Shown one piece after another: positions 1 to 64,000 of a stretch of DNA of 64,000 nucleotides. The notes under the pieces are model-generated. The model had not been told where the DNA came from, did no database searches, and saw only the letters and a program-made list of their open reading frames with translations. Every line of letters begins with the position of its first letter. Position 1 is the first letter of the stretch. The stretch is from Bryobacteraceae bacterium (lineage in GTDB: Bacteria > Acidobacteriota > Terriglobia > Bryobacterales > Bryobacteraceae): NCBI GenBank assembly GCA_023384675.1, contig JAHDVK010000007.1, positions 124,001-188,000 of the forward strand, given 5' to 3'. Position numbers and translations under genes: made by a program.

Positions 1-2
1 TC

Positions 3-1025
3 GCGCCGTCGATGAATTTTAAGAGCGGGGGCAGCGCCTCGATGACATCGCGGTTGACGTCGATGGCCTGCGCCGGCGGCACTTCGACGGCCATGGCACT
101 CTGGGAGGGCTACCAGATGATTCAAGCCATCGACGAGCCTGGCGCGCTGAACCTCATTGTTCACTTCACCGACGGCTGGCCGAACGCGATCTCGGCCGAT
201 CTGCCGTATCGCAGGGTGACCGATTCGCGTTATGGCGGCGTGAGGCGAGACACCTCAACGACCCGCCACATCAACACACGCATGGACTTCACCCACAGCA
301 GCACATCCACCACATACTCGATGCCGCCGAGCCCGTGCCGCGTTGGCAGCACAAGTTCACCCCCGTACCACTACTACAACATGCGGTGCGCCAACTCGAC
401 GTGCAGCAGCAAAACCGACTACAGCGGCCCGGGCTGGAACCCGAACTGGGATCCCGGCACCCGCAGAGGCGTCGTGACGCAGGCGGCCGGCGATACGGAT
501 ACGCTCAACACAGGATCGACCGTCGGTCCCATCGAATTGACCTACTCCTCACTGAGCGATACGGCGAACAAAGTCATCGGCGGACTCGACGACTGCGCCG
601 CGAATACAGTCGGCAACTGGGCCAGCATGCGGCGGGATGTGGCGTATCTGCCCGACCAGGACATCTACGGCAATTCCACCCGCGGGTATATGAACTTCAC
701 CGGTGTCATGTTATTCGGCTCTGGACACCCGCACGTAGGCCGCATCCGCGTGGATGTGCCTCGCTCCCTCACCCGGGCAGGGATGAACGCGACCGACAAC
801 GCGGCGCAGCGGATCCGCGACGACGTGACTCTGAGCCCTGTGATCTACGTGATCGGCCTTGGCGATGTGAACCACGAAGTGAACCGGCGCCAGTCGAACG
901 ATCCCACCAGCCCGATTTACGACCCGAACCGGCCGGATGGGCTGTACGTTTATGCGGAAACCACAACGCAACTCAACTCTGCGTTTGTCCGGGTGGCTTC
1001 GGAAATCCTTCGACTCGCCTACTGA
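3..1025 (+). CDS. TadG-like pilus-associated vWA protein, 5' truncated by window edge
   Basis: The reading frame is open from the first bases, so the true start lies left of the window; the ATG at 12 is internal. The visible part is the second half of a von Willebrand A domain: GGTSTAMALWEG fits the conserved MIDAS threonine loop and NLIVHFTDGWPN the following strand with its Asp. The rest is long, rich in Ser/Thr/Asn and has several cysteines, with a final strand-like segment YVIGLGDVNHE and a C-terminal EILRLAY. This layout is typical of large TadE/TadG-like proteins that combine an N-terminal pilin-like helix with a vWA domain, but that helix is outside the window, so the pilus assignment is inference. 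A Flp-type pilin lies far downstream at 44.7 kb. Confidence 0.7.
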   Translation, partial: APSMNFKSGGSASMTSRLTSMACAGGTSTAMALWEGYQMIQAIDEPGALNLIVHFTDGWPNAISADLPYRRVTDSRYGGVRRDTSTTRHINTRMDFTHSSTSTTYSMPPSPCRVGSTSSPPYHYYNMRCANSTCSSKTDYSGPGWNPNWDPGTRRGVVTQAAGDTDTLNTGSTVGPIELTYSSLSDTANKVIGGLDDCAANTVGNWASMRRDVAYLPDQDIYGNSTRGYMNFTGVMLFGSGHPHVGRIRVDVPRSLTRAGMNATDNAAQRIRDDVTLSPVIYVIGLGDVNHEVNRRQSNDPTSPIYDPNRPDGLYVYAETTTQLNSAFVRVASEILRLAY

Positions 1026-1030
1026 TGGGG

Positions 1031-2110
1031 CTACCGCAGGCGCACCGCGCGGCCGGTACGAATGGACTGCTTCGCCGCGTCGAGGATCTCCACTACCTCC
1101 GCGTTCAACTCCAGGGAGGTCAGCGGCGAGGCTTCCTGGCCCGTTTCGATCTGCTTGATCATGGCGGCGATTGGTTCCTCATGGCCCGCGGGCAGAGGAT
1201 CGAGTTTCAGCAGTTCCGGTTCGCCCCGGCCCTTGCGGAACTCTACTTGGGCGCGCGTCATGTAGAGGCTGCCCTCGCGGCCAAACACTTCCAGATCCTG
1301 AAAGCCGCGCGGCAGGTCCCAACTGCCTTCCAGGATGGCCACGCCGCGCCGGTAATTTAGCATGATCACCGAATTGTCCTCGACCTTGGGGAATTCGTCC
1401 GGGCGCAGTTGGTTGGCGTGGGCGAAGACCGATTCCGGCCGTCCGAGATACCAAAGCGACCAGAGCGCGTTGTAGCATCCGAAATCCACCAGCGCTCCCG
1501 CGCCGTTCTTCACCGGGTCCGTCAGCCACTCGAAGAAGTACTTATTCAGGCCGGTGGGCCCGCCGGGTCCGCCGTGGCCTACGATGCCGCGCACGCGGAA
1601 CACCTCGCCGAGCGCGCCGGATTCCGCCAGCCGCTTTGCCGCGTAATTTGAGGGCCACCAGGCCATCTGATAATTCGTAAGTATCTGGATGCTGTGCTTG
1701 CGGGCGAGGTTGCGAATGGCAAGCGAGTCCTTATAAGTTGAAGCCAGAGGCTTCTCGAACATGACGTGGATCTTGCGAGGCGCGCAGTACTCGGCGATCT
1801 CGAGGTGGCGGTTGTTTTCGACGAAGGCCCAGACGATCAGCGGCTTCTTTTCGTCCAGCATCTTGCGCCAGTCGGCGTGAATCAGGTCTTCGCTTACGCC
1901 GCGGCGTTTGGCTTCGGCGATCAGATCGGGAATTGTTTCGGCCACGCCCACCAGGCGGGCTGGTTTATTGGATGCCATCTTGCTCAGATGGCCCCAAACG
2001 TGGGAATGCACGAGACCGACCACCGCGATGGTCGGTTCGGCAGGGAAAACAGGTACGGCCGCAAGAGCTGCGAGCACAGGCAAGAGTGAAATGGGCTTCA
2101 AGGTTGTCAC
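1031..2110 (-). CDS. Exported Gfo/Idh/MocA-family NAD(P)-dependent oxidoreductase
   Basis: Sugar or cyclitol dehydrogenase-like protein. After the signal peptide there is a Rossmann strand-turn (TIAVVGLVHSHVWGH), where the usual GxGxxG is replaced by GLVHSH, then the EKPLA motif that carries the conserved lysine of the family, and a C-terminal alpha/beta substrate domain containing GHGGPGGPTGLN. I chose the GTG at 2110 because it gives a clean signal peptide (TTLKPISLLPVLAALAAVPVFPAEP, in part) and has GGAGAGG just upstream; ATG at 2125 and 2131 and a longer start at 2230 are alternatives. There is no twin-arginine motif, which is odd for an exported nucleotide-binding enzyme. It is convergent with the vWA gene, with a 5 nt gap. 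Family is secure; substrate unknown. Confidence 0.82.
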   Translation of the reverse strand: MTTLKPISLLPVLAALAAVPVFPAEPTIAVVGLVHSHVWGHLSKMASNKPARLVGVAETIPDLIAEAKRRGVSEDLIHADWRKMLDEKKPLIVWAFVENNRHLEIAEYCAPRKIHVMFEKPLASTYKDSLAIRNLARKHSIQILTNYQMAWWPSNYAAKRLAESGALGEVFRVRGIVGHGGPGGPTGLNKYFFEWLTDPVKNGAGALVDFGCYNALWSLWYLGRPESVFAHANQLRPDEFPKVEDNSVIMLNYRRGVAILEGSWDLPRGFQDLEVFGREGSLYMTRAQVEFRKGRGEPELLKLDPLPAGHEEPIAAMIKQIETGQEASPLTSLELNAEVVEILDAAKQSIRTGRAVRLR

Positions 2111-2278
2111 GAGCCTCTCCAGCATCAGCATACATCTCTGCCTAAGTTGCTGCATCGGATGTGCCGCCAGTGCATCAAAGGGAGAAGCCATGTAGGGCTT
2201 CCCTGTCCGGTCCAGGTGTGGTAGAGTCATACACCAAACCGTTGGAAGGGCTGAGATCCACAGTGGAGGCGAGCAATC

Positions 2279-5200
2279 ATGCTTCGATCCGTTACTGGTA
2301 TTGCCTTGATGAGCGTGGGAGCGGTCCTGCTCTGCGCGCCAGCGTCGGGCTGGAACGAATCTGAACTGGCCCGGCAGGTCCGCGGCCTTGAGATGAACGG
2401 CGATGTGAGGGGCGCGCGGCAGATGCTGCAGCGGGCCTTGCGATCGAACCCGCGGGATGCGGCGACGCTTGCTCTCTGGGCGGCATTTCTCGATCAGCGC
2501 CGCGATCCTGGCGCGCGGGAAGCGTACGAGCAGTTCCTCGCGCTGCCTGCTCTGAACCCTGATCTGAGGCGCGACGCCGGCCGAAGGCTGGCTTTACTCG
2601 AACTCATCGCGGGCGACCGGCAGGCGGCCGAGAGGCGCCTGGCGAACCTTCCCTCGCCGCCCGTGCTGCCGTCCGCGTCAGAGGCGGGTTCCGGCCTGCC
2701 GATGAAGCCGATTTACATCCCCGGTCCGATGCGTGGATTTTCGCGAATGGCCGCCTTATCGCCGGACCTTCTGCCGAACGACGTAATGGGCGCGCTCACC
2801 CGGAACGTGGTGATGAATGGTTACCATGCCGTCGGCGGGTCAGAGTCGCTCGAGCAAACGGAGTACCTAAAGCTCGTCCTGCGATATCTCAGCCAGGCCC
2901 GTGAACTCGAGAAGTTCGCCGGGGAGTCGCGTCAGATCCATTTGCCGGAATGCGACTCGGCGCAAACCGGCGAACTGCTCAAGATTCTCGGGTTCCGCAT
3001 GCGTGGCGGCTGCGGAGCTGACGTCGTGCTGGAAACCGTCAATGCCTCGCGCGCCTTTCTTTCGATGGACTCGGGTTTCCCGCTGGCGCAGCTTGAGGAA
3101 GCGTTGCGGACAAACCGGCCCTTCAGTCATGACTGGTCTCCGACGCAAATCCCTGTGCTCTACGGTCCCGAATACTGGCTCTCCGCGCGCGAGCGCTTCA
3201 CGGGCGAGACGATCGACGCTTTCCTGGGCGACCCTTCGCTGTGCCGGCTATACCTCGGGCTCGTGAAACTGGACCCCGAGACCGCGGAGCAAGTTCGCCA
3301 GCACATGCCCGTGCAGCGCGTCCGCGCCTTCGCGCATGTCTTCGATTTCTTTGGCGGAATGTTCCAGCTACGCAACGGCAGGGTAGTCGCTCCCGGCGGA
3401 GAGCGCTCGGCCGCCGCCTGGGCGGACCTTGTCGGTTCCCATCCGAACGAAGGGGTGGTGTTTGTCGAAAAGCTCGTCACCAAGGACGACGGCTGGATGG
3501 CGTCCTACTTCGATGCCCTCTCGCGCATCAGCGGGCCTGCCGTGGACTACCTCACCGAGCCAAACCGGATGAAGAGGTTTTACACCGCCCTGCGTGGCCG
3601 TATCACATCGCCTGGCCCTGCCCGGCCGGTTTTCCGCGCCAACACCGACCTGATGCTGCTCACCACGCGCATCCACGTTTTGTCTGACGGGCGCCCGCAC
3701 ATCCCCGGCGGCATCGACGTTTGGAAGCAGCTCTTCATCAAGCATCCGCATGGGAAATATGACGGTAAGCTGACGAGGGCCGCGTCCGGATGGTCGCAGC
3801 CGGATGACGTCGTGGAGGCTTTGTTTGCGCTTTCGCGGAAGGCGGTCGAGAACGAGCCGCTGAAGATTTTTCTCACGCTCACCGACATTGACCGCCGCCG
3901 TGAGCGCCCTTTGGAATCCGCCACCGTTGACCGGCTGGCGCGGGAGTTCCGCGCCTATGGCGCTCAGTATTCGCTGTTTACCGAAGCTCCCTCGCTCAGC
4001 GACGCCACCATCCTTCAATTCATGGATGCGGCCTCGGCGGTTTCTTCGATCCGCAACAACGTCATGAAGGCCGACGCGGCGGGCACCATGCAGGCGCTGA
4101 CGGGGTTGTGGCAGGTGTTTGTCCGCCAGGGACTGTTGCCGGCGGCGCAAGCCGATGCAGTGTTGGCTGGACTGGTGGAGCCCTTTACGACGCGCATCCG
4201 GAATGATCAGGATTTGTTCGACGCCGGCCGCGATGGCGTCTTCGCGCTGCTGAAAGCCACCGGCGCCCCAGCCGAAGTGAATCCTCATGACCGGATGATC
4301 GACTTGCTCGCCGGCGCGCCCGACGCGCGCGACGAGGAGTCCCTGGGCTTGCTTCGCACCCAAATGTTGCGTGTGTTCGAGGCCCAGCGGCTCGTCTCGC
4401 TGAAGGTGATCTTCGACCTTTCCGAACACCTTGAATCCCTGTCGCGCGGCGAAAAACTGAACACCGCCTTGCTGAACCGGCTGGCCTCGCGCGTCTCGGA
4501 TCTGAACCTGCCGAAAGCGTCGTTGACCACAACCGAAAAGAACTCGTTCAGTTTTGGCTATTGGACAGAGCGCCATCTCGACGCCCAGCGCAAGCTCAAC
4601 TTCCGCGCCGTGATCGACCGCGCCGGCGGGAACGCGGAGAAGCTTCGCGAGGCCCGCGGCCTGCTGGCGCCGTTGCTTCGCGACACCCTGGTGGGGCTGC
4701 TTTATATCCACTACGCTCCGCCAGGTGCGCAGATTCTCTACACGAATTCTCTCTTCGCTCGCAGCCACGATTTTATCGGCATTCAGGGGACGCAGCAGAC
4801 CTGGAAGTCCACCGAAGTGCTCGGTACCGGCTGGCCGTCATCGGCAGGCGGGCGGCTGGTTGGCTCGCTCAGCACGCTGCCCTACGCGCTGGCTGAAGCC
4901 GAGCAGAATTTCCTGATTCCGAGCCGCGAACAGGCGCTGATTTGGGGCGATCTGGTCCCGCAGATGCTTGTGTCGGCTAAGCTTCCCCGCTGGTGGCGCG
5001 TGACCCCGGGCCAAACACACTGGGTAGGCCTGCACCTTCGCCTCGGCGAAGCCGCACTCGCTGAGGCGGCGCTCTCGCCGGCGATTCGGACCGATGTGCT
5101 GGGACTGCTCGACCGTTTCGCCCAACCTGCCCGCTGGAAGCGTGTTGCCGCGCACCTCGAACAGGCGCAGGTCGCGCAGGCGATCGAACAGGTGACGCCT

Positions 5201-5671
5201 TCTGAGTTTTATCACCTTGGCGCGCTCGTTATTGAAAAGCAGTTGGATGTGCCTGGAGGCCTGCATGCCAAGATTGCGGAGTTGGCCAACGCCGACCCGG
5301 AGCGCCACAACCACGCCGCCATTTCGGCGGCGTTTGGGACGCCCAAGCCGACGCTCGCCAACAGCCTTCGCCCACAACTGCTGAATTTGCGCACTTTTCC
5401 AACGCTTATGGGCTATTCTTCGCGGATCCTCGCGGAGACCTGGGAATCCAGCAACCTCTTCTATGCGGCCCTGAGCGACGAACTGGGCTACCGGCCATCG
5501 CAATTGAACCTGCTGATCCCGGAATGGACGCAGCGGACCGTGGAGCAGATTTTTGCCACTCACCTGGAAGACTGGCCGGCGTTGCTGCGTTCCATGCACG
5601 TGATCGCGGGCCAAATCCGGACCGAAACCCGTAAAAGTCAAGCTCTCGAAGAGCAGGCTTCCCTGGAATAG
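2279..5671 (+). CDS. Large exported alpha-solenoid-like protein of unknown function
   Basis: A 1130-residue protein with a signal peptide (MLRSVTGIALMSVGAVLLCA) followed by TPR-like helical repeats over about residues 28-130 (ARQMLQRALRSNPRDAATLA). The remainder is mostly helical with no motif I recognise. A strikingly distinctive block lies near residues 820-890 (YAPPGAQILYTNSLFARSHD, then GTGWPSSAGGRLVGSLSTLP), which looks like a conserved core rather than a repeat. GTGGAGG-like Shine-Dalgarno sequence (GGAGG, 9 nt before ATG) supports the start. The next gene, 37 nt downstream on the same strand, encodes a Tat-exported VWFA-related protein, so the two may be co-transcribed and act together in the periplasm. 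I do not assign a function. Confidence 0.8.
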   Translation: MLRSVTGIALMSVGAVLLCAPASGWNESELARQVRGLEMNGDVRGARQMLQRALRSNPRDAATLALWAAFLDQRRDPGAREAYEQFLALPALNPDLRRDAGRRLALLELIAGDRQAAERRLANLPSPPVLPSASEAGSGLPMKPIYIPGPMRGFSRMAALSPDLLPNDVMGALTRNVVMNGYHAVGGSESLEQTEYLKLVLRYLSQARELEKFAGESRQIHLPECDSAQTGELLKILGFRMRGGCGADVVLETVNASRAFLSMDSGFPLAQLEEALRTNRPFSHDWSPTQIPVLYGPEYWLSARERFTGETIDAFLGDPSLCRLYLGLVKLDPETAEQVRQHMPVQRVRAFAHVFDFFGGMFQLRNGRVVAPGGERSAAAWADLVGSHPNEGVVFVEKLVTKDDGWMASYFDALSRISGPAVDYLTEPNRMKRFYTALRGRITSPGPARPVFRANTDLMLLTTRIHVLSDGRPHIPGGIDVWKQLFIKHPHGKYDGKLTRAASGWSQPDDVVEALFALSRKAVENEPLKIFLTLTDIDRRRERPLESATVDRLAREFRAYGAQYSLFTEAPSLSDATILQFMDAASAVSSIRNNVMKADAAGTMQALTGLWQVFVRQGLLPAAQADAVLAGLVEPFTTRIRNDQDLFDAGRDGVFALLKATGAPAEVNPHDRMIDLLAGAPDARDEESLGLLRTQMLRVFEAQRLVSLKVIFDLSEHLESLSRGEKLNTALLNRLASRVSDLNLPKASLTTTEKNSFSFGYWTERHLDAQRKLNFRAVIDRAGGNAEKLREARGLLAPLLRDTLVGLLYIHYAPPGAQILYTNSLFARSHDFIGIQGTQQTWKSTEVLGTGWPSSAGGRLVGSLSTLPYALAEAEQNFLIPSREQALIWGDLVPQMLVSAKLPRWWRVTPGQTHWVGLHLRLGEAALAEAALSPAIRTDVLGLLDRFAQPARWKRVAAHLEQAQVAQAIEQVTPSEFYHLGALVIEKQLDVPGGLHAKIAELANADPERHNHAAISAAFGTPKPTLANSLRPQLLNLRTFPTLMGYSSRILAETWESSNLFYAALSDELGYRPSQLNLLIPEWTQRTVEQIFATHLEDWPALLRSMHVIAGQIRTETRKSQALEEQASLE

Positions 5672-5708
5672 AACTGAGCGAAAGATCGTCAATTCAAGGA
5701 TGGATGTC

Positions 5709-6710
5709 ATGATTAGCCGCTACTCTCGCCGCCAATTGATTTACTCTGCCGCAGCCGCTGGCATGGCCCGGCTAGCAGCTCCCGTCTGGTCTCAGTCTCC
5801 CACCTTCACCGTCAAGGTGGATATGGTAGTGCTCTCTTTTACGGTGACAGACAACAAAGGCCGCTACATTAACGGCCTGAAACCATCTGATTTTCGCATT
5901 CTGGAAGATGGAATTCCACAGAAAGTGTCGACTTTCGCCGAAGGCAACCGCCCGCCGGTGCAAATCATGGAGGACGGCTCCGTGCGCCCGTTCCAGGCCA
6001 GCGAAACCGGCGACGAGACGCGCGGAGGCATCTCGACCGATGCCTTCGTGGGCACAAACGTCTTTGTGCTGTTCGACACCTCGAATTACATGTACCGCGG
6101 ATTCGTTTACGCCTCGGACGCCATCGCTGATTTCGTGCGCGGCCTCGACCGCGCCGACTCCGTGGCGGTGTACACCTTCTCGCGCAACCTGAACCGGACG
6201 GCGAAGCTTTCGAGCGATCGCAACCAGGTGCTACAGGGCCTGCGCAATGCCGTCGCCGGCGATGAAGCCGCGCTGTACAACGCGCTTCTGCTCAGCCTGC
6301 GCGACGCCGCAAAGGTGCCTGGCCGCAAGGTAGTGATCGTCTTCTCGAACGGGCCGGACTCCGCTTCGATGGTGGCGCCCGACGATGTGCGCGCCGTTGC
6401 CGAGGACGAAGGCATTCCCATCTACGTGATCTCGACTTCGGACATGAACCGGGACCCCATCTCCACTGGTGTCTTCCGGCGACTGTCCTCGCGGACCGGC
6501 GGGAAGACCTTTTTCGCGAAGACCTGGCAGAAGCAGGTGGAGGCCTTCGAGGCCATTCGCGAGGATCTGGGCAACTCCTACACCGTGACCTACTATCCGC
6601 AGCCAAACCCGAACGAGGGCTTCCGCCGCATCACCGTCGAAGTGTTGACCGACGCCGCGCGCCGCTACCGGGTCTCGGCCCGCCCCGGTTACCGTCCGCG
6701 GACGACATAG
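5709..6710 (+). CDS. Tat-exported VWFA-related protein (acidobacterial type)
   Basis: About 333 residues. It starts with a twin-arginine signal (SRRQLIYSAAAAG, residues 6-18), then a beta-sandwich-like region with VLSFTVTDNKGRYINGLKPS and DFRILEDG, the hallmark of the acidobacterial VWFA-related family (TIGR03436 type), and a vWA domain from about residue 115. The MIDAS is D123-T-S125-N-Y127: the usual third serine (DxSxS) is tyrosine, so metal binding may be altered. I chose ATG 5709 over 5700 because AAGGA at 5696-5700 is spaced 8 nt from it, while the 5700 ATG abuts the same element. It follows the large solenoid protein gene at a short distance. Role in protein-protein or surface interactions is inferred from the domain only. 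Confidence 0.85.
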   Translation: MISRYSRRQLIYSAAAAGMARLAAPVWSQSPTFTVKVDMVVLSFTVTDNKGRYINGLKPSDFRILEDGIPQKVSTFAEGNRPPVQIMEDGSVRPFQASETGDETRGGISTDAFVGTNVFVLFDTSNYMYRGFVYASDAIADFVRGLDRADSVAVYTFSRNLNRTAKLSSDRNQVLQGLRNAVAGDEAALYNALLLSLRDAAKVPGRKVVIVFSNGPDSASMVAPDDVRAVAEDEGIPIYVISTSDMNRDPISTGVFRRLSSRTGGKTFFAKTWQKQVEAFEAIREDLGNSYTVTYYPQPNPNEGFRRITVEVLTDAARRYRVSARPGYRPRTT

Positions 6711-6725
6711 GCGTCGGGCCGGCTA

Positions 6726-7958
6726 TTACTGCAATTCCAGCCGCGCCACAGTCTCCACGTGGAAGGTCTGCGGGAACAGGTCCACCACGCTCATCGACTG
6801 CAGCGCGTAACCTGCTCCGGTCAGTGCACCCAGATCGCGCGCGAGCGTCGCCGGGTCACAGCTCACCAGCACCAGCTTGCGGGCTCCGAGTCGCGCGAGA
6901 TGCTTTGTCAAGTTCTTGCCCAGCCCGCTGCGGGGCGGATCCGCGATCACCAGCGAAGGGGCAGCCTGAAGACCGCCGACGAACTGTTCCGCCTGCATGC
7001 GTTGCGCATCGACTTCAACACCGTGCTCCGCCGCGTTATATTGCAGATCGTGAACGGCCGAGGCGCTGCTTTCCACCGCCGTGACCTTCGCGAACCGCCG
7101 GGCCAAGGGCAAAGAGAACAGGCCCACGCCCGCATACAGATCCAGCGCAGTTTCGCCCGATAGATCTCCCAGCACCTCATTCACCAGCGCTTCGGCCAGG
7201 AAGCGGTTCACCTGGAAGAAGGAGTCGTGACTGACGCGGAAGCGGCCTTCACCCACCGGGTAATCGATGGCGCCCATCTCCGCTCCTGGAATCCGTTCGC
7301 CCAGCCAGTCGAAGAACCCGCGCGCCACGCGCCGGCCGCCTTCGGTTTCGAGCACGTTGACCATCGTCTCGCGGCCATTGGTGAAGAGCTCGATCTGCTC
7401 GACGAAACGCGGCCAGCGGCGGTCCTTGATCGACTTCTTCAAGACGGCGAGCGCCTCGTTGATCGCGGGCGCCGAGATGGGACACTCGTCCACGGGCACC
7501 AGATCGTGGGATCCGGCGGCCAGATACCCGATGCGCGCGCCGCGCAGATGGAACTGGCTGCGGTTGCGATAGTGCAGCGGTTCGCCGGTCACCAGTTTGA
7601 TTTCCGCAGGCGGCTCCACCTTGCCCACGCGCCTCAGAACCTCCCGGACGATTTCCACCTTCTGTGCGCTCTGGAACTCGTAAGGCGCGTGCTGATAGTG
7701 GCAGCCGCCGCATTGTGTGAAATAGCGGCACGCCGGTTCCACGCGCTCTGGAGCCGTCTCCAGCCACTCCGCAGCCCGCGCTTCGATCATCGAGGTCTTC
7801 TCCCGCCCGATCACGAGCCGCACGCGCTCGCCTGGCAGCACGAACGGAACCAGCGCTACCCGGCCCTCGATCCGCCCCAGCCCCGAGCCGCCGTACACCC
7901 ACTTCTCAATCTCCACCTCCGGCCCAGGCGCCTGTTTGTTGTCTGCTTTATCGATCAC
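6726..7958 (-). CDS. rlmD: 23S rRNA (uracil-C5)-methyltransferase, RlmD/RumA family
   Basis: SAM-dependent RNA m5U methyltransferase of 410 residues. An N-terminal TRAM-like beta domain (YGGSGLGRIEGRVALVPFVL) is followed by four cysteines for a 4Fe-4S cluster (C77, C83, C86 in CRYFTQCGGC, and C159 in DECPIS), the SAM-binding DLYAGVGLFSLPLA, the catalytic-loop ADPPRSGLG and the nucleophile C367 in LVLVSCDPATLARD. All key residues are present, so the enzyme should be active. The start is a GTG with no clear Shine-Dalgarno sequence; a second GTG 14 codons in is possible. It diverges from trpS within a very short intergenic gap, implying overlapping promoters. RlmD versus the related RlmCD/TrmA-type target cannot be settled from sequence. 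Confidence 0.88.
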   Translation of the reverse strand: MIDKADNKQAPGPEVEIEKWVYGGSGLGRIEGRVALVPFVLPGERVRLVIGREKTSMIEARAAEWLETAPERVEPACRYFTQCGGCHYQHAPYEFQSAQKVEIVREVLRRVGKVEPPAEIKLVTGEPLHYRNRSQFHLRGARIGYLAAGSHDLVPVDECPISAPAINEALAVLKKSIKDRRWPRFVEQIELFTNGRETMVNVLETEGGRRVARGFFDWLGERIPGAEMGAIDYPVGEGRFRVSHDSFFQVNRFLAEALVNEVLGDLSGETALDLYAGVGLFSLPLARRFAKVTAVESSASAVHDLQYNAAEHGVEVDAQRMQAEQFVGGLQAAPSLVIADPPRSGLGKNLTKHLARLGARKLVLVSCDPATLARDLGALTGAGYALQSMSVVDLFPQTFHVETVARLELQ

Positions 7959-7990
7959 TTACGATGAAAGAGTCCTTTCTTCTCTACCGC

Positions 7991-8977
7991 ATGAAACCAC
8001 GAGTTCTTTCGGGAATCCAGCCTACTGGATCTCTGCACATAGGCAACTATCTCGGCGCCCTCAAAAACTGGGTCACACTGCAGGATACCTATGAGTGTAT
8101 CTTCTGCATCGTGGATCTCCACGCGATCACGATCTTTCAGGACCCGGCCGAACTGCGCGGCAAGATCGAACAGACCGCTGGCCTGTTCCTCGCCGCGGGC
8201 ATCGACCCCGCTAAGTCGGCCGTCGTCGTCCAATCCACCGTGAAGGGTCACGCCGAGCTGTCCTGGCTGTTGAACTGTGTCACACCAGTCGGCTGGCTGG
8301 AGCGCATGACGCAGTACAAAGACAAGTCTGCAAAACAGGAATCGGTCGGCGCCGGCCTGCTGAACTACCCGGTGTTGATGGCCGCCGACATTCTGCTCTA
8401 CCAGGCGGCGATCGTCCCGGTGGGCGACGATCAGACGCAGCACCTGGAACTGACACGCGACATCGCCCAACGCTTCAACGCCCTCTATGGCGAGACCTTT
8501 GTGATGCCCGCCACCAGGCTGCCCGCCGTGGGCGCGCGCGTCATGGGCCTGGATGACCCTACGAAGAAGATGTCCAAATCGACGGAGGGTTCCGGCCACG
8601 CCATCAGCCTGCTCGATCCTCCGGCCGTGATCCGCAAGAAGATCATGCGCGCCACCACCGATTCAATGCCCGGCGTGGACTTCGAGAACATGGGTCCCGG
8701 CGTGGCGAACCTGCTGGCGATTCATCAGGCCTTCACCGGCTGGACCGATGATCAGGTGAAGGCGCATTTCGCGGGCATGCGTTACGGCGACCTGAAAAAA
8801 ACCGTCGCCGAAGCCGTGGTTGCCGGACTTCAACCTATTCAGCAGCGCTACGAAGAGCTGATGGCCGAACCGGGATATCTGCGCGGCGTGCTGCGCGACA
8901 GCGCCGAACGCGCCTCCGCACTGGCCGAACAGACCGTGCATCTTGTGAAGGAGCGCATGGGCGTTTACGCCGGCTAG
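7991..8977 (+). CDS. trpS: Tryptophan--tRNA ligase
   Basis: Class I aminoacyl-tRNA synthetase that charges tRNA-Trp; cytoplasmic dimer. The class I signatures are intact: HIGN at residues 16-19 (TGSLHIGNYLG) and KMSKS at 193-197. The tryptophan-pocket segment with VGDDQTQHLELTRD and the C-terminal anticodon-binding helices (PIQQRYEEL) are present and the length (328 residues) is normal. I prefer ATG 7991 (MKPRVLSGIQPTG) because homologues begin at this point; ATG 7964 would add nine residues. Neither has a good Shine-Dalgarno sequence. The gene is divergent from the rRNA methyltransferase and is followed by an MFS gene 8 nt downstream, so these two are probably co-transcribed. Confidence 0.96.
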   Translation: MKPRVLSGIQPTGSLHIGNYLGALKNWVTLQDTYECIFCIVDLHAITIFQDPAELRGKIEQTAGLFLAAGIDPAKSAVVVQSTVKGHAELSWLLNCVTPVGWLERMTQYKDKSAKQESVGAGLLNYPVLMAADILLYQAAIVPVGDDQTQHLELTRDIAQRFNALYGETFVMPATRLPAVGARVMGLDDPTKKMSKSTEGSGHAISLLDPPAVIRKKIMRATTDSMPGVDFENMGPGVANLLAIHQAFTGWTDDQVKAHFAGMRYGDLKKTVAEAVVAGLQPIQQRYEELMAEPGYLRGVLRDSAERASALAEQTVHLVKERMGVYAG

Positions 8978-8985
8978 CGCACCCC

Positions 8986-10254
8986 ATGGAGTCCACCGCG
9001 GTCAACTCGTGGAGCCTGGCGGCTTACGGCCGCCTGCTGCGCGACAACCGCGATTTCCGCCTGCTTTGGTGCGCGCAGATCGTCTCGGAAATCGGCGATT
9101 GGTTCTTCGCCATCGCGGTGTATTCGCTGCTGCTCGAGTACACGGGCCAGGCGAAGAGCGTCGGTATCGCCGTCCTGCTGCAACTGCTTCCCCAGGTCTT
9201 CATGGCCCCGTTCGCGGGCATCCTGAACGACCGCCTGAACCGGCGCTCGGTGATGATCTTCACCGACTTTGCCCGCTGCGGCATCATCCTGGCGATGCTT
9301 CTGGTGCGCGGGCCCGAACTCGTGTGGCTGGTGTACGTCCTGCTGTTTCTCGAAACCACGATGTGGGGCCTGTTCGAACCGGGGCGGCAGGCGATCATCC
9401 CGAAGCTCTGTGGGTCGCGCGACGAGGTGCTGGTGGCGAACGCGCTGTCGTCGATGACCTGGTCGTTCAATCTCGCTGTCGGCGCGTCCATTGGGGGCCT
9501 GGTGGCCTGGCAGTTTGGCCGCGATACCGTGTTCGTGATCGATGCCTGCACCTTCCTGCTTTCGGTCTGGTTCCTTCGCCGGATGACCGTGCGGGAAACC
9601 CACGCCGAGCATCTGCCGCCGCTGAAGGTGCGCGATCTGTTCGACTATACGCCCATGCTCGACGGGCTCAAGTACGTGACCCGCGACTCCCGCATGCTCG
9701 CCACGCTGCTCGTGAAGACCGGGATGGGCGTGCTAGGCGCGCACTGGGTCATCCTGCCCATGCTTGGCGAACGAGTGTTCGTCATCAAGGATTCGGGCGC
9801 GCTGTCGATGTCGCTGCTCATGGGCGCGCGAGGCGTCGGCGCCCTCATCGGTTCCTTGATGTCGGGCTATCTGGGCCGTAACGACCAGGGGCGGATGCGC
9901 TCCATCATCCTCTACGGCTTTTTGATCGTTTCTGTGTCTTACATGGGCCTGGGTGTTGCGCCAACTCTCGGGCTGGCCTGCCTGGCTGTGGTGGTGGGTC
10001 ACGCCGGAACGTCGCTGAACTGGGTGTTCTCCACGACGATGCTACAGCAGATGACAGACGACCGTTATCGCGGCCGAGTTTTTTCCGCCGATTTCGCGGG
10101 CCTTTTCCTGACGATGGCAGCCGTCTCGTTCCTGGCGTCGAATCTGGTTGACTGGGGCGTGTCGATCCGCGCGGTGGCGGCCGGCACGGGCTTTCTTGGC
10201 ATCTTCCCCGCCGTGCTGTGGGCTCTCGCCCGGCGCCGGCTCTGGTCCCGCTAG
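8986..10254 (+). CDS. MFS transporter (exporter-like)
   Basis: A 422-residue polytopic inner-membrane protein with about twelve hydrophobic segments. The loop between helices 2 and 3 carries the MFS signature (GILNDRLNRRSVMIFTD), and the first helix pair resembles the EntS/MFS_3 exporter branch (DFRLLWCAQIVSEIGDWFFA). The C-terminal half has GARGVGALIGSLMSGYLG. Substrate cannot be predicted; this branch is often linked to efflux of siderophores or drugs but there is no biosynthetic cluster beside it. The stop overlaps by 4 nt the end of the convergent zinc-ribbon gene, and it lies 8 nt after trpS on the same strand. Confidence 0.88.
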   Translation: MESTAVNSWSLAAYGRLLRDNRDFRLLWCAQIVSEIGDWFFAIAVYSLLLEYTGQAKSVGIAVLLQLLPQVFMAPFAGILNDRLNRRSVMIFTDFARCGIILAMLLVRGPELVWLVYVLLFLETTMWGLFEPGRQAIIPKLCGSRDEVLVANALSSMTWSFNLAVGASIGGLVAWQFGRDTVFVIDACTFLLSVWFLRRMTVRETHAEHLPPLKVRDLFDYTPMLDGLKYVTRDSRMLATLLVKTGMGVLGAHWVILPMLGERVFVIKDSGALSMSLLMGARGVGALIGSLMSGYLGRNDQGRMRSIILYGFLIVSVSYMGLGVAPTLGLACLAVVVGHAGTSLNWVFSTTMLQQMTDDRYRGRVFSADFAGLFLTMAAVSFLASNLVDWGVSIRAVAAGTGFLGIFPAVLWALARRRLWSR

Positions 10255-10670
10255 GCGGTTACCGGCTTTCCGCAGTTGGCACAGAAACGCTCTGTCCCAT
10301 CCAAGCCTGAGCCGCACCCTGTGCAGAACCGCTGTGAAGGCGCCGCGGGTGGTGGGACAGGCGCAAGCGGCTCGGAACTGGCGGCAGTCTCGGGTATCCT
10401 GGCCGGCGGCACGGGCACGGGCACGGGCGCCCCTCCCGCCGGCGCGGTTCGGCGTGGCAATACGGGCCACTCCGAGAATGCCAGCCAATACAGCAGCACC
10501 AAGCCCGCCATCGGAATCAGGAATGCAAAGGCTAGCGGCGCGGGATGCCCGGTCTTGCCGATGATCTTCCAGTAACAGACAATCGGGATTACCAACCCGA
10601 TCAGGCCCGCTAACATGACGAACAGAAGTCCGCCCCCCGCCAGCAACGCCGCCGCATCTTCGGGGTTCAC
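10251..10670 (-). CDS. Small membrane protein with C-terminal zinc ribbon
   Basis: A 139-residue protein with two transmembrane helices (GGLLFVMLAGLIGLVIPIVC and AFLIPMAGLVLLYWLAFSEW), a Pro/Ala-rich linker with PVPVPVPPA, and a C-terminal zinc ribbon with two knuckles (FCTGCGSGL and RFCANCGKP). GTG start with AGGAGG 8 nt upstream; the GTG overlaps the stop of the preceding paralogous gene as GTGA, so the two are translationally coupled. The membrane part (WKIIGKTGHPAPLAFAFLIP) matches the neighbour's WKLFERAGYSGALSLLMFIP, indicating a tandem duplication with the ribbon on only one copy. Function unknown; resembles DUF5684/DUF805-like small membrane proteins. Confidence 0.8.
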   Translation of the reverse strand: MNPEDAAALLAGGGLLFVMLAGLIGLVIPIVCYWKIIGKTGHPAPLAFAFLIPMAGLVLLYWLAFSEWPVLPRRTAPAGGAPVPVPVPPARIPETAASSEPLAPVPPPAAPSQRFCTGCGSGLDGTERFCANCGKPVTA

Positions 10671-10939
10671 CGGCCAAACCTCCTGTCAGGCTCCGCCGCG
10701 GGTGTTGCGCTCGCGGCGCGCAGGGCGGGCCACTCGGAGAAAGCGAACCACACCAGCACGATGAGATTCACCAGCGGAATGAACATCAGCAGCGACAGCG
10801 CGCCCGAGTAGCCCGCACGCTCGAATAGTTTCCAATGGGGCACGGCCACGATCACCGCGGCGACGATCATAAAAAACAGAATCCCCAGGATGATTCCACC
10901 AATCAATCCCGCGGCGGCTCCGGCAGCTTCGGGTACGAT
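10667..10939 (-). CDS. Small membrane protein, paralogue of its neighbour, apparent ATC start
   Basis: About 90 residues with two transmembrane helices (GLIGGIILGILFFMIVAAVI and LLMFIPLVNLIVLVWFAFSE), homologous to the membrane part of the zinc-ribbon protein it is coupled to. A perfect AAGGAGG lies at 10946-10952 on the minus strand, exactly 6 nt before the in-frame codon ATC at 10939-10937; no ATG, GTG or TTG sits at that distance. The next usual start is TTG at 10906, which would cut into the first helix. The upstream ATG-open frame extends into the preceding glycosyltransferase gene and is unlikely. Either a rare ATC start is used, or the base is a mutation or sequencing error of ATG. Confidence 0.65.
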   Translation of the reverse strand: MVPEAAGAAAGLIGGIILGILFFMIVAAVIVAVPHWKLFERAGYSGALSLLMFIPLVNLIVLVWFAFSEWPALRAASATPAAEPDRRFGR

Positions 10940-10998
10940 AAGGCGCCTCCTTGCGGCAAGTGGCCGTCGCCATGTTGTATCACAACCAGCACTCCACC

Positions 10999-12411
10999 TC
11001 AATCGGACTTCCGCGCCACCGCGATCAATGAAGTGGGCTTCCACGGCAGCCACCGGTCCATGCGGCGCCACAACCATACAAGGCGATCGAACACCCAAAT
11101 CTGGAAACGCGAGAATGTCCGCCGCTTCAATATCCGTCCGTTGACATACCAGCCGGGCCGCGTCGGGCGATTAAAATGCAGGACCGTCTCTACCTCCAGG
11201 CGCGCCTCGGCAAGCTTCGCCCGCAGATCGCTCTCTTCATAACGGCGGCAGTGGCCCAGCGCTTCATCCAGCGTTCCATAAACGCTCATCCCCTCGGGTA
11301 CCAGCACCACGGCTCGTCCGCCCGGAGCCAGCGCGCGGTAAATGTTGGAAAGCGCCAGGCGATCGTCCTCGACATGCTCCAGCACATTCAGACAAACCAC
11401 CGCGTCTACACTGCCTTCAATCTCGTCGAAGTCCGCCGGGCGGGCTAGATCGCACCGCCGCACCTCCACCTGCGGCCGGTGCGAGAAGCGAGCGCGCAGC
11501 CGCGCCAGGTGCTCCTCATCGATGTCCGTGGCGAGATAGCGCTCACGCCGTGGCGCCAGATGCCTGGACAGGTTCCCTATGCCCGCGCCGATCTCCAGCA
11601 CCCGCCGCCCCAGGAAGGGCCGCACCGTCTCCGCCATCCACACGTTGAAGCGGGGCGCGCGGGAGAGAATGTCCAAAATCTCCGGCCCCGCCTCGCGATA
11701 GATGTTTCTCGTCACCGCGCACCGGAGGATCGTGAACACCGCCCGGAATGCGTCGGCCTTCCCGATCTTCTTCCCCTCCTCGTACGTGCGCCCGTGGTAG
11801 CTGACCGGCGTCTCATACACCGGCACTTGTCGCTGCGCCAGTTTGATCGTGATCTCGGGTTCAAACCCAAACCGGTCGGAGACGATGGGAATGGATCGCA
11901 GCAGTTCCGTTCGCGCCGCCTTATAGCAGGTCCACACATCGGTCAGGTTCAGATCCGCCACCACGTTCACCATCGTCGTCAGCAGGTGGTTCGCGAACGA
12001 ATGCCAGAAATAGAGCACTCGCCGTTCGCCGCCGACGGCGAAGCGGGTTCCATACACGGCCTCGGCGCGGCCCTCCATCAGCGGCCCCAGCAGCCGCATG
12101 TACTCGCGCGGATCGTACTCAAGATCGGCGTCCTGGATGATCGTGAACTCGCCGCGGGCTTCCTTCATCGCTGTTCGGATCGCCGCGCCCTTGCCGCGGT
12201 TCCCCCCATGGTGGAAGACTCGCGCCATCCCGGAATGGGCTGCTGCGAACGTCTCCGCGATCTCTCCGGAACCATCCGTCGATCCATCGTTTACGATCAG
12301 AATTTCACGCGGTCCCGGTAGCGGCGCTTCCACCACCCGCCGAAGCAATTCAGGCAGAAATTCTTCTTCATTCCATACCGGGATAATGATGCTCAGCAGA
12401 GGGCGTGTCAT
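10999..12411 (-). CDS. Bifunctional glycosyltransferase (GT2) / SAM-dependent methyltransferase fusion
   Basis: Two fused enzymes, about 470 residues. Residues 1-230 form a GT-A domain of the dolichyl-phosphate-mannose-synthase/DPM1-like GT2 group: LLSIIIPVWNEEEFLPELL, VNDGSTDGS, the metal-binding DADLEY, then RFGFEPEITIKLA and SYHGRTYEEGKKIG. Residues about 260-400 form a class I methyltransferase with VLEIGAGIGNLSRHLA, the acidic end of strand 2 (ATDIDEEHL) and CLNVLEHVEDD. A basic, aromatic C-terminal tail (FDRLVWLWRRMDRWLPW) may bind the membrane. ATG 12411 gives the usual N-terminus; a GTG at 12423 is possible. A full-length paralogue lies at 45.1 kb. It likely works on a polyprenyl-linked sugar in envelope glycan synthesis; the order of the reactions is unknown. 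Confidence 0.85.
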   Translation of the reverse strand: MTRPLLSIIIPVWNEEEFLPELLRRVVEAPLPGPREILIVNDGSTDGSGEIAETFAAAHSGMARVFHHGGNRGKGAAIRTAMKEARGEFTIIQDADLEYDPREYMRLLGPLMEGRAEAVYGTRFAVGGERRVLYFWHSFANHLLTTMVNVVADLNLTDVWTCYKAARTELLRSIPIVSDRFGFEPEITIKLAQRQVPVYETPVSYHGRTYEEGKKIGKADAFRAVFTILRCAVTRNIYREAGPEILDILSRAPRFNVWMAETVRPFLGRRVLEIGAGIGNLSRHLAPRRERYLATDIDEEHLARLRARFSHRPQVEVRRCDLARPADFDEIEGSVDAVVCLNVLEHVEDDRLALSNIYRALAPGGRAVVLVPEGMSVYGTLDEALGHCRRYEESDLRAKLAEARLEVETVLHFNRPTRPGWYVNGRILKRRTFSRFQIWVFDRLVWLWRRMDRWLPWKPTSLIAVARKSD

Positions 12412-12498
12412 GGCTGATCTCACATTGTCACCGATTCCGGTCCGTCCGCGCCTGCCATCCCCTAGCGCCGCCCGCCGCCCGGGTGCATCCTAAAACTG

Positions 12499-13689
12499 AT
12501 GCGTATTCTACTGTTCAGCGGGAAAGGCGGGGTCGGAAAAACCAGCCTCGCCGCAGCCACGGGTGTCCGCCTCGCTCAGCTTGGCTACAAAACTCTGGTC
12601 ATGAGCGTTGATCCGGCCCATTCCCTTGCCGACTGCTTCGATCTCAAAAGCAGCCTGTTTGATGCCTCCACCGCCGATCCCCAGGAGATCGCGCCAAACC
12701 TCTCGATCCATGAGGTGAATATTCAGCAGGAAATCAAACGCCACTGGCGCGAGATCGCGGGCTACATCACCTCGATTTTGAAAACTTCCGGCCTCAATCA
12801 CGTCGAGGCTGAGGAAATGGCTATATTCCCGGGGATGGAAGAGCTCAGCGCCATGATGTACGTCAATCAATGGCGCAAGGAGCAGCGCTTCGATGTCATC
12901 GTCCTCGATTGCGCCCCCACCGCCGAATCGCTCAGGTTCGTCTCCATGCCGACCACGCTCGACTGGTACATGAAACACATCTTCCCCATGCAGCGCGGCA
13001 TCCTCAAAGCCGTCCGGCCTCTGGCCAATCGCATCTCACCCGTCGATTTACCCGCCGACAGCTACTTCGCCAACGTCAAGGACCTCTACAACAAAATTGA
13101 AGGTATTGACACTTTGATGGAGGACCCGCAAACCACCAGCGTCCGCCTTGTCACCAACCCCGAGAAGATGGTCGTTCGCGAAACCCAACGGGCCTTCGTC
13201 TATTTCTCGCTCCACGGCCTTACAGTCGACGGCATTATTGTGAACCGCGTGCTCCCGGACGAAGTGCGGGACGGATGGTTCGGCGAATGGCGTGAATCAC
13301 AGCAGCACTTCCTCGGCGAGGTGGAGGCCTACTTCGCGCCCGTGCCCGTGTGCCGCGTACCCCTGCAACAGAGGGAAGTCGTCGGGCTGGAACGGATCAC
13401 CGCGCTCGCCAATCTGCTCTATCAGGAAGGCGGCGATCCCGCTGCGGTCACCCGCACCGAACGCCCCTACACCTTCACGCGAACCGCGGACCACTGGGAG
13501 GTGCGCCTCAATGCGCCCTTCGCCGGCAAAGGCGAAATTGGCCTGTTTAAGAAGGGCGACGAACTCGTCGTCACTGTCGGTACCGTGCGCCGGCACATCG
13601 GGCTGCCCACCTCGATGGCCGGACTCTCGCCAGTCCGGGCGAGGCTCGATGGCGGTACCCTGGTAGTGGAGATGAAGGAAGCGGCATGA
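12499..13689 (+). CDS. ArsA/GET3-family ATPase with C-terminal HSP20-like domain
   Basis: About 396 residues. A deviant Walker A motif with the signature lysine (FSGKGGVGKTS, K9 and K14) is followed by the switch I segment MSVDPAHSLADCFD and a Walker-B-like VIVLDCAPTAESLRF, all typical of ArsA/GET3 ATPases. The last 90 residues (FTRTADHWEVRLNAPFAGKG to the end) form a small beta domain like the ArsA HSP20-like domain. There is no arsB, arsR or arsD nearby, so arsenite efflux is not supported; a role in protein or membrane-protein handling is equally plausible. Its stop overlaps the next gene as ATGA, and an ATP-grasp gene follows, so the three form one operon. Confidence 0.85.
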   Translation: MRILLFSGKGGVGKTSLAAATGVRLAQLGYKTLVMSVDPAHSLADCFDLKSSLFDASTADPQEIAPNLSIHEVNIQQEIKRHWREIAGYITSILKTSGLNHVEAEEMAIFPGMEELSAMMYVNQWRKEQRFDVIVLDCAPTAESLRFVSMPTTLDWYMKHIFPMQRGILKAVRPLANRISPVDLPADSYFANVKDLYNKIEGIDTLMEDPQTTSVRLVTNPEKMVVRETQRAFVYFSLHGLTVDGIIVNRVLPDEVRDGWFGEWRESQQHFLGEVEAYFAPVPVCRVPLQQREVVGLERITALANLLYQEGGDPAAVTRTERPYTFTRTADHWEVRLNAPFAGKGEIGLFKKGDELVVTVGTVRRHIGLPTSMAGLSPVRARLDGGTLVVEMKEAA

Positions 13690-13916
13690 GCGAAGAGACC
13701 AAAACCAACCAAACCACCTGCGGCGATTGCCTGTGCCAGGGCGCCGGACCCGCTTTCACCGAATTCCTGCGCCGCCTTGGCCCTCCTCCCGAGGCCAAGC
13801 GCCATTTCGATACGGCTCGCGTGGAATTCCTCAAGGGTCTCCGCAGCCTGATTGACCAGCGCATCAGCGACATCAACCGTACCGAGTCCAAAGGCGCTTC
13901 GATCACGGTAGAATAA
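13686..13916 (+). CDS. Small CxxC protein coupled to the ArsA-like ATPase
   Basis: A 76-residue soluble protein that starts inside the stop of the ArsA-like gene (ATGA), so its translation is coupled. The N-terminus has a cysteine cluster, TTCGDCLCQGAG, a possible metal or redox site; the remainder is predicted helical (HFDTARVEFLKGLRSLIDQR) with a conserved-looking ending KGASITVE. I do not recognise a named family. The position suggests a partner or substrate adaptor of the ATPase, comparable in principle to small partners of GET3-like ATPases. Being only 8 nt before the ATP-grasp gene it belongs to the same transcript. Confidence 0.75.
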   Translation: MSEETKTNQTTCGDCLCQGAGPAFTEFLRRLGPPPEAKRHFDTARVEFLKGLRSLIDQRISDINRTESKGASITVE

Positions 13917-13924
13917 GCGGTGCT

Positions 13925-15139
13925 TTGAGCGTACAACCCCCTCTTACCCTGCTCGCCATCGCGAGCTATGAAAAAGGCCACGCCTTCCTCCGCCAGGCGA
14001 AACAGGGCGGCGCCCGTGTCTTCCTGCTCACCTCGCTCAGTCTCAAGGACGCTGCGCAATGGCCCCGCGAATCGCTCGACGATATCTTCTACATGCCCGA
14101 CCAGCAGAAGGTATGGAACTTGGATGACACGCTCAAGGCCGTAAGTTACCTCGCCCGCACGGAACCAATAAGCCGTATCGTCGCCCTCGACGACTTCGAC
14201 CTCGAAATGGCCGCCTCGCTGCGCGAACACTTGCGCCTGCCGGGCTTGGGCGAATCGGCCACCCGCTATTTCCGGGACAAGCTCGCCATGCGCATGGGTG
14301 CGGCGCGTGCGGGCATCGCCGTGCCCGATTTCATTCACGTCCTGCACCACGGCCGGCTCGCGGAATTCATCGCGCGCGTCCCCGCCCCCTGGGTGCTGAA
14401 GCCGCGCAGCTCCGCCGGCGCCATGGGCATCAAAAAGGTCCACAGCGCGGAAGAGCTATGGGCGATTCTCGAACAACTCGGCGACGAACAATCGCATTAC
14501 CTGCTCGAGCGCTACGTGCCCGGCGATATCTTTCACGTAGACACGATCGTCTACAACGGCGAGATCCGCTTTGCCGTAGCCAGTGGCTACGGACGCCCGC
14601 CGATGGATGTCGCCCACAGTGGCGGTGTCTTCACCACTCGGCTGGTCGAGCGCGGCTCACCGAAAGAGCAGGCGCTGCTCGCGCTGAATCGTGAAGTGAT
14701 GTCCGCCCTCGGCCTCACCCTCGGCGTCTCGCACACGGAATTCATCGCCGGCCACGACGGCCGCCTCTATTTCCTGGAAACCTCCGCCCGCGTCGGCGGC
14801 GCGCATATCGCCGACCTCGTCGAAGCGGCCACCGGCTTGAACCTGTGGGCCGAATGGGCGCGCGTCGAGTTTGCCGGCGGCGACGCTCCCTACGAACTCC
14901 CGCCTCTCCGCCACGACTACGCCGGCCTGATCGTCTCCCTCGCACGCCAGGAGCACCCGGACACATCGGCCTACACCGACCCTGAAATCGTCTGGCGTCT
15001 CAACAAGAAAAACCATGTCGGATTCATCGTCCGCTCGGATTCCCACTCGCGCGTCAGTGAACTGCTCAACGCGCTCACCACGCGCGTCCAACAGGACTTC
15101 CAGGCCTACGCCCCGCCGCGCGACCGCCCAACGGAGTAG
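13925..15139 (+). CDS. ATP-grasp carboxylate-amine ligase-like protein
   Basis: About 404 residues beginning at a TTG codon. The N-terminal pre-ATP-grasp part (residues 1-110, LLAIASYEKGHAFLRQAKQG) precedes the ATP-grasp fold: FRDKLAMRMGAARAGI, APWVLKPRSSAGAMGIKKV with the ATP-binding lysine loop, the hinge HYLLERYVPGDIFHVDTIV, and the metal-binding FIAGHDGRLYFLETSARVGG. This looks like the carnosine-synthase/BL00235-type group, which joins an amino acid or peptide to a carboxylate through an acyl phosphate. Substrate unknown. It follows the ArsA-like ATPase and the small CxxC protein in one operon. Start codon is uncertain because no strong Shine-Dalgarno sequence precedes the TTG. Confidence 0.8.
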   Translation: MSVQPPLTLLAIASYEKGHAFLRQAKQGGARVFLLTSLSLKDAAQWPRESLDDIFYMPDQQKVWNLDDTLKAVSYLARTEPISRIVALDDFDLEMAASLREHLRLPGLGESATRYFRDKLAMRMGAARAGIAVPDFIHVLHHGRLAEFIARVPAPWVLKPRSSAGAMGIKKVHSAEELWAILEQLGDEQSHYLLERYVPGDIFHVDTIVYNGEIRFAVASGYGRPPMDVAHSGGVFTTRLVERGSPKEQALLALNREVMSALGLTLGVSHTEFIAGHDGRLYFLETSARVGGAHIADLVEAATGLNLWAEWARVEFAGGDAPYELPPLRHDYAGLIVSLARQEHPDTSAYTDPEIVWRLNKKNHVGFIVRSDSHSRVSELLNALTTRVQQDFQAYAPPRDRPTE

Positions 15140-15288
15140 CCGGCCGGCACACGCCGGTTGCTGTCAAGCCGGCGTCCGAACGGCGCCTCTTGGTCTGGAC
15201 GAATTCGAGAACGAGACCCGATTCCGAGGACCGTCCCTTCCGTTGGTGAAACCATTCGGAGAGCACCAAAAACAACTATCTTTTTTTC

Positions 15289-15318
15289 TTGACACTTTGA
15301 TAGGTTCAGGCGTAATAT
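15289..15318 (+). promoter_or_regulatory. Sigma70-type promoter of the TonB-dependent receptor gene
   Basis: A perfect -35 box TTGACA (15289-15294) and a near-perfect -10 box TAATAT (15313-15318), 18 nt apart, sit inside an unusually AT-rich block (T-tract just upstream at 15281-15288). Transcription would begin near 15325, leaving a leader of roughly 90 nt before the ATG at 15417. The rest of the 277 nt between the ATP-grasp stop and this gene contains a short GC hairpin right after the ATP-grasp stop (15144-15157, CCGGC-ACAC-GCCGG) and nothing else I can name. Confidence 0.75.
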
Positions 15319-15416
15319 TTTTTCACTAGTCCGCAAGGTAAGCACCTCAGAACAGTCCACGGCTCTGGGTTGGCCCGCCGCCCGTCAGTGTGGATTGTGT
15401 TCGAAAGGAGTCTCTC

Positions 15417-18400
15417 ATGCCTGTTCGGCTCTTGATCGCGGCAACCGCTGCGCTTTTCTCCATGGCCCTGAGTCCAACCGTCCTGAACGCGCAAATTCTG
15501 TACGGTTCCATTGTCGGCGCCGTTCGCGACGCCTCCGGGGCCGCCGTGCCACGAGTCGGGGTGACGCTCCTCAATCTCCAGACGGGGCAGAGCCGCACCA
15601 CTGAAACGAACGATACGGGCGGTTACTCTTTCAATACGCTCCAGCCCGGCTCCTACGAAATCACCTTTACGAAGGACGGCTTCCGGGCGCAGCGCGAGTC
15701 GGGCGTGAGCGTCACGATTAACTCGGTGACGCGCGTAGATGTCGCCCTTCAGATTGGCGCCGTGAGCGAGTCGGTGACCGTGGAGGCCTCGGCGGCCACA
15801 TTGCAGACCGACCGGGCGGAAGTGCGGGCCGAAGTCACCAGCAGGGAGCTTCTCAACGTGCCCGTGCCCGCGGGCCGCAACTATCAGAATCTGTTCGTCA
15901 CCATTCCCGGCTTTTCGCCGCCGCGCAACGCGCATTCGGTGCCCGCGAATCCGAGCCGCGCGCTGCAGTTCAATGTGAACGGGACCAGTTCTTCTTCCAA
16001 CAACACCCGCATCGACGGCGCGTCGTCCACCAACATCTGGCTGCCGCACATGGTGGCGTATGTGCCCGCGCTGGAGTCGATCGAAACGGTGAACGTGGTG
16101 ACGAACTCCTTCGATGCCGAACAGGGCCTGGCGGGCGGCGCCGCGATCAACGTGCAGATCAAGAGCGGCACGAACGAGATCCACGGCTCGGCGTTCGAGT
16201 ACTACAACGGCAACGCAACGAAGGCGAAACCGTTCTTCCTGCCGCAGGGTCAGCGGAATCCGAAGCTTGTCTTCAACCAGTTCGGGGGCACGATCGGAGG
16301 TCCGATCAAAAAGGACAAGCTCTTTTACTTCGCCAGTTGGGATGCGACGCGGGACCGGCGGTTCGCTTCCTCGCTGGCGAACATTCCCACGCCGGCGATG
16401 CGCGGCGGCGATCTGAGCGCGGCGCCGGCGGCCCGGCCAGTGTTCGATCCGGCCAGCGGCGACGCGAACGGCTTTGGGCGGCAGCCCTTCCCCGGGATGC
16501 GGATTCCGGCGGCCCGCTTCAGTCCGGCTGCGGCCAAACTGGCGGCGCTGTGGCCGAATCCGATCGCGGAGGGCACCGTAAACAACTTTTTCGCGGCGGA
16601 TAACTTTGCTTTCGACCGGGACACAGTCGACACGAAAGTCAACTGGAACGCGAATGAGAAGTTCACGATGTACGGGCGGCTGTCGTGGTTGGATTACCGG
16701 GTGACCAATCCGGGCTTCTTCGGCGACTCGCTGGGCGGACCGCCGATCGCGGGCGGCCAGGTGGGCCAGGCAGACGGGAACTCGTATTCAACCACTATCG
16801 CGGCGACCTACGTAGCGACGCCGAGCCTGATCATTGACGCCTACTTCGGCTGGACTCAGATGCAGGGGGATTCGCGGCAGCCGCGTCTGGAAGAGCGGGT
16901 AGGATCGGAGGTTTTGGGTCTGCCGGGCACGAACGGTCCGCGCTTTTTCGAAGGGGGCTTCCCGCAATTTCAGGTCAGCGGATTCACTAACTTCGGGCAT
17001 CCCAACAACTTCATGCCCTTCATCAACCGCGACCCGCAATTCCAATACGTCGCCAACGCGAACTATAACAAGGGGCGCCACCAGATCCGCTTCGGCACCG
17101 ATATCTACTCGCAGCAGCTGAATCAGACGCAGCCCGAGTTTGTCGGCGCACCATGGGGCGCGGCGGGCGGCTTTAACTTCGGCCCGGGCCAGACATCGTT
17201 CCGGGCCAGTCCCGGCGGACCCGGCGCGCCGAACACAAGCGAGTTCAATTCGTTCGCCTCGTTCCTGCTCGGCGCGGTGAATACCCGCGGCCGGTTGCTG
17301 ATGGTGCCCGACGAATTTACCACGCGGACGCAGTTGTACTCCGCTTTCTTCCGTGATCAATGGCAAGTGACGAACAAGTTCACGTTCACCTACGGCGTAC
17401 GTTGGGAATACTTCCCCTTCCCCACCCGCGCCGACCGCGGCCTGGAACAATATGATTTCGGGCAAAACAAAATGCTCGTCTGCGGCGTGGGCATCGTTCC
17501 CAAGAACTGCGGCGTGAACGAGTCGAAGCGGCGCTTCGCGCCGCGTGTGGGCCTGGCTTACCGGCTGGCCGACGATTTCGTGCTCCGCGCCGGCTACGGC
17601 ATTACGAACGATCCGTTCAATTTGGGGCGACCGTTCCGGACCAACCACCCGCTGCTGATTCCGTTTAACGAAACACCGCGGGATTCCTTCACCCCCGTAG
17701 GGCGCTTCGACGACGGCATCCCCACCATCGTGGCCCCGGATCTGGGCAACGGCGTGATTGACATCGGTCCATTCATTCAGGCGAATACGGTCATCGCGGA
17801 TCAGTGGACGCGCGGTTATATCCAGAGCTGGAACGTGTCGCTGCAAAAGCGCCTCCGCGGCGGCTGGGTGGCCGAGGCGGGCTATGTGGCCACGCGGGCC
17901 GTGAATCAGTTGGGCAACTTGAACCGGAACGCCGGCGTCATCGGCGGCGGCAATCCGGACCGCCCTCTGGCGCAGCGCTTCGGCCGTTTCGCAAACACGA
18001 TTCAGGTGACCGGCCTGGGCACCTACAAGTACGACTCGCTGCAGACCCGGCTCGAACGCCGTTTCGCGGGCGGGTATCAACTCAACTTCGCCTACACTTT
18101 CTCGAAGAACCTCGGCATCGCCGGCAACATCAACTCCGATGGCAGCCCGCGCATCCACCTGCCGGAGTTCTTCCGGTTGAACTACGGCGTGACCGATCTG
18201 CACATCCCCCACAATTTTCAGTTCACCGGCATCTATGAGCTGCCCTTCGGCAAAGACAAGCGCTGGGCTCGCGACGGTTTCGCGAACTGGCTCTTCGGCG
18301 GCTGGCAGTTCAATGGCTTGTTGAGCGCGATGAGCGGTCAGCCCTTCAACATCACCGCTCCGGGAACCGACCTGAACTCTCCCGGCAACGCGCAGCGCGC

Positions 18401-18761
18401 CGACCTGCTGAAGCCGAATGTCGAGAAGATCGCCGGCGTCGGGCCCGGCCAGAAGTGGTTCGACCCTTCGGCCTTCGGCCAGGTGCGCGAAGCGCGGTTC
18501 GGAACAGCCCCCTGGAACGTATTGCCCAGCCCCGGAATTATCAACCTGGACATGGGCATCTTCCGCCGGTTCAATATGGGCGAACGCTTCAGCTTGCAGT
18601 TCCGGGGCGAAGCGTTTAACGTCACCAATACGCCGCATTTCAACGCGCCCATCGGCGATGTGGCCAACAGCCGCTTCATGGAGATCACCAGCGTGCGCGG
18701 CATCGGCCGGGAAGGGATCGATGAACGCATGTTCCGTTTCGGCCTGCGCCTGGGCTGGTAG
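15417..18761 (+). CDS. Oar-like TonB-dependent receptor with carboxypeptidase-regulatory domain
   Basis: A 1114-residue outer-membrane protein. Signal peptide (MPVRLLIAATAALFSMALSP), then an Ig-like carboxypeptidase-regulatory domain at about residues 25-115 (GSIVGAVRDASGAAVPRVGV, PGSYEITFTKDGF), a plug region with VPVPAGRNYQNLFVTIPGFS and NVQIKSGTNEIHGSAFEYYN, and a long beta-barrel ending in FRFGLRLGW, the aromatic C-terminus needed for outer-membrane insertion. Start set by AAAGGAG (15404-15410) 6 nt before ATG. This is the acidobacterial Oar-like family, thought to import large glycans or other ligands. No ExbB/ExbD/TonB gene is nearby. Flanked by its own promoter and terminator, so monocistronic. 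Confidence 0.92.
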   Translation: MPVRLLIAATAALFSMALSPTVLNAQILYGSIVGAVRDASGAAVPRVGVTLLNLQTGQSRTTETNDTGGYSFNTLQPGSYEITFTKDGFRAQRESGVSVTINSVTRVDVALQIGAVSESVTVEASAATLQTDRAEVRAEVTSRELLNVPVPAGRNYQNLFVTIPGFSPPRNAHSVPANPSRALQFNVNGTSSSSNNTRIDGASSTNIWLPHMVAYVPALESIETVNVVTNSFDAEQGLAGGAAINVQIKSGTNEIHGSAFEYYNGNATKAKPFFLPQGQRNPKLVFNQFGGTIGGPIKKDKLFYFASWDATRDRRFASSLANIPTPAMRGGDLSAAPAARPVFDPASGDANGFGRQPFPGMRIPAARFSPAAAKLAALWPNPIAEGTVNNFFAADNFAFDRDTVDTKVNWNANEKFTMYGRLSWLDYRVTNPGFFGDSLGGPPIAGGQVGQADGNSYSTTIAATYVATPSLIIDAYFGWTQMQGDSRQPRLEERVGSEVLGLPGTNGPRFFEGGFPQFQVSGFTNFGHPNNFMPFINRDPQFQYVANANYNKGRHQIRFGTDIYSQQLNQTQPEFVGAPWGAAGGFNFGPGQTSFRASPGGPGAPNTSEFNSFASFLLGAVNTRGRLLMVPDEFTTRTQLYSAFFRDQWQVTNKFTFTYGVRWEYFPFPTRADRGLEQYDFGQNKMLVCGVGIVPKNCGVNESKRRFAPRVGLAYRLADDFVLRAGYGITNDPFNLGRPFRTNHPLLIPFNETPRDSFTPVGRFDDGIPTIVAPDLGNGVIDIGPFIQANTVIADQWTRGYIQSWNVSLQKRLRGGWVAEAGYVATRAVNQLGNLNRNAGVIGGGNPDRPLAQRFGRFANTIQVTGLGTYKYDSLQTRLERRFAGGYQLNFAYTFSKNLGIAGNINSDGSPRIHLPEFFRLNYGVTDLHIPHNFQFTGIYELPFGKDKRWARDGFANWLFGGWQFNGLLSAMSGQPFNITAPGTDLNSPGNAQRADLLKPNVEKIAGVGPGQKWFDPSAFGQVREARFGTAPWNVLPSPGIINLDMGIFRRFNMGERFSLQFRGEAFNVTNTPHFNAPIGDVANSRFMEITSVRGIGREGIDERMFRFGLRLGW

Positions 18762-18780
18762 AACCCCAGGGGCAGCAGTC

Positions 18781-18825
18781 GTACACAAAAGGCTCGCCGT
18801 GTTGCGTGGCGGGCCTTTTGTGTAC
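18781..18825. terminator. Bidirectional Rho-independent-type terminator
   Basis: Inverted repeat with an 18 bp stem: left arm 18781-18798, right arm 18808-18825, nine-base loop. Only one position is not Watson-Crick and it forms a G-U pair. The arms begin GTACACAAAAGG and end CCTTTTGTGTAC, so each strand has a T-run on the exit side of the GC core. It lies between the stop of the receptor gene (plus) and the stop of the glycosyltransferase gene (minus), so it can serve both. Confidence 0.85.
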
Positions 18826-18841
18826 CTATAAGGCGGTTTTT

Positions 18842-19978
18842 CTACTTCTTCAGTACGAACCGCCCGTCGGCTAGCAGACGGTAGCGCCGACCGCGCCACT
18901 CGATGGTGTTTCCGAAAAAGCCTGCTACCCAGAAGGCGAAACTCAACAGATCCTGCAGCGGGATCAGCCACCAGCGGCGGCGGCACAACGGGTCGCGTAG
19001 CGTGCGCCAGCTTACTTCGTGCGCCGCCCACGCGCGCAGTAGCGCCGTGGGAATCACAACCCACCACAGCGCGGGCGCGGCAATCGCCAGGGCCAGCGCC
19101 AGCGGCAGCGGATTGGTGAAAACCTGCCCGGCATAGCCCGCCGGCCGCGAGCGCCGCGTCGAACGGTTCCAGCGCAGACGGTGTGCGAAATTGGGCCGTA
19201 ACCGTTGGGCGCCGATGCGGTGCTCGATCACGTACGACGAAAGAATCACTCCGAAGCCGGCTTGGGCCGCGGATTGCCCCAGCACGAAATCCTCCGCCAA
19301 GTACTGAGCGAGCCGCGGCCAGCCTCCCGCCGCTTCAATCGCGCCGGGCCGCGCCGCGATCGTCGGTCCGATGGCAAAGTGCACACCGCCCTCCACCAGT
19401 CGCGCCGTCAGAACCCCGCCCCAGAACTCCGTGTTCATCCCGATCGCTTCCAGCGTGGACCAGAAGCTCGCGCCCGGGACGGCGCGGTACGGGCAGGTGG
19501 CCACACCCAACCCCGGATCGGCGAATTCAGCCGCAACCGCGCGAAGCATCTCAGGCGTAACCCGGATGTCGGAATCGCTCATCACCAGAAGGCTGTGACG
19601 CGCTTCACGCATCATCAGTTCGAGACTCCACACCTTCGCGTTCGCGTAAGGGGGCTCGCCGGTGACGAAGAAGCGCGCGGGAACGTGCGGGTGCTCAAGC
19701 GCCAGCCGGCGAGCGAGGGTCAGTCCCTCGTCGCTCTCCTCGCGCGCGGCGAACAGCAGTTCAAACGACGGATAATCCTGCTCGAAGAAGGAGCGAAGAT
19801 TCGTCTCCAGTCCGTCGTCCAAACCATGCAGCGGCTTCAGAATCGAAATGGGTTCGAACGCAAGCAGAGGTGCGGACCGCTCCGCCCGGTACCGCCGCGC
19901 GGCGATCACCACCAGAACGCAGAAGACCCACGAACCCGCCACCAGCGCGCCCAAAAGGATGGCGGCAACCAGGGCCAT
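18842..19978 (-). CDS. Membrane glycosyltransferase, HpnI / ceramide glucosyltransferase-like (GT2/GT21)
   Basis: A 378-residue inner-membrane enzyme: one N-terminal helix (LVAAILLGALVAGSWVFCVL), a cytoplasmic GT-A domain, and two or more C-terminal helices (PLPLALALAIAAPALWWVVI). The GT21 signature set is present: ISILKPLHGLDDGLETNL, the DxD-like MSDSDIRV, the AEDFVLGQ aspartate and the RxxRW-type HRLRWNRSTR. Homologues are bacterial ceramide glucosyltransferase-like enzymes and HpnI, which adds N-acetylglucosamine to bacteriohopanetetrol. No other hopanoid genes are in the window, so the acceptor lipid is undecided. Downstream of thrS on the same strand (16 nt), so probably co-transcribed. 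Confidence 0.85.
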   Translation of the reverse strand: MALVAAILLGALVAGSWVFCVLVVIAARRYRAERSAPLLAFEPISILKPLHGLDDGLETNLRSFFEQDYPSFELLFAAREESDEGLTLARRLALEHPHVPARFFVTGEPPYANAKVWSLELMMREARHSLLVMSDSDIRVTPEMLRAVAAEFADPGLGVATCPYRAVPGASFWSTLEAIGMNTEFWGGVLTARLVEGGVHFAIGPTIAARPGAIEAAGGWPRLAQYLAEDFVLGQSAAQAGFGVILSSYVIEHRIGAQRLRPNFAHRLRWNRSTRRSRPAGYAGQVFTNPLPLALALAIAAPALWWVVIPTALLRAWAAHEVSWRTLRDPLCRRRWWLIPLQDLLSFAFWVAGFFGNTIEWRGRRYRLLADGRFVLKK

Positions 19979-19994
19979 GACCGTTTCCCAAGCC

Positions 19995-22007
<2,013 letters not shown>

Positions 22008-22098
22008 AAGGCAAAACCGCTGAATTTCTTAGGGTAACATGCACCACCCGCCCGTCCGGCCGCCGCGGCCCATGCTAGCCTTGAAGTTGGATGAACGT

Positions 22099-22737
22099 AT
22101 GGCCGGCTCAAGCATAAAAGACGACGCCGATCCAGCCCCGGTGGAAGAATTCGTGCTGGTCGAACAGGCGCGTGGCGGAGATCTGGCTGCTTTTAGCGAG
22201 CTGGTCCGGCGCTATGAGCGGCGAGTCTATCGCACCGCACGGCATATCGTGCAGAACGATGAAGATGCGGAAGATGTGCTCCAGGAGGCGATGCTCAAAG
22301 CCTTCGAACACCTCGATTCCTTCCAGGGCCACTCCAAGTTTTACACCTGGCTCGTCCGGATCGCCGTGAACGAAAGCCTCATGAAGCTCAGAAAACGCAA
22401 ATCCGACCGAAGCGTTTCGCTCGATGAAAGCATCGAAACGGATGAGGAGCCGATTGTGCGCGAGATTGCGGTCTGGGACGACAATCCCGAACAGCGCTAC
22501 AGCCAGACGGAGCTGCGCGAGATCCTCGATAAGGCCATCGACAGCCTGAAACCGATCTTCCGCACCGTCTTCATCCTGCGCGACGTCGAGGAACTCTCCA
22601 CCGAGGAGACTGCCGAGATCCTCGGCCTCTCCATCGCCGCGGTGAAGAGCCGGCTGCTGCGCGCGCGCCTGCAACTCCGGGAGCGGCTCACTCGAACCTT
22701 CAAGCGGAAAGGGGACCAGATCCTTGGTTACGTGTAA
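22099..22737 (+). CDS. ECF-family RNA polymerase sigma factor
   Basis: About 212 residues. Region 2 is VEQARGGDLAAFSELVRRYE to AEDVLQEAMLKAFEHLD, with SFQGHSKFYTWLVRIAVNES matching the promoter-melting and -10 contact part; region 4 is IFRTVFILRDVEELSTEETA with the helix-turn-helix ILGLSIAAVKSRLLRARLQL. Regions 1 and 3 are absent, as in the extracytoplasmic-function group. The start is uncertain: ATG 22099 gives a normal length; ATGs at 22072 and 22039 are alternatives. The anti-sigma gene overlaps its 3' end. A motif that fits an ECF promoter occurs at 57453-57481 and could be a target, but no direct evidence links them. Confidence 0.9.
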   Translation: MAGSSIKDDADPAPVEEFVLVEQARGGDLAAFSELVRRYERRVYRTARHIVQNDEDAEDVLQEAMLKAFEHLDSFQGHSKFYTWLVRIAVNESLMKLRKRKSDRSVSLDESIETDEEPIVREIAVWDDNPEQRYSQTELREILDKAIDSLKPIFRTVFILRDVEELSTEETAEILGLSIAAVKSRLLRARLQLRERLTRTFKRKGDQILGYV

Positions 22738-22993
22738 GGACTTTCTTCGCGAGTTGGGCGAATACCTCGACGAGACCACCGATCCAGCTACGCGTGCCGA
22801 CCTGGAACGGCACATCACCGAATGCCCCAACTGCTGGGTGATTTTCGATACCTGCAAGAAGACCATTCAGGTCTACAAGGGAATGGACCCCCAGCCGCTG
22901 CCCGACCCCGTGCATAACCGCCTGATGCGCGCGCTGGAGCAAAAAGCCCAGCAGCGCGGAGTCAAAGCGGACTGTCCGGAAGCGCAAGCCTAG
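22724..22993 (+). CDS. Zinc-finger anti-sigma factor (zf-HC2 type), cytoplasmic
   Basis: Eighty-nine residues starting at TTG 22724, inside the end of the sigma factor gene (14 nt overlap), with GGGGA placed about 9 nt before it. It contains the HxxxCxxC zinc site (RHITECPNCWVIF) in a short ZAS-type helical domain. It has no transmembrane helix, so it would act in the cytoplasm rather than across the membrane; the signal that releases the sigma factor is unknown but the cysteines allow redox sensing. Its last 32 nt overlap the end of the convergent helicase-nuclease gene. Confidence 0.88.
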   Translation: MVTCKDFLRELGEYLDETTDPATRADLERHITECPNCWVIFDTCKKTIQVYKGMDPQPLPDPVHNRLMRALEQKAQQRGVKADCPEAQA

Positions 22994-25900
22994 CCCGGCC
23001 CTCGCACCCCGCGCCTTCGTAGGGACACCATTCGCAACGATTGCCCGGACGAGCCGGCCATTCGTTTCTCGACTGCGCCTCCAGCCACCCGGCCAGCACG
23101 TCCCGGCACCTCGCCCTCGGATGCTCGTCCATCCCCACCTCCACCGCCCGGTCCTGGTGCAGTAGGAACAGGGCCACCCGCCGGGGCAGCCGCCCGGTAA
23201 GCGCTTCCAGCGCCAGGGCATAGAACCGGAGCTGATCCTTGTACGTTTCCATCGTTTCCGGCGGGATCGAGTGCCCTGTCTTGTAGTCCACCAGTGTCAC
23301 ACCGTCGCCATCCTCAATCCAGAGATCGATCACTCCACGCAGAAGTGTGCCATCCAGAGAGAACATAAAGTCAAATTCACGTTCAACATGCGCGGCATTC
23401 TTCATGCGTTGGCCGAGGTCGCTGCGGAGAAACCTCTCTCGCAGCTCCAGCGCCTCGCTCGAGGGTGTTTCCACAGGCAGGCCAGCCAGCAGGCGGTGAA
23501 CCTCCTCGCCGAGTTCGCGTGCGCCCGTCGAGAGCTGGACGTCGCGGAACTGGGGCCAACCTGCGGCGTAAGTCAGGAAATGGCGCCTCGGACACTCGCT
23601 GAAATAGACCAGGGGCGTAACTCCGACCGCCGGCGCCGCTTCAACTCCGGGTTCCATCCGCTTGATCTCGACGAACTCATGCGTCCGCGGCGAGTCCGCG
23701 CCGCCGGACGCGGGCGCCGGCGGCGCGCCGCTCAACATCGACATACGCACGCCTTGATGGAGCCACGGCGTGCCCGCCGCGTCCGGCCACGCCATCCCCA
23801 GCGCTCTCTCCACGAGCCCCACCCAGCCGCTCGCGTTCCGTGTCCGCGTCCAGGAAATCACCAGGTGCTCTTCCGCCCGCGTCAGGCCCACATACAACAC
23901 GCGGTGCGATTCCAGGTCCTCCCGCTCACGTTTACGCTGCCGGGCGGCATTCAGAATCGCGTCGGGAACGCCCTTCGCGGAGCCGTCCAGCCGCCACGCC
24001 ACGCCCAGACCGGAAACCGGCGACCAGCCCAGCGGCTCCGACTCATTCATCGGCAAACGATGCAGAAACGCGATCACGACTACAGGAAACTCAAGACCTT
24101 TCGCCTTGTGAATGGTGGTCAATTCCACGGCGTCCTCATCCTCCAGGCTGGGTGCGTTCGGCTCCTGACCCGCTTCCCGCAGCACCGCCAGATCGTCGAG
24201 CCACCGCCGCCACTGCCCCGGGGCGCTTTCGTGCCAGCCGCGCAGCAAACGCACGAATTTGTCTGCATTTGCGCGAACGCCGGCCCGCTGATTGCACAGA
24301 TACCCGCGTTCATCCAGAAATCGCGCGATCAAGCGGTCTGGCGGCATGTCTTCGCGGACGTTTAGCAACCCGGCGATAGCTCCGGCCGCCTCTGGCGGCG
24401 GGAACTCGCCCACCGCGTGAGCCTCATACAGCCGCTGATCGGCAATCCCGAAAAAAGGCGAACGCAGCAGCGCATACATCGCGATTTCATCGCCCGGATT
24501 GGCCAGAACTCGCAGGAGATTCGTGAGGTCGATCACCTCTGGCTCATCGAAGAAATTCCGCCCGCGCCGCACCGTGTACGGAATGCCGCGCCCGGCAAAC
24601 GCATCCTCCAGCGTGTCGAAGGCGGTTGCGGTGCGCGCCAGTACGGCCATGTCCTTCCACCGCACCGGGCGCGGCGGGTCGCCCACCAGCAACTCACCCT
24701 TGAGTTGTTCGAGCCGCCAGGCGATCCACTGCGCTTCGCTGCCGGCGCCGTCGGCATCCGCGTCTTCACCAGGTTCATATCGTTGGATCTCGACGCAGGG
24801 CTGCGCTTTTGGCGGGAAAGGACTCTCGCGCGCTCGCAATGCGTGCGGCCGGATGCCCGCGCAGACGCCTGCAACCGCCGCGGCGAAGTCCAGAATTTCT
24901 GGACGGCTCCGGTAGTTCGTCTCCAGCCGGTCCACCGCCAGTCCCGCCGCCGTGAGTGACTCCTCGAAGTCCTGAAACAGGCTGGGGTCCGCGTGCCGGA
25001 ATCCGTAGATCGACTGATTCAGGTCGCCCACGGCGAAGAAACGGCCCGGCCGCCGCAGGCGCTCCAGGATGCGCCATTGCAAAGGATTTGTGTCCTGCAA
25101 TTCATCCATCAGCACCGCGTCGAAACGGGCGGAAATCTCCCGCTGCGCAAGGGTCCCATCGTTCAAAAGCGCCAGCGCGCGCTCCTCCAGATCGTGGAAA
25201 TCCGCGCCCGCCTCCGCAGCCCTCCGCTTCCGGTATTCGCCGTCAAACTCGATGAGCAGATCGCGCAGCGTGTCACGCTGAGCTTCGTTAAGCGCCCCGG
25301 CGAGCACTGCGACCGCATGGTCGCGAGCCTCCCTCACCCGCTCCGCCTGCCGGCTGTCCTCAGGAGCCAGACCCTTGCGGTCAATGGCGAACGACTGCAC
25401 CCACGAAAGCGCATCCATGCCCTCGCGGCGCGCGAGCCATTCCTCAACCGCCTCGATCTTCCTCCGGCGGTTTTCGGTGTTGCGCTGCGCCGCGCGCGTT
25501 AGCTCCAGAGCCTCGGCGGCAAGCCCGTCCAGCGCGCCACGCGCATCGAAGCGGACCATCTCTCGCAGCTGCTCGCGGATGCCGCCGCTCTTGCGCAAGG
25601 CTTCGTGCAAGCACCGCAGATGCGCGGCCGGCCGGTGACAGGCCCAGGCATCCACGAGCGCTCGAAACTCGAGCGTCCTGTCAATAGCCCAGTGGTCCAG
25701 CACTGCGTCCATGGCCTGCGCGCGGAGGGTTTCGGCCTCCAGTTCGTCCATCACCCGGAAACCCGGATCCAGACCGGCATCGAGCGCGTACTCGCGCAGA
25801 ATCCGGGCGCAGAATCCATGCACCGTGGACACCGGCGCCCGCTCGATGCTCTCCCTTAAATCCGGCCTCACAGCGAAGCGCCGCGCCAGCCGCTGCTTGA

Positions 25901-26084
25901 TCTCCGTCGCCGCTTTGTCGGTGAACGTGATTGCCAACACGCGCTCCGGCGGCGTCCCCTGCTCCACCAGCCACGCGAATCGCTCCACCAGCACGCGCGT
26001 CTTGCCCGACCCTGGCCCCGCCGCGCAGCACACGTCCTGTCCCGTGCGCTCCACCGCGGCCTGCTGTTGGGGTGATAGCGGCAT
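22962..26084 (-). CDS. AddA-like UvrD-family helicase with C-terminal PD-(D/E)XK nuclease
   Basis: A 1040-residue SF1 helicase for double-strand break processing. Walker A AAGPGSGKTRV (residues 21-31), ITFTDKAATEIKQRL, Walker B-type LMDELQDTNPLQW, FAVGDLNQSIYGFRHADPSL, LTTIHKAKGLEFPVVVIAF and RVLYVGLTRAEEHLVISW cover the helicase motifs. The C-terminal nuclease has GVIDLWIEDGDG and VDYKTG. One cysteine (YFSECPRRHF) and the C-terminal C-x2-C-x6-C (CEWCPYEGAGC) frame the nuclease domain as in iron-sulfur nucleases of the AddB/AdnB/Cas4 kind. No AddB partner is in the window. It diverges from the phosphatase gene. Its 3' end overlaps the anti-sigma gene. Confidence 0.87.
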   Translation of the reverse strand: MPLSPQQQAAVERTGQDVCCAAGPGSGKTRVLVERFAWLVEQGTPPERVLAITFTDKAATEIKQRLARRFAVRPDLRESIERAPVSTVHGFCARILREYALDAGLDPGFRVMDELEAETLRAQAMDAVLDHWAIDRTLEFRALVDAWACHRPAAHLRCLHEALRKSGGIREQLREMVRFDARGALDGLAAEALELTRAAQRNTENRRRKIEAVEEWLARREGMDALSWVQSFAIDRKGLAPEDSRQAERVREARDHAVAVLAGALNEAQRDTLRDLLIEFDGEYRKRRAAEAGADFHDLEERALALLNDGTLAQREISARFDAVLMDELQDTNPLQWRILERLRRPGRFFAVGDLNQSIYGFRHADPSLFQDFEESLTAAGLAVDRLETNYRSRPEILDFAAAVAGVCAGIRPHALRARESPFPPKAQPCVEIQRYEPGEDADADGAGSEAQWIAWRLEQLKGELLVGDPPRPVRWKDMAVLARTATAFDTLEDAFAGRGIPYTVRRGRNFFDEPEVIDLTNLLRVLANPGDEIAMYALLRSPFFGIADQRLYEAHAVGEFPPPEAAGAIAGLLNVREDMPPDRLIARFLDERGYLCNQRAGVRANADKFVRLLRGWHESAPGQWRRWLDDLAVLREAGQEPNAPSLEDEDAVELTTIHKAKGLEFPVVVIAFLHRLPMNESEPLGWSPVSGLGVAWRLDGSAKGVPDAILNAARQRKREREDLESHRVLYVGLTRAEEHLVISWTRTRNASGWVGLVERALGMAWPDAAGTPWLHQGVRMSMLSGAPPAPASGGADSPRTHEFVEIKRMEPGVEAAPAVGVTPLVYFSECPRRHFLTYAAGWPQFRDVQLSTGARELGEEVHRLLAGLPVETPSSEALELRERFLRSDLGQRMKNAAHVEREFDFMFSLDGTLLRGVIDLWIEDGDGVTLVDYKTGHSIPPETMETYKDQLRFYALALEALTGRLPRRVALFLLHQDRAVEVGMDEHPRARCRDVLAGWLEAQSRNEWPARPGNRCEWCPYEGAGCEGRARLALPDSPL

Positions 26085-26138
26085 TGCCTCCCATTCTCCA
26101 CTATCCTTATCTGTGATTTAATGCGGCGGGAGGCCCTC

Positions 26139-28631
26139 ATGAGACTCTTCGCGTTATCCCTGCTCGCCGCGGCGGTCTGTTCCGCTCAGTTCGCAGCCAA
26201 TTTCGCTGACACGCCCGACCGCCCCTGGCCCGGCCCCGCCTACTGGTCCAACCCACTCCAGGACTGGCGCATCCAGAACGGCCGCCTCGAAAACCACGTC
26301 GCCGGGGGCGACCGCAACGTCGCGCTGCTCACCCATGAGCTCTCTTCCGCCGCCGCCCCCTTCTCCATGGAGGTGCGCATGGGCCAATTCGAATCCGACC
26401 ACACACCGCTCAAAGAGGGCTTCGCCGGCTTCCGCTTCGGCATCCGCGGCGCCTTTAACGACTATCGCGACTCCGCCGTGCGCGGCGAGGGCGTCAACGC
26501 CGGCATCACCACGCAAGGACACCTCTTCATCGGCAAACTCGATCGCTCCTCCGTCTCCATCGGCCCCCTGCCGCGCGACCTCACCCTGCGTCTGGAAGCC
26601 TCGCCTGCTCCCAATGGCACTTACTCGGTGAAGCTGACCGCTCTGGAGGGCTCCCGGCCGGCCCTCGAACTCCGCCGCGAAAACCTCCCCGCCGATTGGT
26701 TCTCCGGCCTCGCCGCCCTCGTCGTCCACAACGGTGAAATCCCCGAAACACCAACTCCCCCTGAACTCCTCCCCGGCTTCGGCGAACGCCGGCACACCCA
26801 GCGCGGCGGCACGCTGCGCGTCTGGTTCCGCGACTGGAAAGTGGATGGGCCGAAGTTCACCCATCACCCCGAGCGCGCCTTCGGACCCATCCTGTTCGCC
26901 ATGCATACCCTCTCGAACCGCGTCCTGAAATTGAACGCGCAACTCGCCCCCATCGCCGAATCCGAAGCGCAGGACGTTCACCTCGAGGCCCGAATCGGCA
27001 ACCGCTGGCAACGGCTCGCCTCCACCACCATCGACCGCCTCGCCCGCACGGCCACTTTCCGCGTCCCCAACTGGAACGACACCCGCGACACGCCCTACCG
27101 GGTCGTCTATCAGTCCCATCAGTACGAGGGCACCATCCGCAAGGATCCCCGCTCGAAGCCCGCCATCACCGTCGCCGCCTTCACGGGCAATAACGACCTG
27201 GGCTTTCCCCACGCCGATGTTGTGCGCAACGTCTCTCATTTCAAGCCTGATTTACTCGCATTTACCGGAGATAATATCTACGAGCGCGTTGCCGATTACG
27301 GTATTGAACGCGAGCCAGTCAATGTTGCCACTCTTGATTATCTCCGCAAATGGTACTTGTTTGGATGGGAATACCGAGAGTTGATGAAAGATATTCCCGC
27401 GGTCGCCATTCCGGACGACCACGATGTCTATCAGGGCAACATCTGGGGCGCGGGCGGACGCGCCTCCAAACCCTATGGCAACGAAGGCCAGGATAAGGGC
27501 GGCTACATCATGCACCGTGATTGGGTGAACGTGGTGCACCGCACTCAGGTCTCCAATCTCCCGGACCCGGTGGACCCCGAACCCATCGAACAGGGCATCA
27601 CCGTCTATCACACCGATCTCCGCTTGGGCGGCATTTCTTTTGCGATTCTCGCCGACCGCATGTGGAAATCTGCCCCGAAAATGCTTCTTCCGAAGGCGCA
27701 AATTCTCAATGGCTGGGCGCAAAATCCTGATTTTGATTCCTCAAAAGAGGGCGACGTCCCCGGCGCCGAATTGCTCGGTCCCCGTCAGGAAAAATTCCTC
27801 GCCAACTGGGCCAACGACTGGTCGGGCGGCGTCTGGATGAAGTCCGTCATCAGCCAGACCATCTTCGCCAACGTCGCCACCCTGCCCAAGGGCGCGGCTA
27901 CGGACGCCATCACCCCCAAACTCGTCGTCCTGCCCGAAGGCGGCTACGCCCGGGGCGAAATCCCGGTCCAGGACCACGACTCAAACGGCTGGCCCCAGAC
28001 GCCGCGCAACCGCGCCTTGCGCTCCATGCGGCAGGGCCTCGCCTTCCACATCGCCGGCGACCAGCATCTCGGCTCCACCATCCAGTACGGCATCGACGAT
28101 TGGAACGATGGCTCCTGGGCCATCTGCGTCCCTTCGGTCGCCAACGTCTGGCCCCGCCGCTGGTTTCCGCCCGAACCCGGCAAGAACCAGAAGCGCGGCG
28201 CACCCAAATACGCCGGCGAGTTTCTCGATGGCTTCGGCAACAGGATCACCGTCCATGCCGTCTCCAACCCGCACGCGGTGAAGCATGAGCCTGCCGCCCT
28301 GATGCACCGCGCCCCTGGCTACGGCATCATTACGTTCGACCGGCGCTCCCGCAACCTCACCATGGCCAATTGGCCGCGCTGGGTGGACGCCACCCGCCCC
28401 GGCGCCGCCCCTTACAATGGCTGGCCCATCACCATCCACCAGTTGGACAACGGTTTCCCGAAAGCGGGACCAGCGCTCAAACCCGTTCCCCGCGCCGGCA
28501 CTCTCATCCAGGTCGTCAACCGCGACACCGGCGAGACTGCCTACACCTACCGCACGGACAAGGCCAATTTCGTCCCGCGCGCCCCGGCCGCAGGGAACTG
28601 GGACGTCAAAGTGATTGACGCGAGGCGCTGA
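26139..28631 (+). CDS. Secreted PhoD-like metallophosphatase with N-terminal lectin-like domain
   Basis: About 830 residues. Signal peptide (MRLFALSLLAAAVCSAQFAA), a beta-sandwich-like N-terminal half (about 20-250) with LSSAAAPFSMEVRMGQFE, then a PhoD-type metallophosphoesterase: LLAFTGDNIYER, VAIPDDHDVYQGN and FHIAGDQHLGSTIQYG supply metal ligands. Start fixed by GGGAGG at 26128-26133, 5 nt before ATG 26139. Likely hydrolyses phosphodiesters or monoesters outside the inner membrane; substrate unknown. Two stretches (about 27236-27376 and 27630-27745), which cover the metal-binding core, are visibly richer in A/T and use different synonymous codons from the rest of the gene. Confidence 0.83.
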   Translation: MRLFALSLLAAAVCSAQFAANFADTPDRPWPGPAYWSNPLQDWRIQNGRLENHVAGGDRNVALLTHELSSAAAPFSMEVRMGQFESDHTPLKEGFAGFRFGIRGAFNDYRDSAVRGEGVNAGITTQGHLFIGKLDRSSVSIGPLPRDLTLRLEASPAPNGTYSVKLTALEGSRPALELRRENLPADWFSGLAALVVHNGEIPETPTPPELLPGFGERRHTQRGGTLRVWFRDWKVDGPKFTHHPERAFGPILFAMHTLSNRVLKLNAQLAPIAESEAQDVHLEARIGNRWQRLASTTIDRLARTATFRVPNWNDTRDTPYRVVYQSHQYEGTIRKDPRSKPAITVAAFTGNNDLGFPHADVVRNVSHFKPDLLAFTGDNIYERVADYGIEREPVNVATLDYLRKWYLFGWEYRELMKDIPAVAIPDDHDVYQGNIWGAGGRASKPYGNEGQDKGGYIMHRDWVNVVHRTQVSNLPDPVDPEPIEQGITVYHTDLRLGGISFAILADRMWKSAPKMLLPKAQILNGWAQNPDFDSSKEGDVPGAELLGPRQEKFLANWANDWSGGVWMKSVISQTIFANVATLPKGAATDAITPKLVVLPEGGYARGEIPVQDHDSNGWPQTPRNRALRSMRQGLAFHIAGDQHLGSTIQYGIDDWNDGSWAICVPSVANVWPRRWFPPEPGKNQKRGAPKYAGEFLDGFGNRITVHAVSNPHAVKHEPAALMHRAPGYGIITFDRRSRNLTMANWPRWVDATRPGAAPYNGWPITIHQLDNGFPKAGPALKPVPRAGTLIQVVNRDTGETAYTYRTDKANFVPRAPAAGNWDVKVIDARR

Positions 28632-28744
28632 AAGTCACCTCCCGCGTGAGCCCCGGCAAATGAAGAATCAGCGATTCGTCATACCTGTCCGCCTGCGCGC
28701 AGCGCCGCCGCTCGGCCGAAAGCCCACGCCGCATAAAGACTTCG

Positions 28745-29458
28745 TTACGGCGCGATCGAAAGCCCAGTCCGCTGCTCCGCCAGCTGCCTGAGAGCGCGCC
28801 GGTATAAAGCCAGGCCCAGCAGAATCAACAGCGCGCCCGTGAACGCCATCGTGCGCCCGGCGGCGCTCCAACTCAATAGCCCACGCAGGGCGGCCTGGAT
28901 ATCGGTCGGAAACAGGCGCGGCGTGATCACCAGCATCAGCAGCAAAAAGAAAAACCCCAGCCGGTGCAACTGGCGCGCGGTGACCGCCGACATTGTAGTC
29001 AACCCCAGCAGCGCCCCCGCGGCGGCACTGGCCCACGCGCCGCCCGCGGCCAGCAACGCCGCCCCGATCAGCGTGATCACCGGTAGCGACTGGGGCCGCC
29101 CCGTGCCGCCCATTGCCGCCAGCGACGCGCCGTAGATCAATAGCCAGCACAGCCAGCCCCACGCCGCCGCCGCGAGCGTTTTCCCGAGCACCACGGGCGG
29201 CAGGGCGCCGGTCCAATTCATCAGAAACTGCCGTTCGCGCTCGCCGCCGAAGCCTTGTGCCGCGAACGTCCCGGCGAACAACACAGCCAGCGCGGTGTAA
29301 AGAGCGTGATAGACCGGGTCGAGAAACGCCGTGCCCAGCCGGCCCGGAATCAACGTGCCCAGCAACGCCAGCGCGGGCAGCAGAATCAGACCGCGAATGC
29401 CGCCCGCGCGCGGCAGCGCGCGGCGGATCTCGTCCAGAAACGCGGCTTGGATCGTCAT
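28745..29458 (-). CDS. ABC-2-type permease-like membrane protein
   Basis: A 237-residue protein with about six hydrophobic segments (GGIRGLILLPALALLGTLIP, TALAVLFAGTFAAQGFGGER, LLILLGLALYRRALRQLAEQ). The cytoplasmic loop GGERERQFLMNWTGALPPVVLG resembles the E-R-E...-L...-P-V...-LGK coupling segment of ABC-2 permeases. No ATPase gene is adjacent, so any partner is elsewhere. ATG 29458 (MTIQAAFLDEIRRALP) is preferred; the longer open frame upstream runs into the amidase gene and is low-complexity. The 113 nt before its stop (28632-28744) hold nothing I recognise. Confidence 0.65.
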   Translation of the reverse strand: MTIQAAFLDEIRRALPRAGGIRGLILLPALALLGTLIPGRLGTAFLDPVYHALYTALAVLFAGTFAAQGFGGERERQFLMNWTGALPPVVLGKTLAAAAWGWLCWLLIYGASLAAMGGTGRPQSLPVITLIGAALLAAGGAWASAAAGALLGLTTMSAVTARQLHRLGFFFLLLMLVITPRLFPTDIQAALRGLLSWSAAGRTMAFTGALLILLGLALYRRALRQLAEQRTGLSIAP

Positions 29459-29502
29459 GGCTGCCCCCATTGTATGCGGGGCGGAATGGCGTTCGCGAGA
29501 TC

Positions 29503-30924
29503 CTAATCCATGGGCGGGCGGCGCTCGTGCCAGTCCGTCGCCAGTTGCCACGCCTGCGCGAGCGCCAGCACCTGATCCTCGCGGCCCGGCTTGCCTGTGA
29601 TCTGCATCCCCAGCGGCAGCCCCCCGGAAGTGAAACCGCAAGTCACAGCGATGGTGGGCAGGCCGTACAGATTCCAGGGCGCCGAATTGCGGAGCCAGAT
29701 CAGCGTGACGGGCTTGCCGAGAGGGAATGCGGGTCCGGGGGCGGCGGGGGTGATCAGCAGGTCGGCGGGACCGAAGGCGGCGGCGATGGTGGCGCGGGCC
29801 TCGGCGACGGCGCGGCGGGCGTGGATGTAGTCGGCGGTGGCAATACTTGCCCCGTTTTCAATACTTTGACGGATGCCTGGGCTGTACAGGCCGGGCGAAT
29901 CGGCGAGCATTTGGCGGTGGAAGGCGTGGGCCTCGGCGGCGATCAGGATGCCGGTCAGGACGGGCATATTGGCGGCATCCGGGTTGACGGCGAATTCGGG
30001 AAGGCGGATGTCCTCGATGCCGGCGGTCAACTGGCCGAGTTGGCGGAGGGCGGCGTCCATGGCGGAGGTCATGACGGGTTCGAGATCGTCGTAAAAAACG
30101 CGTTTGGGAACACCCAAACGCAGCGTTTTGACCTTCGGGAACGCGGGAACGGGGCTTCCTGCGAGGACCGCGTGGACGAGGGCGGTGTCGGCGGCGGTGC
30201 GGCAGAGGGGGCCAACGTGGTCGCAGGACCAGGCGAGGGGGGCAACGCCCCCAGTGGGCACGACGCCGAAGGTGGGTTTGAGGCCGGAGATGCCGCAGAA
30301 CGACGCAGGCAGGCGGATGGAACCGCCGGTGTCCGAACCCAGCGCCGCCGGGCACATGCCCGCCGCCACCGCGACGGCCGAACCGCCGGAACTGCCGCCG
30401 GGGGAGCGGGCGGGGTCGAACGGATTGCGAGCGGGGCCAAAATAGCTCGATTCGGCGGTGAAACTGTAGGCGAATTCGTCCATGTTGGTTTTGCCGGTCA
30501 GGATGGCGCCGGCGGTCTTGAGGCGTTTGACGACTTCAGCGTCTTCGGTAGGCACGCGGGATTGCCACTGGGCGCTGCCGGCGGTGGTCCGGACGCCGGC
30601 GGTGTCGTATAAATCCTTGAGGGCGATGGGGATACCGTGGAGGGGGCCTCGATAGCGGCCGCGGGCGATTTCGGCTTCGGCGGCGCGGGCGGCGGCGAGG
30701 GCGGATTCGGCGGTGATGGTGATAAAGGCGTTCAGGCGAGGCTGGAGGGCTTCGGTACGGGCGAGGCAGGCGCGAGTGAGTTCGACGGGCGAGAGTCGTT
30801 TGCGGCGAATCAGGGCGGCGGCTTCGGCGATGGTCATCCAGGCGGGATCGCTGGACTGCGCGGCGGCGGGGAGGGCGGCGGCGGTGGCCAGGGAGAGGAA
30901 TTCACGGCGGCCCGGTCGATGCAT
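29503..30924 (-). CDS. Tat-exported amidase (amidase signature family)
   Basis: A 473-residue amidase with a twin-arginine signal (GRREFLSLATAAALPAAA). The Ser-cisSer-Lys triad is complete with the family's exact spacing: K103 (PIALKDLYDTAG), S178 (SPGGSSGGSAVA) and S202 (GSDTGGSIRLPASFCG). It would hydrolyse an amide in the periplasm; substrate unknown, and the local genes do not indicate one. Start ATG 30924 follows AGGAG by 6 nt; a second ATG directly in front (30927) is possible. The gene is divergent from a Tat-exported metallophosphoesterase, with 68 nt between starts. Codons in its 5' half switch to almost pure G/C third positions, as elsewhere in the window. Confidence 0.9.
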   Translation of the reverse strand: MHRPGRREFLSLATAAALPAAAQSSDPAWMTIAEAAALIRRKRLSPVELTRACLARTEALQPRLNAFITITAESALAAARAAEAEIARGRYRGPLHGIPIALKDLYDTAGVRTTAGSAQWQSRVPTEDAEVVKRLKTAGAILTGKTNMDEFAYSFTAESSYFGPARNPFDPARSPGGSSGGSAVAVAAGMCPAALGSDTGGSIRLPASFCGISGLKPTFGVVPTGGVAPLAWSCDHVGPLCRTAADTALVHAVLAGSPVPAFPKVKTLRLGVPKRVFYDDLEPVMTSAMDAALRQLGQLTAGIEDIRLPEFAVNPDAANMPVLTGILIAAEAHAFHRQMLADSPGLYSPGIRQSIENGASIATADYIHARRAVAEARATIAAAFGPADLLITPAAPGPAFPLGKPVTLIWLRNSAPWNLYGLPTIAVTCGFTSGGLPLGMQITGKPGREDQVLALAQAWQLATDWHERRPPMD

Positions 30925-30992
30925 CATTTTCTCCTGCGAGGGTATCAAAGTGGGGCTGGCCGGCGGGTCGAAATGATAGTGTGGATTCTGAC

Positions 30993-31910
30993 ATGGTCAC
31001 CAGGCGAACCTTCCTTGCGGGCGCGCTCTCCGCCGTGCCCTTCCTGCGCGGCGCCGCCGCGGACGCGGTGGAGTTCTCGAACCTCTCCGATACCCACGTC
31101 ATGCGCCTCGATGGCGTGGACCCGCGCTGGGTGGAACGCCGCAAGCAATACGAACACACGCGCGACACGTTGCCCGCCTTCTGGCGGCGCCTGCAGAAGA
31201 CCCACAACCCCGCCTTCATCCTTCACACCGGCGACGCCATCGACGCCTATTCCTTCCTCGGCGCGCAGGGCGAGACAGTGTATGGGCAGATCGAGGCGTT
31301 TGCCGGACCCGCGCGGCAATGCCCCGTGCCCATGCATCTGGCGCTGGGCAACCACGACGTGCTCGATTACGGCGCGAAACTCGAAGGGGATCAGAGCGTG
31401 GTGGAGGCCGCGAAAGCGGCGTGGATCCAGGCCATGCCCTGCTTCCGAACCGGCACGTACTATCACTTCGCGCAGCAGGCGGGCGCGGTCCGGTGGCGCG
31501 TCGTGGTCTTGAACAACGGCTGTTTCGGGCTGTTCCCCGGGCGCGAGGCGGGCCCGCGCACAGGCGCTCTCGATGCGGCGCAGCTCGATTGGATCGCGCG
31601 CGAACTGCCTGCCTTCGCGGCGGAACCCATGGTGATCGGGGTCCACATCCCGCCGTCTGCAGACTCCTGGGCGCAGGCTGCGGCGGCGCTCGGGCCGCGC
31701 CGGCACCTGACCGCCGTCTTCACCGGACATCTGCACAACAACAACTTCATCCGCGAGCTGCCCGGCACGGGCGCGCCCGCCTTTCACATCGCCACGCCCG
31801 CCTATTGCGCGAGCCCGGAGAACTGGCGCCGGGTACGCATGGCCGGCGATGTGCTCGAGGTCTTCAAAGCGGGCGCGCCCGATGAGATCGAGCGCCGGCT
31901 GACGCGATGA
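30993..31910 (+). CDS. Tat-exported calcineurin-like metallophosphoesterase
   Basis: About 305 residues with a twin-arginine signal (VTRRTFLAGALSAVPFLRG). The two-metal site of the calcineurin-like family is complete: NLSDTHVMR, HTGDAIDA, ALGNHDVLD, GVHIPP and FTGHLHNNN. The fold and insert (YYHFAQQAGAVRWRVVVLNN) match purple-acid-like or 3',5'-cyclic-nucleotide phosphodiesterase-like secreted enzymes; substrate is unknown. ATG 30993 is preferred to GTG 30981. Its stop overlaps the next gene as ATGA, so it is translationally coupled to the secreted unknown. Confidence 0.88.
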   Translation: MVTRRTFLAGALSAVPFLRGAAADAVEFSNLSDTHVMRLDGVDPRWVERRKQYEHTRDTLPAFWRRLQKTHNPAFILHTGDAIDAYSFLGAQGETVYGQIEAFAGPARQCPVPMHLALGNHDVLDYGAKLEGDQSVVEAAKAAWIQAMPCFRTGTYYHFAQQAGAVRWRVVVLNNGCFGLFPGREAGPRTGALDAAQLDWIARELPAFAAEPMVIGVHIPPSADSWAQAAAALGPRRHLTAVFTGHLHNNNFIRELPGTGAPAFHIATPAYCASPENWRRVRMAGDVLEVFKAGAPDEIERRLTR

Positions 31911-32800
31911 TCCTCCGGATCTTGCTGTGCATGGCTGCGCCCGCGCTGGCCCAGGTCCATATCGCCACGGATACCTACGAAGGCGCGGAGCACTTCGTGG
32001 TGCGAACCCCCGCCGCCACCTACTGGTATGACCGCGCGGGCGGCGGCTTCTCGCGTCTGATCGACCGCGACGGCCGCGACTGGATCGGCTTCCGGCGCGA
32101 ACCCTGGAACGAGTTTCCCGCCTCCGCCGCTTCGTCCTACCGCGGCCTGCCCAACTTCGTGTTCGCCGCGCCCGAGGCTGGAGCCGGTCATCCCGGCTTC
32201 ACACAGTGCACGAGCGACCGCGATGGCGATTCCATTGTCACGCAGAGCAAAAGCGGCGCATGGCGCTGGCGATGGACCTTCTTTGCCGATCATGCGCGGG
32301 TGACGATGGAGCGCGCCGGCCCGGACGCCTACTGGTTCCTCTACGAAGGAACGCCCGGAGGCGTCTACGAACCGGATGAATGGTACTGGGGCCACAACGG
32401 CGCGGAACCTATGCGAAAAATGCCCGATTTCGTGCGCGGGGAACGCGTTTTAGGCCACTTTGAGTGGGTTTTTTTAGGACATTCGCGCACCGCCCGCGTG
32501 CTGTTTCTGGCGCGCGGCGAACCGGACGAAAGCCTGGATTCCTTCGGCGTCATGGGCAACACCCGCGCCGGGCTCGCGTCCCCCGATGGAATGACCGTCT
32601 TCGGCTTCGGCCGCGCAAAGGAAGCGAAACCGATGCTGCGCGGCGCGCCGCGCACTTTTATCATCGGTTTCCATGAACAGGCGGTGCGGAATGACGCAAG
32701 CCGCCGCACGCTCGCTGAGCGAATCCGCACGCTGCTTTCGGGCACTCTGCGGGAAGGCGGGAACCGCGAACGGGCGGCTAAAGCAAAGTATCGTCAATAG
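31907..32800 (+). CDS. Secreted protein of unknown function
   Basis: About 297 residues with a short signal peptide (MILRILLCMAAPALAQ). The body is rich in aromatic residues and beta-strand-like (TPAATYWYDRAGGGFSRLID, GAWRWRWTFFADHARVTMER, PGGVYEPDEWYWGHNGAEP), suggesting a beta-sandwich such as those of sugar-binding or glycoside-hydrolase-related proteins. No catalytic motif that I recognise. It is coupled to the metallophosphoesterase by an ATGA overlap, so the two probably work on the same material outside the inner membrane. Its last 23 nt overlap the convergent BlaI-like gene. Confidence 0.75.
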   Translation: MILRILLCMAAPALAQVHIATDTYEGAEHFVVRTPAATYWYDRAGGGFSRLIDRDGRDWIGFRREPWNEFPASAASSYRGLPNFVFAAPEAGAGHPGFTQCTSDRDGDSIVTQSKSGAWRWRWTFFADHARVTMERAGPDAYWFLYEGTPGGVYEPDEWYWGHNGAEPMRKMPDFVRGERVLGHFEWVFLGHSRTARVLFLARGEPDESLDSFGVMGNTRAGLASPDGMTVFGFGRAKEAKPMLRGAPRTFIIGFHEQAVRNDASRRTLAERIRTLLSGTLREGGNRERAAKAKYRQ

Positions 32801-33167
32801 CGGCGGCGAACGCGCCGTTTTGATCTTCCTGCGCGGCGGCGGGCCTGCCGTTCAGGTAGTCAATGAGATCGCCGGACGACCCGTCGAAGAGCGTGTCCAG
32901 CAACTCCTTGACGGCGAGCCGGCGCACTTGCTCGCGGCTGAGCAGCGGAGTGTAGAGGAAGGACCGGCCGGATTTCCGCCGCGTTACGGCCTGCTTGCGC
33001 GCCAGCCGGTCGAGCATGGTCATCACCGTGGTGTAGGCCAGCGGACGATGCGGCTCAAGTTGGCTGCGTACCGCCTGTACGTTTGCCTCCCCGAGAGTCC
33101 ACAGCGCGCGCAGGCATTCCAGCTCGAGCGGCGGCGGAATATCCCGGGTGGCGCGCGGCTTCTTCAC
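32778..33167 (-). CDS. BlaI/MecI/CopY-family transcriptional repressor
   Basis: A 129-residue winged-helix repressor. The N-terminal DNA-binding part reads PPPLELECLRALWTLGEANV, then PLAYTTVMTMLDRLARKQAV with the recognition helix, and RSFLYTPLLSREQV for the wing; the C-terminal helices (LLDTLFDGSSGDLIDYL) dimerise. Members repress beta-lactamase, penicillin-binding-protein or copper genes and are usually inactivated by a BlaR1-type protease, but no BlaR1 gene is here. The GTG start at 33167 shares its G with the TAG stop of the upstream yhaM-like gene; GGAGG lies 10 nt before it. An open frame upstream into the yhaM-like gene is not used. Confidence 0.9.
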   Translation of the reverse strand: MKKPRATRDIPPPLELECLRALWTLGEANVQAVRSQLEPHRPLAYTTVMTMLDRLARKQAVTRRKSGRSFLYTPLLSREQVRRLAVKELLDTLFDGSSGDLIDYLNGRPAAAQEDQNGAFAAAIDDTLL

Positions 33168-34228
33168 TACTTCGTGCCCTCCGGAAACAAGCTCATCAGC
33201 TTGTCGCCCATCATGGTCTTGGCCGCCGGCTTGGATGCCGCGGGCCTCGCGGGCGTGGGCGGCGGCTCCGGCGCTCCATTCAGGTAACGCTCTTTGTCGA
33301 GGACGTAGCGCTCGATGGCCGGCACGTAGCTGGTCCACTCGGAGCCCCCGGGCTGATTGCGTTCGATCGTGGAGCGCATTAATTCCATCTTTGAATCCAT
33401 ATTATCGAGATGGTGCAGCAACATGGCTTCGGGGAACAGCGGCAGCTTCGGCGAACCGAACTCGAGTTGGCCGTGGTGGCTGAGGATCAGGTGCTCGATC
33501 AGATTGCGGAGCTTCTCGGGGAAACCCGGCGGGTACTTATCGGCCAGCAGCCGCAGCGCAATCTGAATGTGACCAATGAGCGAACCTTCGGTGGTGTAGT
33601 TGAAGCTCCGGGCGAAGCTCAGTTCGCGGATCTTGCCGATGTCATGCAGCACGACTCCCGCCAGCAGCAGGTCCTGATCGATGAACGGGTAGTGGCGCCC
33701 CGCGTCGCGCGCCAGCGAGGCCAGCGAAAGCACATGCTCGATCAGCCCGCCGAGCCAGTTGTGGTGAATCGCCTTGGCCGCCGGGGCGCGCTTGAAGGCC
33801 TCGGCGACCTCCGCGTCTGCAAAGACGTTCTCGAGCAGCGCGCGCAGATGCGGATTGCCGTTCGAGGCAATCAGCGCCTGCAACTCGGTGAACATCTCCT
33901 CCGGATCGCGTTTGGACGCGGGCAGGAAGTCGGCCAGGTCCACTTCGCTTTCATCCACCCGCGCAATCCGGTGTACGGTGAGCTGCAGCTTGTTCTGATA
34001 AAGCTGCGTCTCACCCTTGACGCGGATAAAATCGTCCCGCTCGAACGTATCGAGAATGTCCGCCACGTTATCCCACATCTTGGCGTCGATGTCGCCGGTG
34101 CGGTCGATCAGGGTGAGCGCAAGGTACGGCTCGCCGGTCTTCTTCTGCCGGACATCCTTGGCCTGAACCAGGAACAGGCCGGTGACCTGCTGGCGCGGTT
34201 CCAGGTCGGCAACGCTGGGTGACTTCAT
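33167..34228 (-). CDS. YhaM-like 3'-5' exoribonuclease (OB fold plus HD domain)
   Basis: A 353-residue protein. Residues 8-95 form an OB-fold nucleic-acid-binding domain (VTGLFLVQAKDVRQKKTGEP, ALTLIDRTGDIDAKMWDNVA). Residues about 155-290 form an HD phosphohydrolase-like domain with HHNWLGGLIEHVLSLASLA, VVLHDIGK and HLILSHHG supplying metal ligands. This combination is that of B. subtilis YhaM/CBF1, an RNase with 3'-5' activity also acting on ssDNA. The C-terminal tail is Pro/Ala-rich and ends MMGDKLMSLFPEGTK. It sits in a minus-strand run with mfd and the SurA-like gene. Confidence 0.88.
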   Translation of the reverse strand: MKSPSVADLEPRQQVTGLFLVQAKDVRQKKTGEPYLALTLIDRTGDIDAKMWDNVADILDTFERDDFIRVKGETQLYQNKLQLTVHRIARVDESEVDLADFLPASKRDPEEMFTELQALIASNGNPHLRALLENVFADAEVAEAFKRAPAAKAIHHNWLGGLIEHVLSLASLARDAGRHYPFIDQDLLLAGVVLHDIGKIRELSFARSFNYTTEGSLIGHIQIALRLLADKYPPGFPEKLRNLIEHLILSHHGQLEFGSPKLPLFPEAMLLHHLDNMDSKMELMRSTIERNQPGGSEWTSYVPAIERYVLDKERYLNGAPEPPPTPARPAASKPAAKTMMGDKLMSLFPEGTK

Positions 34229-34240
34229 GGATCTGGAGCC

Positions 34241-35401
34241 TTAGCGGCTGGTGCTCTTTCCGGAACTGGCGACGTTGGTCCCAGGCACGGGCATCATCCA
34301 GAGCAGGCGCCGCCGCCGGATCTGGCTCATCACCTCCTGCTTGGTGACGGTTTCGGGCCGCAGCATCGCGGGATCGGTCCAGGCGGTGTCCTTGCCGGGC
34401 GCGGCGCCCGTGTCCACCCAACCCTCGCGAATCTCAAGGAACGCGTCGCGGCGCAGTTCGGTCAGGTACTCGCGAATGCGCGGCCGGATACGCGGCTCGA
34501 ATAACTTCTCGCGGACTTCGTTCTCCACTTCATCCAGCTCCGCGAGGCCCTCGCGATGCTGCATCTCCACGCGCAAAATCAGAAAACCATTGTCGCGCTT
34601 GATCAGATCGGTGATATGGTTGCGGGGCTTGTCCCACACCTGTTCGGCGATGGTGGCGTCGAGCGCGAAATCGCCCGTGCGCTCGAACGGCGGCATGGCG
34701 CCGCCTTCCGCCGCGCTGACGGAATCGGAGTTATCGCGCGCGAGCTCCGCGAAGCGCTCTCCACGCCGGGCGCGGGTCAGGAGTTCCGTAGCCTTTTTCT
34801 CGGCCTCTTCCAGCGTGCGGCCTTCATTGCTGACGAAGATTTCCCGCAGAAAAATACGTTCCTTGCGGTTGAATTCGTCCTTATGTTCTTCGTAATACTT
34901 CACGACATCCGCACGCGGTATGTTGATCTTGCTCGACACCTCCTGGCCGATCACGCGCTGGCTCAAAATCCCGTTGCGGGTCTCGGAGCGGAAGTCCTCG
35001 AAGCTCATGCCGGTCTGCTCGCGAATCCATGCCTGGAACTTGTCGGGGTCGGCGATCTTGTTCTGCGACTGGATCTGTCCCAGGTACTTCGACACGTCCT
35101 GATCGACGTTGATGTTGAGATCCCTGCCGCGCTGGATCAGCAGCAGCGAATCGATGCGGTCGCGCAGCAGATCGGGCTGGCGGGCCTCGACCTCCTTCTG
35201 GATCTGCTCCGGAGTCGCCCCGCGGGCGCGCAAGCCAGCCTCCACTTGCTGCAGTTCGCGATCGAGTTCCGTACGCGTGATGATGTCGCCGTTGACCTTG
35301 GCGATTATCTGTTCAACCAACACCGGGTCGGCGGCCGGCGCAACAGGCGCGGCAAACCAGGCCAGACACAATGCGAAGGCGCAAATCCTCATAAGTTTCA
35401 T
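34241..35401 (-). CDS. SurA-like periplasmic peptidyl-prolyl isomerase / chaperone
   Basis: About 386 residues. A signal peptide (MKLMRICAFALCLAWFAAPV) is followed by a SurA N-terminal chaperone domain (VEQIIAKVNGDIITRTELDR, then LLRDRIDSLLLIQRGRDLNI) and a parvulin-type domain (IFLREIFVSNEGRTLEEAEK, FAELARDNSDSVSAAEGGAM). It would help outer-membrane proteins such as the receptors in this window to fold. ATG 35401 is preferred; GTG 35407 is possible. It starts 6 nt after the mfd stop and ends 12 nt before the yhaM-like gene, so the run is one operon. The C-terminus is long and basic. Confidence 0.85.
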   Translation of the reverse strand: MKLMRICAFALCLAWFAAPVAPAADPVLVEQIIAKVNGDIITRTELDRELQQVEAGLRARGATPEQIQKEVEARQPDLLRDRIDSLLLIQRGRDLNINVDQDVSKYLGQIQSQNKIADPDKFQAWIREQTGMSFEDFRSETRNGILSQRVIGQEVSSKINIPRADVVKYYEEHKDEFNRKERIFLREIFVSNEGRTLEEAEKKATELLTRARRGERFAELARDNSDSVSAAEGGAMPPFERTGDFALDATIAEQVWDKPRNHITDLIKRDNGFLILRVEMQHREGLAELDEVENEVREKLFEPRIRPRIREYLTELRRDAFLEIREGWVDTGAAPGKDTAWTDPAMLRPETVTKQEVMSQIRRRRLLWMMPVPGTNVASSGKSTSR

Positions 35402-35407
35402 TATCAC

Positions 35408-38400
35408 TCAGGCGGTCAGAGCGTTCAGCCGGGTCTCCACTTCCCGGATCAGCGCGTCCGCGTCCGTGGCGGCCAGCGGCAGGCGCAGTACGCCGGCGGG
35501 CGTGAATTGCGCGCCCGCGGTGTCGCGCACCAGGCGCATCAGCCGGTCCGGGTCGATCGGCGCGCCGGGATGGAATTTCAAACTGATACCGCCGCCGCGC
35601 CGGTCCACCGCTTCCACGCCCGTCCGCTGCGCCAGCGTCTTCAACCGCGAGAATGCGATCAACCGGCGCACACTCTCGGGCGGCGCGCCGTAGCGGTCGG
35701 TCAGCTCGCTCAGCAGTTGGCCCGCGCGCTCGGGCTCGCCGCAATCGGCGATCCGCTTGTAGGCGCGCAAGCGCTGCTGCTCGTCGGCGATGTATTCGTG
35801 CGGAATGCGAAACTCCAATCCCAGGTTCAGCGACGAATGGACCTCGGGACCGATGGTTTCCCCGCGCAGCTCGCGCGCGGTCTCGTCCAGCATGCGCAAG
35901 TAGGTCTCGTAGCCGACGCTCGCCAGGTGCCCGTGCTGTTCGCCCCCCAGCAGGTTGCCCGCGCCGCGCAACTCGAGATCGAGCGCGGCGATCTTGAAGC
36001 CCGCGCCGAGATCGGAAAATTCCTTCAACGCCGCCAGCCGCTTGCGCGCGATCTCGGTCAGCTCGCCATCCGGCGGCACCAGCAGGTAGGCATAGGCGCG
36101 TCGGTTCGACCGCCCCACGCGCCCGCGCAACTGATACAGCTCCGAGAGCCCGTAATTCTGGGCGTTTTCGATGATCATCGTGTTCGCGCGCGGAATGTCG
36201 AGGCCGTTCTCCACAATCGTCGTGCAGACGAAGACATCCGCCTCGTGGCGCATGAAATTGAGCAGCACCTTCTCGAGCGCATCTTCGCCCATCTGCCCGT
36301 GACCGACGGCCACCCGCGCGCCCGGCGCCAGCGCCTGGATCTCCGCGGCGCGCGTCCAGATGCTCTCCACGCGGTTGTGCACGAAATACACCTGCCCGTT
36401 GCGCGAAAGCTCTTGCTCGATGGCGGTGCGGATCAGGTCCGCATGGTAACGCGCCACAACGGTTTGCACGGCCAGCCGGTCCTTCGGCGGCGTTTCGATC
36501 ACGCTCATGTCGCGCAAGCCGAGCAGCGACATGTGCAGGGTGCGCGGGATCGGCGTCGCGCTCATCGTCAGCACGTCGATGTTGCCGCGAAGCTGTTTCA
36601 GGCGCTCCTTGTGGCGGACTCCGAATCGCTGCTCCTCGTCGATCACCAGCAGGCCGAGATCTGGAAATTCCACGTCCTTCGAAAACATCCTGTGCGTGCC
36701 GATGACGATATCCACCTTGCCCGCGGCGAGATCGGCCAGCGTCGCCTTGATCTCTTTCGCGGTCCGGAACCGGCTCAACAGTTCCACCCGCACGGGGAAG
36801 GTCTGGAACCTCCTGCGAAACGTCTCGTAATGCTGGAAGGCGAGCACCGTCGTGGGCGCGAGCACTGCCACTTGTTTGCCGTCGCCCAGCGCCTTGAACG
36901 CGGCGCGCATCGCGACTTCGGTCTTCCCGAAGCCCACGTCGCCGCACAGCAGCCGGTCCATCGGGTGCGCGCTTTCCATGTCGCGCTTGATCTCAGTGGC
37001 CGCCTGCGTCTGATCGCGCGTGGGCGTGTACTCGAAGGAGTCCTCGAACTCGCTCTGCCAGTTCGAGTCGTTCGAAAAGGCGAAGCCCTCGACGGTCTTG
37101 CGTTGCGCGTAGAGCTTGAGCAGCTCGTCCGCCATGTCGCGCATTTTCGCCTTCACGCGCGACTTGGTCTTCTGCCAGGTCTGGCCGCCGAGCTTGTCGA
37201 TGGCCGGCGGAGCCTCGCGCGCGCCGCGATACTTCTGGATCAGGTCCAGCCGCGTCAGAGGCACATACAAGCGCGACTCTCCCGCGTATTCCACCACCAT
37301 GAACTCCTCGGTGGCGGTCTCCATCTTCACCTGCTTCAGCCCCGTGAAACGGCCGATGCCATGCTGGGCATGGACGACATAGTCGCCGGGCGTGAGATCG
37401 AGCGACTCGGGCGTGAAGGTGGCGATGTGCGAGCGGCGGCGCACCGGAGGCGCGGTCAGCTCGGCTGTGTCGAACAGATCCTCGAAGCCGATCAGCGCCA
37501 GCCGCGCCTCGGGCAGCACCGTGCCGCGCCGCAGGAAGCTCTGCTGGAGCCAGACGGACGCCGCGGGAAAACGCGGGCGATGCGGAAGCTCATATTCACC
37601 GAAGATGTCGCTCAAGCGGTCCACATCACCGGGCGTGGCCGCGAAGAACACCACCTGATACCCCTGTTCCGCAAACGTGCGCGCGTCGGCCACGGCGGCG
37701 GGCATCTGGTTGCGGAAAGGCACGGGCGGACGCGAGGCGATTTCAATGGGCGCCAACTCGGAATGAAGCTCCCCGGCCAGTGCGAGTTCACGCAGCTCGA
37801 TCTCCTGCCGCTGCGGGTTGGCCGCGTGCAGTTCGCCCCAGCGGAAGAACAACTGCTCGGGCGGCAGCGGCGCTTCGGTGGTCGACGACAGCCGCTGCCA
37901 GAGCTTGTCCGCCGCCGGGGCCAGCGTTTCCGGTTCGTCCCAAACGACGATGGGATGGTCCAGAAGCGATTCGAGCGAATGGGGCCGCGGCCGGACTTTC
38001 GGCGCGTGAAACTCCCAGCCGGGGAAGGGAACCGCGTCCTCGGAAAGCCCGGCCAGCAGTTCCGGCAACCGCGGCGTTTCTTCGAGCGGAAGCAGAGTGC
38101 AGACTCCGATCGCGCCGGTCGAGCGCTGTGTGCCGGCGTCGAATTCACGCAGACTTTCCACTGAATCGCCAAAAAATTCAATACGAACCGGACGCTCGGC
38201 CTCCGCCGGGTACACGTCGAATATTCCGCCACGTATTGAAAATTCACCCTCCATTTCCACGGGTTCGCTGGGCGAATAACCGATGGATCGCAAGTGCGCG
38301 GCGAGGTCGTCCATGGAAATTTCGTCGCCTAAACGCAGGTGAATCGCCAGTTGCCGGTAGGCCCGGGAATTCTCCACGCGCATGAGAGCCGATGCCAAGG

Positions 38401-38794
38401 GCGCCACCGCGATCGAGCATTCCCCCGCCGCCATCCGGTAGAGCGCGATCGCACGCTGTTCCTTGATTTCGTTGTGCGGTGAAAGACCCTGGCCCGGCAG
38501 CACGTCCGGCGCCGGAATCAACAGCGGACGCGGGCGCTTGTCCTCGATCAGAAGATGGAAGGCGTCGAGCGATTCCAGCAGCGTTTCGGCCGAGCGCGGC
38601 GAACCGGTGATCACCAGCATCGGACGCCGGGTCTCGCGCGCCAGCAGCGTGAGGTAGAGCGCCTTGGCCGGACCATTCAGGCCGGCGAGCAGGGCGCGCG
38701 CCTCCTCGCGCGTCGTCAATCGCGCCAGCAACTCCCGGAAGGCCTCGCCTTCGGCCAGCGAGAGCAGCAGTTGCTGAAGACCCCGGGTACTCAC
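35408..38794 (-). CDS. mfd: Transcription-repair coupling factor
   Basis: Mfd removes RNA polymerase stalled at DNA damage and recruits UvrABC. Length 1128 residues is normal. Order: UvrB-like N-terminal region (MEGEFSIRGGIFDVYPAEAE), the RNA polymerase-interaction domain (LTPGDYVVHAQHGIGRFTGL), then the RecG-like translocase with LLCGDVGFGKTEVAMRA (Walker A), LLVIDEEQRFGV (DEEQ box), TMSATPIPRTLHMSL and QLRGRVGRSNRRAYAY, and the C-terminal TRCF domain. The true start is GTG 38794, which overlaps the rfaE2 stop as GTGA; the longer ATG frame lies entirely inside rfaE2 and is not supported. Confidence 0.96.
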   Translation of the reverse strand: MSTRGLQQLLLSLAEGEAFRELLARLTTREEARALLAGLNGPAKALYLTLLARETRRPMLVITGSPRSAETLLESLDAFHLLIEDKRPRPLLIPAPDVLPGQGLSPHNEIKEQRAIALYRMAAGECSIAVAPLASALMRVENSRAYRQLAIHLRLGDEISMDDLAAHLRSIGYSPSEPVEMEGEFSIRGGIFDVYPAEAERPVRIEFFGDSVESLREFDAGTQRSTGAIGVCTLLPLEETPRLPELLAGLSEDAVPFPGWEFHAPKVRPRPHSLESLLDHPIVVWDEPETLAPAADKLWQRLSSTTEAPLPPEQLFFRWGELHAANPQRQEIELRELALAGELHSELAPIEIASRPPVPFRNQMPAAVADARTFAEQGYQVVFFAATPGDVDRLSDIFGEYELPHRPRFPAASVWLQQSFLRRGTVLPEARLALIGFEDLFDTAELTAPPVRRRSHIATFTPESLDLTPGDYVVHAQHGIGRFTGLKQVKMETATEEFMVVEYAGESRLYVPLTRLDLIQKYRGAREAPPAIDKLGGQTWQKTKSRVKAKMRDMADELLKLYAQRKTVEGFAFSNDSNWQSEFEDSFEYTPTRDQTQAATEIKRDMESAHPMDRLLCGDVGFGKTEVAMRAAFKALGDGKQVAVLAPTTVLAFQHYETFRRRFQTFPVRVELLSRFRTAKEIKATLADLAAGKVDIVIGTHRMFSKDVEFPDLGLLVIDEEQRFGVRHKERLKQLRGNIDVLTMSATPIPRTLHMSLLGLRDMSVIETPPKDRLAVQTVVARYHADLIRTAIEQELSRNGQVYFVHNRVESIWTRAAEIQALAPGARVAVGHGQMGEDALEKVLLNFMRHEADVFVCTTIVENGLDIPRANTMIIENAQNYGLSELYQLRGRVGRSNRRAYAYLLVPPDGELTEIARKRLAALKEFSDLGAGFKIAALDLELRGAGNLLGGEQHGHLASVGYETYLRMLDETARELRGETIGPEVHSSLNLGLEFRIPHEYIADEQQRLRAYKRIADCGEPERAGQLLSELTDRYGAPPESVRRLIAFSRLKTLAQRTGVEAVDRRGGGISLKFHPGAPIDPDRLMRLVRDTAGAQFTPAGVLRLPLAATDADALIREVETRLNALTA

Positions 38795-39279
38795 GGCGAA
38801 GGCGCGCCGCGACGGCGGGCGACGATCTCTTCCACAGTGGCGGTGGTGGAGTAGCCCGCCTCCAGCGGCAGCAGGCGCACTTCGCCGCCCGCCGCCTCCA
38901 CTTCCTCGCGCCCCGCCACGAAATGCGCCCAATCGGCGCCTTTCACCAGAATGTCGGGCAGCACCGCGGCGATCAGTTCGCGCGGCGTGTCCTCGTCGAA
39001 CAGGACCACCGCATCCACCGCTTCAAGCTGAAGGGCCGCAGCCGCGCGTTGCCGTTCGTCCAGCAGCGGACGCAGCGGTCCCTTGATGCGCGCCACGCTC
39101 GCGTCGGAATTGAGCGCCAGCACCAGCACATCGCCCAGCGAGCGCGCCGCCTCCAGCAGGCGGATATGGCCGGGGTGCAGAATGTCGTAGCAGCCGTTGG
39201 TGAAGACCACCTTGCGGCCCTCGCGCCGCCATTGCGCGCGGACTTCGACGAGTTCGGAGCGGGTATAGAAACGGGACAT
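38791..39279 (-). CDS. rfaE2: D-glycero-beta-D-manno-heptose-1-phosphate adenylyltransferase
   Basis: A 162-residue single-domain nucleotidyltransferase. It has KVVFTNGCYDILHPGHIRLL with the HxGH site (HPGH), NSDASVARIKGP and AVDAVVLFDEDTPRELI, all diagnostic of the HldE C-terminal/RfaE2 enzyme that makes ADP-heptose for the LPS inner core. In E. coli this domain is fused to the RfaE1 kinase; here it is separate and no kinase gene is in the window. GTGA overlap couples it to mfd downstream. Two GT9 heptosyltransferase genes begin about 0.65 and 2 kb away on the other strand, which fits one core-heptose pathway. Confidence 0.92.
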   Translation of the reverse strand: MSRFYTRSELVEVRAQWRREGRKVVFTNGCYDILHPGHIRLLEAARSLGDVLVLALNSDASVARIKGPLRPLLDERQRAAAALQLEAVDAVVLFDEDTPRELIAAVLPDILVKGADWAHFVAGREEVEAAGGEVRLLPLEAGYSTTATVEEIVARRRGAPSP

Positions 39280-39325
39280 GAGCAGGGCTGACAAACGCCA
39301 ATCCTTCAGTGTACGCCGAACCCGG

Positions 39326-39910
39326 CTATTCCTCGTCCGCCGCCGCGAAGACCCCGTGCAACGTGCGGAGGTGGCGCCCGGTGGGATTCGGCGCGCCGCC
39401 GTAAACGAGACGCGAACCAAACAGGACGACGCCGCCGGCGGACGCGGTCAGCGTGGTTTCCTCCGGACACGCGGCCGAAGCATCATGCGCTCCGGCATCC
39501 TCCCGATGGGAGCCCGCCACGAAACGGATCGTCGTCGAAGGATCCAGCAGCCATACCGCGCAAAGGCCCTCGCCGGTTTCCGCGGACATCGTCCCCCCGA
39601 CTGGCGCGAAAGGGCTGCGTGAACCCGCGCTCAAACGAACCAGCCGGCAGCCCGGCCCCAAAACGGACTCAGCGGCAGTCGTCACCGTGGGATGGCGCAC
39701 CGCGGCGGACAACTCCTCGTCCCGAGGGTCCAAATCCGTGACCCGGCGCCCGTAGGGATCGCGCTGAAACTCATGCCCCGCGTTTTCGCCCGCCGCCTCG
39801 AACAGAGCCTCTACGCGCGCACGAACACGGCTCAGCACTGCCGCCTCCAGCACCCCCTCGATCACCACAAACCCCAGTTCCTGAAACCGCCGCCGCTGTT
39901 CGCCGTTCAT
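39326..39910 (-). CDS. Phytanoyl-CoA dioxygenase (PhyH)-like protein, metal site apparently lost
   Basis: A 194-residue protein resembling a truncated PhyH oxygenase. The N-terminus (FQELGFVVIEGVLEAAVLSR) and the distal part (AVWLLDPSTTIRFVAGSHRE) are characteristic. The stretch where PhyH proteins carry the HxD iron ligands reads LVRLSAGSRSPFAPVGGTMS and contains neither His nor Asp, and the protein is shorter than the usual 250-300 residues. So it may not bind iron or 2-oxoglutarate. It overlaps nothing but lies back-to-back with the first heptosyltransferase gene (22 nt between starts). Function unknown. Confidence 0.7.
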   Translation of the reverse strand: MNGEQRRRFQELGFVVIEGVLEAAVLSRVRARVEALFEAAGENAGHEFQRDPYGRRVTDLDPRDEELSAAVRHPTVTTAAESVLGPGCRLVRLSAGSRSPFAPVGGTMSAETGEGLCAVWLLDPSTTIRFVAGSHREDAGAHDASAACPEETTLTASAGGVVLFGSRLVYGGAPNPTGRHLRTLHGVFAAADEE

Positions 39911-39932
39911 GGCGGTATTTTACTCTGGGTGG

Positions 39933-40982
39933 GTGAGGATTCTGGTACGCGCCACGAACTGGGTGGGCGACGCGGTGATGAGCCTGCCCGCGCTGGCCGC
40001 CGTGCGCGCGCGCTTTCCCGAAGCCCACATAGCGGTGCTGGCGCGGCCCTGGGTGGCGGACCTTTACCGCCACGAGCCGTTCGCCTCCGGGATCATCCCG
40101 TATCAGCCCGGCGGCGGCTGGAACGGCTGGCGCGCCCGCCGCACCATGGCGAATAACTTGCGCGAGCGCAACTTCGATTGCGCGCTGTTGCTGCAGAACG
40201 CCTTCGACGCCGCGCTCATCGCCTGGCTCGCAAAGATCCCGCGCCGGATCGGCTACGCCCGCGACGGCCGCGGTCTCCTCTTGACCGATGCCATCGCGCG
40301 GCCCCGGCGTGGCGCCCTCCCGCCGCATGAGAGCTTCTACTACCTGGAATTGCTGCGCTCGGTTGGTTGGGTCGAAGCGGTCCCGGCCGAGGCTCTGATC
40401 CGTTTGGAAGGCCGGTTCCGCGCGCGCGAGGCGGGTGCGCGGCGGTGGGCCGAAGAGGGCTGGTCCGGACCGGTGATCGGCGTCAGCCCGGGCGCCGCGT
40501 ACGGAAACGCCAAGCGCTGGCTCCCCGAGCGCTTCGCCGAAGCCGCGGCGCGCGTGGCCCGTGCCGCCGGCGCGCGCGTCGCCTTATTTGGCTCCGGGGC
40601 GGAGAAGGACGTGGCCGAGTCGATTCGCCTGGACCTGGAGAACCGGGGCGTGGAAGCGCGCAATTTCGCCGGGGCGACTTCTTTGGGCGAGTTCATCGAG
40701 CGCGCCGCGGCCTGCTCACTGGTGCTGACCAACGATTCGGGCGCCATGCATATTGCCTCCGCTCTGGAGGTGCCCACCGTCACGGTTTTCGGGGCCACCA
40801 ATCACATCACCACCGGGCCGACGGGCCCCTGGGCGCGCATCGTCCGGCGAGACGTGGAATGCAGCCCATGCCTGCTGCGCGAATGTCCCATCGATCACCG
40901 CTGCATGAAGGCCGTCGAGGCCGGGGAAGTGGCTGATGTGGCGCTCGAACTGCTACAAAGGAAAGGCAATGGACACGCGTGA
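39933..40982 (+). CDS. waaF: GT9 heptosyltransferase, WaaF-like
   Basis: About 349 residues with the two Rossmann domains of GT9 enzymes. Diagnostic segments: RILVRATNWVGDAVMSLPAL at the start, AAYGNAKRWLPERFAEAAAR, and TNDSGAMHIASALEVPTVTV with the GATNHITTGPTGP loop, as in LPS heptosyltransferase II. It adds L-glycero-D-manno-heptose from ADP-heptose to the LPS inner core at the cytoplasmic face of the inner membrane. GTG 39933 gives the conserved N-terminus; the upstream ATG-open frame is less likely. The next gene starts inside its 3' end (14 nt overlap). WaaF versus another heptosyltransferase is by resemblance only. Confidence 0.86.
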   Translation: MRILVRATNWVGDAVMSLPALAAVRARFPEAHIAVLARPWVADLYRHEPFASGIIPYQPGGGWNGWRARRTMANNLRERNFDCALLLQNAFDAALIAWLAKIPRRIGYARDGRGLLLTDAIARPRRGALPPHESFYYLELLRSVGWVEAVPAEALIRLEGRFRAREAGARRWAEEGWSGPVIGVSPGAAYGNAKRWLPERFAEAAARVARAAGARVALFGSGAEKDVAESIRLDLENRGVEARNFAGATSLGEFIERAAACSLVLTNDSGAMHIASALEVPTVTVFGATNHITTGPTGPWARIVRRDVECSPCLLRECPIDHRCMKAVEAGEVADVALELLQRKGNGHA

Positions 40983-41334
40983 AAAGATTCTGACCGGCGC
41001 CGCAGCTGCCGGACGCATCGCGCAATGGCGCGCCTCCGGTGCGGACGTCCAAATCGCCGCCGGCTGGTTCGACCCGCTGCTGGCGGCCTCTGCCGAAGCG
41101 CTGGCCGCCTTCAAGCGGCCGGGCGCGCGGCTGGTGGTCGCGCTGGGCGAGCCGCCCGGAGCGATCCTGGGGCTCCAGGCTCGCGCCGAAATGGTGGCGG
41201 CTTTGCGCGTGGTGGATCTTGTCGTAACCGATGACAGTAGCGGCGTGCTCCCCGAGCCAGAGCGCCATTTCGACGATGATCACGCCGCCTTGCGCGCGCG
41301 ATTCATGGCGCATGTCGTTGAACGGATGAGCTGA
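40969..41334 (+). CDS. Degenerate RfaE2-like nucleotidyltransferase-fold protein
   Basis: A 121-residue protein between two heptosyltransferase genes. It aligns by eye with the RfaE2 at 38.8 kb: AQWRASGADVQIAAGWFDPL against AQWRREGRKVVFTNGCYDIL, RLVVALG against VLVLALN, and RAEMVAALRVVDLVVTDD against RAAAALQLEAVDAVVLFDE. The catalytic HPGH is replaced by LAAS, the NTP-binding SxTxxKR-like segment is missing, and the protein is shorter. So it should lack transferase activity. ATG 40969 is preceded by AAAGGAAAGG and overlaps the previous gene by 14 nt, so it is expressed with the cluster. A structural or regulatory role in heptose handling is inference. Confidence 0.75.
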   Translation: MDTREKILTGAAAAGRIAQWRASGADVQIAAGWFDPLLAASAEALAAFKRPGARLVVALGEPPGAILGLQARAEMVAALRVVDLVVTDDSSGVLPEPERHFDDDHAALRARFMAHVVERMS

Positions 41335-41344
41335 GCGGTTCCCG

Positions 41345-42313
41345 ATGGCAGTTTCCAGGATTCTCGTGGTGCGGCTGGGCGCGATGGGCGACATTCTCCA
41401 CGCCCTGCCGGCCGTTTCGGCATTGCGGTTGGGATTCCCCCAGGCGGAGATCTGCTGGGCCGCCGCGCCGCGCTGGCGCGATCTGCTGCATGGCAACCCG
41501 CTGGTGGACGAACTCATCGAGATCGACCGCCGCCGCGCGGGCGGCTGGCTCCGGGCGTGGCGCGCGTTGCGGCGCGAGCGCTTCGATGTGGCCGTGGATT
41601 TTCAGGGGCTGTGGCAGTCCGCGCTGGTGGGGTTTGTGGCCCGGGCCTCCCGCGTGGTGGGCTACGAGCGCGCCCAAGCGCGTGAAGGCGGCGCAGCCAT
41701 GTTTTATACCGAGTCCGTCCACGCGGTTTCGAGTCATGTTGTGGACCGCAACCTCGAACTCGCCGCCGCCGCTGGCGCGATGCGCCGGGTGTATGAGTCT
41801 CCCTTGCCCGCGGGCCGCCCCGAAGGCCGGTTGCCAGAAGGTCCTTTCGTCCTCGCCAGCCCCCAAGCGGGGTGGGTCTCGAAACAATGGCCGCTGGAAT
41901 ATTACGAGGAACTCGCGCGCGAGGTGCGAAAGTCCATGGGGCTGCCGCTGGTCGTGAACGGTCCGCCCGGCAGTGAAGCGGCGCTGCGGCGCATTCAGGG
42001 CGCTGTGATCCATCTCTCCTCTGTGGCCGGACTGATCGACGCCACGCGCCGCGCCGCGGCCGTCGTGGGCGTCGATAGCGGGCCCCTGCACCTGGCGGCG
42101 GCGCTGGGCAAGCCGGGCGTTGCGATCTTCGGCCCGACGGATCCGGCGCGCAACGGTCCCTACGGAGGGACCCTCGCCGTCCTGCGCGCCCCGGATGCAA
42201 CCACCAGCTACGGACGCGAAACCGAAATCGCAGCCTCGATGCGGGCGATCTCACCCGGGCAGGCTGCCGCGGCGCTCCGGCGGGCGCTGACCGGGGCTGG
42301 TGTGGCGGACTGA
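41345..42313 (+). CDS. GT9 heptosyltransferase, WaaC/WaaF-like
   Basis: A 322-residue GT9 enzyme: RILVVRLGAMGDILHALPAV at the N-terminus, DFQGLWQSALVG, SPQAGWVSKQWPLEYYEEL, and VGVDSGPLHLAAALGKPGVA with FGPTDPARNGPYGG near the C-terminus, matching LPS heptosyltransferase I and its relatives. It would act next to the upstream WaaF-like enzyme in building the LPS inner core. Starts 11 nt after the degenerate nucleotidyltransferase gene; its stop shares one base with the next ATG (TGATG). Which heptose position it adds cannot be told from sequence. Confidence 0.85.
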   Translation: MAVSRILVVRLGAMGDILHALPAVSALRLGFPQAEICWAAAPRWRDLLHGNPLVDELIEIDRRRAGGWLRAWRALRRERFDVAVDFQGLWQSALVGFVARASRVVGYERAQAREGGAAMFYTESVHAVSSHVVDRNLELAAAAGAMRRVYESPLPAGRPEGRLPEGPFVLASPQAGWVSKQWPLEYYEELAREVRKSMGLPLVVNGPPGSEAALRRIQGAVIHLSSVAGLIDATRRAAAVVGVDSGPLHLAAALGKPGVAIFGPTDPARNGPYGGTLAVLRAPDATTSYGRETEIAASMRAISPGQAAAALRRALTGAGVAD

Positions 42314-42867
42314 TGCGCGGCCCCCTGTTCCCGAAGCGCTATGCCGACGTGGTCCAGCGCTTTCGCGTGCCCAGCGGATTCGTGCTCGCCGCTGCATTCG
42401 CGTGGCTTGCCTCACCGCGCTGGGAGACCTTGCTAGCCGGCCTGCCGGTCTGCGCCGCGGGCCTCGCCTTGCGCGCGTGGGCCGCGGGCCACTTGCGCAA
42501 AAATGAGCGGCTGACCATGAGCGGACCCTACGCGTGGGTCCGCAACCCGCTCTATCTTGGTACTTTGCTGATGGCCGTGGGTTGTACCGTCGCCGCCGCG
42601 CAGCCCTGGCTCGCCTTGCTGGCGGCGGCCGTCTTCCTGCTGGTCTATCAGCCGGTGATGGAGCAGGAGGAACAGCACCTGGCCAAGCTCTTCCCCGAGT
42701 TCACCGAATACGCCGCGCGTGTACCCCAACTTTGGCCCAAAAAACCTGAAAAACAGCACGAAAACCGCTTTTCCTGGGCGATGTACCGGCACAACCGCGA
42801 GCAGAAAGCGCTCTACGGGCTGCTGATGGTGCTCGCCTTTCTTGTGGCGCGGATGTTGCTAAGCTGA
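42313..42867 (+). CDS. Isoprenylcysteine carboxyl methyltransferase-like membrane protein
   Basis: A 184-residue polytopic membrane protein with about four helices (LLAGLPVCAAGLALRAWAAG, LLMAVGCTVAAAQPWLALLA). The conserved SAM-binding segment of the ICMT/PEMT family is clear: GPYAWVRNPLYLGTLL and EQEEQHLAKLFPEFTEYAARV. It methylates a small or lipid-linked carboxyl or amine group at the membrane; substrate unknown. Sharing a base with the heptosyltransferase stop, it is in the same operon, so an LPS or envelope-lipid substrate is plausible. Confidence 0.83.
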   Translation: MRGPLFPKRYADVVQRFRVPSGFVLAAAFAWLASPRWETLLAGLPVCAAGLALRAWAAGHLRKNERLTMSGPYAWVRNPLYLGTLLMAVGCTVAAAQPWLALLAAAVFLLVYQPVMEQEEQHLAKLFPEFTEYAARVPQLWPKKPEKQHENRFSWAMYRHNREQKALYGLLMVLAFLVARMLLS

Positions 42868-42874
42868 GAGCGCA

Positions 42875-44290
42875 ATGAAACTTACATTCTGGGGCGCGGC
42901 CCGCACCGTCACCGGTTCGATGCACGAAGTGGAGGTGGCCGGCCGGCGCTACCTGCTCGATTGCGGCCTGTATCAGGGCCGCCGCCGCGAGGCCCGCGAA
43001 CGCAACGCCAATTTGCCCTTCAAGGCCAGGGAGATCGAGGCCGTGATCCTCTCCCACGCCCACATCGATCACAGCGGAAATCTGCCATCCCTGGTCAAGA
43101 ATGGGTTCTCCGGGGCGATCCACGCTACGCCCGCAACCGCGGATTTGTGCGTAAAAATGCTGCCGGATAGCGCATATATCCAGCAAAAAGACGCAGAATT
43201 CGTGCGAAAACGCATTCAGCGGCGCAGGCGTCTCGGCGAGGACGGCAGCCTCGAGGTGGTGGAGCCGCTCTATTCCCTGGCCGATGCCGAAGGGGTCGTG
43301 CCCCTGTTTCGCCGTGCGCCGCTAGGCGAGCGGGTGGAGGCCGGCCCCGGTTTTTCGTACACCGGCCATGAAGCCGGGCATTTGCTTGGGTCGATGTCCG
43401 TGTTGATGGAACTCGCCGAAAACGGCAAAAAACGCACGCTGGCGTTCTCCGGCGATGTTGGCCGCGCGCTGCTGCCCATTTTGAAGGACCCGGTCACCCT
43501 GCCGCCCGTCGATTATCTGATCCTGGAATCCACCTACGGCGACCGGCTCCACAAAGACCTGGGCGATATCAGCGAAAAGCTGGCCGAAGCCGTGAATCGC
43601 GCCGCGGCGCGCGGGGGCCGTGTTATCGCGCCCTCATTCGCGGTCGGACGCACCCAGCAACTGGTGGTGCTGCTCCATCAGTTGATGAAGGAAGACCGGA
43701 TTCCGCCGATTCCGGTGTTCGTGGACAGCCCCTTGGCGGTGGAGGTGACCGATGTGTTCCGGGAGCACGTCGGCGATTATGATTCAGAAACTTACGGGTT
43801 TGTCCAGAACGGAGAAGACCCGTTTTGTTTCGGGCGTCTGCGCTACATCCGCGACGTGGCCGACTCGAAGGCGATCAACGACTTACGCGGTCCTCTGATC
43901 GTGATTTCCGCTTCGGGCATGTGCGAATTCGGCCGCGTGGTCCATCACCTGCGTAACACCATCGAGGACCCGCGCAACATGGTGCTGATCACCGGCTTTC
44001 AGGCCGAACACACCCTGGGCCGCCGGATCGTGGAAAAGCAGCGCGAAGTGCCGATTTTCGGCGAACCGGTGCGCTTGCGCGCCGAAGTGGTGAAGCTGAA
44101 CGAGCTGAGCGGCCACGCGGACCAACACGAACTGCTGGAGTGGATGCGCCCGCTCGTCCCGGGTTTGAAGGGCGTGTGGCTGGTGCACGGCGAAGAGAGC
44201 CAGTCCCATGCTCTGGCGAAGATGATCCAAGCCGTCCACGGTGTACCCGCCCATGTGCCGGCGCGGGGCGAGCGCGCGGAGCTTTCCTAG
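42875..44290 (+). CDS. Beta-CASP metallo-beta-lactamase-fold RNA-processing nuclease
   Basis: A 471-residue CPSF73-like bacterial protein. The MBL metal site HAHIDHSG (H61, H63, D65, H66), the motif II histidine region YTGHEAGHLLGSMS, motif III FSGDVGR and the beta-CASP motifs (ILESTYGDRLH, ISASGMCEFGRVVHHL, ELSGHADQHELLEW) are complete. Homologues are RNA-degrading or processing enzymes (RNase J-related, cleavage and polyadenylation specificity factor-like). Only 7 nt separate it from the methyltransferase gene, so it ends the heptose operon; the functional link is unclear. AGAGCG precedes the ATG. Confidence 0.9.
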   Translation: MKLTFWGAARTVTGSMHEVEVAGRRYLLDCGLYQGRRREARERNANLPFKAREIEAVILSHAHIDHSGNLPSLVKNGFSGAIHATPATADLCVKMLPDSAYIQQKDAEFVRKRIQRRRRLGEDGSLEVVEPLYSLADAEGVVPLFRRAPLGERVEAGPGFSYTGHEAGHLLGSMSVLMELAENGKKRTLAFSGDVGRALLPILKDPVTLPPVDYLILESTYGDRLHKDLGDISEKLAEAVNRAAARGGRVIAPSFAVGRTQQLVVLLHQLMKEDRIPPIPVFVDSPLAVEVTDVFREHVGDYDSETYGFVQNGEDPFCFGRLRYIRDVADSKAINDLRGPLIVISASGMCEFGRVVHHLRNTIEDPRNMVLITGFQAEHTLGRRIVEKQREVPIFGEPVRLRAEVVKLNELSGHADQHELLEWMRPLVPGLKGVWLVHGEESQSHALAKMIQAVHGVPAHVPARGERAELS

Positions 44291-44374
44291 CCGTACTGGA
44301 GAGCCTTGTCCGAAAATTAGGACTATAAGGTCTTTCCCCAAGGCCGTCTCGGGCTGCCTAATGGTAGAGAGAAC

Positions 44375-44713
44375 ATGCAGCCCGCTCAAACTTTCAACCC
44401 GGCTCCCGCGCCCCGAATGGGCATTCTCTTCCTGACGTATGTGTATTTGCAGGGGTTGGACTTGCTGTCCACCGTTGCGTTCTTGCTCAGCGGGGTGGAG
44501 GAGGGCAATCCGATTGCGCGTTTCGCGATGGCGAAAGCGCCCGATCCACTGACCGGGCTGCTCATGGTTAAAGCAGTGGCGCTGGCCTTGGGTTTGTATT
44601 GTTGGGCTTCCGGCCGCGCACTACTGTTGCGCCGCGTCAACATCGGCTATGCGGCACTGATCGTCTGGAATCTGACCTGCCTGATTCTGGGCTTGATCCA
44701 GCAGTCCTCGTGA
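44375..44713 (+). CDS. DUF5658-like small membrane protein
   Basis: A 112-residue protein with about three hydrophobic helices (MGILFLTYVYLQGLDLLSTV, GLLMVKAVALALGLYCWASG, AALIVWNLTCLILGLIQQSS). The motif QGLDLLSTVAFLLSGVEEGNP, a D...T...GVEEGNP pattern in the first helix and loop, is the signature of DUF5658. The gene lies tail-to-tail with a Flp pilin gene (1 nt between stops) so a link to the pilus is possible but unproven. The element TAGGACTATA at 44318-44327 lies 48 nt upstream and recurs at 44953-44962. Confidence 0.75.
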   Translation: MQPAQTFNPAPAPRMGILFLTYVYLQGLDLLSTVAFLLSGVEEGNPIARFAMAKAPDPLTGLLMVKAVALALGLYCWASGRALLLRRVNIGYAALIVWNLTCLILGLIQQSS

Positions 44714-44714
44714 C

Positions 44715-44927
44715 CTAGTTCAGGCTCCGCTGCAAGTGGGAGGAGATGGTATTGTAAATGCTCATCATCGGATCCTTGACCACATACGGGATCGTCGCCG
44801 CCACCGCGACTGCGATAAAGCCCGCCACAAGAGCGTATTCGACCAAATCCTGACCGCTTCCCGCGCGAAGAAGCCGAGCATTAAGGAATCCCCGGACCGC
44901 CCACAGCCTCCGAATCATTTTGTCCAT
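44715..44927 (-). CDS. Flp-family type IVb pilin
   Basis: A 70-residue pilin precursor with a short basic leader (KMIRRLWAVRGFLNARLLRA) followed by the conserved GQDLVEYALVAGFIAVAVAA core: the hydrophobic helix begins after the glycine, and a Glu at position 5 and adjacent Tyr mark Flp pilins processed by a TadV-type peptidase. TAGGAGGAAGG on the minus strand stands right before the ATG, a strong ribosome binding site. The rest of a Tad system (tadA, B, C, rcpA) is not in the window, except possibly the TadG-like vWA protein at the left edge. Main component of an adhesive pilus. Confidence 0.86.
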   Translation of the reverse strand: MDKMIRRLWAVRGFLNARLLRAGSGQDLVEYALVAGFIAVAVAATIPYVVKDPMMSIYNTISSHLQRSLN

Positions 44928-45091
44928 GCTAGTCCTTCCTCCTACGCTGTACTAGGACTATAGTGCCCCAACCTTGGTCCCTCAACAACCGGGCTTTGGC
45001 CGTAGAACCCAGGCCCAATCTCGCTTAGAACACCTGAGATACATCCGCAACCGGCGTCTGCCGAACTCTGGTTGTGTAGAATGATGAAGGC

Positions 45092-46498
45092 TTGTTGCTG
45101 AGTATTCTGATACCCGTTTACAACGAGCGCACAGTCGTCGAGCGGAGTCTCCGGCAAGTGCTCGACGCCCCATTGCCCGAGCAGATGGAGCGTGAATTAG
45201 TCATTGTCGACGACTGCTCCAAAGATGGGACATGGGACATCCTGCAGCGTCTGGCCGCCGCCGAGCCGCGCATCCGGCTCTTCCGCCACGAGGTGAACCA
45301 GGGCAAAGGAGCGGCCGTCCGCACAGCCATCGGCTACGCCGATGGCGATTTCAGCCTGATCCAGGACGCGGACCTCGAATACGATCCGCAGGAATACCCG
45401 ATCCTGCTGAAGCCCTTGCTCACCGGCCACGCCGACGCCGTGTTCGGCTCGCGCTATCTGGCGGGCGAGCAGCGCCGCGTACTGCCCTACTGGCACACCA
45501 AGATCAATCATTTCCTCACTTGGGCCTCAAATATCTTTTCTAATCTTCATGTTACGGACATGGAGACATGTTACAAGGTCTTCCGCACCGACCTGCTGAA
45601 AAGCATCCCGATTCGCTCGAACCGCTTCGGATTCGAGCCGGAAATCACGATGAAGTGCGCCAAACGGCGCTTGCGAATCTATGAGGTGCCCATCAGCTAC
45701 CACGGCCGCACATACGAGGAAGGGAAGAAGATCGGCTGGCGCGATGGCGTGAAGGCGCTGGCCGTGATCGTGAAGTTCTGGCTGATCGACGATCTCTACA
45801 CCTCTCCGCATGGCCGCGGGACGCTGATCACGCTCACGCGCACGCCTTCCTACGTGCGTTGGATCGTCAGCCTGCTGCGGCCCCACCTCGGCGATCATGT
45901 CCTGGAGATCGGCGCCTCCACGGGTGCGTTCAGCGCGATCCTGATGGGCCGGCGGCTGCGCTACGTGGCCGCTGAGGGAGACCCGCTCTACCTCCATGCG
46001 CTAAGGAATCGATTTCTGCGGACGCCGAACGTAGAGGTTGCGGAATGCGATGCGGGCCGCGCGGAATCCTTCCCGTGGACGAACGAATTCGACACCGCGA
46101 TCTGCCTGAATGTGCTGGAGGGACTTGAAGATCCAGCCTCCGCGCTGGCGGGCCTTCGCAAGTCGGTCAAACCCGGAGGGCGTTTGCTGCTGCTGGCGCC
46201 TCTGGGTCCGGGCTTGTTCGGATCCATCGACCGCGCCATGGGGCAGCGCAGGAGGTTCTCGCGCAAGCAGGTGGGCGAACTGCTTCACGAGGCCGGCTTT
46301 GAGATCGAAACCACACATCAAATCAACAAGATGGGCCGTGTGGCGTGGTGGCTGTCGAGCCGCGTGCTGCGCCGCGAACGCCCTTCGAAGCTGACGCTGA
46401 AATTCTTCGACAAGACCGTGTGGCTCTGGCGCTTGCTCGACCATGTGCTGCCTTGGTCCGGCCTCTCCCTGATCGTGGTTGCGCGCCGCCGCGGCTGA
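45092..46498 (+). CDS. Glycosyltransferase (GT2) / methyltransferase fusion, second copy with altered methyltransferase
   Basis: About 468 residues, full-length paralogue of the fusion at 11-12.4 kb. The glycosyltransferase half is intact (LLSILIPVYNERTVVERSL, VDDCSKDGTWD, DADLEYDP, RFGFEPEITMKCAKRR, SYHGRTYEEGKKIG). The methyltransferase half is recognisable but its key spots differ: VLEIGASTGAFSAI has S-T where the copy has G-I, AAEGDPLYL replaces ATDIDEEHL, and CLNVLEGLEDP replaces CLNVLEHVEDD. Starts at TTG 45092 (or 45095); an in-frame stop excludes longer starts. It likely acts on a lipid-linked sugar; the second domain may be weak or have another role. Confidence 0.82.
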   Translation: MLLSILIPVYNERTVVERSLRQVLDAPLPEQMERELVIVDDCSKDGTWDILQRLAAAEPRIRLFRHEVNQGKGAAVRTAIGYADGDFSLIQDADLEYDPQEYPILLKPLLTGHADAVFGSRYLAGEQRRVLPYWHTKINHFLTWASNIFSNLHVTDMETCYKVFRTDLLKSIPIRSNRFGFEPEITMKCAKRRLRIYEVPISYHGRTYEEGKKIGWRDGVKALAVIVKFWLIDDLYTSPHGRGTLITLTRTPSYVRWIVSLLRPHLGDHVLEIGASTGAFSAILMGRRLRYVAAEGDPLYLHALRNRFLRTPNVEVAECDAGRAESFPWTNEFDTAICLNVLEGLEDPASALAGLRKSVKPGGRLLLLAPLGPGLFGSIDRAMGQRRRFSRKQVGELLHEAGFEIETTHQINKMGRVAWWLSSRVLRRERPSKLTLKFFDKTVWLWRLLDHVLPWSGLSLIVVARRRG

Positions 46499-46522
46499 GA
46501 ATTCCGTCATACACTCACAGTT

Positions 46523-47536
46523 ATGTTTGCCATCGGACTCGACTTTGAAGCCCGGCGGGTGGCTGAACTCGACCTGCCTGAACCTGACGCGCCCGGCCCG
46601 GGGCAACTGAGGCTCCGCGTTCTCGAGGTGGGCCTGTGCGGCACCGACCGCGAACTGAGCGAATTCGAGATCGGGGAACCGCCGCCCGGCGAACACGCGC
46701 TCACGCTCGGCCACGAGGCTCTGGCTGAAGTCGTGGAAGCCGGGCCGCGAACCAAGCTCCAGCCAGGGGATCTGGTGGCCCCGCTGGTCCGCCGGCCGTG
46801 CTTGCCGGGATGCGCGGCGTGCCGGAGGCTCCGCCGTGATCTGTGTCTTTCCGGGGGATACACCGAACGCGGCATCCTTGGCCTGCACGGTTATCTCCGC
46901 GAATGGGTGGTGGACGATGAGAGCGATCTTGTCGCGGTTCCCGCGGACCTGGCATCCATTGCCGTACTCGCCGAACCGCTCAGCGTGGTCGAAAAGGGGT
47001 TGACTACGGCCGAGCGCGTACATCCTCTGGGCCCCGCGCGCGCCCTCATCTTCGGGGCGGGGCCGGTGGGCTTGCTGGCAGCCTTGGCGTGCGTGGCCCG
47101 CGGTTGGGAAGTGGAGGTCTTTTCGCTCGAACCGCCCAATCATCCGAACGCCGAACTCGCGCGCCGCGGCGGGGCGCGCTATTCCAACGAGACGCCCTCC
47201 GCAAAGGCCGACGTCGTGCTCGAATGCTCCGGTGCTCCGGCCGCGGCGCGGCAGGGGTTGGATTGGCTCGCGCCGCTGGGAGTGATGGTCCTAATTGGCG
47301 CGGCCGATTTCGACGTGCGCTTCCCGGGTTTCCGCACGGTGATGGAAAACCAGACTGTCACCGGGGTAGTGAACGCGTCGCCCGAACATTTTGCCACGGC
47401 CGTTAGCGATCTTGCGCGCTTCGACCGCGGCGTGCTGCAGGCGATGATCCACCGGCGGGCGCTCAAGGACTGGCGCGCCGCGTTGGGTGGCGAAGGCGCC
47501 GAAGCGCCCAAATCGGTGCTGGCCGTGGCCGGCTGA
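46523..47536 (+). CDS. Zinc-dependent alcohol dehydrogenase, glucose 1-dehydrogenase-like
   Basis: A 337-residue medium-chain dehydrogenase. Catalytic zinc ligands and partners fit C39 and T41 (GLCGTDRELSEF) with H64-E65 (LGHEA); the structural-zinc cysteines C93, C97, C100 and C108 (PCLPGCAACRRLRRDLC) have the spacing of the archaeal-type glucose dehydrogenases; the nucleotide site is FGAGPVGLLAALA. It would oxidise an aldose with NAD(P). The downstream sugar isomerase-like and epimerase genes fit a carbohydrate-related run. It starts 24 nt after the fusion gene. Confidence 0.82.
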   Translation: MFAIGLDFEARRVAELDLPEPDAPGPGQLRLRVLEVGLCGTDRELSEFEIGEPPPGEHALTLGHEALAEVVEAGPRTKLQPGDLVAPLVRRPCLPGCAACRRLRRDLCLSGGYTERGILGLHGYLREWVVDDESDLVAVPADLASIAVLAEPLSVVEKGLTTAERVHPLGPARALIFGAGPVGLLAALACVARGWEVEVFSLEPPNHPNAELARRGGARYSNETPSAKADVVLECSGAPAAARQGLDWLAPLGVMVLIGAADFDVRFPGFRTVMENQTVTGVVNASPEHFATAVSDLARFDRGVLQAMIHRRALKDWRAALGGEGAEAPKSVLAVAG

Positions 47537-47553
47537 TCCGAATGCATCGTTGT

Positions 47554-47572
47554 TCAGGCCCGCCTGGCCTGA
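47554..47572 (+). promoter_or_regulatory. Short perfect hairpin before the sugar isomerase-like gene
   Basis: TCAGGCC (47554-47560), a 5 nt loop, and GGCCTGA (47566-47572) form a perfect stem between the dehydrogenase stop and the next start (47588), just before a GGGAAGGG ribosome binding site. No T-run follows, so it is either a weak terminator, an operator or a translational element. Low confidence in the type. Confidence 0.4.
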
Positions 47573-47587
47573 CTACACTGGGAAGGG

Positions 47588-48421
47588 ATGAGTTACCACT
47601 TCCGTCACGCCATCTGTAATGAGATCTATCAAGGCTGGGACTTCGCCAAGTCCTGCGCTCACATCAAGACAACGGGCTATGAAGGCATTGAGATCGCGCC
47701 CTTTACGCTTTCCGAAGACCCACCCGCGATTCCAGCCGCCCAGCGCGCGGAATACCGCCGCATCATCGGGGATGCGGGTTTGCAGTTTGTGGGGCTGCAC
47801 TGGTTGATGGTCGCCCCTAAGGGGCTGCATGTCACCACGCCCGATGCAGCGCTGCGCAAGCGCAGTTGGGATGTAATCCGCGGCCTGGTGGATCTCTGCG
47901 CGGATCTGGGTCCGGACGGCGTGATGATCTTCGGCTCGCCGAAGCAGCGCGAGACCACCGGCGGCGCGACGCGCGACGAAGCCACGCGGCGCTATATCGA
48001 CGGCCTGGCCGCGGTGGCGCCGCATGCGGCCGCTCGCGGCGTCACGATTCTGGTGGAGGCGCTGCCTTCAAACCAATGTGACGTTGTGTTGTCGCTGGAG
48101 GAAGCCGTCTCGATCGTCAATGAGATCAATAGCCCGGGGGTGCGGACGATGTTCGACACCCACAACGCGGTGAACGAGACCGAGCCGCACGCCGTGCTGG
48201 TGGAACGCTACTTCGACTACATCCGCCACGTGCACGTGAACGAGCTTGACGGCGGCCATTGCGGGACGGCCGATTACGATTTCGGCGCGATTCTGAAGGT
48301 TTTGCGCGACCGCAACTATCAGGGCTGGGTCTCGCTGGAAGCGTTCAACTTCGATCCGGGCGCCGAACGGATCGCTGCGGAAAGCCTGCGGTATCTCGAG
48401 GGCGTGATCGCCAAACTATGA
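47588..48421 (+). CDS. Xylose isomerase-like TIM-barrel sugar isomerase/epimerase family protein
   Basis: A 277-residue AP-endonuclease-2/sugar-phosphate-isomerase-like TIM barrel. Metal-ligand acids are in the family's usual places: GVTILVEALPSNQCD, MFDTHNA, HVHVNELDGGHCG and VSLEAFNF. Substrate is unknown; many homologues isomerise or epimerise keto sugars. GGGAAGGG precedes the ATG. The stop overlaps the epimerase gene start as ATGA, so the two are translationally coupled. Confidence 0.85.
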   Translation: MSYHFRHAICNEIYQGWDFAKSCAHIKTTGYEGIEIAPFTLSEDPPAIPAAQRAEYRRIIGDAGLQFVGLHWLMVAPKGLHVTTPDAALRKRSWDVIRGLVDLCADLGPDGVMIFGSPKQRETTGGATRDEATRRYIDGLAAVAPHAAARGVTILVEALPSNQCDVVLSLEEAVSIVNEINSPGVRTMFDTHNAVNETEPHAVLVERYFDYIRHVHVNELDGGHCGTADYDFGAILKVLRDRNYQGWVSLEAFNFDPGAERIAAESLRYLEGVIAKL

Positions 48422-49368
48422 GCGCGAATCCCATTGTGACGGGCGGGGCGGGCTTCATCGGCAGCGCCCTGGTGCGGGCGCTGCTGGACGCCGGGGCGAA
48501 GCGCGTCTCGGTGATCGACAATCTCGCGTCGGGGAAGCGGGAAAACCTGGCCGGAGTGGCGGAGCGCGTGGATTTGCATGAGGTGGACATCCGGGACGCC
48601 GGCGCGCTGAAGCCGTTGATCAAGCGCGGGGCGACCGTCTATCACCTGGCGGCGATCCCATCGGTGCCGCGCTCGATCACGGATCCCAACCCCTCGCACG
48701 AGGTGAACATCAACGGGACGTTCAACGTGCTGAGCGCCGCGCGCGACGCCGGCGCGCGGCGGGTGGTGTATGCGGCATCCTCATCGGCCTATGGCGACAC
48801 GGAAGTGCTGCCGAAGACCGAATCGATGCGGCCGGCGCCGTTGTCTCCCTACGCGGCGCAGAAGCTGATGGGCGAATACTATTGCTCGGTCTTTCATTCC
48901 TGCTTCGGCCTGGAGACCGTTTCGCTGCGATTTTTCAATGTATTTGGCCCGCGGCAGGATCCGAACAGCCCCTACAGCGGGGTTTTGTCGATCTTCATGA
49001 AGTGCGTGCTGGCCGGTACGCCGCCCACGATCTTCGGTGATGGGGAGCAGTCGCGCGACTTCACCTATGTGGAGGACGTGGCGGAGCTGGTGATGAGGGC
49101 GGCGGAGGCCGAAGGGGTCCAGGGCCGGGTGTTCAATGCCGGCAATGGTAACCGGTACACATTGAACGAGACCTGGCGGCTGTTGTGCGACATTCACGGC
49201 GCCGCGATCCAGCCGCGGTACGGTCCGCCGCGGGCGGGCGATGTGCGCGATTCGCAAGCCGACGTGACGGCGGCGGTGCGCGATCTGGGCCATGCGCCGC
49301 GGTTCAGCTTCGAGGAGGGGCTGCGCCGGACGCTGGCCTGGTACGCGGAGGCGGAGCGGACGGCTTGA
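48418..49368 (+). CDS. NAD-dependent nucleotide-sugar epimerase (UDP-glucose/UDP-GlcNAc 4-epimerase type)
   Basis: A 316-residue extended short-chain dehydrogenase. NAD-binding IVTGGAGFIGSALV, the catalytic ASSSAYGD and Y-x3-K (SPYAAQKLMGEY), and RFFNVFGPRQDPNSPYSGVL are all present, matching WbpP/GalE-like enzymes for surface polysaccharide precursors. The true start is ATG 48418 (inside the upstream stop); the longer open frame to 48259 is a shadow of the isomerase gene. The product could feed the glycosyltransferase fusions and LPS enzymes of this window. Specificity is not determined. Confidence 0.87.
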   Translation: MSANPIVTGGAGFIGSALVRALLDAGAKRVSVIDNLASGKRENLAGVAERVDLHEVDIRDAGALKPLIKRGATVYHLAAIPSVPRSITDPNPSHEVNINGTFNVLSAARDAGARRVVYAASSSAYGDTEVLPKTESMRPAPLSPYAAQKLMGEYYCSVFHSCFGLETVSLRFFNVFGPRQDPNSPYSGVLSIFMKCVLAGTPPTIFGDGEQSRDFTYVEDVAELVMRAAEAEGVQGRVFNAGNGNRYTLNETWRLLCDIHGAAIQPRYGPPRAGDVRDSQADVTAAVRDLGHAPRFSFEEGLRRTLAWYAEAERTA

Positions 49369-49415
49369 TTTATAGGAGTAGAATGTCCTGTTAGAATGGG
49401 AGGCACGGAGCGTTC

Positions 49416-49976
49416 ATGTACCTCGAGAATCCGAACGAACGAAACCTTCTGATCACTTCGGTGGACTATGTTTTCAACTGGGCCCGGAAGTCGTCATTAT
49501 GGCCGCTGACGTTCGGACTGGCGTGCTGCGCGATCGAGATGATCGCCAGCTCGGCGGCGCGGTTTGACATTGCGCGGTTCGGCTCGGAGGTGTTCCGGCC
49601 GAGTCCCCGGCAATGCGATCTGATGATCGTCTCGGGGACGGTGACGCTGAAGATGGCGCCGGTGCTGAGGCGGATTTACGACCAGATGCCCGAGCCGAAG
49701 TTCGTGATCTCGATGGGGGCGTGTTCGAGCGTGGGCGGTCCGTTCAACACGTACGCGGTGTTGCAGGGGGTGGACAAGATCGTGCCCGTGGACGTGTACG
49801 TGACCGGATGCCCGCCGCGGCCCGAAAACCTGTTCTATGGCCTGCTGAAGCTGCAGGACAAGATCGATCAGATGAGCCTGCTCCAGCGGCCCACCGAAGT
49901 CCGCCTCGAAGAGGCGATGCTTGAGGATTTCAAGCGCCAGGTGATGGTGGCTCAGGTGCAAAGCCCCGTCGCGTGA
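49416..49976 (+). CDS. nuoB: NADH-quinone oxidoreductase subunit B, isolated copy
   Basis: A 186-residue complex I subunit carrying the terminal N2 4Fe-4S cluster. The ligands C37 and C38 ([10 protein letters not shown]), C103 (MGACSSVGG) and C132 ([14 protein letters not shown]) are all present, and so is [20 protein letters not shown], so it should be functional. It is preceded by the epimerase and followed by pgeF; nuoA, nuoC and nuoD are not adjacent, whereas nuoB is normally inside the nuo operon. ACGGAG stands 5 nt before the ATG. It may be a second copy or the only copy moved away from the operon. Confidence 0.94.
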
Positions 49977-50632
49977 AGCTCCGGCGCGATCCCGATCAAT
50001 ACTACCGTTCACCGCTTCTGGCCGGGGAGGCGTGGCTGGAGCACGCTTTTGGGACGGCGGCGGCCGAAGCCGGGGACAACTGCCTGGCGTTGCGGCAGGT
50101 GCATTCGGCGAGAGTGATTACAGCCGGGGAGTGGTCGCCGGAGGTGGAAGCGGACGGATTGGTGACGAACCGTCCAGGGGAGCGAATTGCCGTAAAATCA
50201 GCGGATTGCGTGCCGATCTTGTTCGCCGATCCGGTGAAGCGGGTGGTGGGCGCGGTGCATGCCGGGTGGCGGGGGACGGTGGCGGGCGTGGCCGAAGCTG
50301 GAGTGGAGGCGCTGGCCGGGCGGTTTGGCAGCCGGCCAGAGGATCTTCTGGTGGCGATGGGTCCGTCGATCGGTCCATGCTGCTACGAGGTGGGCGAAGA
50401 GGTGAGTGTCTTATTTCGGGCACTGTTCCCGGAATGGGACAGGTTGGCGCATCCGGGACGGATTGACCTGCGGGAGGCGAACCGGAGGATTCTGATGCGC
50501 GGAGGGGTGCCGGAGAGGCGGATCGCCAGCGCGGCGCCCTGCACCTTTTGCGGGGGGAGTGAGTTTTTTTCCTGGAGAAGAGACCGGCAAACGGGGCAAA
50601 GGATGTTTGCCGTAATTGGGGTGCGCGAGTAG
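49973..50632 (+). CDS. pgeF: PgeF/YfiH/LACC1-family multicopper-like nucleoside phosphorylase
   Basis: A 219-residue member of the family formerly called polyphenol oxidase, now purine nucleoside phosphorylase/adenosine deaminase in LACC1 or peptidoglycan editing factor PgeF. The metal-site His/Cys cluster is present: [18 protein letters not shown] and [28 protein letters not shown] ends the core. GTG start overlaps the nuoB stop (GTGA), so nuoB and pgeF are coupled, an unusual pairing. A terminator follows directly. Confidence 0.9.
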
Positions 50633-50636
50633 ACAA

Positions 50637-50674
50637 AAAAAGGGCGCGAACCGGAAAGCGGCCGCGCCCTTTTT
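50637..50674. terminator. Bidirectional Rho-independent terminator
   Basis: A 12 bp perfect stem AAAAAGGGCGCG (50637-50648) pairs with CGCGCCCTTTTT (50663-50674) around a 14 nt loop that can itself form a short CCG/CGG stem. The T-run follows the GC core on both strands. It separates pgeF (plus) from the DksA-like gene (minus), whose stop is 21 nt away. Confidence 0.87.
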
Positions 50675-50694
50675 AATGCGGAGCTGGGCGAAAG

Positions 50695-51072
50695 TTAAGC
50701 AACCATCAGTTCTTCGAACATTTCCAGGTTTTCGTCGCGGCTGCGGTCCGCGAGTTCCTGGCACTGGATGCAGAACGGCGCCCAGGGCACAGCGTTGAGC
50801 CGTTTCGGATTGATGTCTTCTTCGCAATGCAGGCAGACGCCATAGTTGCCTTCATTGAGGCGCCGCAAGGCGGCCCGCACGTTGCGCAGCAATTGCGATT
50901 CGCGGTCCAGGTTGCGGATGGCGAGTTCGCGCTCGGCGGCGTGTTGGACTTCGTCGAGCGCGTCGGGACTTTTTTCTATCGCAATGCCCTCGCGATCGCG
51001 CACGGCCTTGGAGAGTTCTGCGAACTTCTCCTCGAGGATTCGCTTGTACTTGTTGAGCTCCGTCTTAGTCAT
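50695..51072 (-). CDS. DksA/TraR-family zinc-finger protein
   Basis: A 125-residue protein with an N-terminal coiled coil (YKRILEEKFAELSKAVRD to about residue 70) and a C4 zinc finger (CLHCEEDI and CIQCQELA). Such proteins enter the secondary channel of RNA polymerase and alter promoter response, for example to ppGpp. The acidic tip DEVQHAAE lies in the coiled-coil turn region. AGGAGAAACGAAA precedes the ATG. No gene is downstream in the same direction before the terminator, so it is monocistronic. Confidence 0.92.
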   Translation of the reverse strand: MTKTELNKYKRILEEKFAELSKAVRDREGIAIEKSPDALDEVQHAAERELAIRNLDRESQLLRNVRAALRRLNEGNYGVCLHCEEDINPKRLNAVPWAPFCIQCQELADRSRDENLEMFEELMVA

Positions 51073-51529
51073 TTTCGTTTCTCCTGATGACTTGTTTTGT
51101 TCTTTTTTTTCCTAACACCGTACAGACGCTAAAACTGCGGAAAAGTTTCATCAACAGGGGCGAATTTTACGCCTATTCCGATAGGCTCTTCACCACCCGC
51201 CGGGAGGGCCTCTCCGCCCCCAATCATCTGCAGGCCATCGCCTAGAATACCACACAACATGCAATTCAAGGGCCAACCCGCGGCAGACTGGGCCGCCCAC
51301 CCACATCCCAACCATACAGATTCACATCGCCCGGCTGCGGGCTCGATGTTTTCTACCTTGAAAAGTGCCGGCCAGCCGGCATTCGTCTCAGACTTTCCGG
51401 CCTGAATCTTACACGACCTTATCGGCACGCGCAAGCGGAAAGATTATGGTTGTATGAACTCAGACGAAGGAAATCGCGGGAGGTTTCGCCAGGATGAGGT
51501 ATATCGGAGCGCTTGTTGCGATCTTTCGG
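51073..51529. other. Intergenic region without a supported gene
   Basis: This 457 nt gap holds the leader of the DksA-like gene (Shine-Dalgarno and, further out, a weak TTGATG-N17-TAGCGT pair on the minus strand). It contains a perfect inverted repeat TGCCGGC-CA-GCCGGCA at 51366-51381 and an imperfect hairpin ACATCGCCCG to CGGGCTCGATGT at 51324-51349 followed by TTTTC on the plus strand. The open frame at 51129-51434 (minus) has no family resemblance and no good start. I see no tRNA or recognisable riboswitch. Structured RNA is possible. Confidence 0.4.
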
Positions 51530-53392
51530 CTACCTCCGGACCCATCCGATGCGTCCGAAGGCCAAGCCCAGTTCACGTCCGCCAGGTTCCTGGTAGGTGC
51601 GGTCGACTTCGAGGACGACTGTGATGGGCCGGTCTGGAGCGAAGCCGTCGGGAATAGGCAAGTAGGTTTCAAATGATGCGTTTGCGGTTGTGATCCGGAT
51701 CTCGCCGAGGGGGGTGTCGCCGGACTTGAGCGTGAGCCGGACGCCGAGGGCGGCCTGATCCGCCGGGCAGTAGCCGGCGATAAAGAGGGCGTCGGTGGCG
51801 GGGTTGGGCGGAGCGAGATGGACCTCGGCTCTCCGGCTCATCCAGCGGTAGTTGCCTTCACGCTGATGCCATCCTTCGCCGAGGTCCTGCTGGAACGGGG
51901 CGAGGCCGGCGTCGATCAACCGGGGGCGGGCATCCAGCCAGGCAGGGGGCAGCGCACGTGTAAACTGGCGGGTGACATTCCGCAGACGCCGCCCGTCCAC
52001 TTCGTAGACAACCGCCCGGTCCCACAACAGCTCGCGCGCCGTGACGTTCTCCGGAGCGACGGTTTGCGCGATCTCACCCAGGGAGGCATGCGGGGTGAGG
52101 GATTTTTCTTCACCCGGAAGGATGAAGACTTGCGGGATTCCGAGCGCGCGATAGGGTGCGTCATAGAAGCCGCCCCAATAGAGTTCGTCGTCCAAGCCCT
52201 TGAGCAGGATCATCTTGCCGGGATGCAGCGTATGCGCCTGCCACATGCCGTGGACCAGGGCCTCGATGCGCTGGCCGCGCTCGAAGTGCCAGCGGGTGGT
52301 GGCGCGCTGCACCGGCAGGGCGAAATAGAGGTGAAGGCAAAGCACCAAGGCGGCGGCGGCGCGCCAGGGCCAGCCGTGACGCCAGGCCCAGCCCGAGAGC
52401 GAGGCGAGGATGAAGGCGAGCCCGATGGCGGGAATCGTCATGTAGTAGGTCGAAAAGTGGTCCCGGAGAGGCAGCACGGGTCCGATGGCGGCGGTAAACC
52501 AGAAGATGCCGAGGGCCGGGATGCGGTCGCCGCGGCGCCATGCCCAGACGGCGAAGGCGAGCAAGAGGGCGGCGAGGGTCCAGGCGGCGGCCTCCCAACT
52601 CCACGCGGGCATCCGCCAGTGAGGCAGGATCATGCCGCCAGCGAGGGAGTTCCCCCAATAGCGCCCGTAGGTGGGGATCATGTCCAGATCCCAGTAACGG
52701 GCATAGGGGCCGCTGGTGGGTTTGGCGGCGACGGAGTGGTGCCAGACGAAATAGAGCCCCGAGATCGCCCACAGCGGAAGTGTTTTGAGCCATTCGCGAG
52801 GGGAGCGGAGCAGGACCACGGCCAGCGCGAGCGCGGGATAGACGATATTCATCTCGAGCGCGCCAAACCCGAGCACGAACAGCGCCAGTTGCGCCCACCA
52901 CCAGCGGGCGCGGCCCGTCTCCAGAGCGCGCAACAGGCAGGCCAGCGCAGCCAGGATGAAGAACGAGCAGAGGATCTGGTTGTAGGCCGACAGCCAGGCA
53001 AGAGGCGTGGCCAGGCCGGGGTTGGCGAGCCAGGCAAGCGGGGCGGCGAGCGCCGCCACACGGCTGGCGGTGAGCCTCCAGACGAGCCACTGGAGCAGCG
53101 CGAGGTTGGCCGACATCGTGACCGCGACCCAGGCGTGGAAAGGAACCGGATTGAGGCCAAAATGACGGTAATTGAGCAGAAAAAACAGCCTTTCGCTCCA
53201 TGGGCGGATGGTGCCCTGGGCGCGCGGCTCGAACAGCGCCACGAGCCAGTCGCGCAGCGAGTGCAGGTTCTGATTCTGGCTCAGCCAGGCGAAATCGTCC
53301 TGCTGGAACCAGGCGCGGAAGGCATAGTGGTTCAGCGCGTAGAGCACAAGCTGCGGCAGCAGCCACCACAGCGCGAGGCGGGCGTGCTTCAT
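51530..53392 (-). CDS. GT-C-like polytopic membrane protein with C-terminal beta module
   Basis: About 620 residues. Some ten to twelve transmembrane helices in the first 420 residues with an early acidic pair after helix 1 (AFRAWFQQDDFAWLSQNQN), where GT-C glycosyltransferases such as Wbp/Pmt-like enzymes carry catalytic acids. The C-terminal 120 residues (HQREGNYRWMSRRAEVHLAP to the end) form a soluble beta domain that matches the lipoprotein encoded directly upstream. Family assignment is by topology and the DD pair only; it could also be a membrane protein without transferase activity. Starts within the lipoprotein stop (ATGA overlap). Confidence 0.7.
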   Translation of the reverse strand: MKHARLALWWLLPQLVLYALNHYAFRAWFQQDDFAWLSQNQNLHSLRDWLVALFEPRAQGTIRPWSERLFFLLNYRHFGLNPVPFHAWVAVTMSANLALLQWLVWRLTASRVAALAAPLAWLANPGLATPLAWLSAYNQILCSFFILAALACLLRALETGRARWWWAQLALFVLGFGALEMNIVYPALALAVVLLRSPREWLKTLPLWAISGLYFVWHHSVAAKPTSGPYARYWDLDMIPTYGRYWGNSLAGGMILPHWRMPAWSWEAAAWTLAALLLAFAVWAWRRGDRIPALGIFWFTAAIGPVLPLRDHFSTYYMTIPAIGLAFILASLSGWAWRHGWPWRAAAALVLCLHLYFALPVQRATTRWHFERGQRIEALVHGMWQAHTLHPGKMILLKGLDDELYWGGFYDAPYRALGIPQVFILPGEEKSLTPHASLGEIAQTVAPENVTARELLWDRAVVYEVDGRRLRNVTRQFTRALPPAWLDARPRLIDAGLAPFQQDLGEGWHQREGNYRWMSRRAEVHLAPPNPATDALFIAGYCPADQAALGVRLTLKSGDTPLGEIRITTANASFETYLPIPDGFAPDRPITVVLEVDRTYQEPGGRELGLAFGRIGWVRR

Positions 53393-53916
53393 GGTTCGGC
53401 AAACCCGATGGACGACACCACGATGCCGAGTTCGCGGCCGTCGAGGACTCCGGGTTCGATGGCCCGGCTCAACTCAAATTCCACGGTGACCGCTTCGCCG
53501 GCCAGTGCCGCTTTCGGGACGGGCGCCTGGTAGTGGTGTTCTCCGGCGCCGGACACGCGGAACGGTTCGAGCTTCACGCCGCTGACCGAGGCGCGTATTT
53601 CCAGACCCGTGAGCGGCTCGGCCGCGGCATCCGGGATGGTGAAGGTCATCCGCAGGCTTGCGCCCTGGAGCGCGGCCCCGGCCGGCGGGCGGAGCGACAC
53701 GCCGAAGCGGCGCATCGACCAGCGCCAGGAACTGCCCTCGGCTTCATAGAAGCCATGCAGGAGTTGCGAGGCATCGCGCGGGTCGCCCATGGCGATCGAG
53801 GACTTCAGGTCCTCGGGCTCCTCGATGGTGGCCATGGGGTCGGGGCGGTACTTGCGTTCGCAGCCGGTGATTGCCAGCGCGGCGGCGAGGATGAGGAACA
53901 AAGCTATTCGGAGCAC
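53389..53916 (-). CDS. Putative lipoprotein sharing a module with the GT-C-like protein
   Basis: About 175 residues with a lipoprotein signal ending in ALAITGC (lipobox). The mature part ends in a beta module from about residue 55 (SWRWSMRRFGVSLRPPAGAA to GRELGIVVSSIGFAEP) that lines up with the C-terminus of the downstream GT-C-like protein (RGRELGLAFGRIGWVRR against GRELGIVVSSIGF). GTG 53916 gives the best signal peptide; TTG 53937 is an alternative, and both overlap the upstream oxidoreductase gene slightly. Function unknown; the shared module suggests a common ligand or interaction. Confidence 0.72.
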   Translation of the reverse strand: MLRIALFLILAAALAITGCERKYRPDPMATIEEPEDLKSSIAMGDPRDASQLLHGFYEAEGSSWRWSMRRFGVSLRPPAGAALQGASLRMTFTIPDAAAEPLTGLEIRASVSGVKLEPFRVSGAGEHHYQAPVPKAALAGEAVTVEFELSRAIEPGVLDGRELGIVVSSIGFAEP

Positions 53917-55901
53917 GGGCGTACATCCACGAGGCAATTGTAAAAGGTGGGGCCGCCGCCGATGTCGGTGAGGCGTTGAGAGATCAGCAGGTTCACATTC
54001 TGTCCCCAGCGGACGGACCGTGTGCGCACGACACCCGGGCGCACCGCGCCGTTGACGCGGGCGGTGAAGCGCACCGCGCCGCGGCCGTTGAAGACTTCCA
54101 CCGGCGCGCCATCGGCGATGTTGCGGGCGGCGGCGTCTTCCGGATGGAGGTCAATGAGGGCGCATTGGGCATCGACTTCGGCGCGGTTGCCGAAGGTGGA
54201 ATTCATGCCGTCGGCCGATTTGTGGCTGATCAGCTCCAGGGGATAGCGGCCGTCGCGCGCGGCCTCGCCGAGGCGGCTTTCGACGGGCGGCGTGTATTCG
54301 AGCGCATCGCCGCTGAGGTCGCACTTGCCCGAGGCGGCGCGGAAGCCGCCTTCCGCGAAGGGCAGGCGCGCCACGTTGAGCCGGATGCTGTGTTCGCGCT
54401 CGAGGCGTTCGAGCGTGATGCCTTCGAGATACGGCGAGGGCGAATCGAGGGCGGCGCGGATCATGTCCTCGTCTGAATCGGCGAAGCAGGCTTCGGTGAA
54501 GCCCATGCGCCGGGCGAGCGCGCGGAAGATTTCGACATTCGAGCGGGCCTCACCGGGCGGCGCGAGCGCGGGGCGCGCGAGCTGCATCTCATAGTGGCCG
54601 TATGCGAAGTAAAGGTCCGTGTGTTCGAGGAAAGTGGTGGCGGGCAGGACGAAATCGGCGTGGCGGGCGGTATCGGTCATGAACTGCTCGATGACGACCT
54701 TGAACAGGTCTTCGCGCTCGAATCCGGCGCGCACGCGGGCTTGATCGGGGGCGATGGCGGCGGGATTCGAGTTGTAGACGACGATGGCCTTGACGGGCGG
54801 ATTGTCGAGCCGGGTGAGGGCGTCGCCGAGCAGCGACATATTCACGACGCGGGCCGGTTGGGGCTGCAAATCGGGCCGTTCGAGGGCGTCGCGGTTGATC
54901 TCGAAGGCGCCGGAGGTGGTGAGCAGCAGGCCGCCGCCCGCGTGGCGCCACGCACCGGTGAGCGCGGGCAGCAGGGCGATGGCGCGGACGGCGCGGCCGC
55001 CGCGTTCGCTGCGTTGAACGCCGTAGCCGAGCCGGATGGCGGCGGGCGAGGCGGTGGCGTAGGCGCGGGCGAGTTGTTCGATCTCGTGGGCCGGGATGCC
55101 GGTCAATTGAGCGGCGCGCGCGGGCGGGAATTGAGCCGCGCGTTCGCGGAGCGAATCAAGGCCGGTGGCGTGGCGGGCGAGGTATTCCTGGTCCTCGAGG
55201 GCGTCGCGCAGGATGACGTGAATGAGGCCGAGGGCGAGGGCGAGGTCGCTGCCGGGGTAGGGCGCCAGATGCTGATCCGCGAGGGCGGCGGTTTTGGTGC
55301 GGACGGGGTCGATGACGACGAGCTTTGCGCCCTGGCGGCGGGCCTCAACGATGAAGGGCCACTGGTGGACGTTCGTGGCGAGGATGTTCGCGCCCCAGAC
55401 GAGGATGAACCGGGCATGAACGAAGTCACGCGGATCGATGCCGAGGCGCGCGCCCTGGGCTTCCATGAGTCCGGCGGCCCCGGCCGAGGCGCAGATGGTG
55501 CGGTCGAGGCGGGAGGCGCCGAGGCGGTGGAAGAAGCGGCGGTCCATGCCGGAGCCGTTCAGGTAGCCCATGGTGCCGGCGTAGCTGTAGGGCAGGATGG
55601 CTTCGGGTCCGTCTTCGGCGGCGATGGTTTGCAGGCGGGCGGCGATCGCGTCGAGGGCTTCGTTCCAGGAGACGCGCTCAAAGCCCGCGGACGTGCGTTT
55701 TAGGGGGTGGAGCAGGCGGTCGGGGTGATAGACGCGGTCGAGGTAGCGGGTGACCTTGGCGCAGAGGAAGCCCTGGGTGGTGGGGTGGGCGGGATTGCCG
55801 CGCAGGCGGGTGGCGCGGCCGTCCGCATCGAGGGTGACTAGTACGGAACAGGCGTCGGGGCAGTCCAGGGCGCACGTCGAAATCGCGGTTTTTGGCACCA
55901 T
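53904..55901 (-). CDS. Molybdopterin-dependent oxidoreductase (MopB family, formate-dehydrogenase-like)
   Basis: A 665-residue protein of the DMSO reductase/assimilatory nitrate reductase/formate-dehydrogenase-alpha fold. N-terminal 4Fe-4S ligands C10, C14, C18 and C47 (CALDCPDACSV, GFLCAK), then a cysteine in DRTICASAGAAG, the common Mo-ligand position, and the molybdopterin-binding segments ILVWGANILATNVHQWPFI and VVYNSNPAAIAPDQ. A C-terminal molydopterin dinucleotide domain is present (ISHKSADGMNSTFGNRAEVD). No twin-arginine signal, so cytoplasmic. No electron-transfer subunit adjacent. Substrate unknown. The lipoprotein gene starts inside its end. Confidence 0.86.
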   Translation of the reverse strand: MVPKTAISTCALDCPDACSVLVTLDADGRATRLRGNPAHPTTQGFLCAKVTRYLDRVYHPDRLLHPLKRTSAGFERVSWNEALDAIAARLQTIAAEDGPEAILPYSYAGTMGYLNGSGMDRRFFHRLGASRLDRTICASAGAAGLMEAQGARLGIDPRDFVHARFILVWGANILATNVHQWPFIVEARRQGAKLVVIDPVRTKTAALADQHLAPYPGSDLALALGLIHVILRDALEDQEYLARHATGLDSLRERAAQFPPARAAQLTGIPAHEIEQLARAYATASPAAIRLGYGVQRSERGGRAVRAIALLPALTGAWRHAGGGLLLTTSGAFEINRDALERPDLQPQPARVVNMSLLGDALTRLDNPPVKAIVVYNSNPAAIAPDQARVRAGFEREDLFKVVIEQFMTDTARHADFVLPATTFLEHTDLYFAYGHYEMQLARPALAPPGEARSNVEIFRALARRMGFTEACFADSDEDMIRAALDSPSPYLEGITLERLEREHSIRLNVARLPFAEGGFRAASGKCDLSGDALEYTPPVESRLGEAARDGRYPLELISHKSADGMNSTFGNRAEVDAQCALIDLHPEDAAARNIADGAPVEVFNGRGAVRFTARVNGAVRPGVVRTRSVRWGQNVNLLISQRLTDIGGGPTFYNCLVDVRPCSE

Positions 55902-55920
55902 TCTCGATTATAGTGGGGGT

Positions 55921-56460
55921 ATGAGGCCGAATCGGACGTTTGGATGGGCGCTTGTGCTGGCGCTGTTTCCGGCGCCGGTGGTGCTGGAGGCGCAGCAGCG
56001 TCATCCCCCGGCTTCCATTACGGCCGCTCCCGATCCTTCAGCGGGGCGCGGCGTGGGTGGCCGGGGCCTCGGCGGGCGTGGATTCGGTCGCGGCGGTTGG
56101 ATGGTGTGGCCGTGGGGCGGCTGGTGGGGAATGCGTGAGGAGCGCCCGCTGCCGAAGCCCTACGAACCGGAACCGCCGGCGCGCGCCTGGGTTGAAAACA
56201 AGGACTTTCAACGCCCGGTCTTCCACCCCGCAATCACTGATTTCGATGAAGGTGCGCTGCCCGCGCCGAGGCGTGAAGCCCTGGATGTCGAGCGCGTCTC
56301 GCTGTGCCGCCTGGTGCTGCAGAGCGGCGAGAGGATCGAAGCGGTCTGGTGCGAATGGCGCCCGGATAGTGTCCGCTATGAAGACGACGTTGGCCGCATT
56401 GCCCGGATCTCCCTCGATCTGGTGAACCGGCGCGATTCGACGCGGCCCGCGGCGCGGTAG
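55921..56460 (+). CDS. Exported Gly-rich protein of unknown function
   Basis: A 179-residue protein with a signal peptide (TFGWALVLALFPAPVVLEAQ), a glycine/arginine-rich stretch (GRGVGGRGLGGRGFGRGGW, residues about 42-60), a Trp-rich patch (WMVWPWGGWWG), and a more regular C-terminal part (VSLCRLVLQSGERIEAVWCE). GTGGGGGT precedes the ATG. No family recognised. Start-to-start with the molybdopterin gene, 19 nt apart, so divergent promoters must overlap. The neighbours give no hint of function. Confidence 0.65.
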   Translation: MRPNRTFGWALVLALFPAPVVLEAQQRHPPASITAAPDPSAGRGVGGRGLGGRGFGRGGWMVWPWGGWWGMREERPLPKPYEPEPPARAWVENKDFQRPVFHPAITDFDEGALPAPRREALDVERVSLCRLVLQSGERIEAVWCEWRPDSVRYEDDVGRIARISLDLVNRRDSTRPAAR

Positions 56461-56518
56461 GCCCGGATCGAATTTGAATCTGCTACCGTCTGGATAGGGC
56501 CTTGGGCCACGGACACTC

Positions 56519-57430
56519 ATGCTGCGGCAGCTCTTCCTGTTCATGTCCCGGCGGCGGTGGCCGCGGCGCTGGATGGAGACTTCGCGTCTCGCCGGGCGGT
56601 TAACTTCACGATTTGTTGCAGGGCGGGAACTGCGCGATGTGCTGAAGGCTTCCCGCCGGACTGAGGATGCGGGCCTGCTGGCCACGCTGGATCATCTGGG
56701 CGAAAATGTGACACGAGCGGAAGAAGCCCGCGCGTCGCGCGACGCCATGCTCGAAGCCCTGGATGAGATTGCGCGGCTGGGTTTGACCGCCACGATTTCG
56801 ATCAAGCTCACGCAGTTCGGCCTCGATTTGGGCGATGGGGAGTGTATAGCCAACGTCGAGCCGGTGGTGCGTAAGGCGGCCACTCTGGGCAGCCGGGTGG
56901 AGATCGATATGGAGGGCAGCGAGTACACCTCGCGCACCCTGGCGATCGGGGAGCGGATGCACGCGCTGCCGGGTCCGGTCCGGGCGGTGGTGCAGGCGTA
57001 TCTGCACCGCTGCGAGGACGATATTCGCCGGTTGAACGGCCTGCGCATCCCGGTGCGGTTGTGCAAGGGGGCTTACAGGGAGCCGCCGGAGGTGGCGATT
57101 CAAAGCCGCGCGGGCGTGGACGCGAATTATCTGAAGCTGGCCCGGCTTCTTCTGGATGAGGGAGTGGACGCCGCCTTTGCCACGCACGACGAGGCGATGA
57201 TTGAAGGCGTGCTGCAGCATGTTCGCGAGCGGGGGATTGCGCAGGATTCCTCTGAGTTTCAAATGCTTTATGGCATCCGGCGCGACTTGCAGCAGCGGCT
57301 TGCGGGGGAGGGCTGGCGGGTGCGGCTGTACATTCCGTATGGCGAAGCCTGGTACCCCTATTTCATGCGCCGGATCGCCGAACGGCCCGCCAACGCGCTG
57401 TTCGTGTTTCGCAACCTGTTGCGGGCGTAA
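56519..57430 (+). CDS. Proline dehydrogenase
   Basis: A 303-residue FAD-dependent TIM-barrel enzyme that oxidises proline to pyrroline-5-carboxylate. Diagnostic segments: ISIKLTQFGLDL, VEIDMEGSEYTSRTL, RLCKGAYREPPEVA, EFQMLYGIR and RLYIPYGEAWYPYFMRRIAE. It is a free-standing PRODH rather than a PutA fusion; no pyrroline-5-carboxylate dehydrogenase is in the window. Electrons would go to the quinone pool. Start ATG 56519 lacks a clear ribosome binding site. Confidence 0.94.
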   Translation: MLRQLFLFMSRRRWPRRWMETSRLAGRLTSRFVAGRELRDVLKASRRTEDAGLLATLDHLGENVTRAEEARASRDAMLEALDEIARLGLTATISIKLTQFGLDLGDGECIANVEPVVRKAATLGSRVEIDMEGSEYTSRTLAIGERMHALPGPVRAVVQAYLHRCEDDIRRLNGLRIPVRLCKGAYREPPEVAIQSRAGVDANYLKLARLLLDEGVDAAFATHDEAMIEGVLQHVRERGIAQDSSEFQMLYGIRRDLQQRLAGEGWRVRLYIPYGEAWYPYFMRRIAERPANALFVFRNLLRA

Positions 57431-57452
57431 ACATTTCGGCGACATAAATTTA

Positions 57453-57481
57453 GGAACTTCGGCCCCTGGGGGTGAGTCTAA
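57453..57481 (+). promoter_or_regulatory. ECF sigma-type promoter of the small membrane protein gene
   Basis: GGAACTT (57453-57459) and GTCTAA (57476-57481) are separated by exactly 16 nt, the classical extracytoplasmic-function arrangement (GGAACTT-N16-GTCTAA). The start codon of the next gene is GTG 57491, 9 nt after the -10 element, so the transcript would be leaderless or nearly so. The ECF sigma/anti-sigma pair at 22.1-23.0 kb is a candidate regulator. Confidence 0.6.
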
Positions 57482-57490
57482 GAGGGCAGG

Positions 57491-57943
57491 GTGCGAAAGA
57501 ACTGGAAGTATTGGGGCTTTTTCCTTGCCAAGACTCTGGCGGGGACGTTCCTGATGTGGGCGCTGTGGCGGGGTCTCAACGTGTGGATGCCGGAGCCGGA
57601 GATTTTCCTGCGGCACCGCGTGAACCGGTTCGCGCAGAATCTGCCCTGGACAGCGGCATTTCTCGGCCTCTGGCTGTTCGCGGTGGGTTTGATTTATCTG
57701 ATCATCTGGGACCAGCGGCAGCGCTGCCGGGTATGTCTGCGGCGGCTTCGAATGCCAGTCAATAGCGGCCGGTGGGACCGCGCGGCGCTGTTCAGCCCGC
57801 CCGAGACGCAGCGCATCTGCCCTTACGGACACGGCACTTTGGCGACGCCGGAAGCGCATGTTGCCGCGGCTCAGCCGCCCATCTGGACCCAGCACGAGGA
57901 CATCTGGAAGGAACTCCGCGAACTCGAAGGCCGCGAGCCCTAA
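57491..57943 (+). CDS. Small membrane protein with a cysteine pair, putative ECF target
   Basis: A 150-residue protein starting at GTG 57491. Two hydrophobic segments (GFFLAKTLAGTFLMWALWRG and WTAAFLGLWLFAVGLIYLII) are followed by a cytoplasmic-looking tail with CRVCLRRLRMP, then C in ICPYGHGTL. The three cysteines could bind metal. No family recognised. The preceding ECF-type promoter is positioned so that translation would start almost at the transcript 5' end; a GAGGGCAGG overlaps this position. The PBP1b-type gene follows 18 nt downstream, so they may be co-transcribed, which would place envelope synthesis under the same control. Confidence 0.75.
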   Translation: MRKNWKYWGFFLAKTLAGTFLMWALWRGLNVWMPEPEIFLRHRVNRFAQNLPWTAAFLGLWLFAVGLIYLIIWDQRQRCRVCLRRLRMPVNSGRWDRAALFSPPETQRICPYGHGTLATPEAHVAAAQPPIWTQHEDIWKELRELEGREP

Positions 57944-57961
57944 GGTGCTTCGTGAGACAAT

Positions 57962-60490
57962 ATGGGGGAGCGAGAGACGGGAATCCGAGTGGCCTCCACC
58001 TCAACCAACCGCACCGAAAAAGTGCCCCGCAAGCGCCCAACCCGCTTCGGCCTGTTTGCGAAGATCGCCGCGGGTTTGACCGCCTTTGTCTTTGTTGCGG
58101 GCCTGAGTGTATTCGCGTTCTTCTGGATTCACTTTTCGAACCTGATCGACACCAAGCTGCAGCAAGGCCCGTTCAGCGAGACGGCGATGCTGTATGCGGC
58201 GCCCGAGCCCGTGTCGATCGGCGACCGCGTGACGCCGGACGAGTTAACGGCCTCCTTGCGCGGGCGCGGATATACCGAGGACCGCAATAACCGTCTGGGC
58301 TATTACCAGGTGCGCGATAACACGGTCGAAATCCATCCCGGCAAGGATGCGTACGCGCGTAGCCAGCCGGGGGTGATCACGATCGGCAACGGGATCGTGA
58401 CCCGCATCGTGTCCGGCTCCTCGAACGCCGAATATTCCGTGTACGAACTGGAACCGGAGCTGTTCACCAATCTCTTCGACCGCGCCCGGCAGAAGCGGCG
58501 CAATGTGAAGTATGAGGATCTGCCGCAGGTGCTGATTCACGCCATTCTTTCGGCCGAGGACAAGCGGTTCTTTCAGCACGCGGGCTTCGATCCGATCCGG
58601 CTGGCGCGCACGGCCTGGGTGGACATCACGCAGAACCGCCGGTACGGCGCGTCCACTATCACGATGCAGCTGGCGCGCACGTTCTTCCTGAACCGGGATC
58701 CAACGTGGAAGCGCAAAGCCGCCGAGGCGATGATCACGCTGCAGCTCGAGCAGCGCATGACCAAAGAGCAGATCTTTGAGAATTACTGCAACTTTATCGA
58801 TCTGGGCTGGCGGCGCAGCTTCGCCGTGCAGGGATTCGCTGAAGCGGCGGCGGTGCATTTCGGCAAGGACATCCGCGAGCTGGACGTGGCCGAATCGGCG
58901 CTGCTCGCCGGGATGGTGCAGGGTCCGAACCTGTATAACCCGTACCGCAACGCGGAGCGCAGCATTCAGCGCCGCAATGTGATTCTCGGGCTGATGCGCG
59001 ACAACGGTTATATCACCGAGGTGGAATACCGGCTGGCGCTGGAGGCGCCTTTGAAGCTCGCTCAGGGCGGGGCGGAAAGCTCCGATGCGCCATATTTCGT
59101 GGATCTGGTGAACGACCGTCTGCAGGACCAGTTTCAGAGCATCGACTTTCAGGCCAGCTCCTATCGGGTTTACACGACTCTGGACGTGAAGCTGCAGCGC
59201 GATGCGCTGGCTGCGGTGCAGGCCGGAATCAAGGAAGTGGACGAACAGCTGGCCCGCCGGAAGAAGCAGTATCCGCGGCCGCAGGTGGCGCTGGTGGCGC
59301 TGGATCCGTATACGGCCGAAGTGAAGGCCTTGATTGGCGGCCGCAGCTATGGAGAGAGCCAGTTGAACCGGGCGCTGGCGCGGCGGCAGCCGGGGTCGAT
59401 CTTCAAGCCGTTCGTTTACGCGACGGCGCTGCGGACGGCGTTGGATGGCGGCGCTTATCCTCCGGTGACCCCTCTGACGCGGGTGGCCGACGAACCCACC
59501 ACGTTCTGGTTCGACGGCAGACCTTACGAGCCGAACAACTTCCGGCAGGAGTTCCACGGCACGGTGACGCTGCGGCAGGCTCTGGCCCGGTCAATGAACA
59601 TTCCGACGGTGAAATTCGCCGAGATGGCGGGTTACGACGAGGTGGCCGAATTTGCGAGGGATGTGGGGCTGAGTGGTGTGAGGGGCACGCCGGCTGTGGC
59701 GCTGGGGGCCTATGAGGTGCGCCCGCTGGACATCGCCGCCGCGTATACGGTGTTCTCTAATGGCGGCGAATACGTGCCGCACAGCCTGATCCGGGAGATC
59801 CGCACGAAGGAGGGGGGGCAGATCTCCGAGAGCGTGCCGGAGCGCCGCCAGGTGCTGGATCCGCGCATCAGCTACGTGGTGGTGAACCTGATGGAAGAAG
59901 TGATCAACCGGGGCACGGGGGCGGGGGCGCGCTCGCGGGGTTTCAGGCTGCCGGCGGCGGGCAAGACGGGCACCTCGCACGACGCCTGGTTCGCGGGTTT
60001 CACCTCGAAGCTGCTGTGCGTGGTGTGGGTGGGTTTCGACGACAATCAGGAATTGCCGCTGGAAGGTTCGAAGGCGGCGCTGCCGATCTGGACCGAATTC
60101 ATGAAGCGCGCGCATGAGCACCGGGAGTACCGCTCGGTGCAGTCGTTCCGGGTGCCGGACGGGATTCTCACCGTGCAGATCGATCCGCTGACCGGAGCGC
60201 AGGCCACGCCGCGATGCCCCGCCACGCGGACAGAGGTCTTTCTGGTGGGCACTGAACCACACGAGCTTTGCCCTGTCCACGGCAGCGGCCGGACGCTGAT
60301 CACGGACTGGGACGCGGTGGAAGAACCGGTCCGCGTGGCGGACGGGGAGATCCGCCGGGAGACGCGGCCGGAACGCCGGGACATGCCGCGCCGGGAGCAG
60401 GCGCCCGCATCAGCGCAGACTGGCGGGCCTCAGGGCGGTGAAGAGAAGCCTAGCATTTTGAAGCGTTTTCTCGGTATATTTAAGAAGTAG
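57962..60490 (+). CDS. Bifunctional penicillin-binding protein, class A (PBP1b-like)
   Basis: An 842-residue inner-membrane peptidoglycan synthase. N-terminal basic tail and helix (LTAFVFVAGLSVFAFFWIHF), a UB2H-like domain (VTPDELTASLRGRGYTEDRN), a GT51 transglycosylase (ILSAEDKRFFQHAGFDPIRL, GASTITMQLARTFFLN) and a transpeptidase with the S-x2-K (PGSIFKPF), SMN and KTGTS boxes. A C-terminal Arg/Pro-rich tail ends KRFLGIFKK. The ATG at 57962 is inside a frame that starts only 18 nt after the small membrane protein gene. A TPR lipoprotein-like and another TPR protein follow, which could be regulators. Confidence 0.93.
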   Translation: MGERETGIRVASTSTNRTEKVPRKRPTRFGLFAKIAAGLTAFVFVAGLSVFAFFWIHFSNLIDTKLQQGPFSETAMLYAAPEPVSIGDRVTPDELTASLRGRGYTEDRNNRLGYYQVRDNTVEIHPGKDAYARSQPGVITIGNGIVTRIVSGSSNAEYSVYELEPELFTNLFDRARQKRRNVKYEDLPQVLIHAILSAEDKRFFQHAGFDPIRLARTAWVDITQNRRYGASTITMQLARTFFLNRDPTWKRKAAEAMITLQLEQRMTKEQIFENYCNFIDLGWRRSFAVQGFAEAAAVHFGKDIRELDVAESALLAGMVQGPNLYNPYRNAERSIQRRNVILGLMRDNGYITEVEYRLALEAPLKLAQGGAESSDAPYFVDLVNDRLQDQFQSIDFQASSYRVYTTLDVKLQRDALAAVQAGIKEVDEQLARRKKQYPRPQVALVALDPYTAEVKALIGGRSYGESQLNRALARRQPGSIFKPFVYATALRTALDGGAYPPVTPLTRVADEPTTFWFDGRPYEPNNFRQEFHGTVTLRQALARSMNIPTVKFAEMAGYDEVAEFARDVGLSGVRGTPAVALGAYEVRPLDIAAAYTVFSNGGEYVPHSLIREIRTKEGGQISESVPERRQVLDPRISYVVVNLMEEVINRGTGAGARSRGFRLPAAGKTGTSHDAWFAGFTSKLLCVVWVGFDDNQELPLEGSKAALPIWTEFMKRAHEHREYRSVQSFRVPDGILTVQIDPLTGAQATPRCPATRTEVFLVGTEPHELCPVHGSGRTLITDWDAVEEPVRVADGEIRRETRPERRDMPRREQAPASAQTGGPQGGEEKPSILKRFLGIFKK

Positions 60491-60516
60491 AGAGCCCTCG
60501 GGCAGGGAGGTGTTCC

Positions 60517-61320
60517 ATGCGCTGGATGTATCTCATGCCAGCCGCCGCACTGAGCGCAACCCTGGTCTTCGCGCAGACCGCCGCCGACCAGACGATGCGC
60601 GCCGGCGCGCTTGAAACCAACTCCAAAGTCCCGCCCGCGTCCAGCCAGATTACCGATGAGCCGCGGGCCCCCATCAGCCCCGAACAGCGCGCCGACATCT
60701 ACATGGCGCGCAAGATGTACCGCGAAGCCGCGGAAACGTATCTCTCGATCAAGCCCGCCACGCACATCATATTGAACAAGGCGGGCATCGCGCACCATCA
60801 GGTGGGCGATCTGGATGGAGCAAAAAAGCTTTACCAGCGCGCCATTCGCATGAACAAGCAGTACTCCGAAGCGCACAACAACCTTGGCGCGGTGTGGTAT
60901 GCGAAGCGGAGCTACCGCCGGGCGGAGGGTCAGTACAAGAAGGCGCTCAAGCTCACGCCCTATTCCGCCTCGATGCATTCGAACCTGGGCACGGCCTACT
61001 TCGCCCGCAAGAAGTACAAGCAGGCCTCGGAGAGCTATGCGCGCGCGCTCGAACTGGACCCCGAGGTGTTCGAGCACCGTTCCGGCCAGGGGACGCTGCT
61101 GCAGGAGCGTTCGGTTGAGGAGCGCGCCAAGTTCAACTTTTATCTCGCGAAGACATACGCCCGCGCCGGCGTTGTGGAGCGCGCGCTGCTTTACATGCGC
61201 AAGGCGCTCGAGTACGGATTCAAGGACCGCAAGAAGTTCCTGAGCGATGAGGACTTCGCCTCGCTGCACGCGCTGGCGGAGTTCCAGGAATTGATGCAGT
61301 TGGAGCCGCGTGTCCTTTAG
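60517..61320 (+). CDS. Exported TPR protein
   Basis: A 267-residue protein with a signal peptide (MRWMYLMPAAALSATLVFAQ) and about five tetratricopeptide repeats over residues 80-245 (HHQVGDLDGAKKLYQRAIRM, AHNNLGAVWYAKRSYRRAEG, MHSNLGTAYFARKKYKQASE, FYLAKTYARAGVVERALLYM). It lies 26 nt after the PBP gene with a ribosome binding site GGGAGG, so probably co-transcribed. TPR proteins often support peptidoglycan synthases or surface assembly; the role here is inferred. The next gene starts inside its 3' end. Confidence 0.82.
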   Translation: MRWMYLMPAAALSATLVFAQTAADQTMRAGALETNSKVPPASSQITDEPRAPISPEQRADIYMARKMYREAAETYLSIKPATHIILNKAGIAHHQVGDLDGAKKLYQRAIRMNKQYSEAHNNLGAVWYAKRSYRRAEGQYKKALKLTPYSASMHSNLGTAYFARKKYKQASESYARALELDPEVFEHRSGQGTLLQERSVEERAKFNFYLAKTYARAGVVERALLYMRKALEYGFKDRKKFLSDEDFASLHALAEFQELMQLEPRVL

Positions 61321-63190
61321 GCGGGGCCTTTGGGCCGTGGCCCTCCTCATTGTCGCTGTTGTGTCCGGCTGGCTGCTCTGGCAGCGGACGCGTCCTGTTT
61401 CGGAAGGCTCCGGCTATCTCCGTTTCGCGGCCATTCCCTTTGCCAATTTGACAGGCGACCCCGACTTGGACTGGGCCGGCGCCGTTCTGCCGGCCGCGGT
61501 GATTCGTCAGGTTCAAGGCCTATCCGGGGTGCACGTGTTTGGCGCCGCGAATGCGAACCAGGCCGTGGCATTGGGAGCCACGCATCTGCTGGAAGGGTAT
61601 GTGGCCGCGGGGCGGGGCGGCGTGGAGGTCCACTATGTTCTGACCGCCGGACCCGGCAGGACACTGGAGCGCTCGCGGCTGGGGTCCGGGTTGACGGCGG
61701 ATGCGGACGGCGCGGTAGAGCTCGCCTCCCGCGTCCGCTCCAGACTCGCCCGGAACGGCGGACTGCTTCCGCTTGAGCTTTCCGGCGGCGCTGCGCTGCG
61801 TCATGCCGGGTTTGCGTTACTGGAAACGGATCAGCGCGCGCGGCGGGATCACTGGCGGGAGGCGGTGGAAGCGGATCCCGCCTGCGGCTGGTGCTGGGAA
61901 GAATTGGCCGCGCACACCCTGCGACTCGAGGGCCGGGAAGCGGGCCTGGCGCTGCTGACCGGACTGCGCGGACGCGCGATTCCCATTGCGGGGCTGGCCG
62001 GGCGGCGGCTGCGTCTGCTGGAGGCGAATATCGCAAACAAGGCCGATGAGCGCCTCGCAGCCCTGGAGGCCCTTTCGGAGCTGACCCCAGGCGATCCCGG
62101 CGCTCTAATCCCTCTGGCCGAAGCGCTGACCTCGGCGCAGCGCTGTCTGGAGGCCGCCTCGGTATACGAGCGGGCTTATCAGGCCGAGCCGGGCCGGTCC
62201 GAAGTGCTGAATAGTCTGGGCTACGCGCTGGCGTGGGCGGGCCGGTTTGACGAGGCGCTCGCCGCGCTTCAGCGGTATGAGCAGGCCGAGCCCGAGTCGG
62301 CCAATCCGCGCGATTCCATGGGCGAGGTGCTGATGATGGCGGGCCGGTTTACGGAGGCCGAAGAGGCGTTTCTGGCTTCGTATGAGCTGGATCCGAGGTT
62401 CAACGGCGGCGCGGCCTTGCAGAAAGCCGCTTTGGTGCGGTGGCTGAACGGGGACGCGCGGCAGTCGGGCGTATTGCTGGAGAGATATTTGAAGCAGCGG
62501 GCGGCGGAGGGCGACCCGTTCGCCGCATTGCGCCGTGCCCGCTGGCAGTACGTTTTTGGACAGACCGCCGAGGCGCTGGCCAACCTGCGGCAGATGGCTT
62601 CACGGCCCGGCGCGCCCGCGTCGTCGCTGGCCGCTTCCTCGCTGAGCTTGTACCTCAGCCAGGCTGGCCGCCTGGAGGAGGCTGCACAGCTTGCGGCCGC
62701 GGCAAGGCAACAGGCCCGCGACCCGCTTTCGCTCTATGCGGCCAATGTTGCCAGCGCCGTTTCCGCCAGTGAGCCGGCGCCACGTGTGGACAACGATCCG
62801 AACAGCAGAATCCTGCAGGCGTTGTGGCTGACTTTCCATAAGGAGATGAGCGCGGCGGAAACCGCCTGGCGCGAGGCCATGGCGGCGGCTACGCCGCTCA
62901 ATGCCGCGCTGGCGCGCGAGATGCTGGCGCAGGTGCAGCTCGCCCGGGGCGACGCGCCGGCCGCGGCGGAAACGGCCGGCCGGGCCTGGCCGCTGCTTGC
63001 GCACGACCACGCGTTCCTGCTCGATTTCCTTGTCTATCCAAACCTGCTCTGCGTGCGGGGGGCGGCGGCTGCCGAAGAGCGTCAATCCGACAAGGCGCGC
63101 CGCTACTACGACCAGTTTCTGCGCTTCACAGGCTCTCGCCCCGATCCTCTCGGACTGGTGGAGCGTGCTCGCGCGGCGACCCGGTTGTGA
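61310..63190 (+). CDS. Membrane-anchored TPR-repeat protein
   Basis: About 626 residues starting at GTG 61310 inside the previous TPR gene (11 nt overlap). One N-terminal helix (GLWAVALLIVAVVSGWLLWQ), a periplasmic-type beta domain at residues 35-130 (RFAAIPFANLTGDPDLDWAG, resembling the FlgO-like domain), then a long tetratricopeptide array (AEALTSAQRCLEAASVYERA, LNSLGYALAWAGRFDEALAA, GEVLMMAGRFTEAEEAFLAS, YLSQAGRLEEAAQLAAAARQ). Its role is unknown; the coupling to the preceding TPR protein and the PBP gene suggests an envelope complex. Confidence 0.8.
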   Translation: MSFRRGLWAVALLIVAVVSGWLLWQRTRPVSEGSGYLRFAAIPFANLTGDPDLDWAGAVLPAAVIRQVQGLSGVHVFGAANANQAVALGATHLLEGYVAAGRGGVEVHYVLTAGPGRTLERSRLGSGLTADADGAVELASRVRSRLARNGGLLPLELSGGAALRHAGFALLETDQRARRDHWREAVEADPACGWCWEELAAHTLRLEGREAGLALLTGLRGRAIPIAGLAGRRLRLLEANIANKADERLAALEALSELTPGDPGALIPLAEALTSAQRCLEAASVYERAYQAEPGRSEVLNSLGYALAWAGRFDEALAALQRYEQAEPESANPRDSMGEVLMMAGRFTEAEEAFLASYELDPRFNGGAALQKAALVRWLNGDARQSGVLLERYLKQRAAEGDPFAALRRARWQYVFGQTAEALANLRQMASRPGAPASSLAASSLSLYLSQAGRLEEAAQLAAAARQQARDPLSLYAANVASAVSASEPAPRVDNDPNSRILQALWLTFHKEMSAAETAWREAMAAATPLNAALAREMLAQVQLARGDAPAAAETAGRAWPLLAHDHAFLLDFLVYPNLLCVRGAAAAEERQSDKARRYYDQFLRFTGSRPDPLGLVERARAATRL

Positions 63191-63194
63191 CCGG

Positions 63195-64000
63195 TTAGAA
63201 GATGAAGCTCAGGCCGCCGCGCAGGGAGCGCGGGAACTGGACAAAGTACAGGCTGCGCCCGTCGGGGCCCGGGATCGGGACGTAACCCTGTGCGAGCAGA
63301 TTCCGCACCTCGGCATTCATCTCCCAACGGCTTGGCCCGCCGCCCAGCGTGGGGATGGGCTGGCGGACCTGAATGTTCAATCCCGTCTGGGGTTGCCAGC
63401 GCTGCGTTAGCCACGCGTGGGCGGGCGTCAAAGTCCCATTCGGCGCCATCATGTAAGTGGCGGCGATGCGCGTGTCGCTGCCGGGAATCGCTCCCGTGAG
63501 GCGCGCGGCGGCCCATTGCCGGTGGCGCGTCTGGAATCTCTGGCGCACGTCCGAGGCGGTCTCCCAGACCATCCCAGGATCGGATGGAGCCAGCGCGTCG
63601 CCGCCGCCCAAGGCAATAGCGGCGGTCCAACCGAAGCCGAAATCCTGCATGACGCTGGCCATGTAGCCCATCGCTTGATACGAACCGAGATTGAAAATCG
63701 ACGCGTTCGAGGCGATGTCGGGCAACAGGTCGGAGGCGGGCAGCAGCCCGGCGGGCGCGGCCACGGTCATGGCCGCGTCGCGGATGTTTTCAAAATAGAC
63801 CGCCGCCGAGTAGAGGCGGTTGCGATCCATCTTGCGGAAACCCACTTCGTAATTGTCGTTGCGCTGAACGCGGGCGCGGCCTTCGCGGAGGCTCACGCGC
63901 GGGAACAGCCCCAAACCGGTAAGGTCGCTGGCCATCGAGCCCGACTCGGGAACCAGCAGATCAACCGGCGGCGCGCCGCTCGAATAGCCCAACTCCAGCT
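63195..64000 (-). CDS. TonB-dependent receptor-like outer-membrane protein, 5' part outside the window
   Basis: The reading frame runs off the right edge, so the start is not visible; the codon at 63992 (TTG) is internal (ELGYSSGAPP). The visible 268 residues are beta-barrel strands alternating aromatic and polar residues (YEVGFRKMDRNRLYSAAVYF, RWQPQTGLNIQVRQPIPTLG) and end in GGLSFIF, the C-terminal aromatic signature of outer-membrane proteins. Convergent with the TPR gene (4 nt between stops). The family is inferred from these strands; plug and ligand are unknown. Confidence 0.75.
   Translation of the reverse strand, partial: LELGYSSGAPPVDLLVPESGSMASDLTGLGLFPRVSLREGRARVQRNDNYEVGFRKMDRNRLYSAAVYFENIRDAAMTVAAPAGLLPASDLLPDIASNASIFNLGSYQAMGYMASVMQDFGFGWTAAIALGGGDALAPSDPGMVWETASDVRQRFQTRHRQWAAARLTGAIPGSDTRIAATYMMAPNGTLTPAHAWLTQRWQPQTGLNIQVRQPIPTLGGGPSRWEMNAEVRNLLAQGYVPIPGPDGRSLYFVQFPRSLRGGLSFIF

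Follow-up and report, generated by a model that had tools for sequence, protein, structure and literature searches.

The locus considered here, in a window of 64,000 nt (the whole stretch of DNA analysed) from a member of the Bryobacteraceae, raises the question of what an ArsA-like ATPase may do when it is encoded in close succession with a 76-residue protein and an ATP-grasp ligase. A sequence-only reading had taken the three coupled frames, with no link to arsenite export, for one modification or client-handling system made of a GET3-like ATPase with an HSP20-like tail, a cysteine-cluster adaptor and the ligase. The frames themselves were verified, together with the ATGA overlap that joins the first two genes and the gap of 8 nt between the second and the third:

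12499..13689, forward strand: ATPase gene, 396 aa, ATG start, frame verified
13489..13674, forward strand: alpha-crystallin (HSP20-like) domain (aCD), ATPase residues 331-392
13686..13916, forward strand: small partner gene, 76 aa, frame verified, without a Pfam or NCBIfam match
13686..13689, forward strand: ATGA overlap, shared by the ATPase stop and the small-gene start codon
13925..15139, forward strand: ATP-grasp ligase gene, 404 aa, TTG start, PF13535 at 35.1 bits

The HSP20-like tail was likewise borne out: the ATPase matches PF02374 (ArsA_ATPase) with 310.9 bits (E = 1.2e-92) and, at its C-terminus, PF17886 (ArsA_HSP20) with 58.5 bits against a cut-off of 22.5 (E = 4.8e-16), and it lies above the cut-off of TIGR00345 (245.6 versus 135 bits). 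The arsenite pump ATPase ArsA shares the ATPase family; however, the window protein has one ATPase domain in its 396 residues and not two halves, and it reaches 94.6 bits for the pump family TIGR04291, whose cut-off is 650. No arsB, arsR, arsD or any other ars gene was found among the eight neighbouring genes scanned, which encode a glycosyltransferase-methyltransferase, an MFS protein, TrpRS, a methyltransferase, an outer-membrane barrel, a glycosyltransferase and two short proteins. Family scores and neighbours agree on a GET3-like and not an arsenite-pump ATPase, and a function in arsenic resistance was rejected on both grounds.

As judged from its sequence, the ATPase is a Get3d, with the same Get3/ArsA core and C-terminal aCD as NosGet3d (All4481) and AtGet3d (At1g26090). 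In common with these known forms it lacks the CxxC zinc motif of Get3, none of the three cysteines in its translation (DCF, LDCAP and VCRV) being arranged in that way. Its sequence matches in the PDB include NosGet3d (3igf/8egk) and, weakly, AtGet3d (8elf); with the model of a relative from Chloroflexi, Foldseek aligned 390 and 394 columns to 3igf_A and 8egk_A, respectively, and 413 to 8elf_A. It differs from NosGet3d and AtGet3d in that the P-loop, switch I and switch II appear complete, as in the green sulfur and non-sulfur Get3d forms described in the available part of PMC10248533, the one structural paper on Get3d that the literature search turned up. The protein remains under the cut-off of the NosAFP equivalog (NCBIfam NF050088; 141.7 versus 325 bits). 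By size and description, and not by tree, it can be likened to cluster 8 of the bacterial ArsA homologues of Castillo and Saier 2010 (PMC2963123), single-domain proteins with a mean of 396 aa from eight bacterial phyla, including one of 395 aa from Solibacter Sus1; the genome-context survey in that work gave no functional clue for clusters 8-13, to which this size class belongs.

The ATP-grasp gene is judged to be a local addition, a bystander to the conserved pair formed by the other two genes. It exceeds the PF13535 (ATP-grasp_4) cut-off of 27 bits; as to the carnosine-synthase-like character suggested in the sequence-only reading, none of the best 25 of its 36 NCBIfam matches passes the respective cut-off (top PRK02186, 78.6 versus 625 bits). 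Across 61 related genomes it was found in 13, adjoining the pair in four, and in two genomes (G003 and G022) it is present without the ATPase; at eight of its loci elsewhere, with frames read by eye, the neighbours are other genes, a permease-like protein in two and another shared protein in three, with no common theme beyond those across the eight. The tight spacing, in the window and in three other genomes, speaks for the three genes as one system of ATPase, cysteine adaptor and ligase acting in modification or client handling, but the distribution of the ATP-grasp gene contradicts it, also by the refutation rule given with the sequence-only reading itself, so this proposal was rejected and must be regarded as barely credible.

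The small gene, as a second member of the locus, is a steady companion of the ATPase. Among the same 61 relatives it was detected in 27, and the aCD-bearing ATPase in 28; every one of the 27 follows the ATPase gene on its strand, at a distance of up to about 35 nt in 25 cases and of 0.46 and 1.19 kb in the other two. It occurs in 27 of the 29 genomes with an ArsA-type match (E <= 1e-30) versus none of the 32 without (Fisher p = 2.6e-15, uncorrected for kinship); the genomes are related, so that the p-values for pairing and for the hook described below overstate independence, and the pairing is far from chance. In 30 fetched Get3d loci of Acidobacteriota, a hooked small gene lies within 400 nt in 23; one locus has a small gene with a degenerate end, KEKEVK (L121), one has it cut by the contig end (L141), one carries the hook fused in cis to Get3d, ...RRMTRIEVQE (L140), two have the small gene elsewhere in the genome with no adjacent copy, and in two no small gene was found.

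For the 76-residue protein, Pfam gave nothing up to E = 1, neither the alpha-crystallin domain nor DUF5304 (PF17230), and the profile of the small proteins, when run against the PDB, retrieved nothing of use (best E = 0.14). Its recognisable features are the following:

13719..13736, forward strand: cysteine motif C12-x2-C15-x-C17, TTC12GDC15LC17QG
13803..13874, forward strand: conserved amphipathic helix HFDTARVEFLKGLRSLIDQRISDI, residues 40-63, from alignments and a hydrophobic-moment calculation
13890..13913, forward strand: C-terminal hook KGASITVE (I73-x-V75), the IxI/V pattern of small heat-shock proteins

The hook ends the small protein in all 26 aligned relatives, the helix is also present in the models of two relatives, and the N-terminus is variable across the alignment. 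Helix and hook are the recurring features and the cysteines are less constant. In the alignment of 26 relatives, C15 and C17 alone occupy columns with at least 90% cysteine; of the 26 close relatives, 20 have a CxC, CP is found in 27 of the 29 members from the phylum of the deltaproteobacterium L161 and CPIC in several actinobacterial members, but in Chloroflexota just 21 of 62 members have any cysteine, and eight have two within four residues, in the stretch scanned. The motif behind the proposed cysteine-cluster adaptor is thus real, whereas its generality is not upheld, and a metal-binding adaptor as the general function is weakened. The small protein might alternatively be a metallochaperone or redox switch, presumably comparable to ArsD or Hsp33, whose cysteines would bind a metal or metalloid or sense oxidants while the ATPase responds; the CxC, CP and CPIC motifs would suit such a role, which is nevertheless improbable in view of the scarcity of cysteines in Chloroflexota and the lack of ars genes among the scanned neighbours.

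Relatives of the small gene adjoin Get3d in Acidobacteriota, Chloroflexota, deltaproteobacteria, Scalindua, Actinomycetota (including DUF5304), Firmicutes and archaea; the helix is common to them, and the IxI/V hook terminates almost all of them. In Chloroflexota, the small gene was found in 62 genomes and not in 139; Get3d is present in 55 of the former versus 60 of the latter (Fisher 5.5e-10), and the hook in 53 of 55 small proteins accompanied by Get3d versus one of seven that are not (Fisher 3.1e-6); the hooked protein for which Get3d was not detected is that of G660, and Get3d occurs with a hookless one in G517 and G544. The phylum of L161 has the small gene in 29 of 198 genomes, adjoining Get3d in 26 of the 29 and with the terminal hook pattern in 27. 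DUF5304-type matches were obtained in eight of 149 genomes of Actinomycetota, five of them above the cut-off; seven of the eight loci adjoin a Get3d-type gene, and the proteins end in RIDLD, RISVR, RIDLG, RIPIR or RIDVG. DUF5304 (PF17230) of Actinobacteria resembles the small partner family in being small, in its place beside a Get3d-type ATPase and in its RIDLD end, and its short actinobacterial matches contain the helix region, often with CPIC; it differs in that the window protein does not match it, and one of the 29 members of set A7 reaches E = 0.031. That the small protein is a mere client, or the product of a short gene with no relation to Get3d beyond translational coupling, would accord with its shortness and variable N-terminus, but is very doubtful given its retention beside Get3d in several phyla and on either side, its occurrence elsewhere in the genome in the two Acidobacteriota without an adjacent copy, and the hook fusion of L140.

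The association is not universal. In a scan of named genomes, 27 of 42 full-length Get3d loci had no adjacent recognised small gene (eight cyanobacterial, five from Chlorobiaceae, three from Bacteroidota, five from Chloroflexi and six others), and profile searches found none in 24 of the 39 genomes of that scan with full-length Get3d, in 60 of the 115 Chloroflexota that have Get3d or in any of 146 cyanobacteria; of six such Chloroflexota inspected, three show a diverged small protein ending in IPLD. Get3d genes for which no small gene was recognised are thus numerous, and the hook cannot be a general requirement of the Get3d aCD. A broad tail pattern is weak on its own, found at 17 of the 42 Get3d loci versus beside 14 of 108 control genes. 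Of the 17, three appear to be chance matches (L150, L173 and L180), and the pattern misses L154.

The hook has its closest counterpart in the small heat-shock proteins (Hsp20), which likewise end in [IV]-x-[IV] after a charged linker; there, aCD and arm are on one chain, whereas here the aCD is on the ATPase and none was recognised in the small protein. All 17 Hsp20 controls carry the terminal IxI/V motif behind their own aCD, and the available part of PMC4823740 places the docked motif between beta4 and beta8. The window ATPase stops four residues past the last aCD strand (LVVEM-KEAA), without an IxI/V tail, and 46 Get3d proteins end a median of 6.5 residues past that strand, counted in alignment columns, with only L140 truly having the motif. 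AlphaFold2 models of read-through constructs, which join two separate proteins, give a predicted hook strand and not its pairing partner; in the alignments used, coverage of the small protein was limited to three rows, separate small proteins being left out because MAFFT placed them against the wrong part. For L165, the small-protein stretch 390-442 is under pLDDT 50, and block 441-450 has a mean of 73 with 88 at the last residue and strands at 446-448 and 450, so that within the small protein the model is confident for the hook alone; for L153, the hook at 482-485 is modelled as a strand, with a block mean of 63.

A strand modelled without its partner would also suit a dedicated Get3d partner with its hook bound not in the aCD groove but to the ATPase core or to some other strand edge, for example as a Get4-like nucleotide-state regulator. 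The pairing evidence would be identical, and the Get4 site is reported as filled by the aCD in Get3d in the available part of PMC10248533, which can be counted in favour of this alternative; it is unlikely, as the motif is that of the small heat-shock proteins, where the controls have it behind their own aCD, and the Get3d aCDs are without it. Contrary to docking on the aCD, the crystal structures in the same source show this domain packed on the ATPase dimer, and the groove may be partly covered.

The reading preferred here, with a probability of roughly 0.6, is a two-part chaperone in which the small protein is a C-terminal arm in trans, an adaptor clipped onto the aCD of Get3d. By analogy with Get3, the P-loop ATPase would handle clients by shielding hydrophobic segments; its aCD lacks the C-terminal arm of small heat-shock proteins, which the small protein would supply. 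The last residues, [IVL]-x-[VIL]-E, would form a strand docking on the aCD, possibly in the equivalent of the beta4-beta8 groove, and the docked hook would clip the helix and the N-terminal, often cysteine-bearing, segment onto Get3d. The small protein may then act as an adaptor or regulator of client loading, with a possible effect on the ATPase cycle and perhaps a role for the cysteines. On balance, the evidence also leans towards Get3d and its small neighbour being a split small heat-shock protein, with the aCD on the targeting ATPase and both the IxI/V arm and an adaptor helix on a separate partner family that takes in DUF5304 and extends over several bacterial phyla and archaea.

In the available part of PMC10248533, the role of the aCD is considered unclear, new partners are said to be needed and Get3d is tied to photosynthesis; no partner of the kind accompanying the window Get3d was found described there. 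Nor was a described Get3d partner, a paper on DUF5304 or an arm of a small heat-shock protein acting in trans found in the searched literature, in which few subscription journals and preprints were covered. If the preferred reading is true, the small protein would be the first Get3d partner to be described, the aCD would gain a role as an adaptor dock, and a function could be offered for DUF5304. In many lineages that are not known for photosynthesis, archaea included, Get3d is accompanied by this small protein, which is conserved and has an end that would fit the aCD. The purpose of this domain would thereby become a simple binding question, with the small protein as a partner that can be named.

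Three reading frames that the sequence-only reading had tentatively assigned to one undescribed modification or client-handling system are real and lie where it had placed them:

12499-13689, + strand: ATPase, 396 aa; Pfam ArsA_ATPase and ArsA_HSP20
13686-13916, + strand: small protein, 76 aa; no Pfam match; ATGA overlap with the ATPase gene
13925-15139, + strand: ATP-grasp protein (ligase), 404 aa; Pfam ATP-grasp_4; TTG start, 8 bases after the small gene

A neighbour in the window is an outer-membrane barrel with a carboxypeptidase regulatory domain; the divergent neighbour (10999-12423, − strand) joins a glycosyltransferase family 2 domain to a methyltransferase domain, an arrangement also kept in the related genome G001 (L021).

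Profiles and motifs identify the ATPase as a Get3d. Pfam and NCBIfam give a Get3/ArsA core with an alpha-crystallin (HSP20-like) domain (aCD) at the C-terminus, and the translation has GKGGVGKT, SVDPAHS and DCAPT intact and no CxxC. It is matched in sequence by NosGet3d (3igf/8egk) and weakly by AtGet3d (8elf), a modelled Chloroflexi relative can be aligned with these structures over 390-413 columns, and its score lies below the NosAFP equivalog cut-off. The arsenite-pump ArsA was rejected as its identity, as had been suspected from the sequence, since TIGR04291 gives only 94.6 bits against a cut-off of 650. In passages of their description of Get3d, Barlow et al. (2023) state that it is unclear what the aCD does and that new partners would be needed (PMC10248533); an excerpt of Castillo and Saier (2010) assigns a homologue from Solibacter to cluster 8 and states that gene context gave no functional clue for clusters 8-13 (PMC2963123).

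Among 61 related genomes, the small protein was found in 27, the ATPase in 29 and the ligase in 13. Every one of the 27 small genes follows the ATPase gene in the same orientation, at no more than about 35 nt in 25 of them and at 0.46 kb (G020) and 1.19 kb (G007) in the others. Two genomes have an ATPase match and no small protein: G058, where the match is a different protein, 30% identical and without the aCD range, and G057 (L101), a genuine exception to the pairing. G002 and G003, from the same genus as the window, both lack the ATPase and the small gene, and G003 retains the ligase. The latter adjoins the pair only in G000, G001, G008 and G014, with 69-100% identity to the window copy versus 54-66% in the other nine; since the four pair-adjacent copies are the most alike, its position is consistent with one insertion event. 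The proposed three-gene unit is thus reduced to the ATPase and the small protein, with the ligase outside the pairing. In G037 the ATPase was matched as two pieces in different frames (L043:1403-2618), either by a frameshift or by an assembly error.

The alignment of 26 relatives of the small protein comprises an N-terminal stretch of variable sequence that contains a cysteine motif, a helix (consensus HFRNARVEFLKGLRSLIDxRIExL), a short linker and a conserved end (KGTx[VIL]xV[ED]) carrying a C-terminal [IVL]-x-[VIL] motif (the hook), of the IxI/V pattern of small heat-shock proteins (sHSPs). CxC is present in 20 of the 26, CP in 27 of 29 members from the delta-type phylum, and any cysteine in 21 of 62 Chloroflexota members. 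Within the phylum, the small-protein profile matched 33 of 396 genomes (E<=0.01), and 22 of the 29 loci inspected (L047-L075) have the ATPase inside the fetched flank; the other seven are an unlinked pair (L065, L066) and weak or spurious matches (L064, L072-L075). The unlinked genes, near frames that by eye resemble secG and tpiA, come from two genomes whose Get3d has no adjoining small gene. Thirty Get3d loci were taken, those with the best-scoring aCDs of a scan that also matched some twelve Get3d genomes with lower scores. In 23 of the 30, a small gene with the hook lies no more than 400 nt away; in the remainder, the end is degenerate (L121), the small gene is cut by the contig end (L141), hook and Get3d are fused (L140), the small gene is elsewhere in the genome (L126, L130) or no small gene was found (L137, L143). 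Divergent small proteins adjoining Get3d mostly keep the helix and the end, and the small gene precedes the ATPase gene in L119, L121 and L123. The fused Get3d (L140:1104-2396, − strand) has a 40-residue extension ending MTRIEVQE, so that hook and aCD are naturally fused in one protein.

According to excerpts of PMC4823740 and PMC3638399, sHSPs bind one another through a C-terminal IxI seated in the beta4-beta8 groove of a neighbouring aCD. An IxI-type motif lies within the 14-28 residues that follow the last strand in 17/17 Hsp20 proteins, of which sixteen come from the window's phylum and one from its own genome (21 loci scanned, four without a recognisable frame excluded and one chance second frame dropped), whereas 46 Get3d proteins stop a median of 6.5 residues past the last aCD strand and carry the motif in L140 only; a regular-expression match in L171 is proline-rich and was not counted. 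The small protein therefore has the part missing from the Get3d aCD. As a control, 3465 mechanical ORFs of at least 50 aa from the named-genome loci have strict hook ends in 0.5% and loose ones in 2.2%.

In Chloroflexota, where the small gene was found in 62 of 201 genomes, Get3d (E<=1e-60) is present in 55/62 genomes with the small gene versus 60/139 without (Fisher 5.5e-10). The terminal hook, scored as [VIL]-x-[VIL] lying one or two residues from the C-terminus, occurs in 53/55 small-gene genomes with Get3d versus 1/7 without (p=3.1e-6), although five of the six hookless, Get3d-less genomes look like one lineage, so independent events are fewer than they appear. Get3d is inside the fetched flank of 35 of the 62 small genes; several others are some kilobases from it on the same contig, or unlinked. 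Among the 60 Get3d genomes in which the profile matched nothing, six were inspected: three have a diverged small gene ending IPLD and three have none. Chloroflexus-type genomes have a hookless homologue (L262, L263, L324). Away from Get3d, most small proteins of L304-L318 end QIKIE or RI(D/A)I(D/N/T), with a second IxI-like stretch, RITIEIDRP, ahead of the helix in at least L315 and L316; in L294-L296, L298 and L299, from genomes without detected Get3d, a hookless relative seemingly has the helix motif twice.

The named-genome scan with the Get3d alignment gave at least 80 loci, and a small gene of the same kind, by reading, adjoins Get3d in 15 of the 42 full-length loci examined:

Bacteria: Chloroflexi L152-L154; Actinobacteria L155, L159; Dethiobacter L156; deltaproteobacteria L158, L161, L174; Scalindua L162; Terriglobia L172; Thermoclostridium L184
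Archaea: L165, L176, L187

The window's pair resembles that of L172, and this likeness, with the outer-membrane barrel near the pair, suggests a host among the Acidobacteriota. The 27 full-length loci without an adjacent small gene are 8 cyanobacterial, 5 Chlorobiaceae, 3 Bacteroidota, 5 Chloroflexi (L157, L163, L171, L173, L177; L157 and L163 have a small gene elsewhere or convergent) and 6 others. A7, the profile of 29 small-protein members, matched 15 of 39 named Get3d genomes. Whole-genome scans found the small gene in 29 of 198 genomes of the phylum of deltaproteobacterium L161, beside Get3d in 26, and in 0 of 146 cyanobacteria, a phylum with no positive control. DUF5304 (PF17230), which does not match the window small protein, matched 8 of 149 genomes of an actinobacterial phylum, five above cut-off; the flank holds a Get3d-type gene at seven of the eight loci, L367 being the exception, and the small proteins end RIDLD, RISVR, RIDLG, RIPIR or RIDVG. 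Elsewhere, Get3d is followed by a different small protein in two Chlorobiaceae (L178, L183), two Get3d-type genes lie in tandem at L186:4010-6348 with no small gene recognised, and in Dethiobacter (L156:3331-5375) Get3d is flanked by two hook-ending proteins, KKIDIE upstream and RKVEIQ downstream.

Two loci with the small gene in frame after Get3d were modelled as single chains, the stops between being read as residues. The L153 (Chloroflexi) model has mean pLDDT 79 and pTM 0.72, with the aCD strands present; in its small protein, strands 406-432 and helix 441-469 are at 60-70, linker 471-477 is below 50, and the hook (482-485) forms a strand with a block mean of 63. The L165 (archaeon) model has mean pLDDT 82 and pTM 0.80, with residues 390-442 below 50; at its end, NKIEIK, block 441-450 averages 73, the last residue reaches 88, and strands fall at 446-448 and 450. 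Because this tail is confident and the stretch before it is not, the predicted tail should rest on the ordered part, at a surface the model output leaves unseen.

In the proposed mechanism, Get3d would be a chaperone whose sHSP-type arm is a separate, detachable protein. The hook would clip the small protein onto the aCD, and the helix and N-terminal segment of the small protein would then regulate or feed the ATPase. The Get3d structures, as described in passages of PMC10248533, have the aCD at the position where Get4 binds Get3, so the small protein would sit, by analogy, where the eukaryotic upstream adaptor acts; in certain lineages the cysteines may also bring in a redox or metal signal. 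The window small protein has no covering family model in Pfam or NCBIfam, and no model is common to more than two of the 29 A7 members. The literature search found Get3d as this protein in PMC10248533 and in two mentions in PMC12040988, no description of such a partner in the portions of text returned, and no paper on DUF5304. What would be new here is an undescribed partner family for a known ATPase, together with the proposal that a known chaperone architecture is divided between two proteins.
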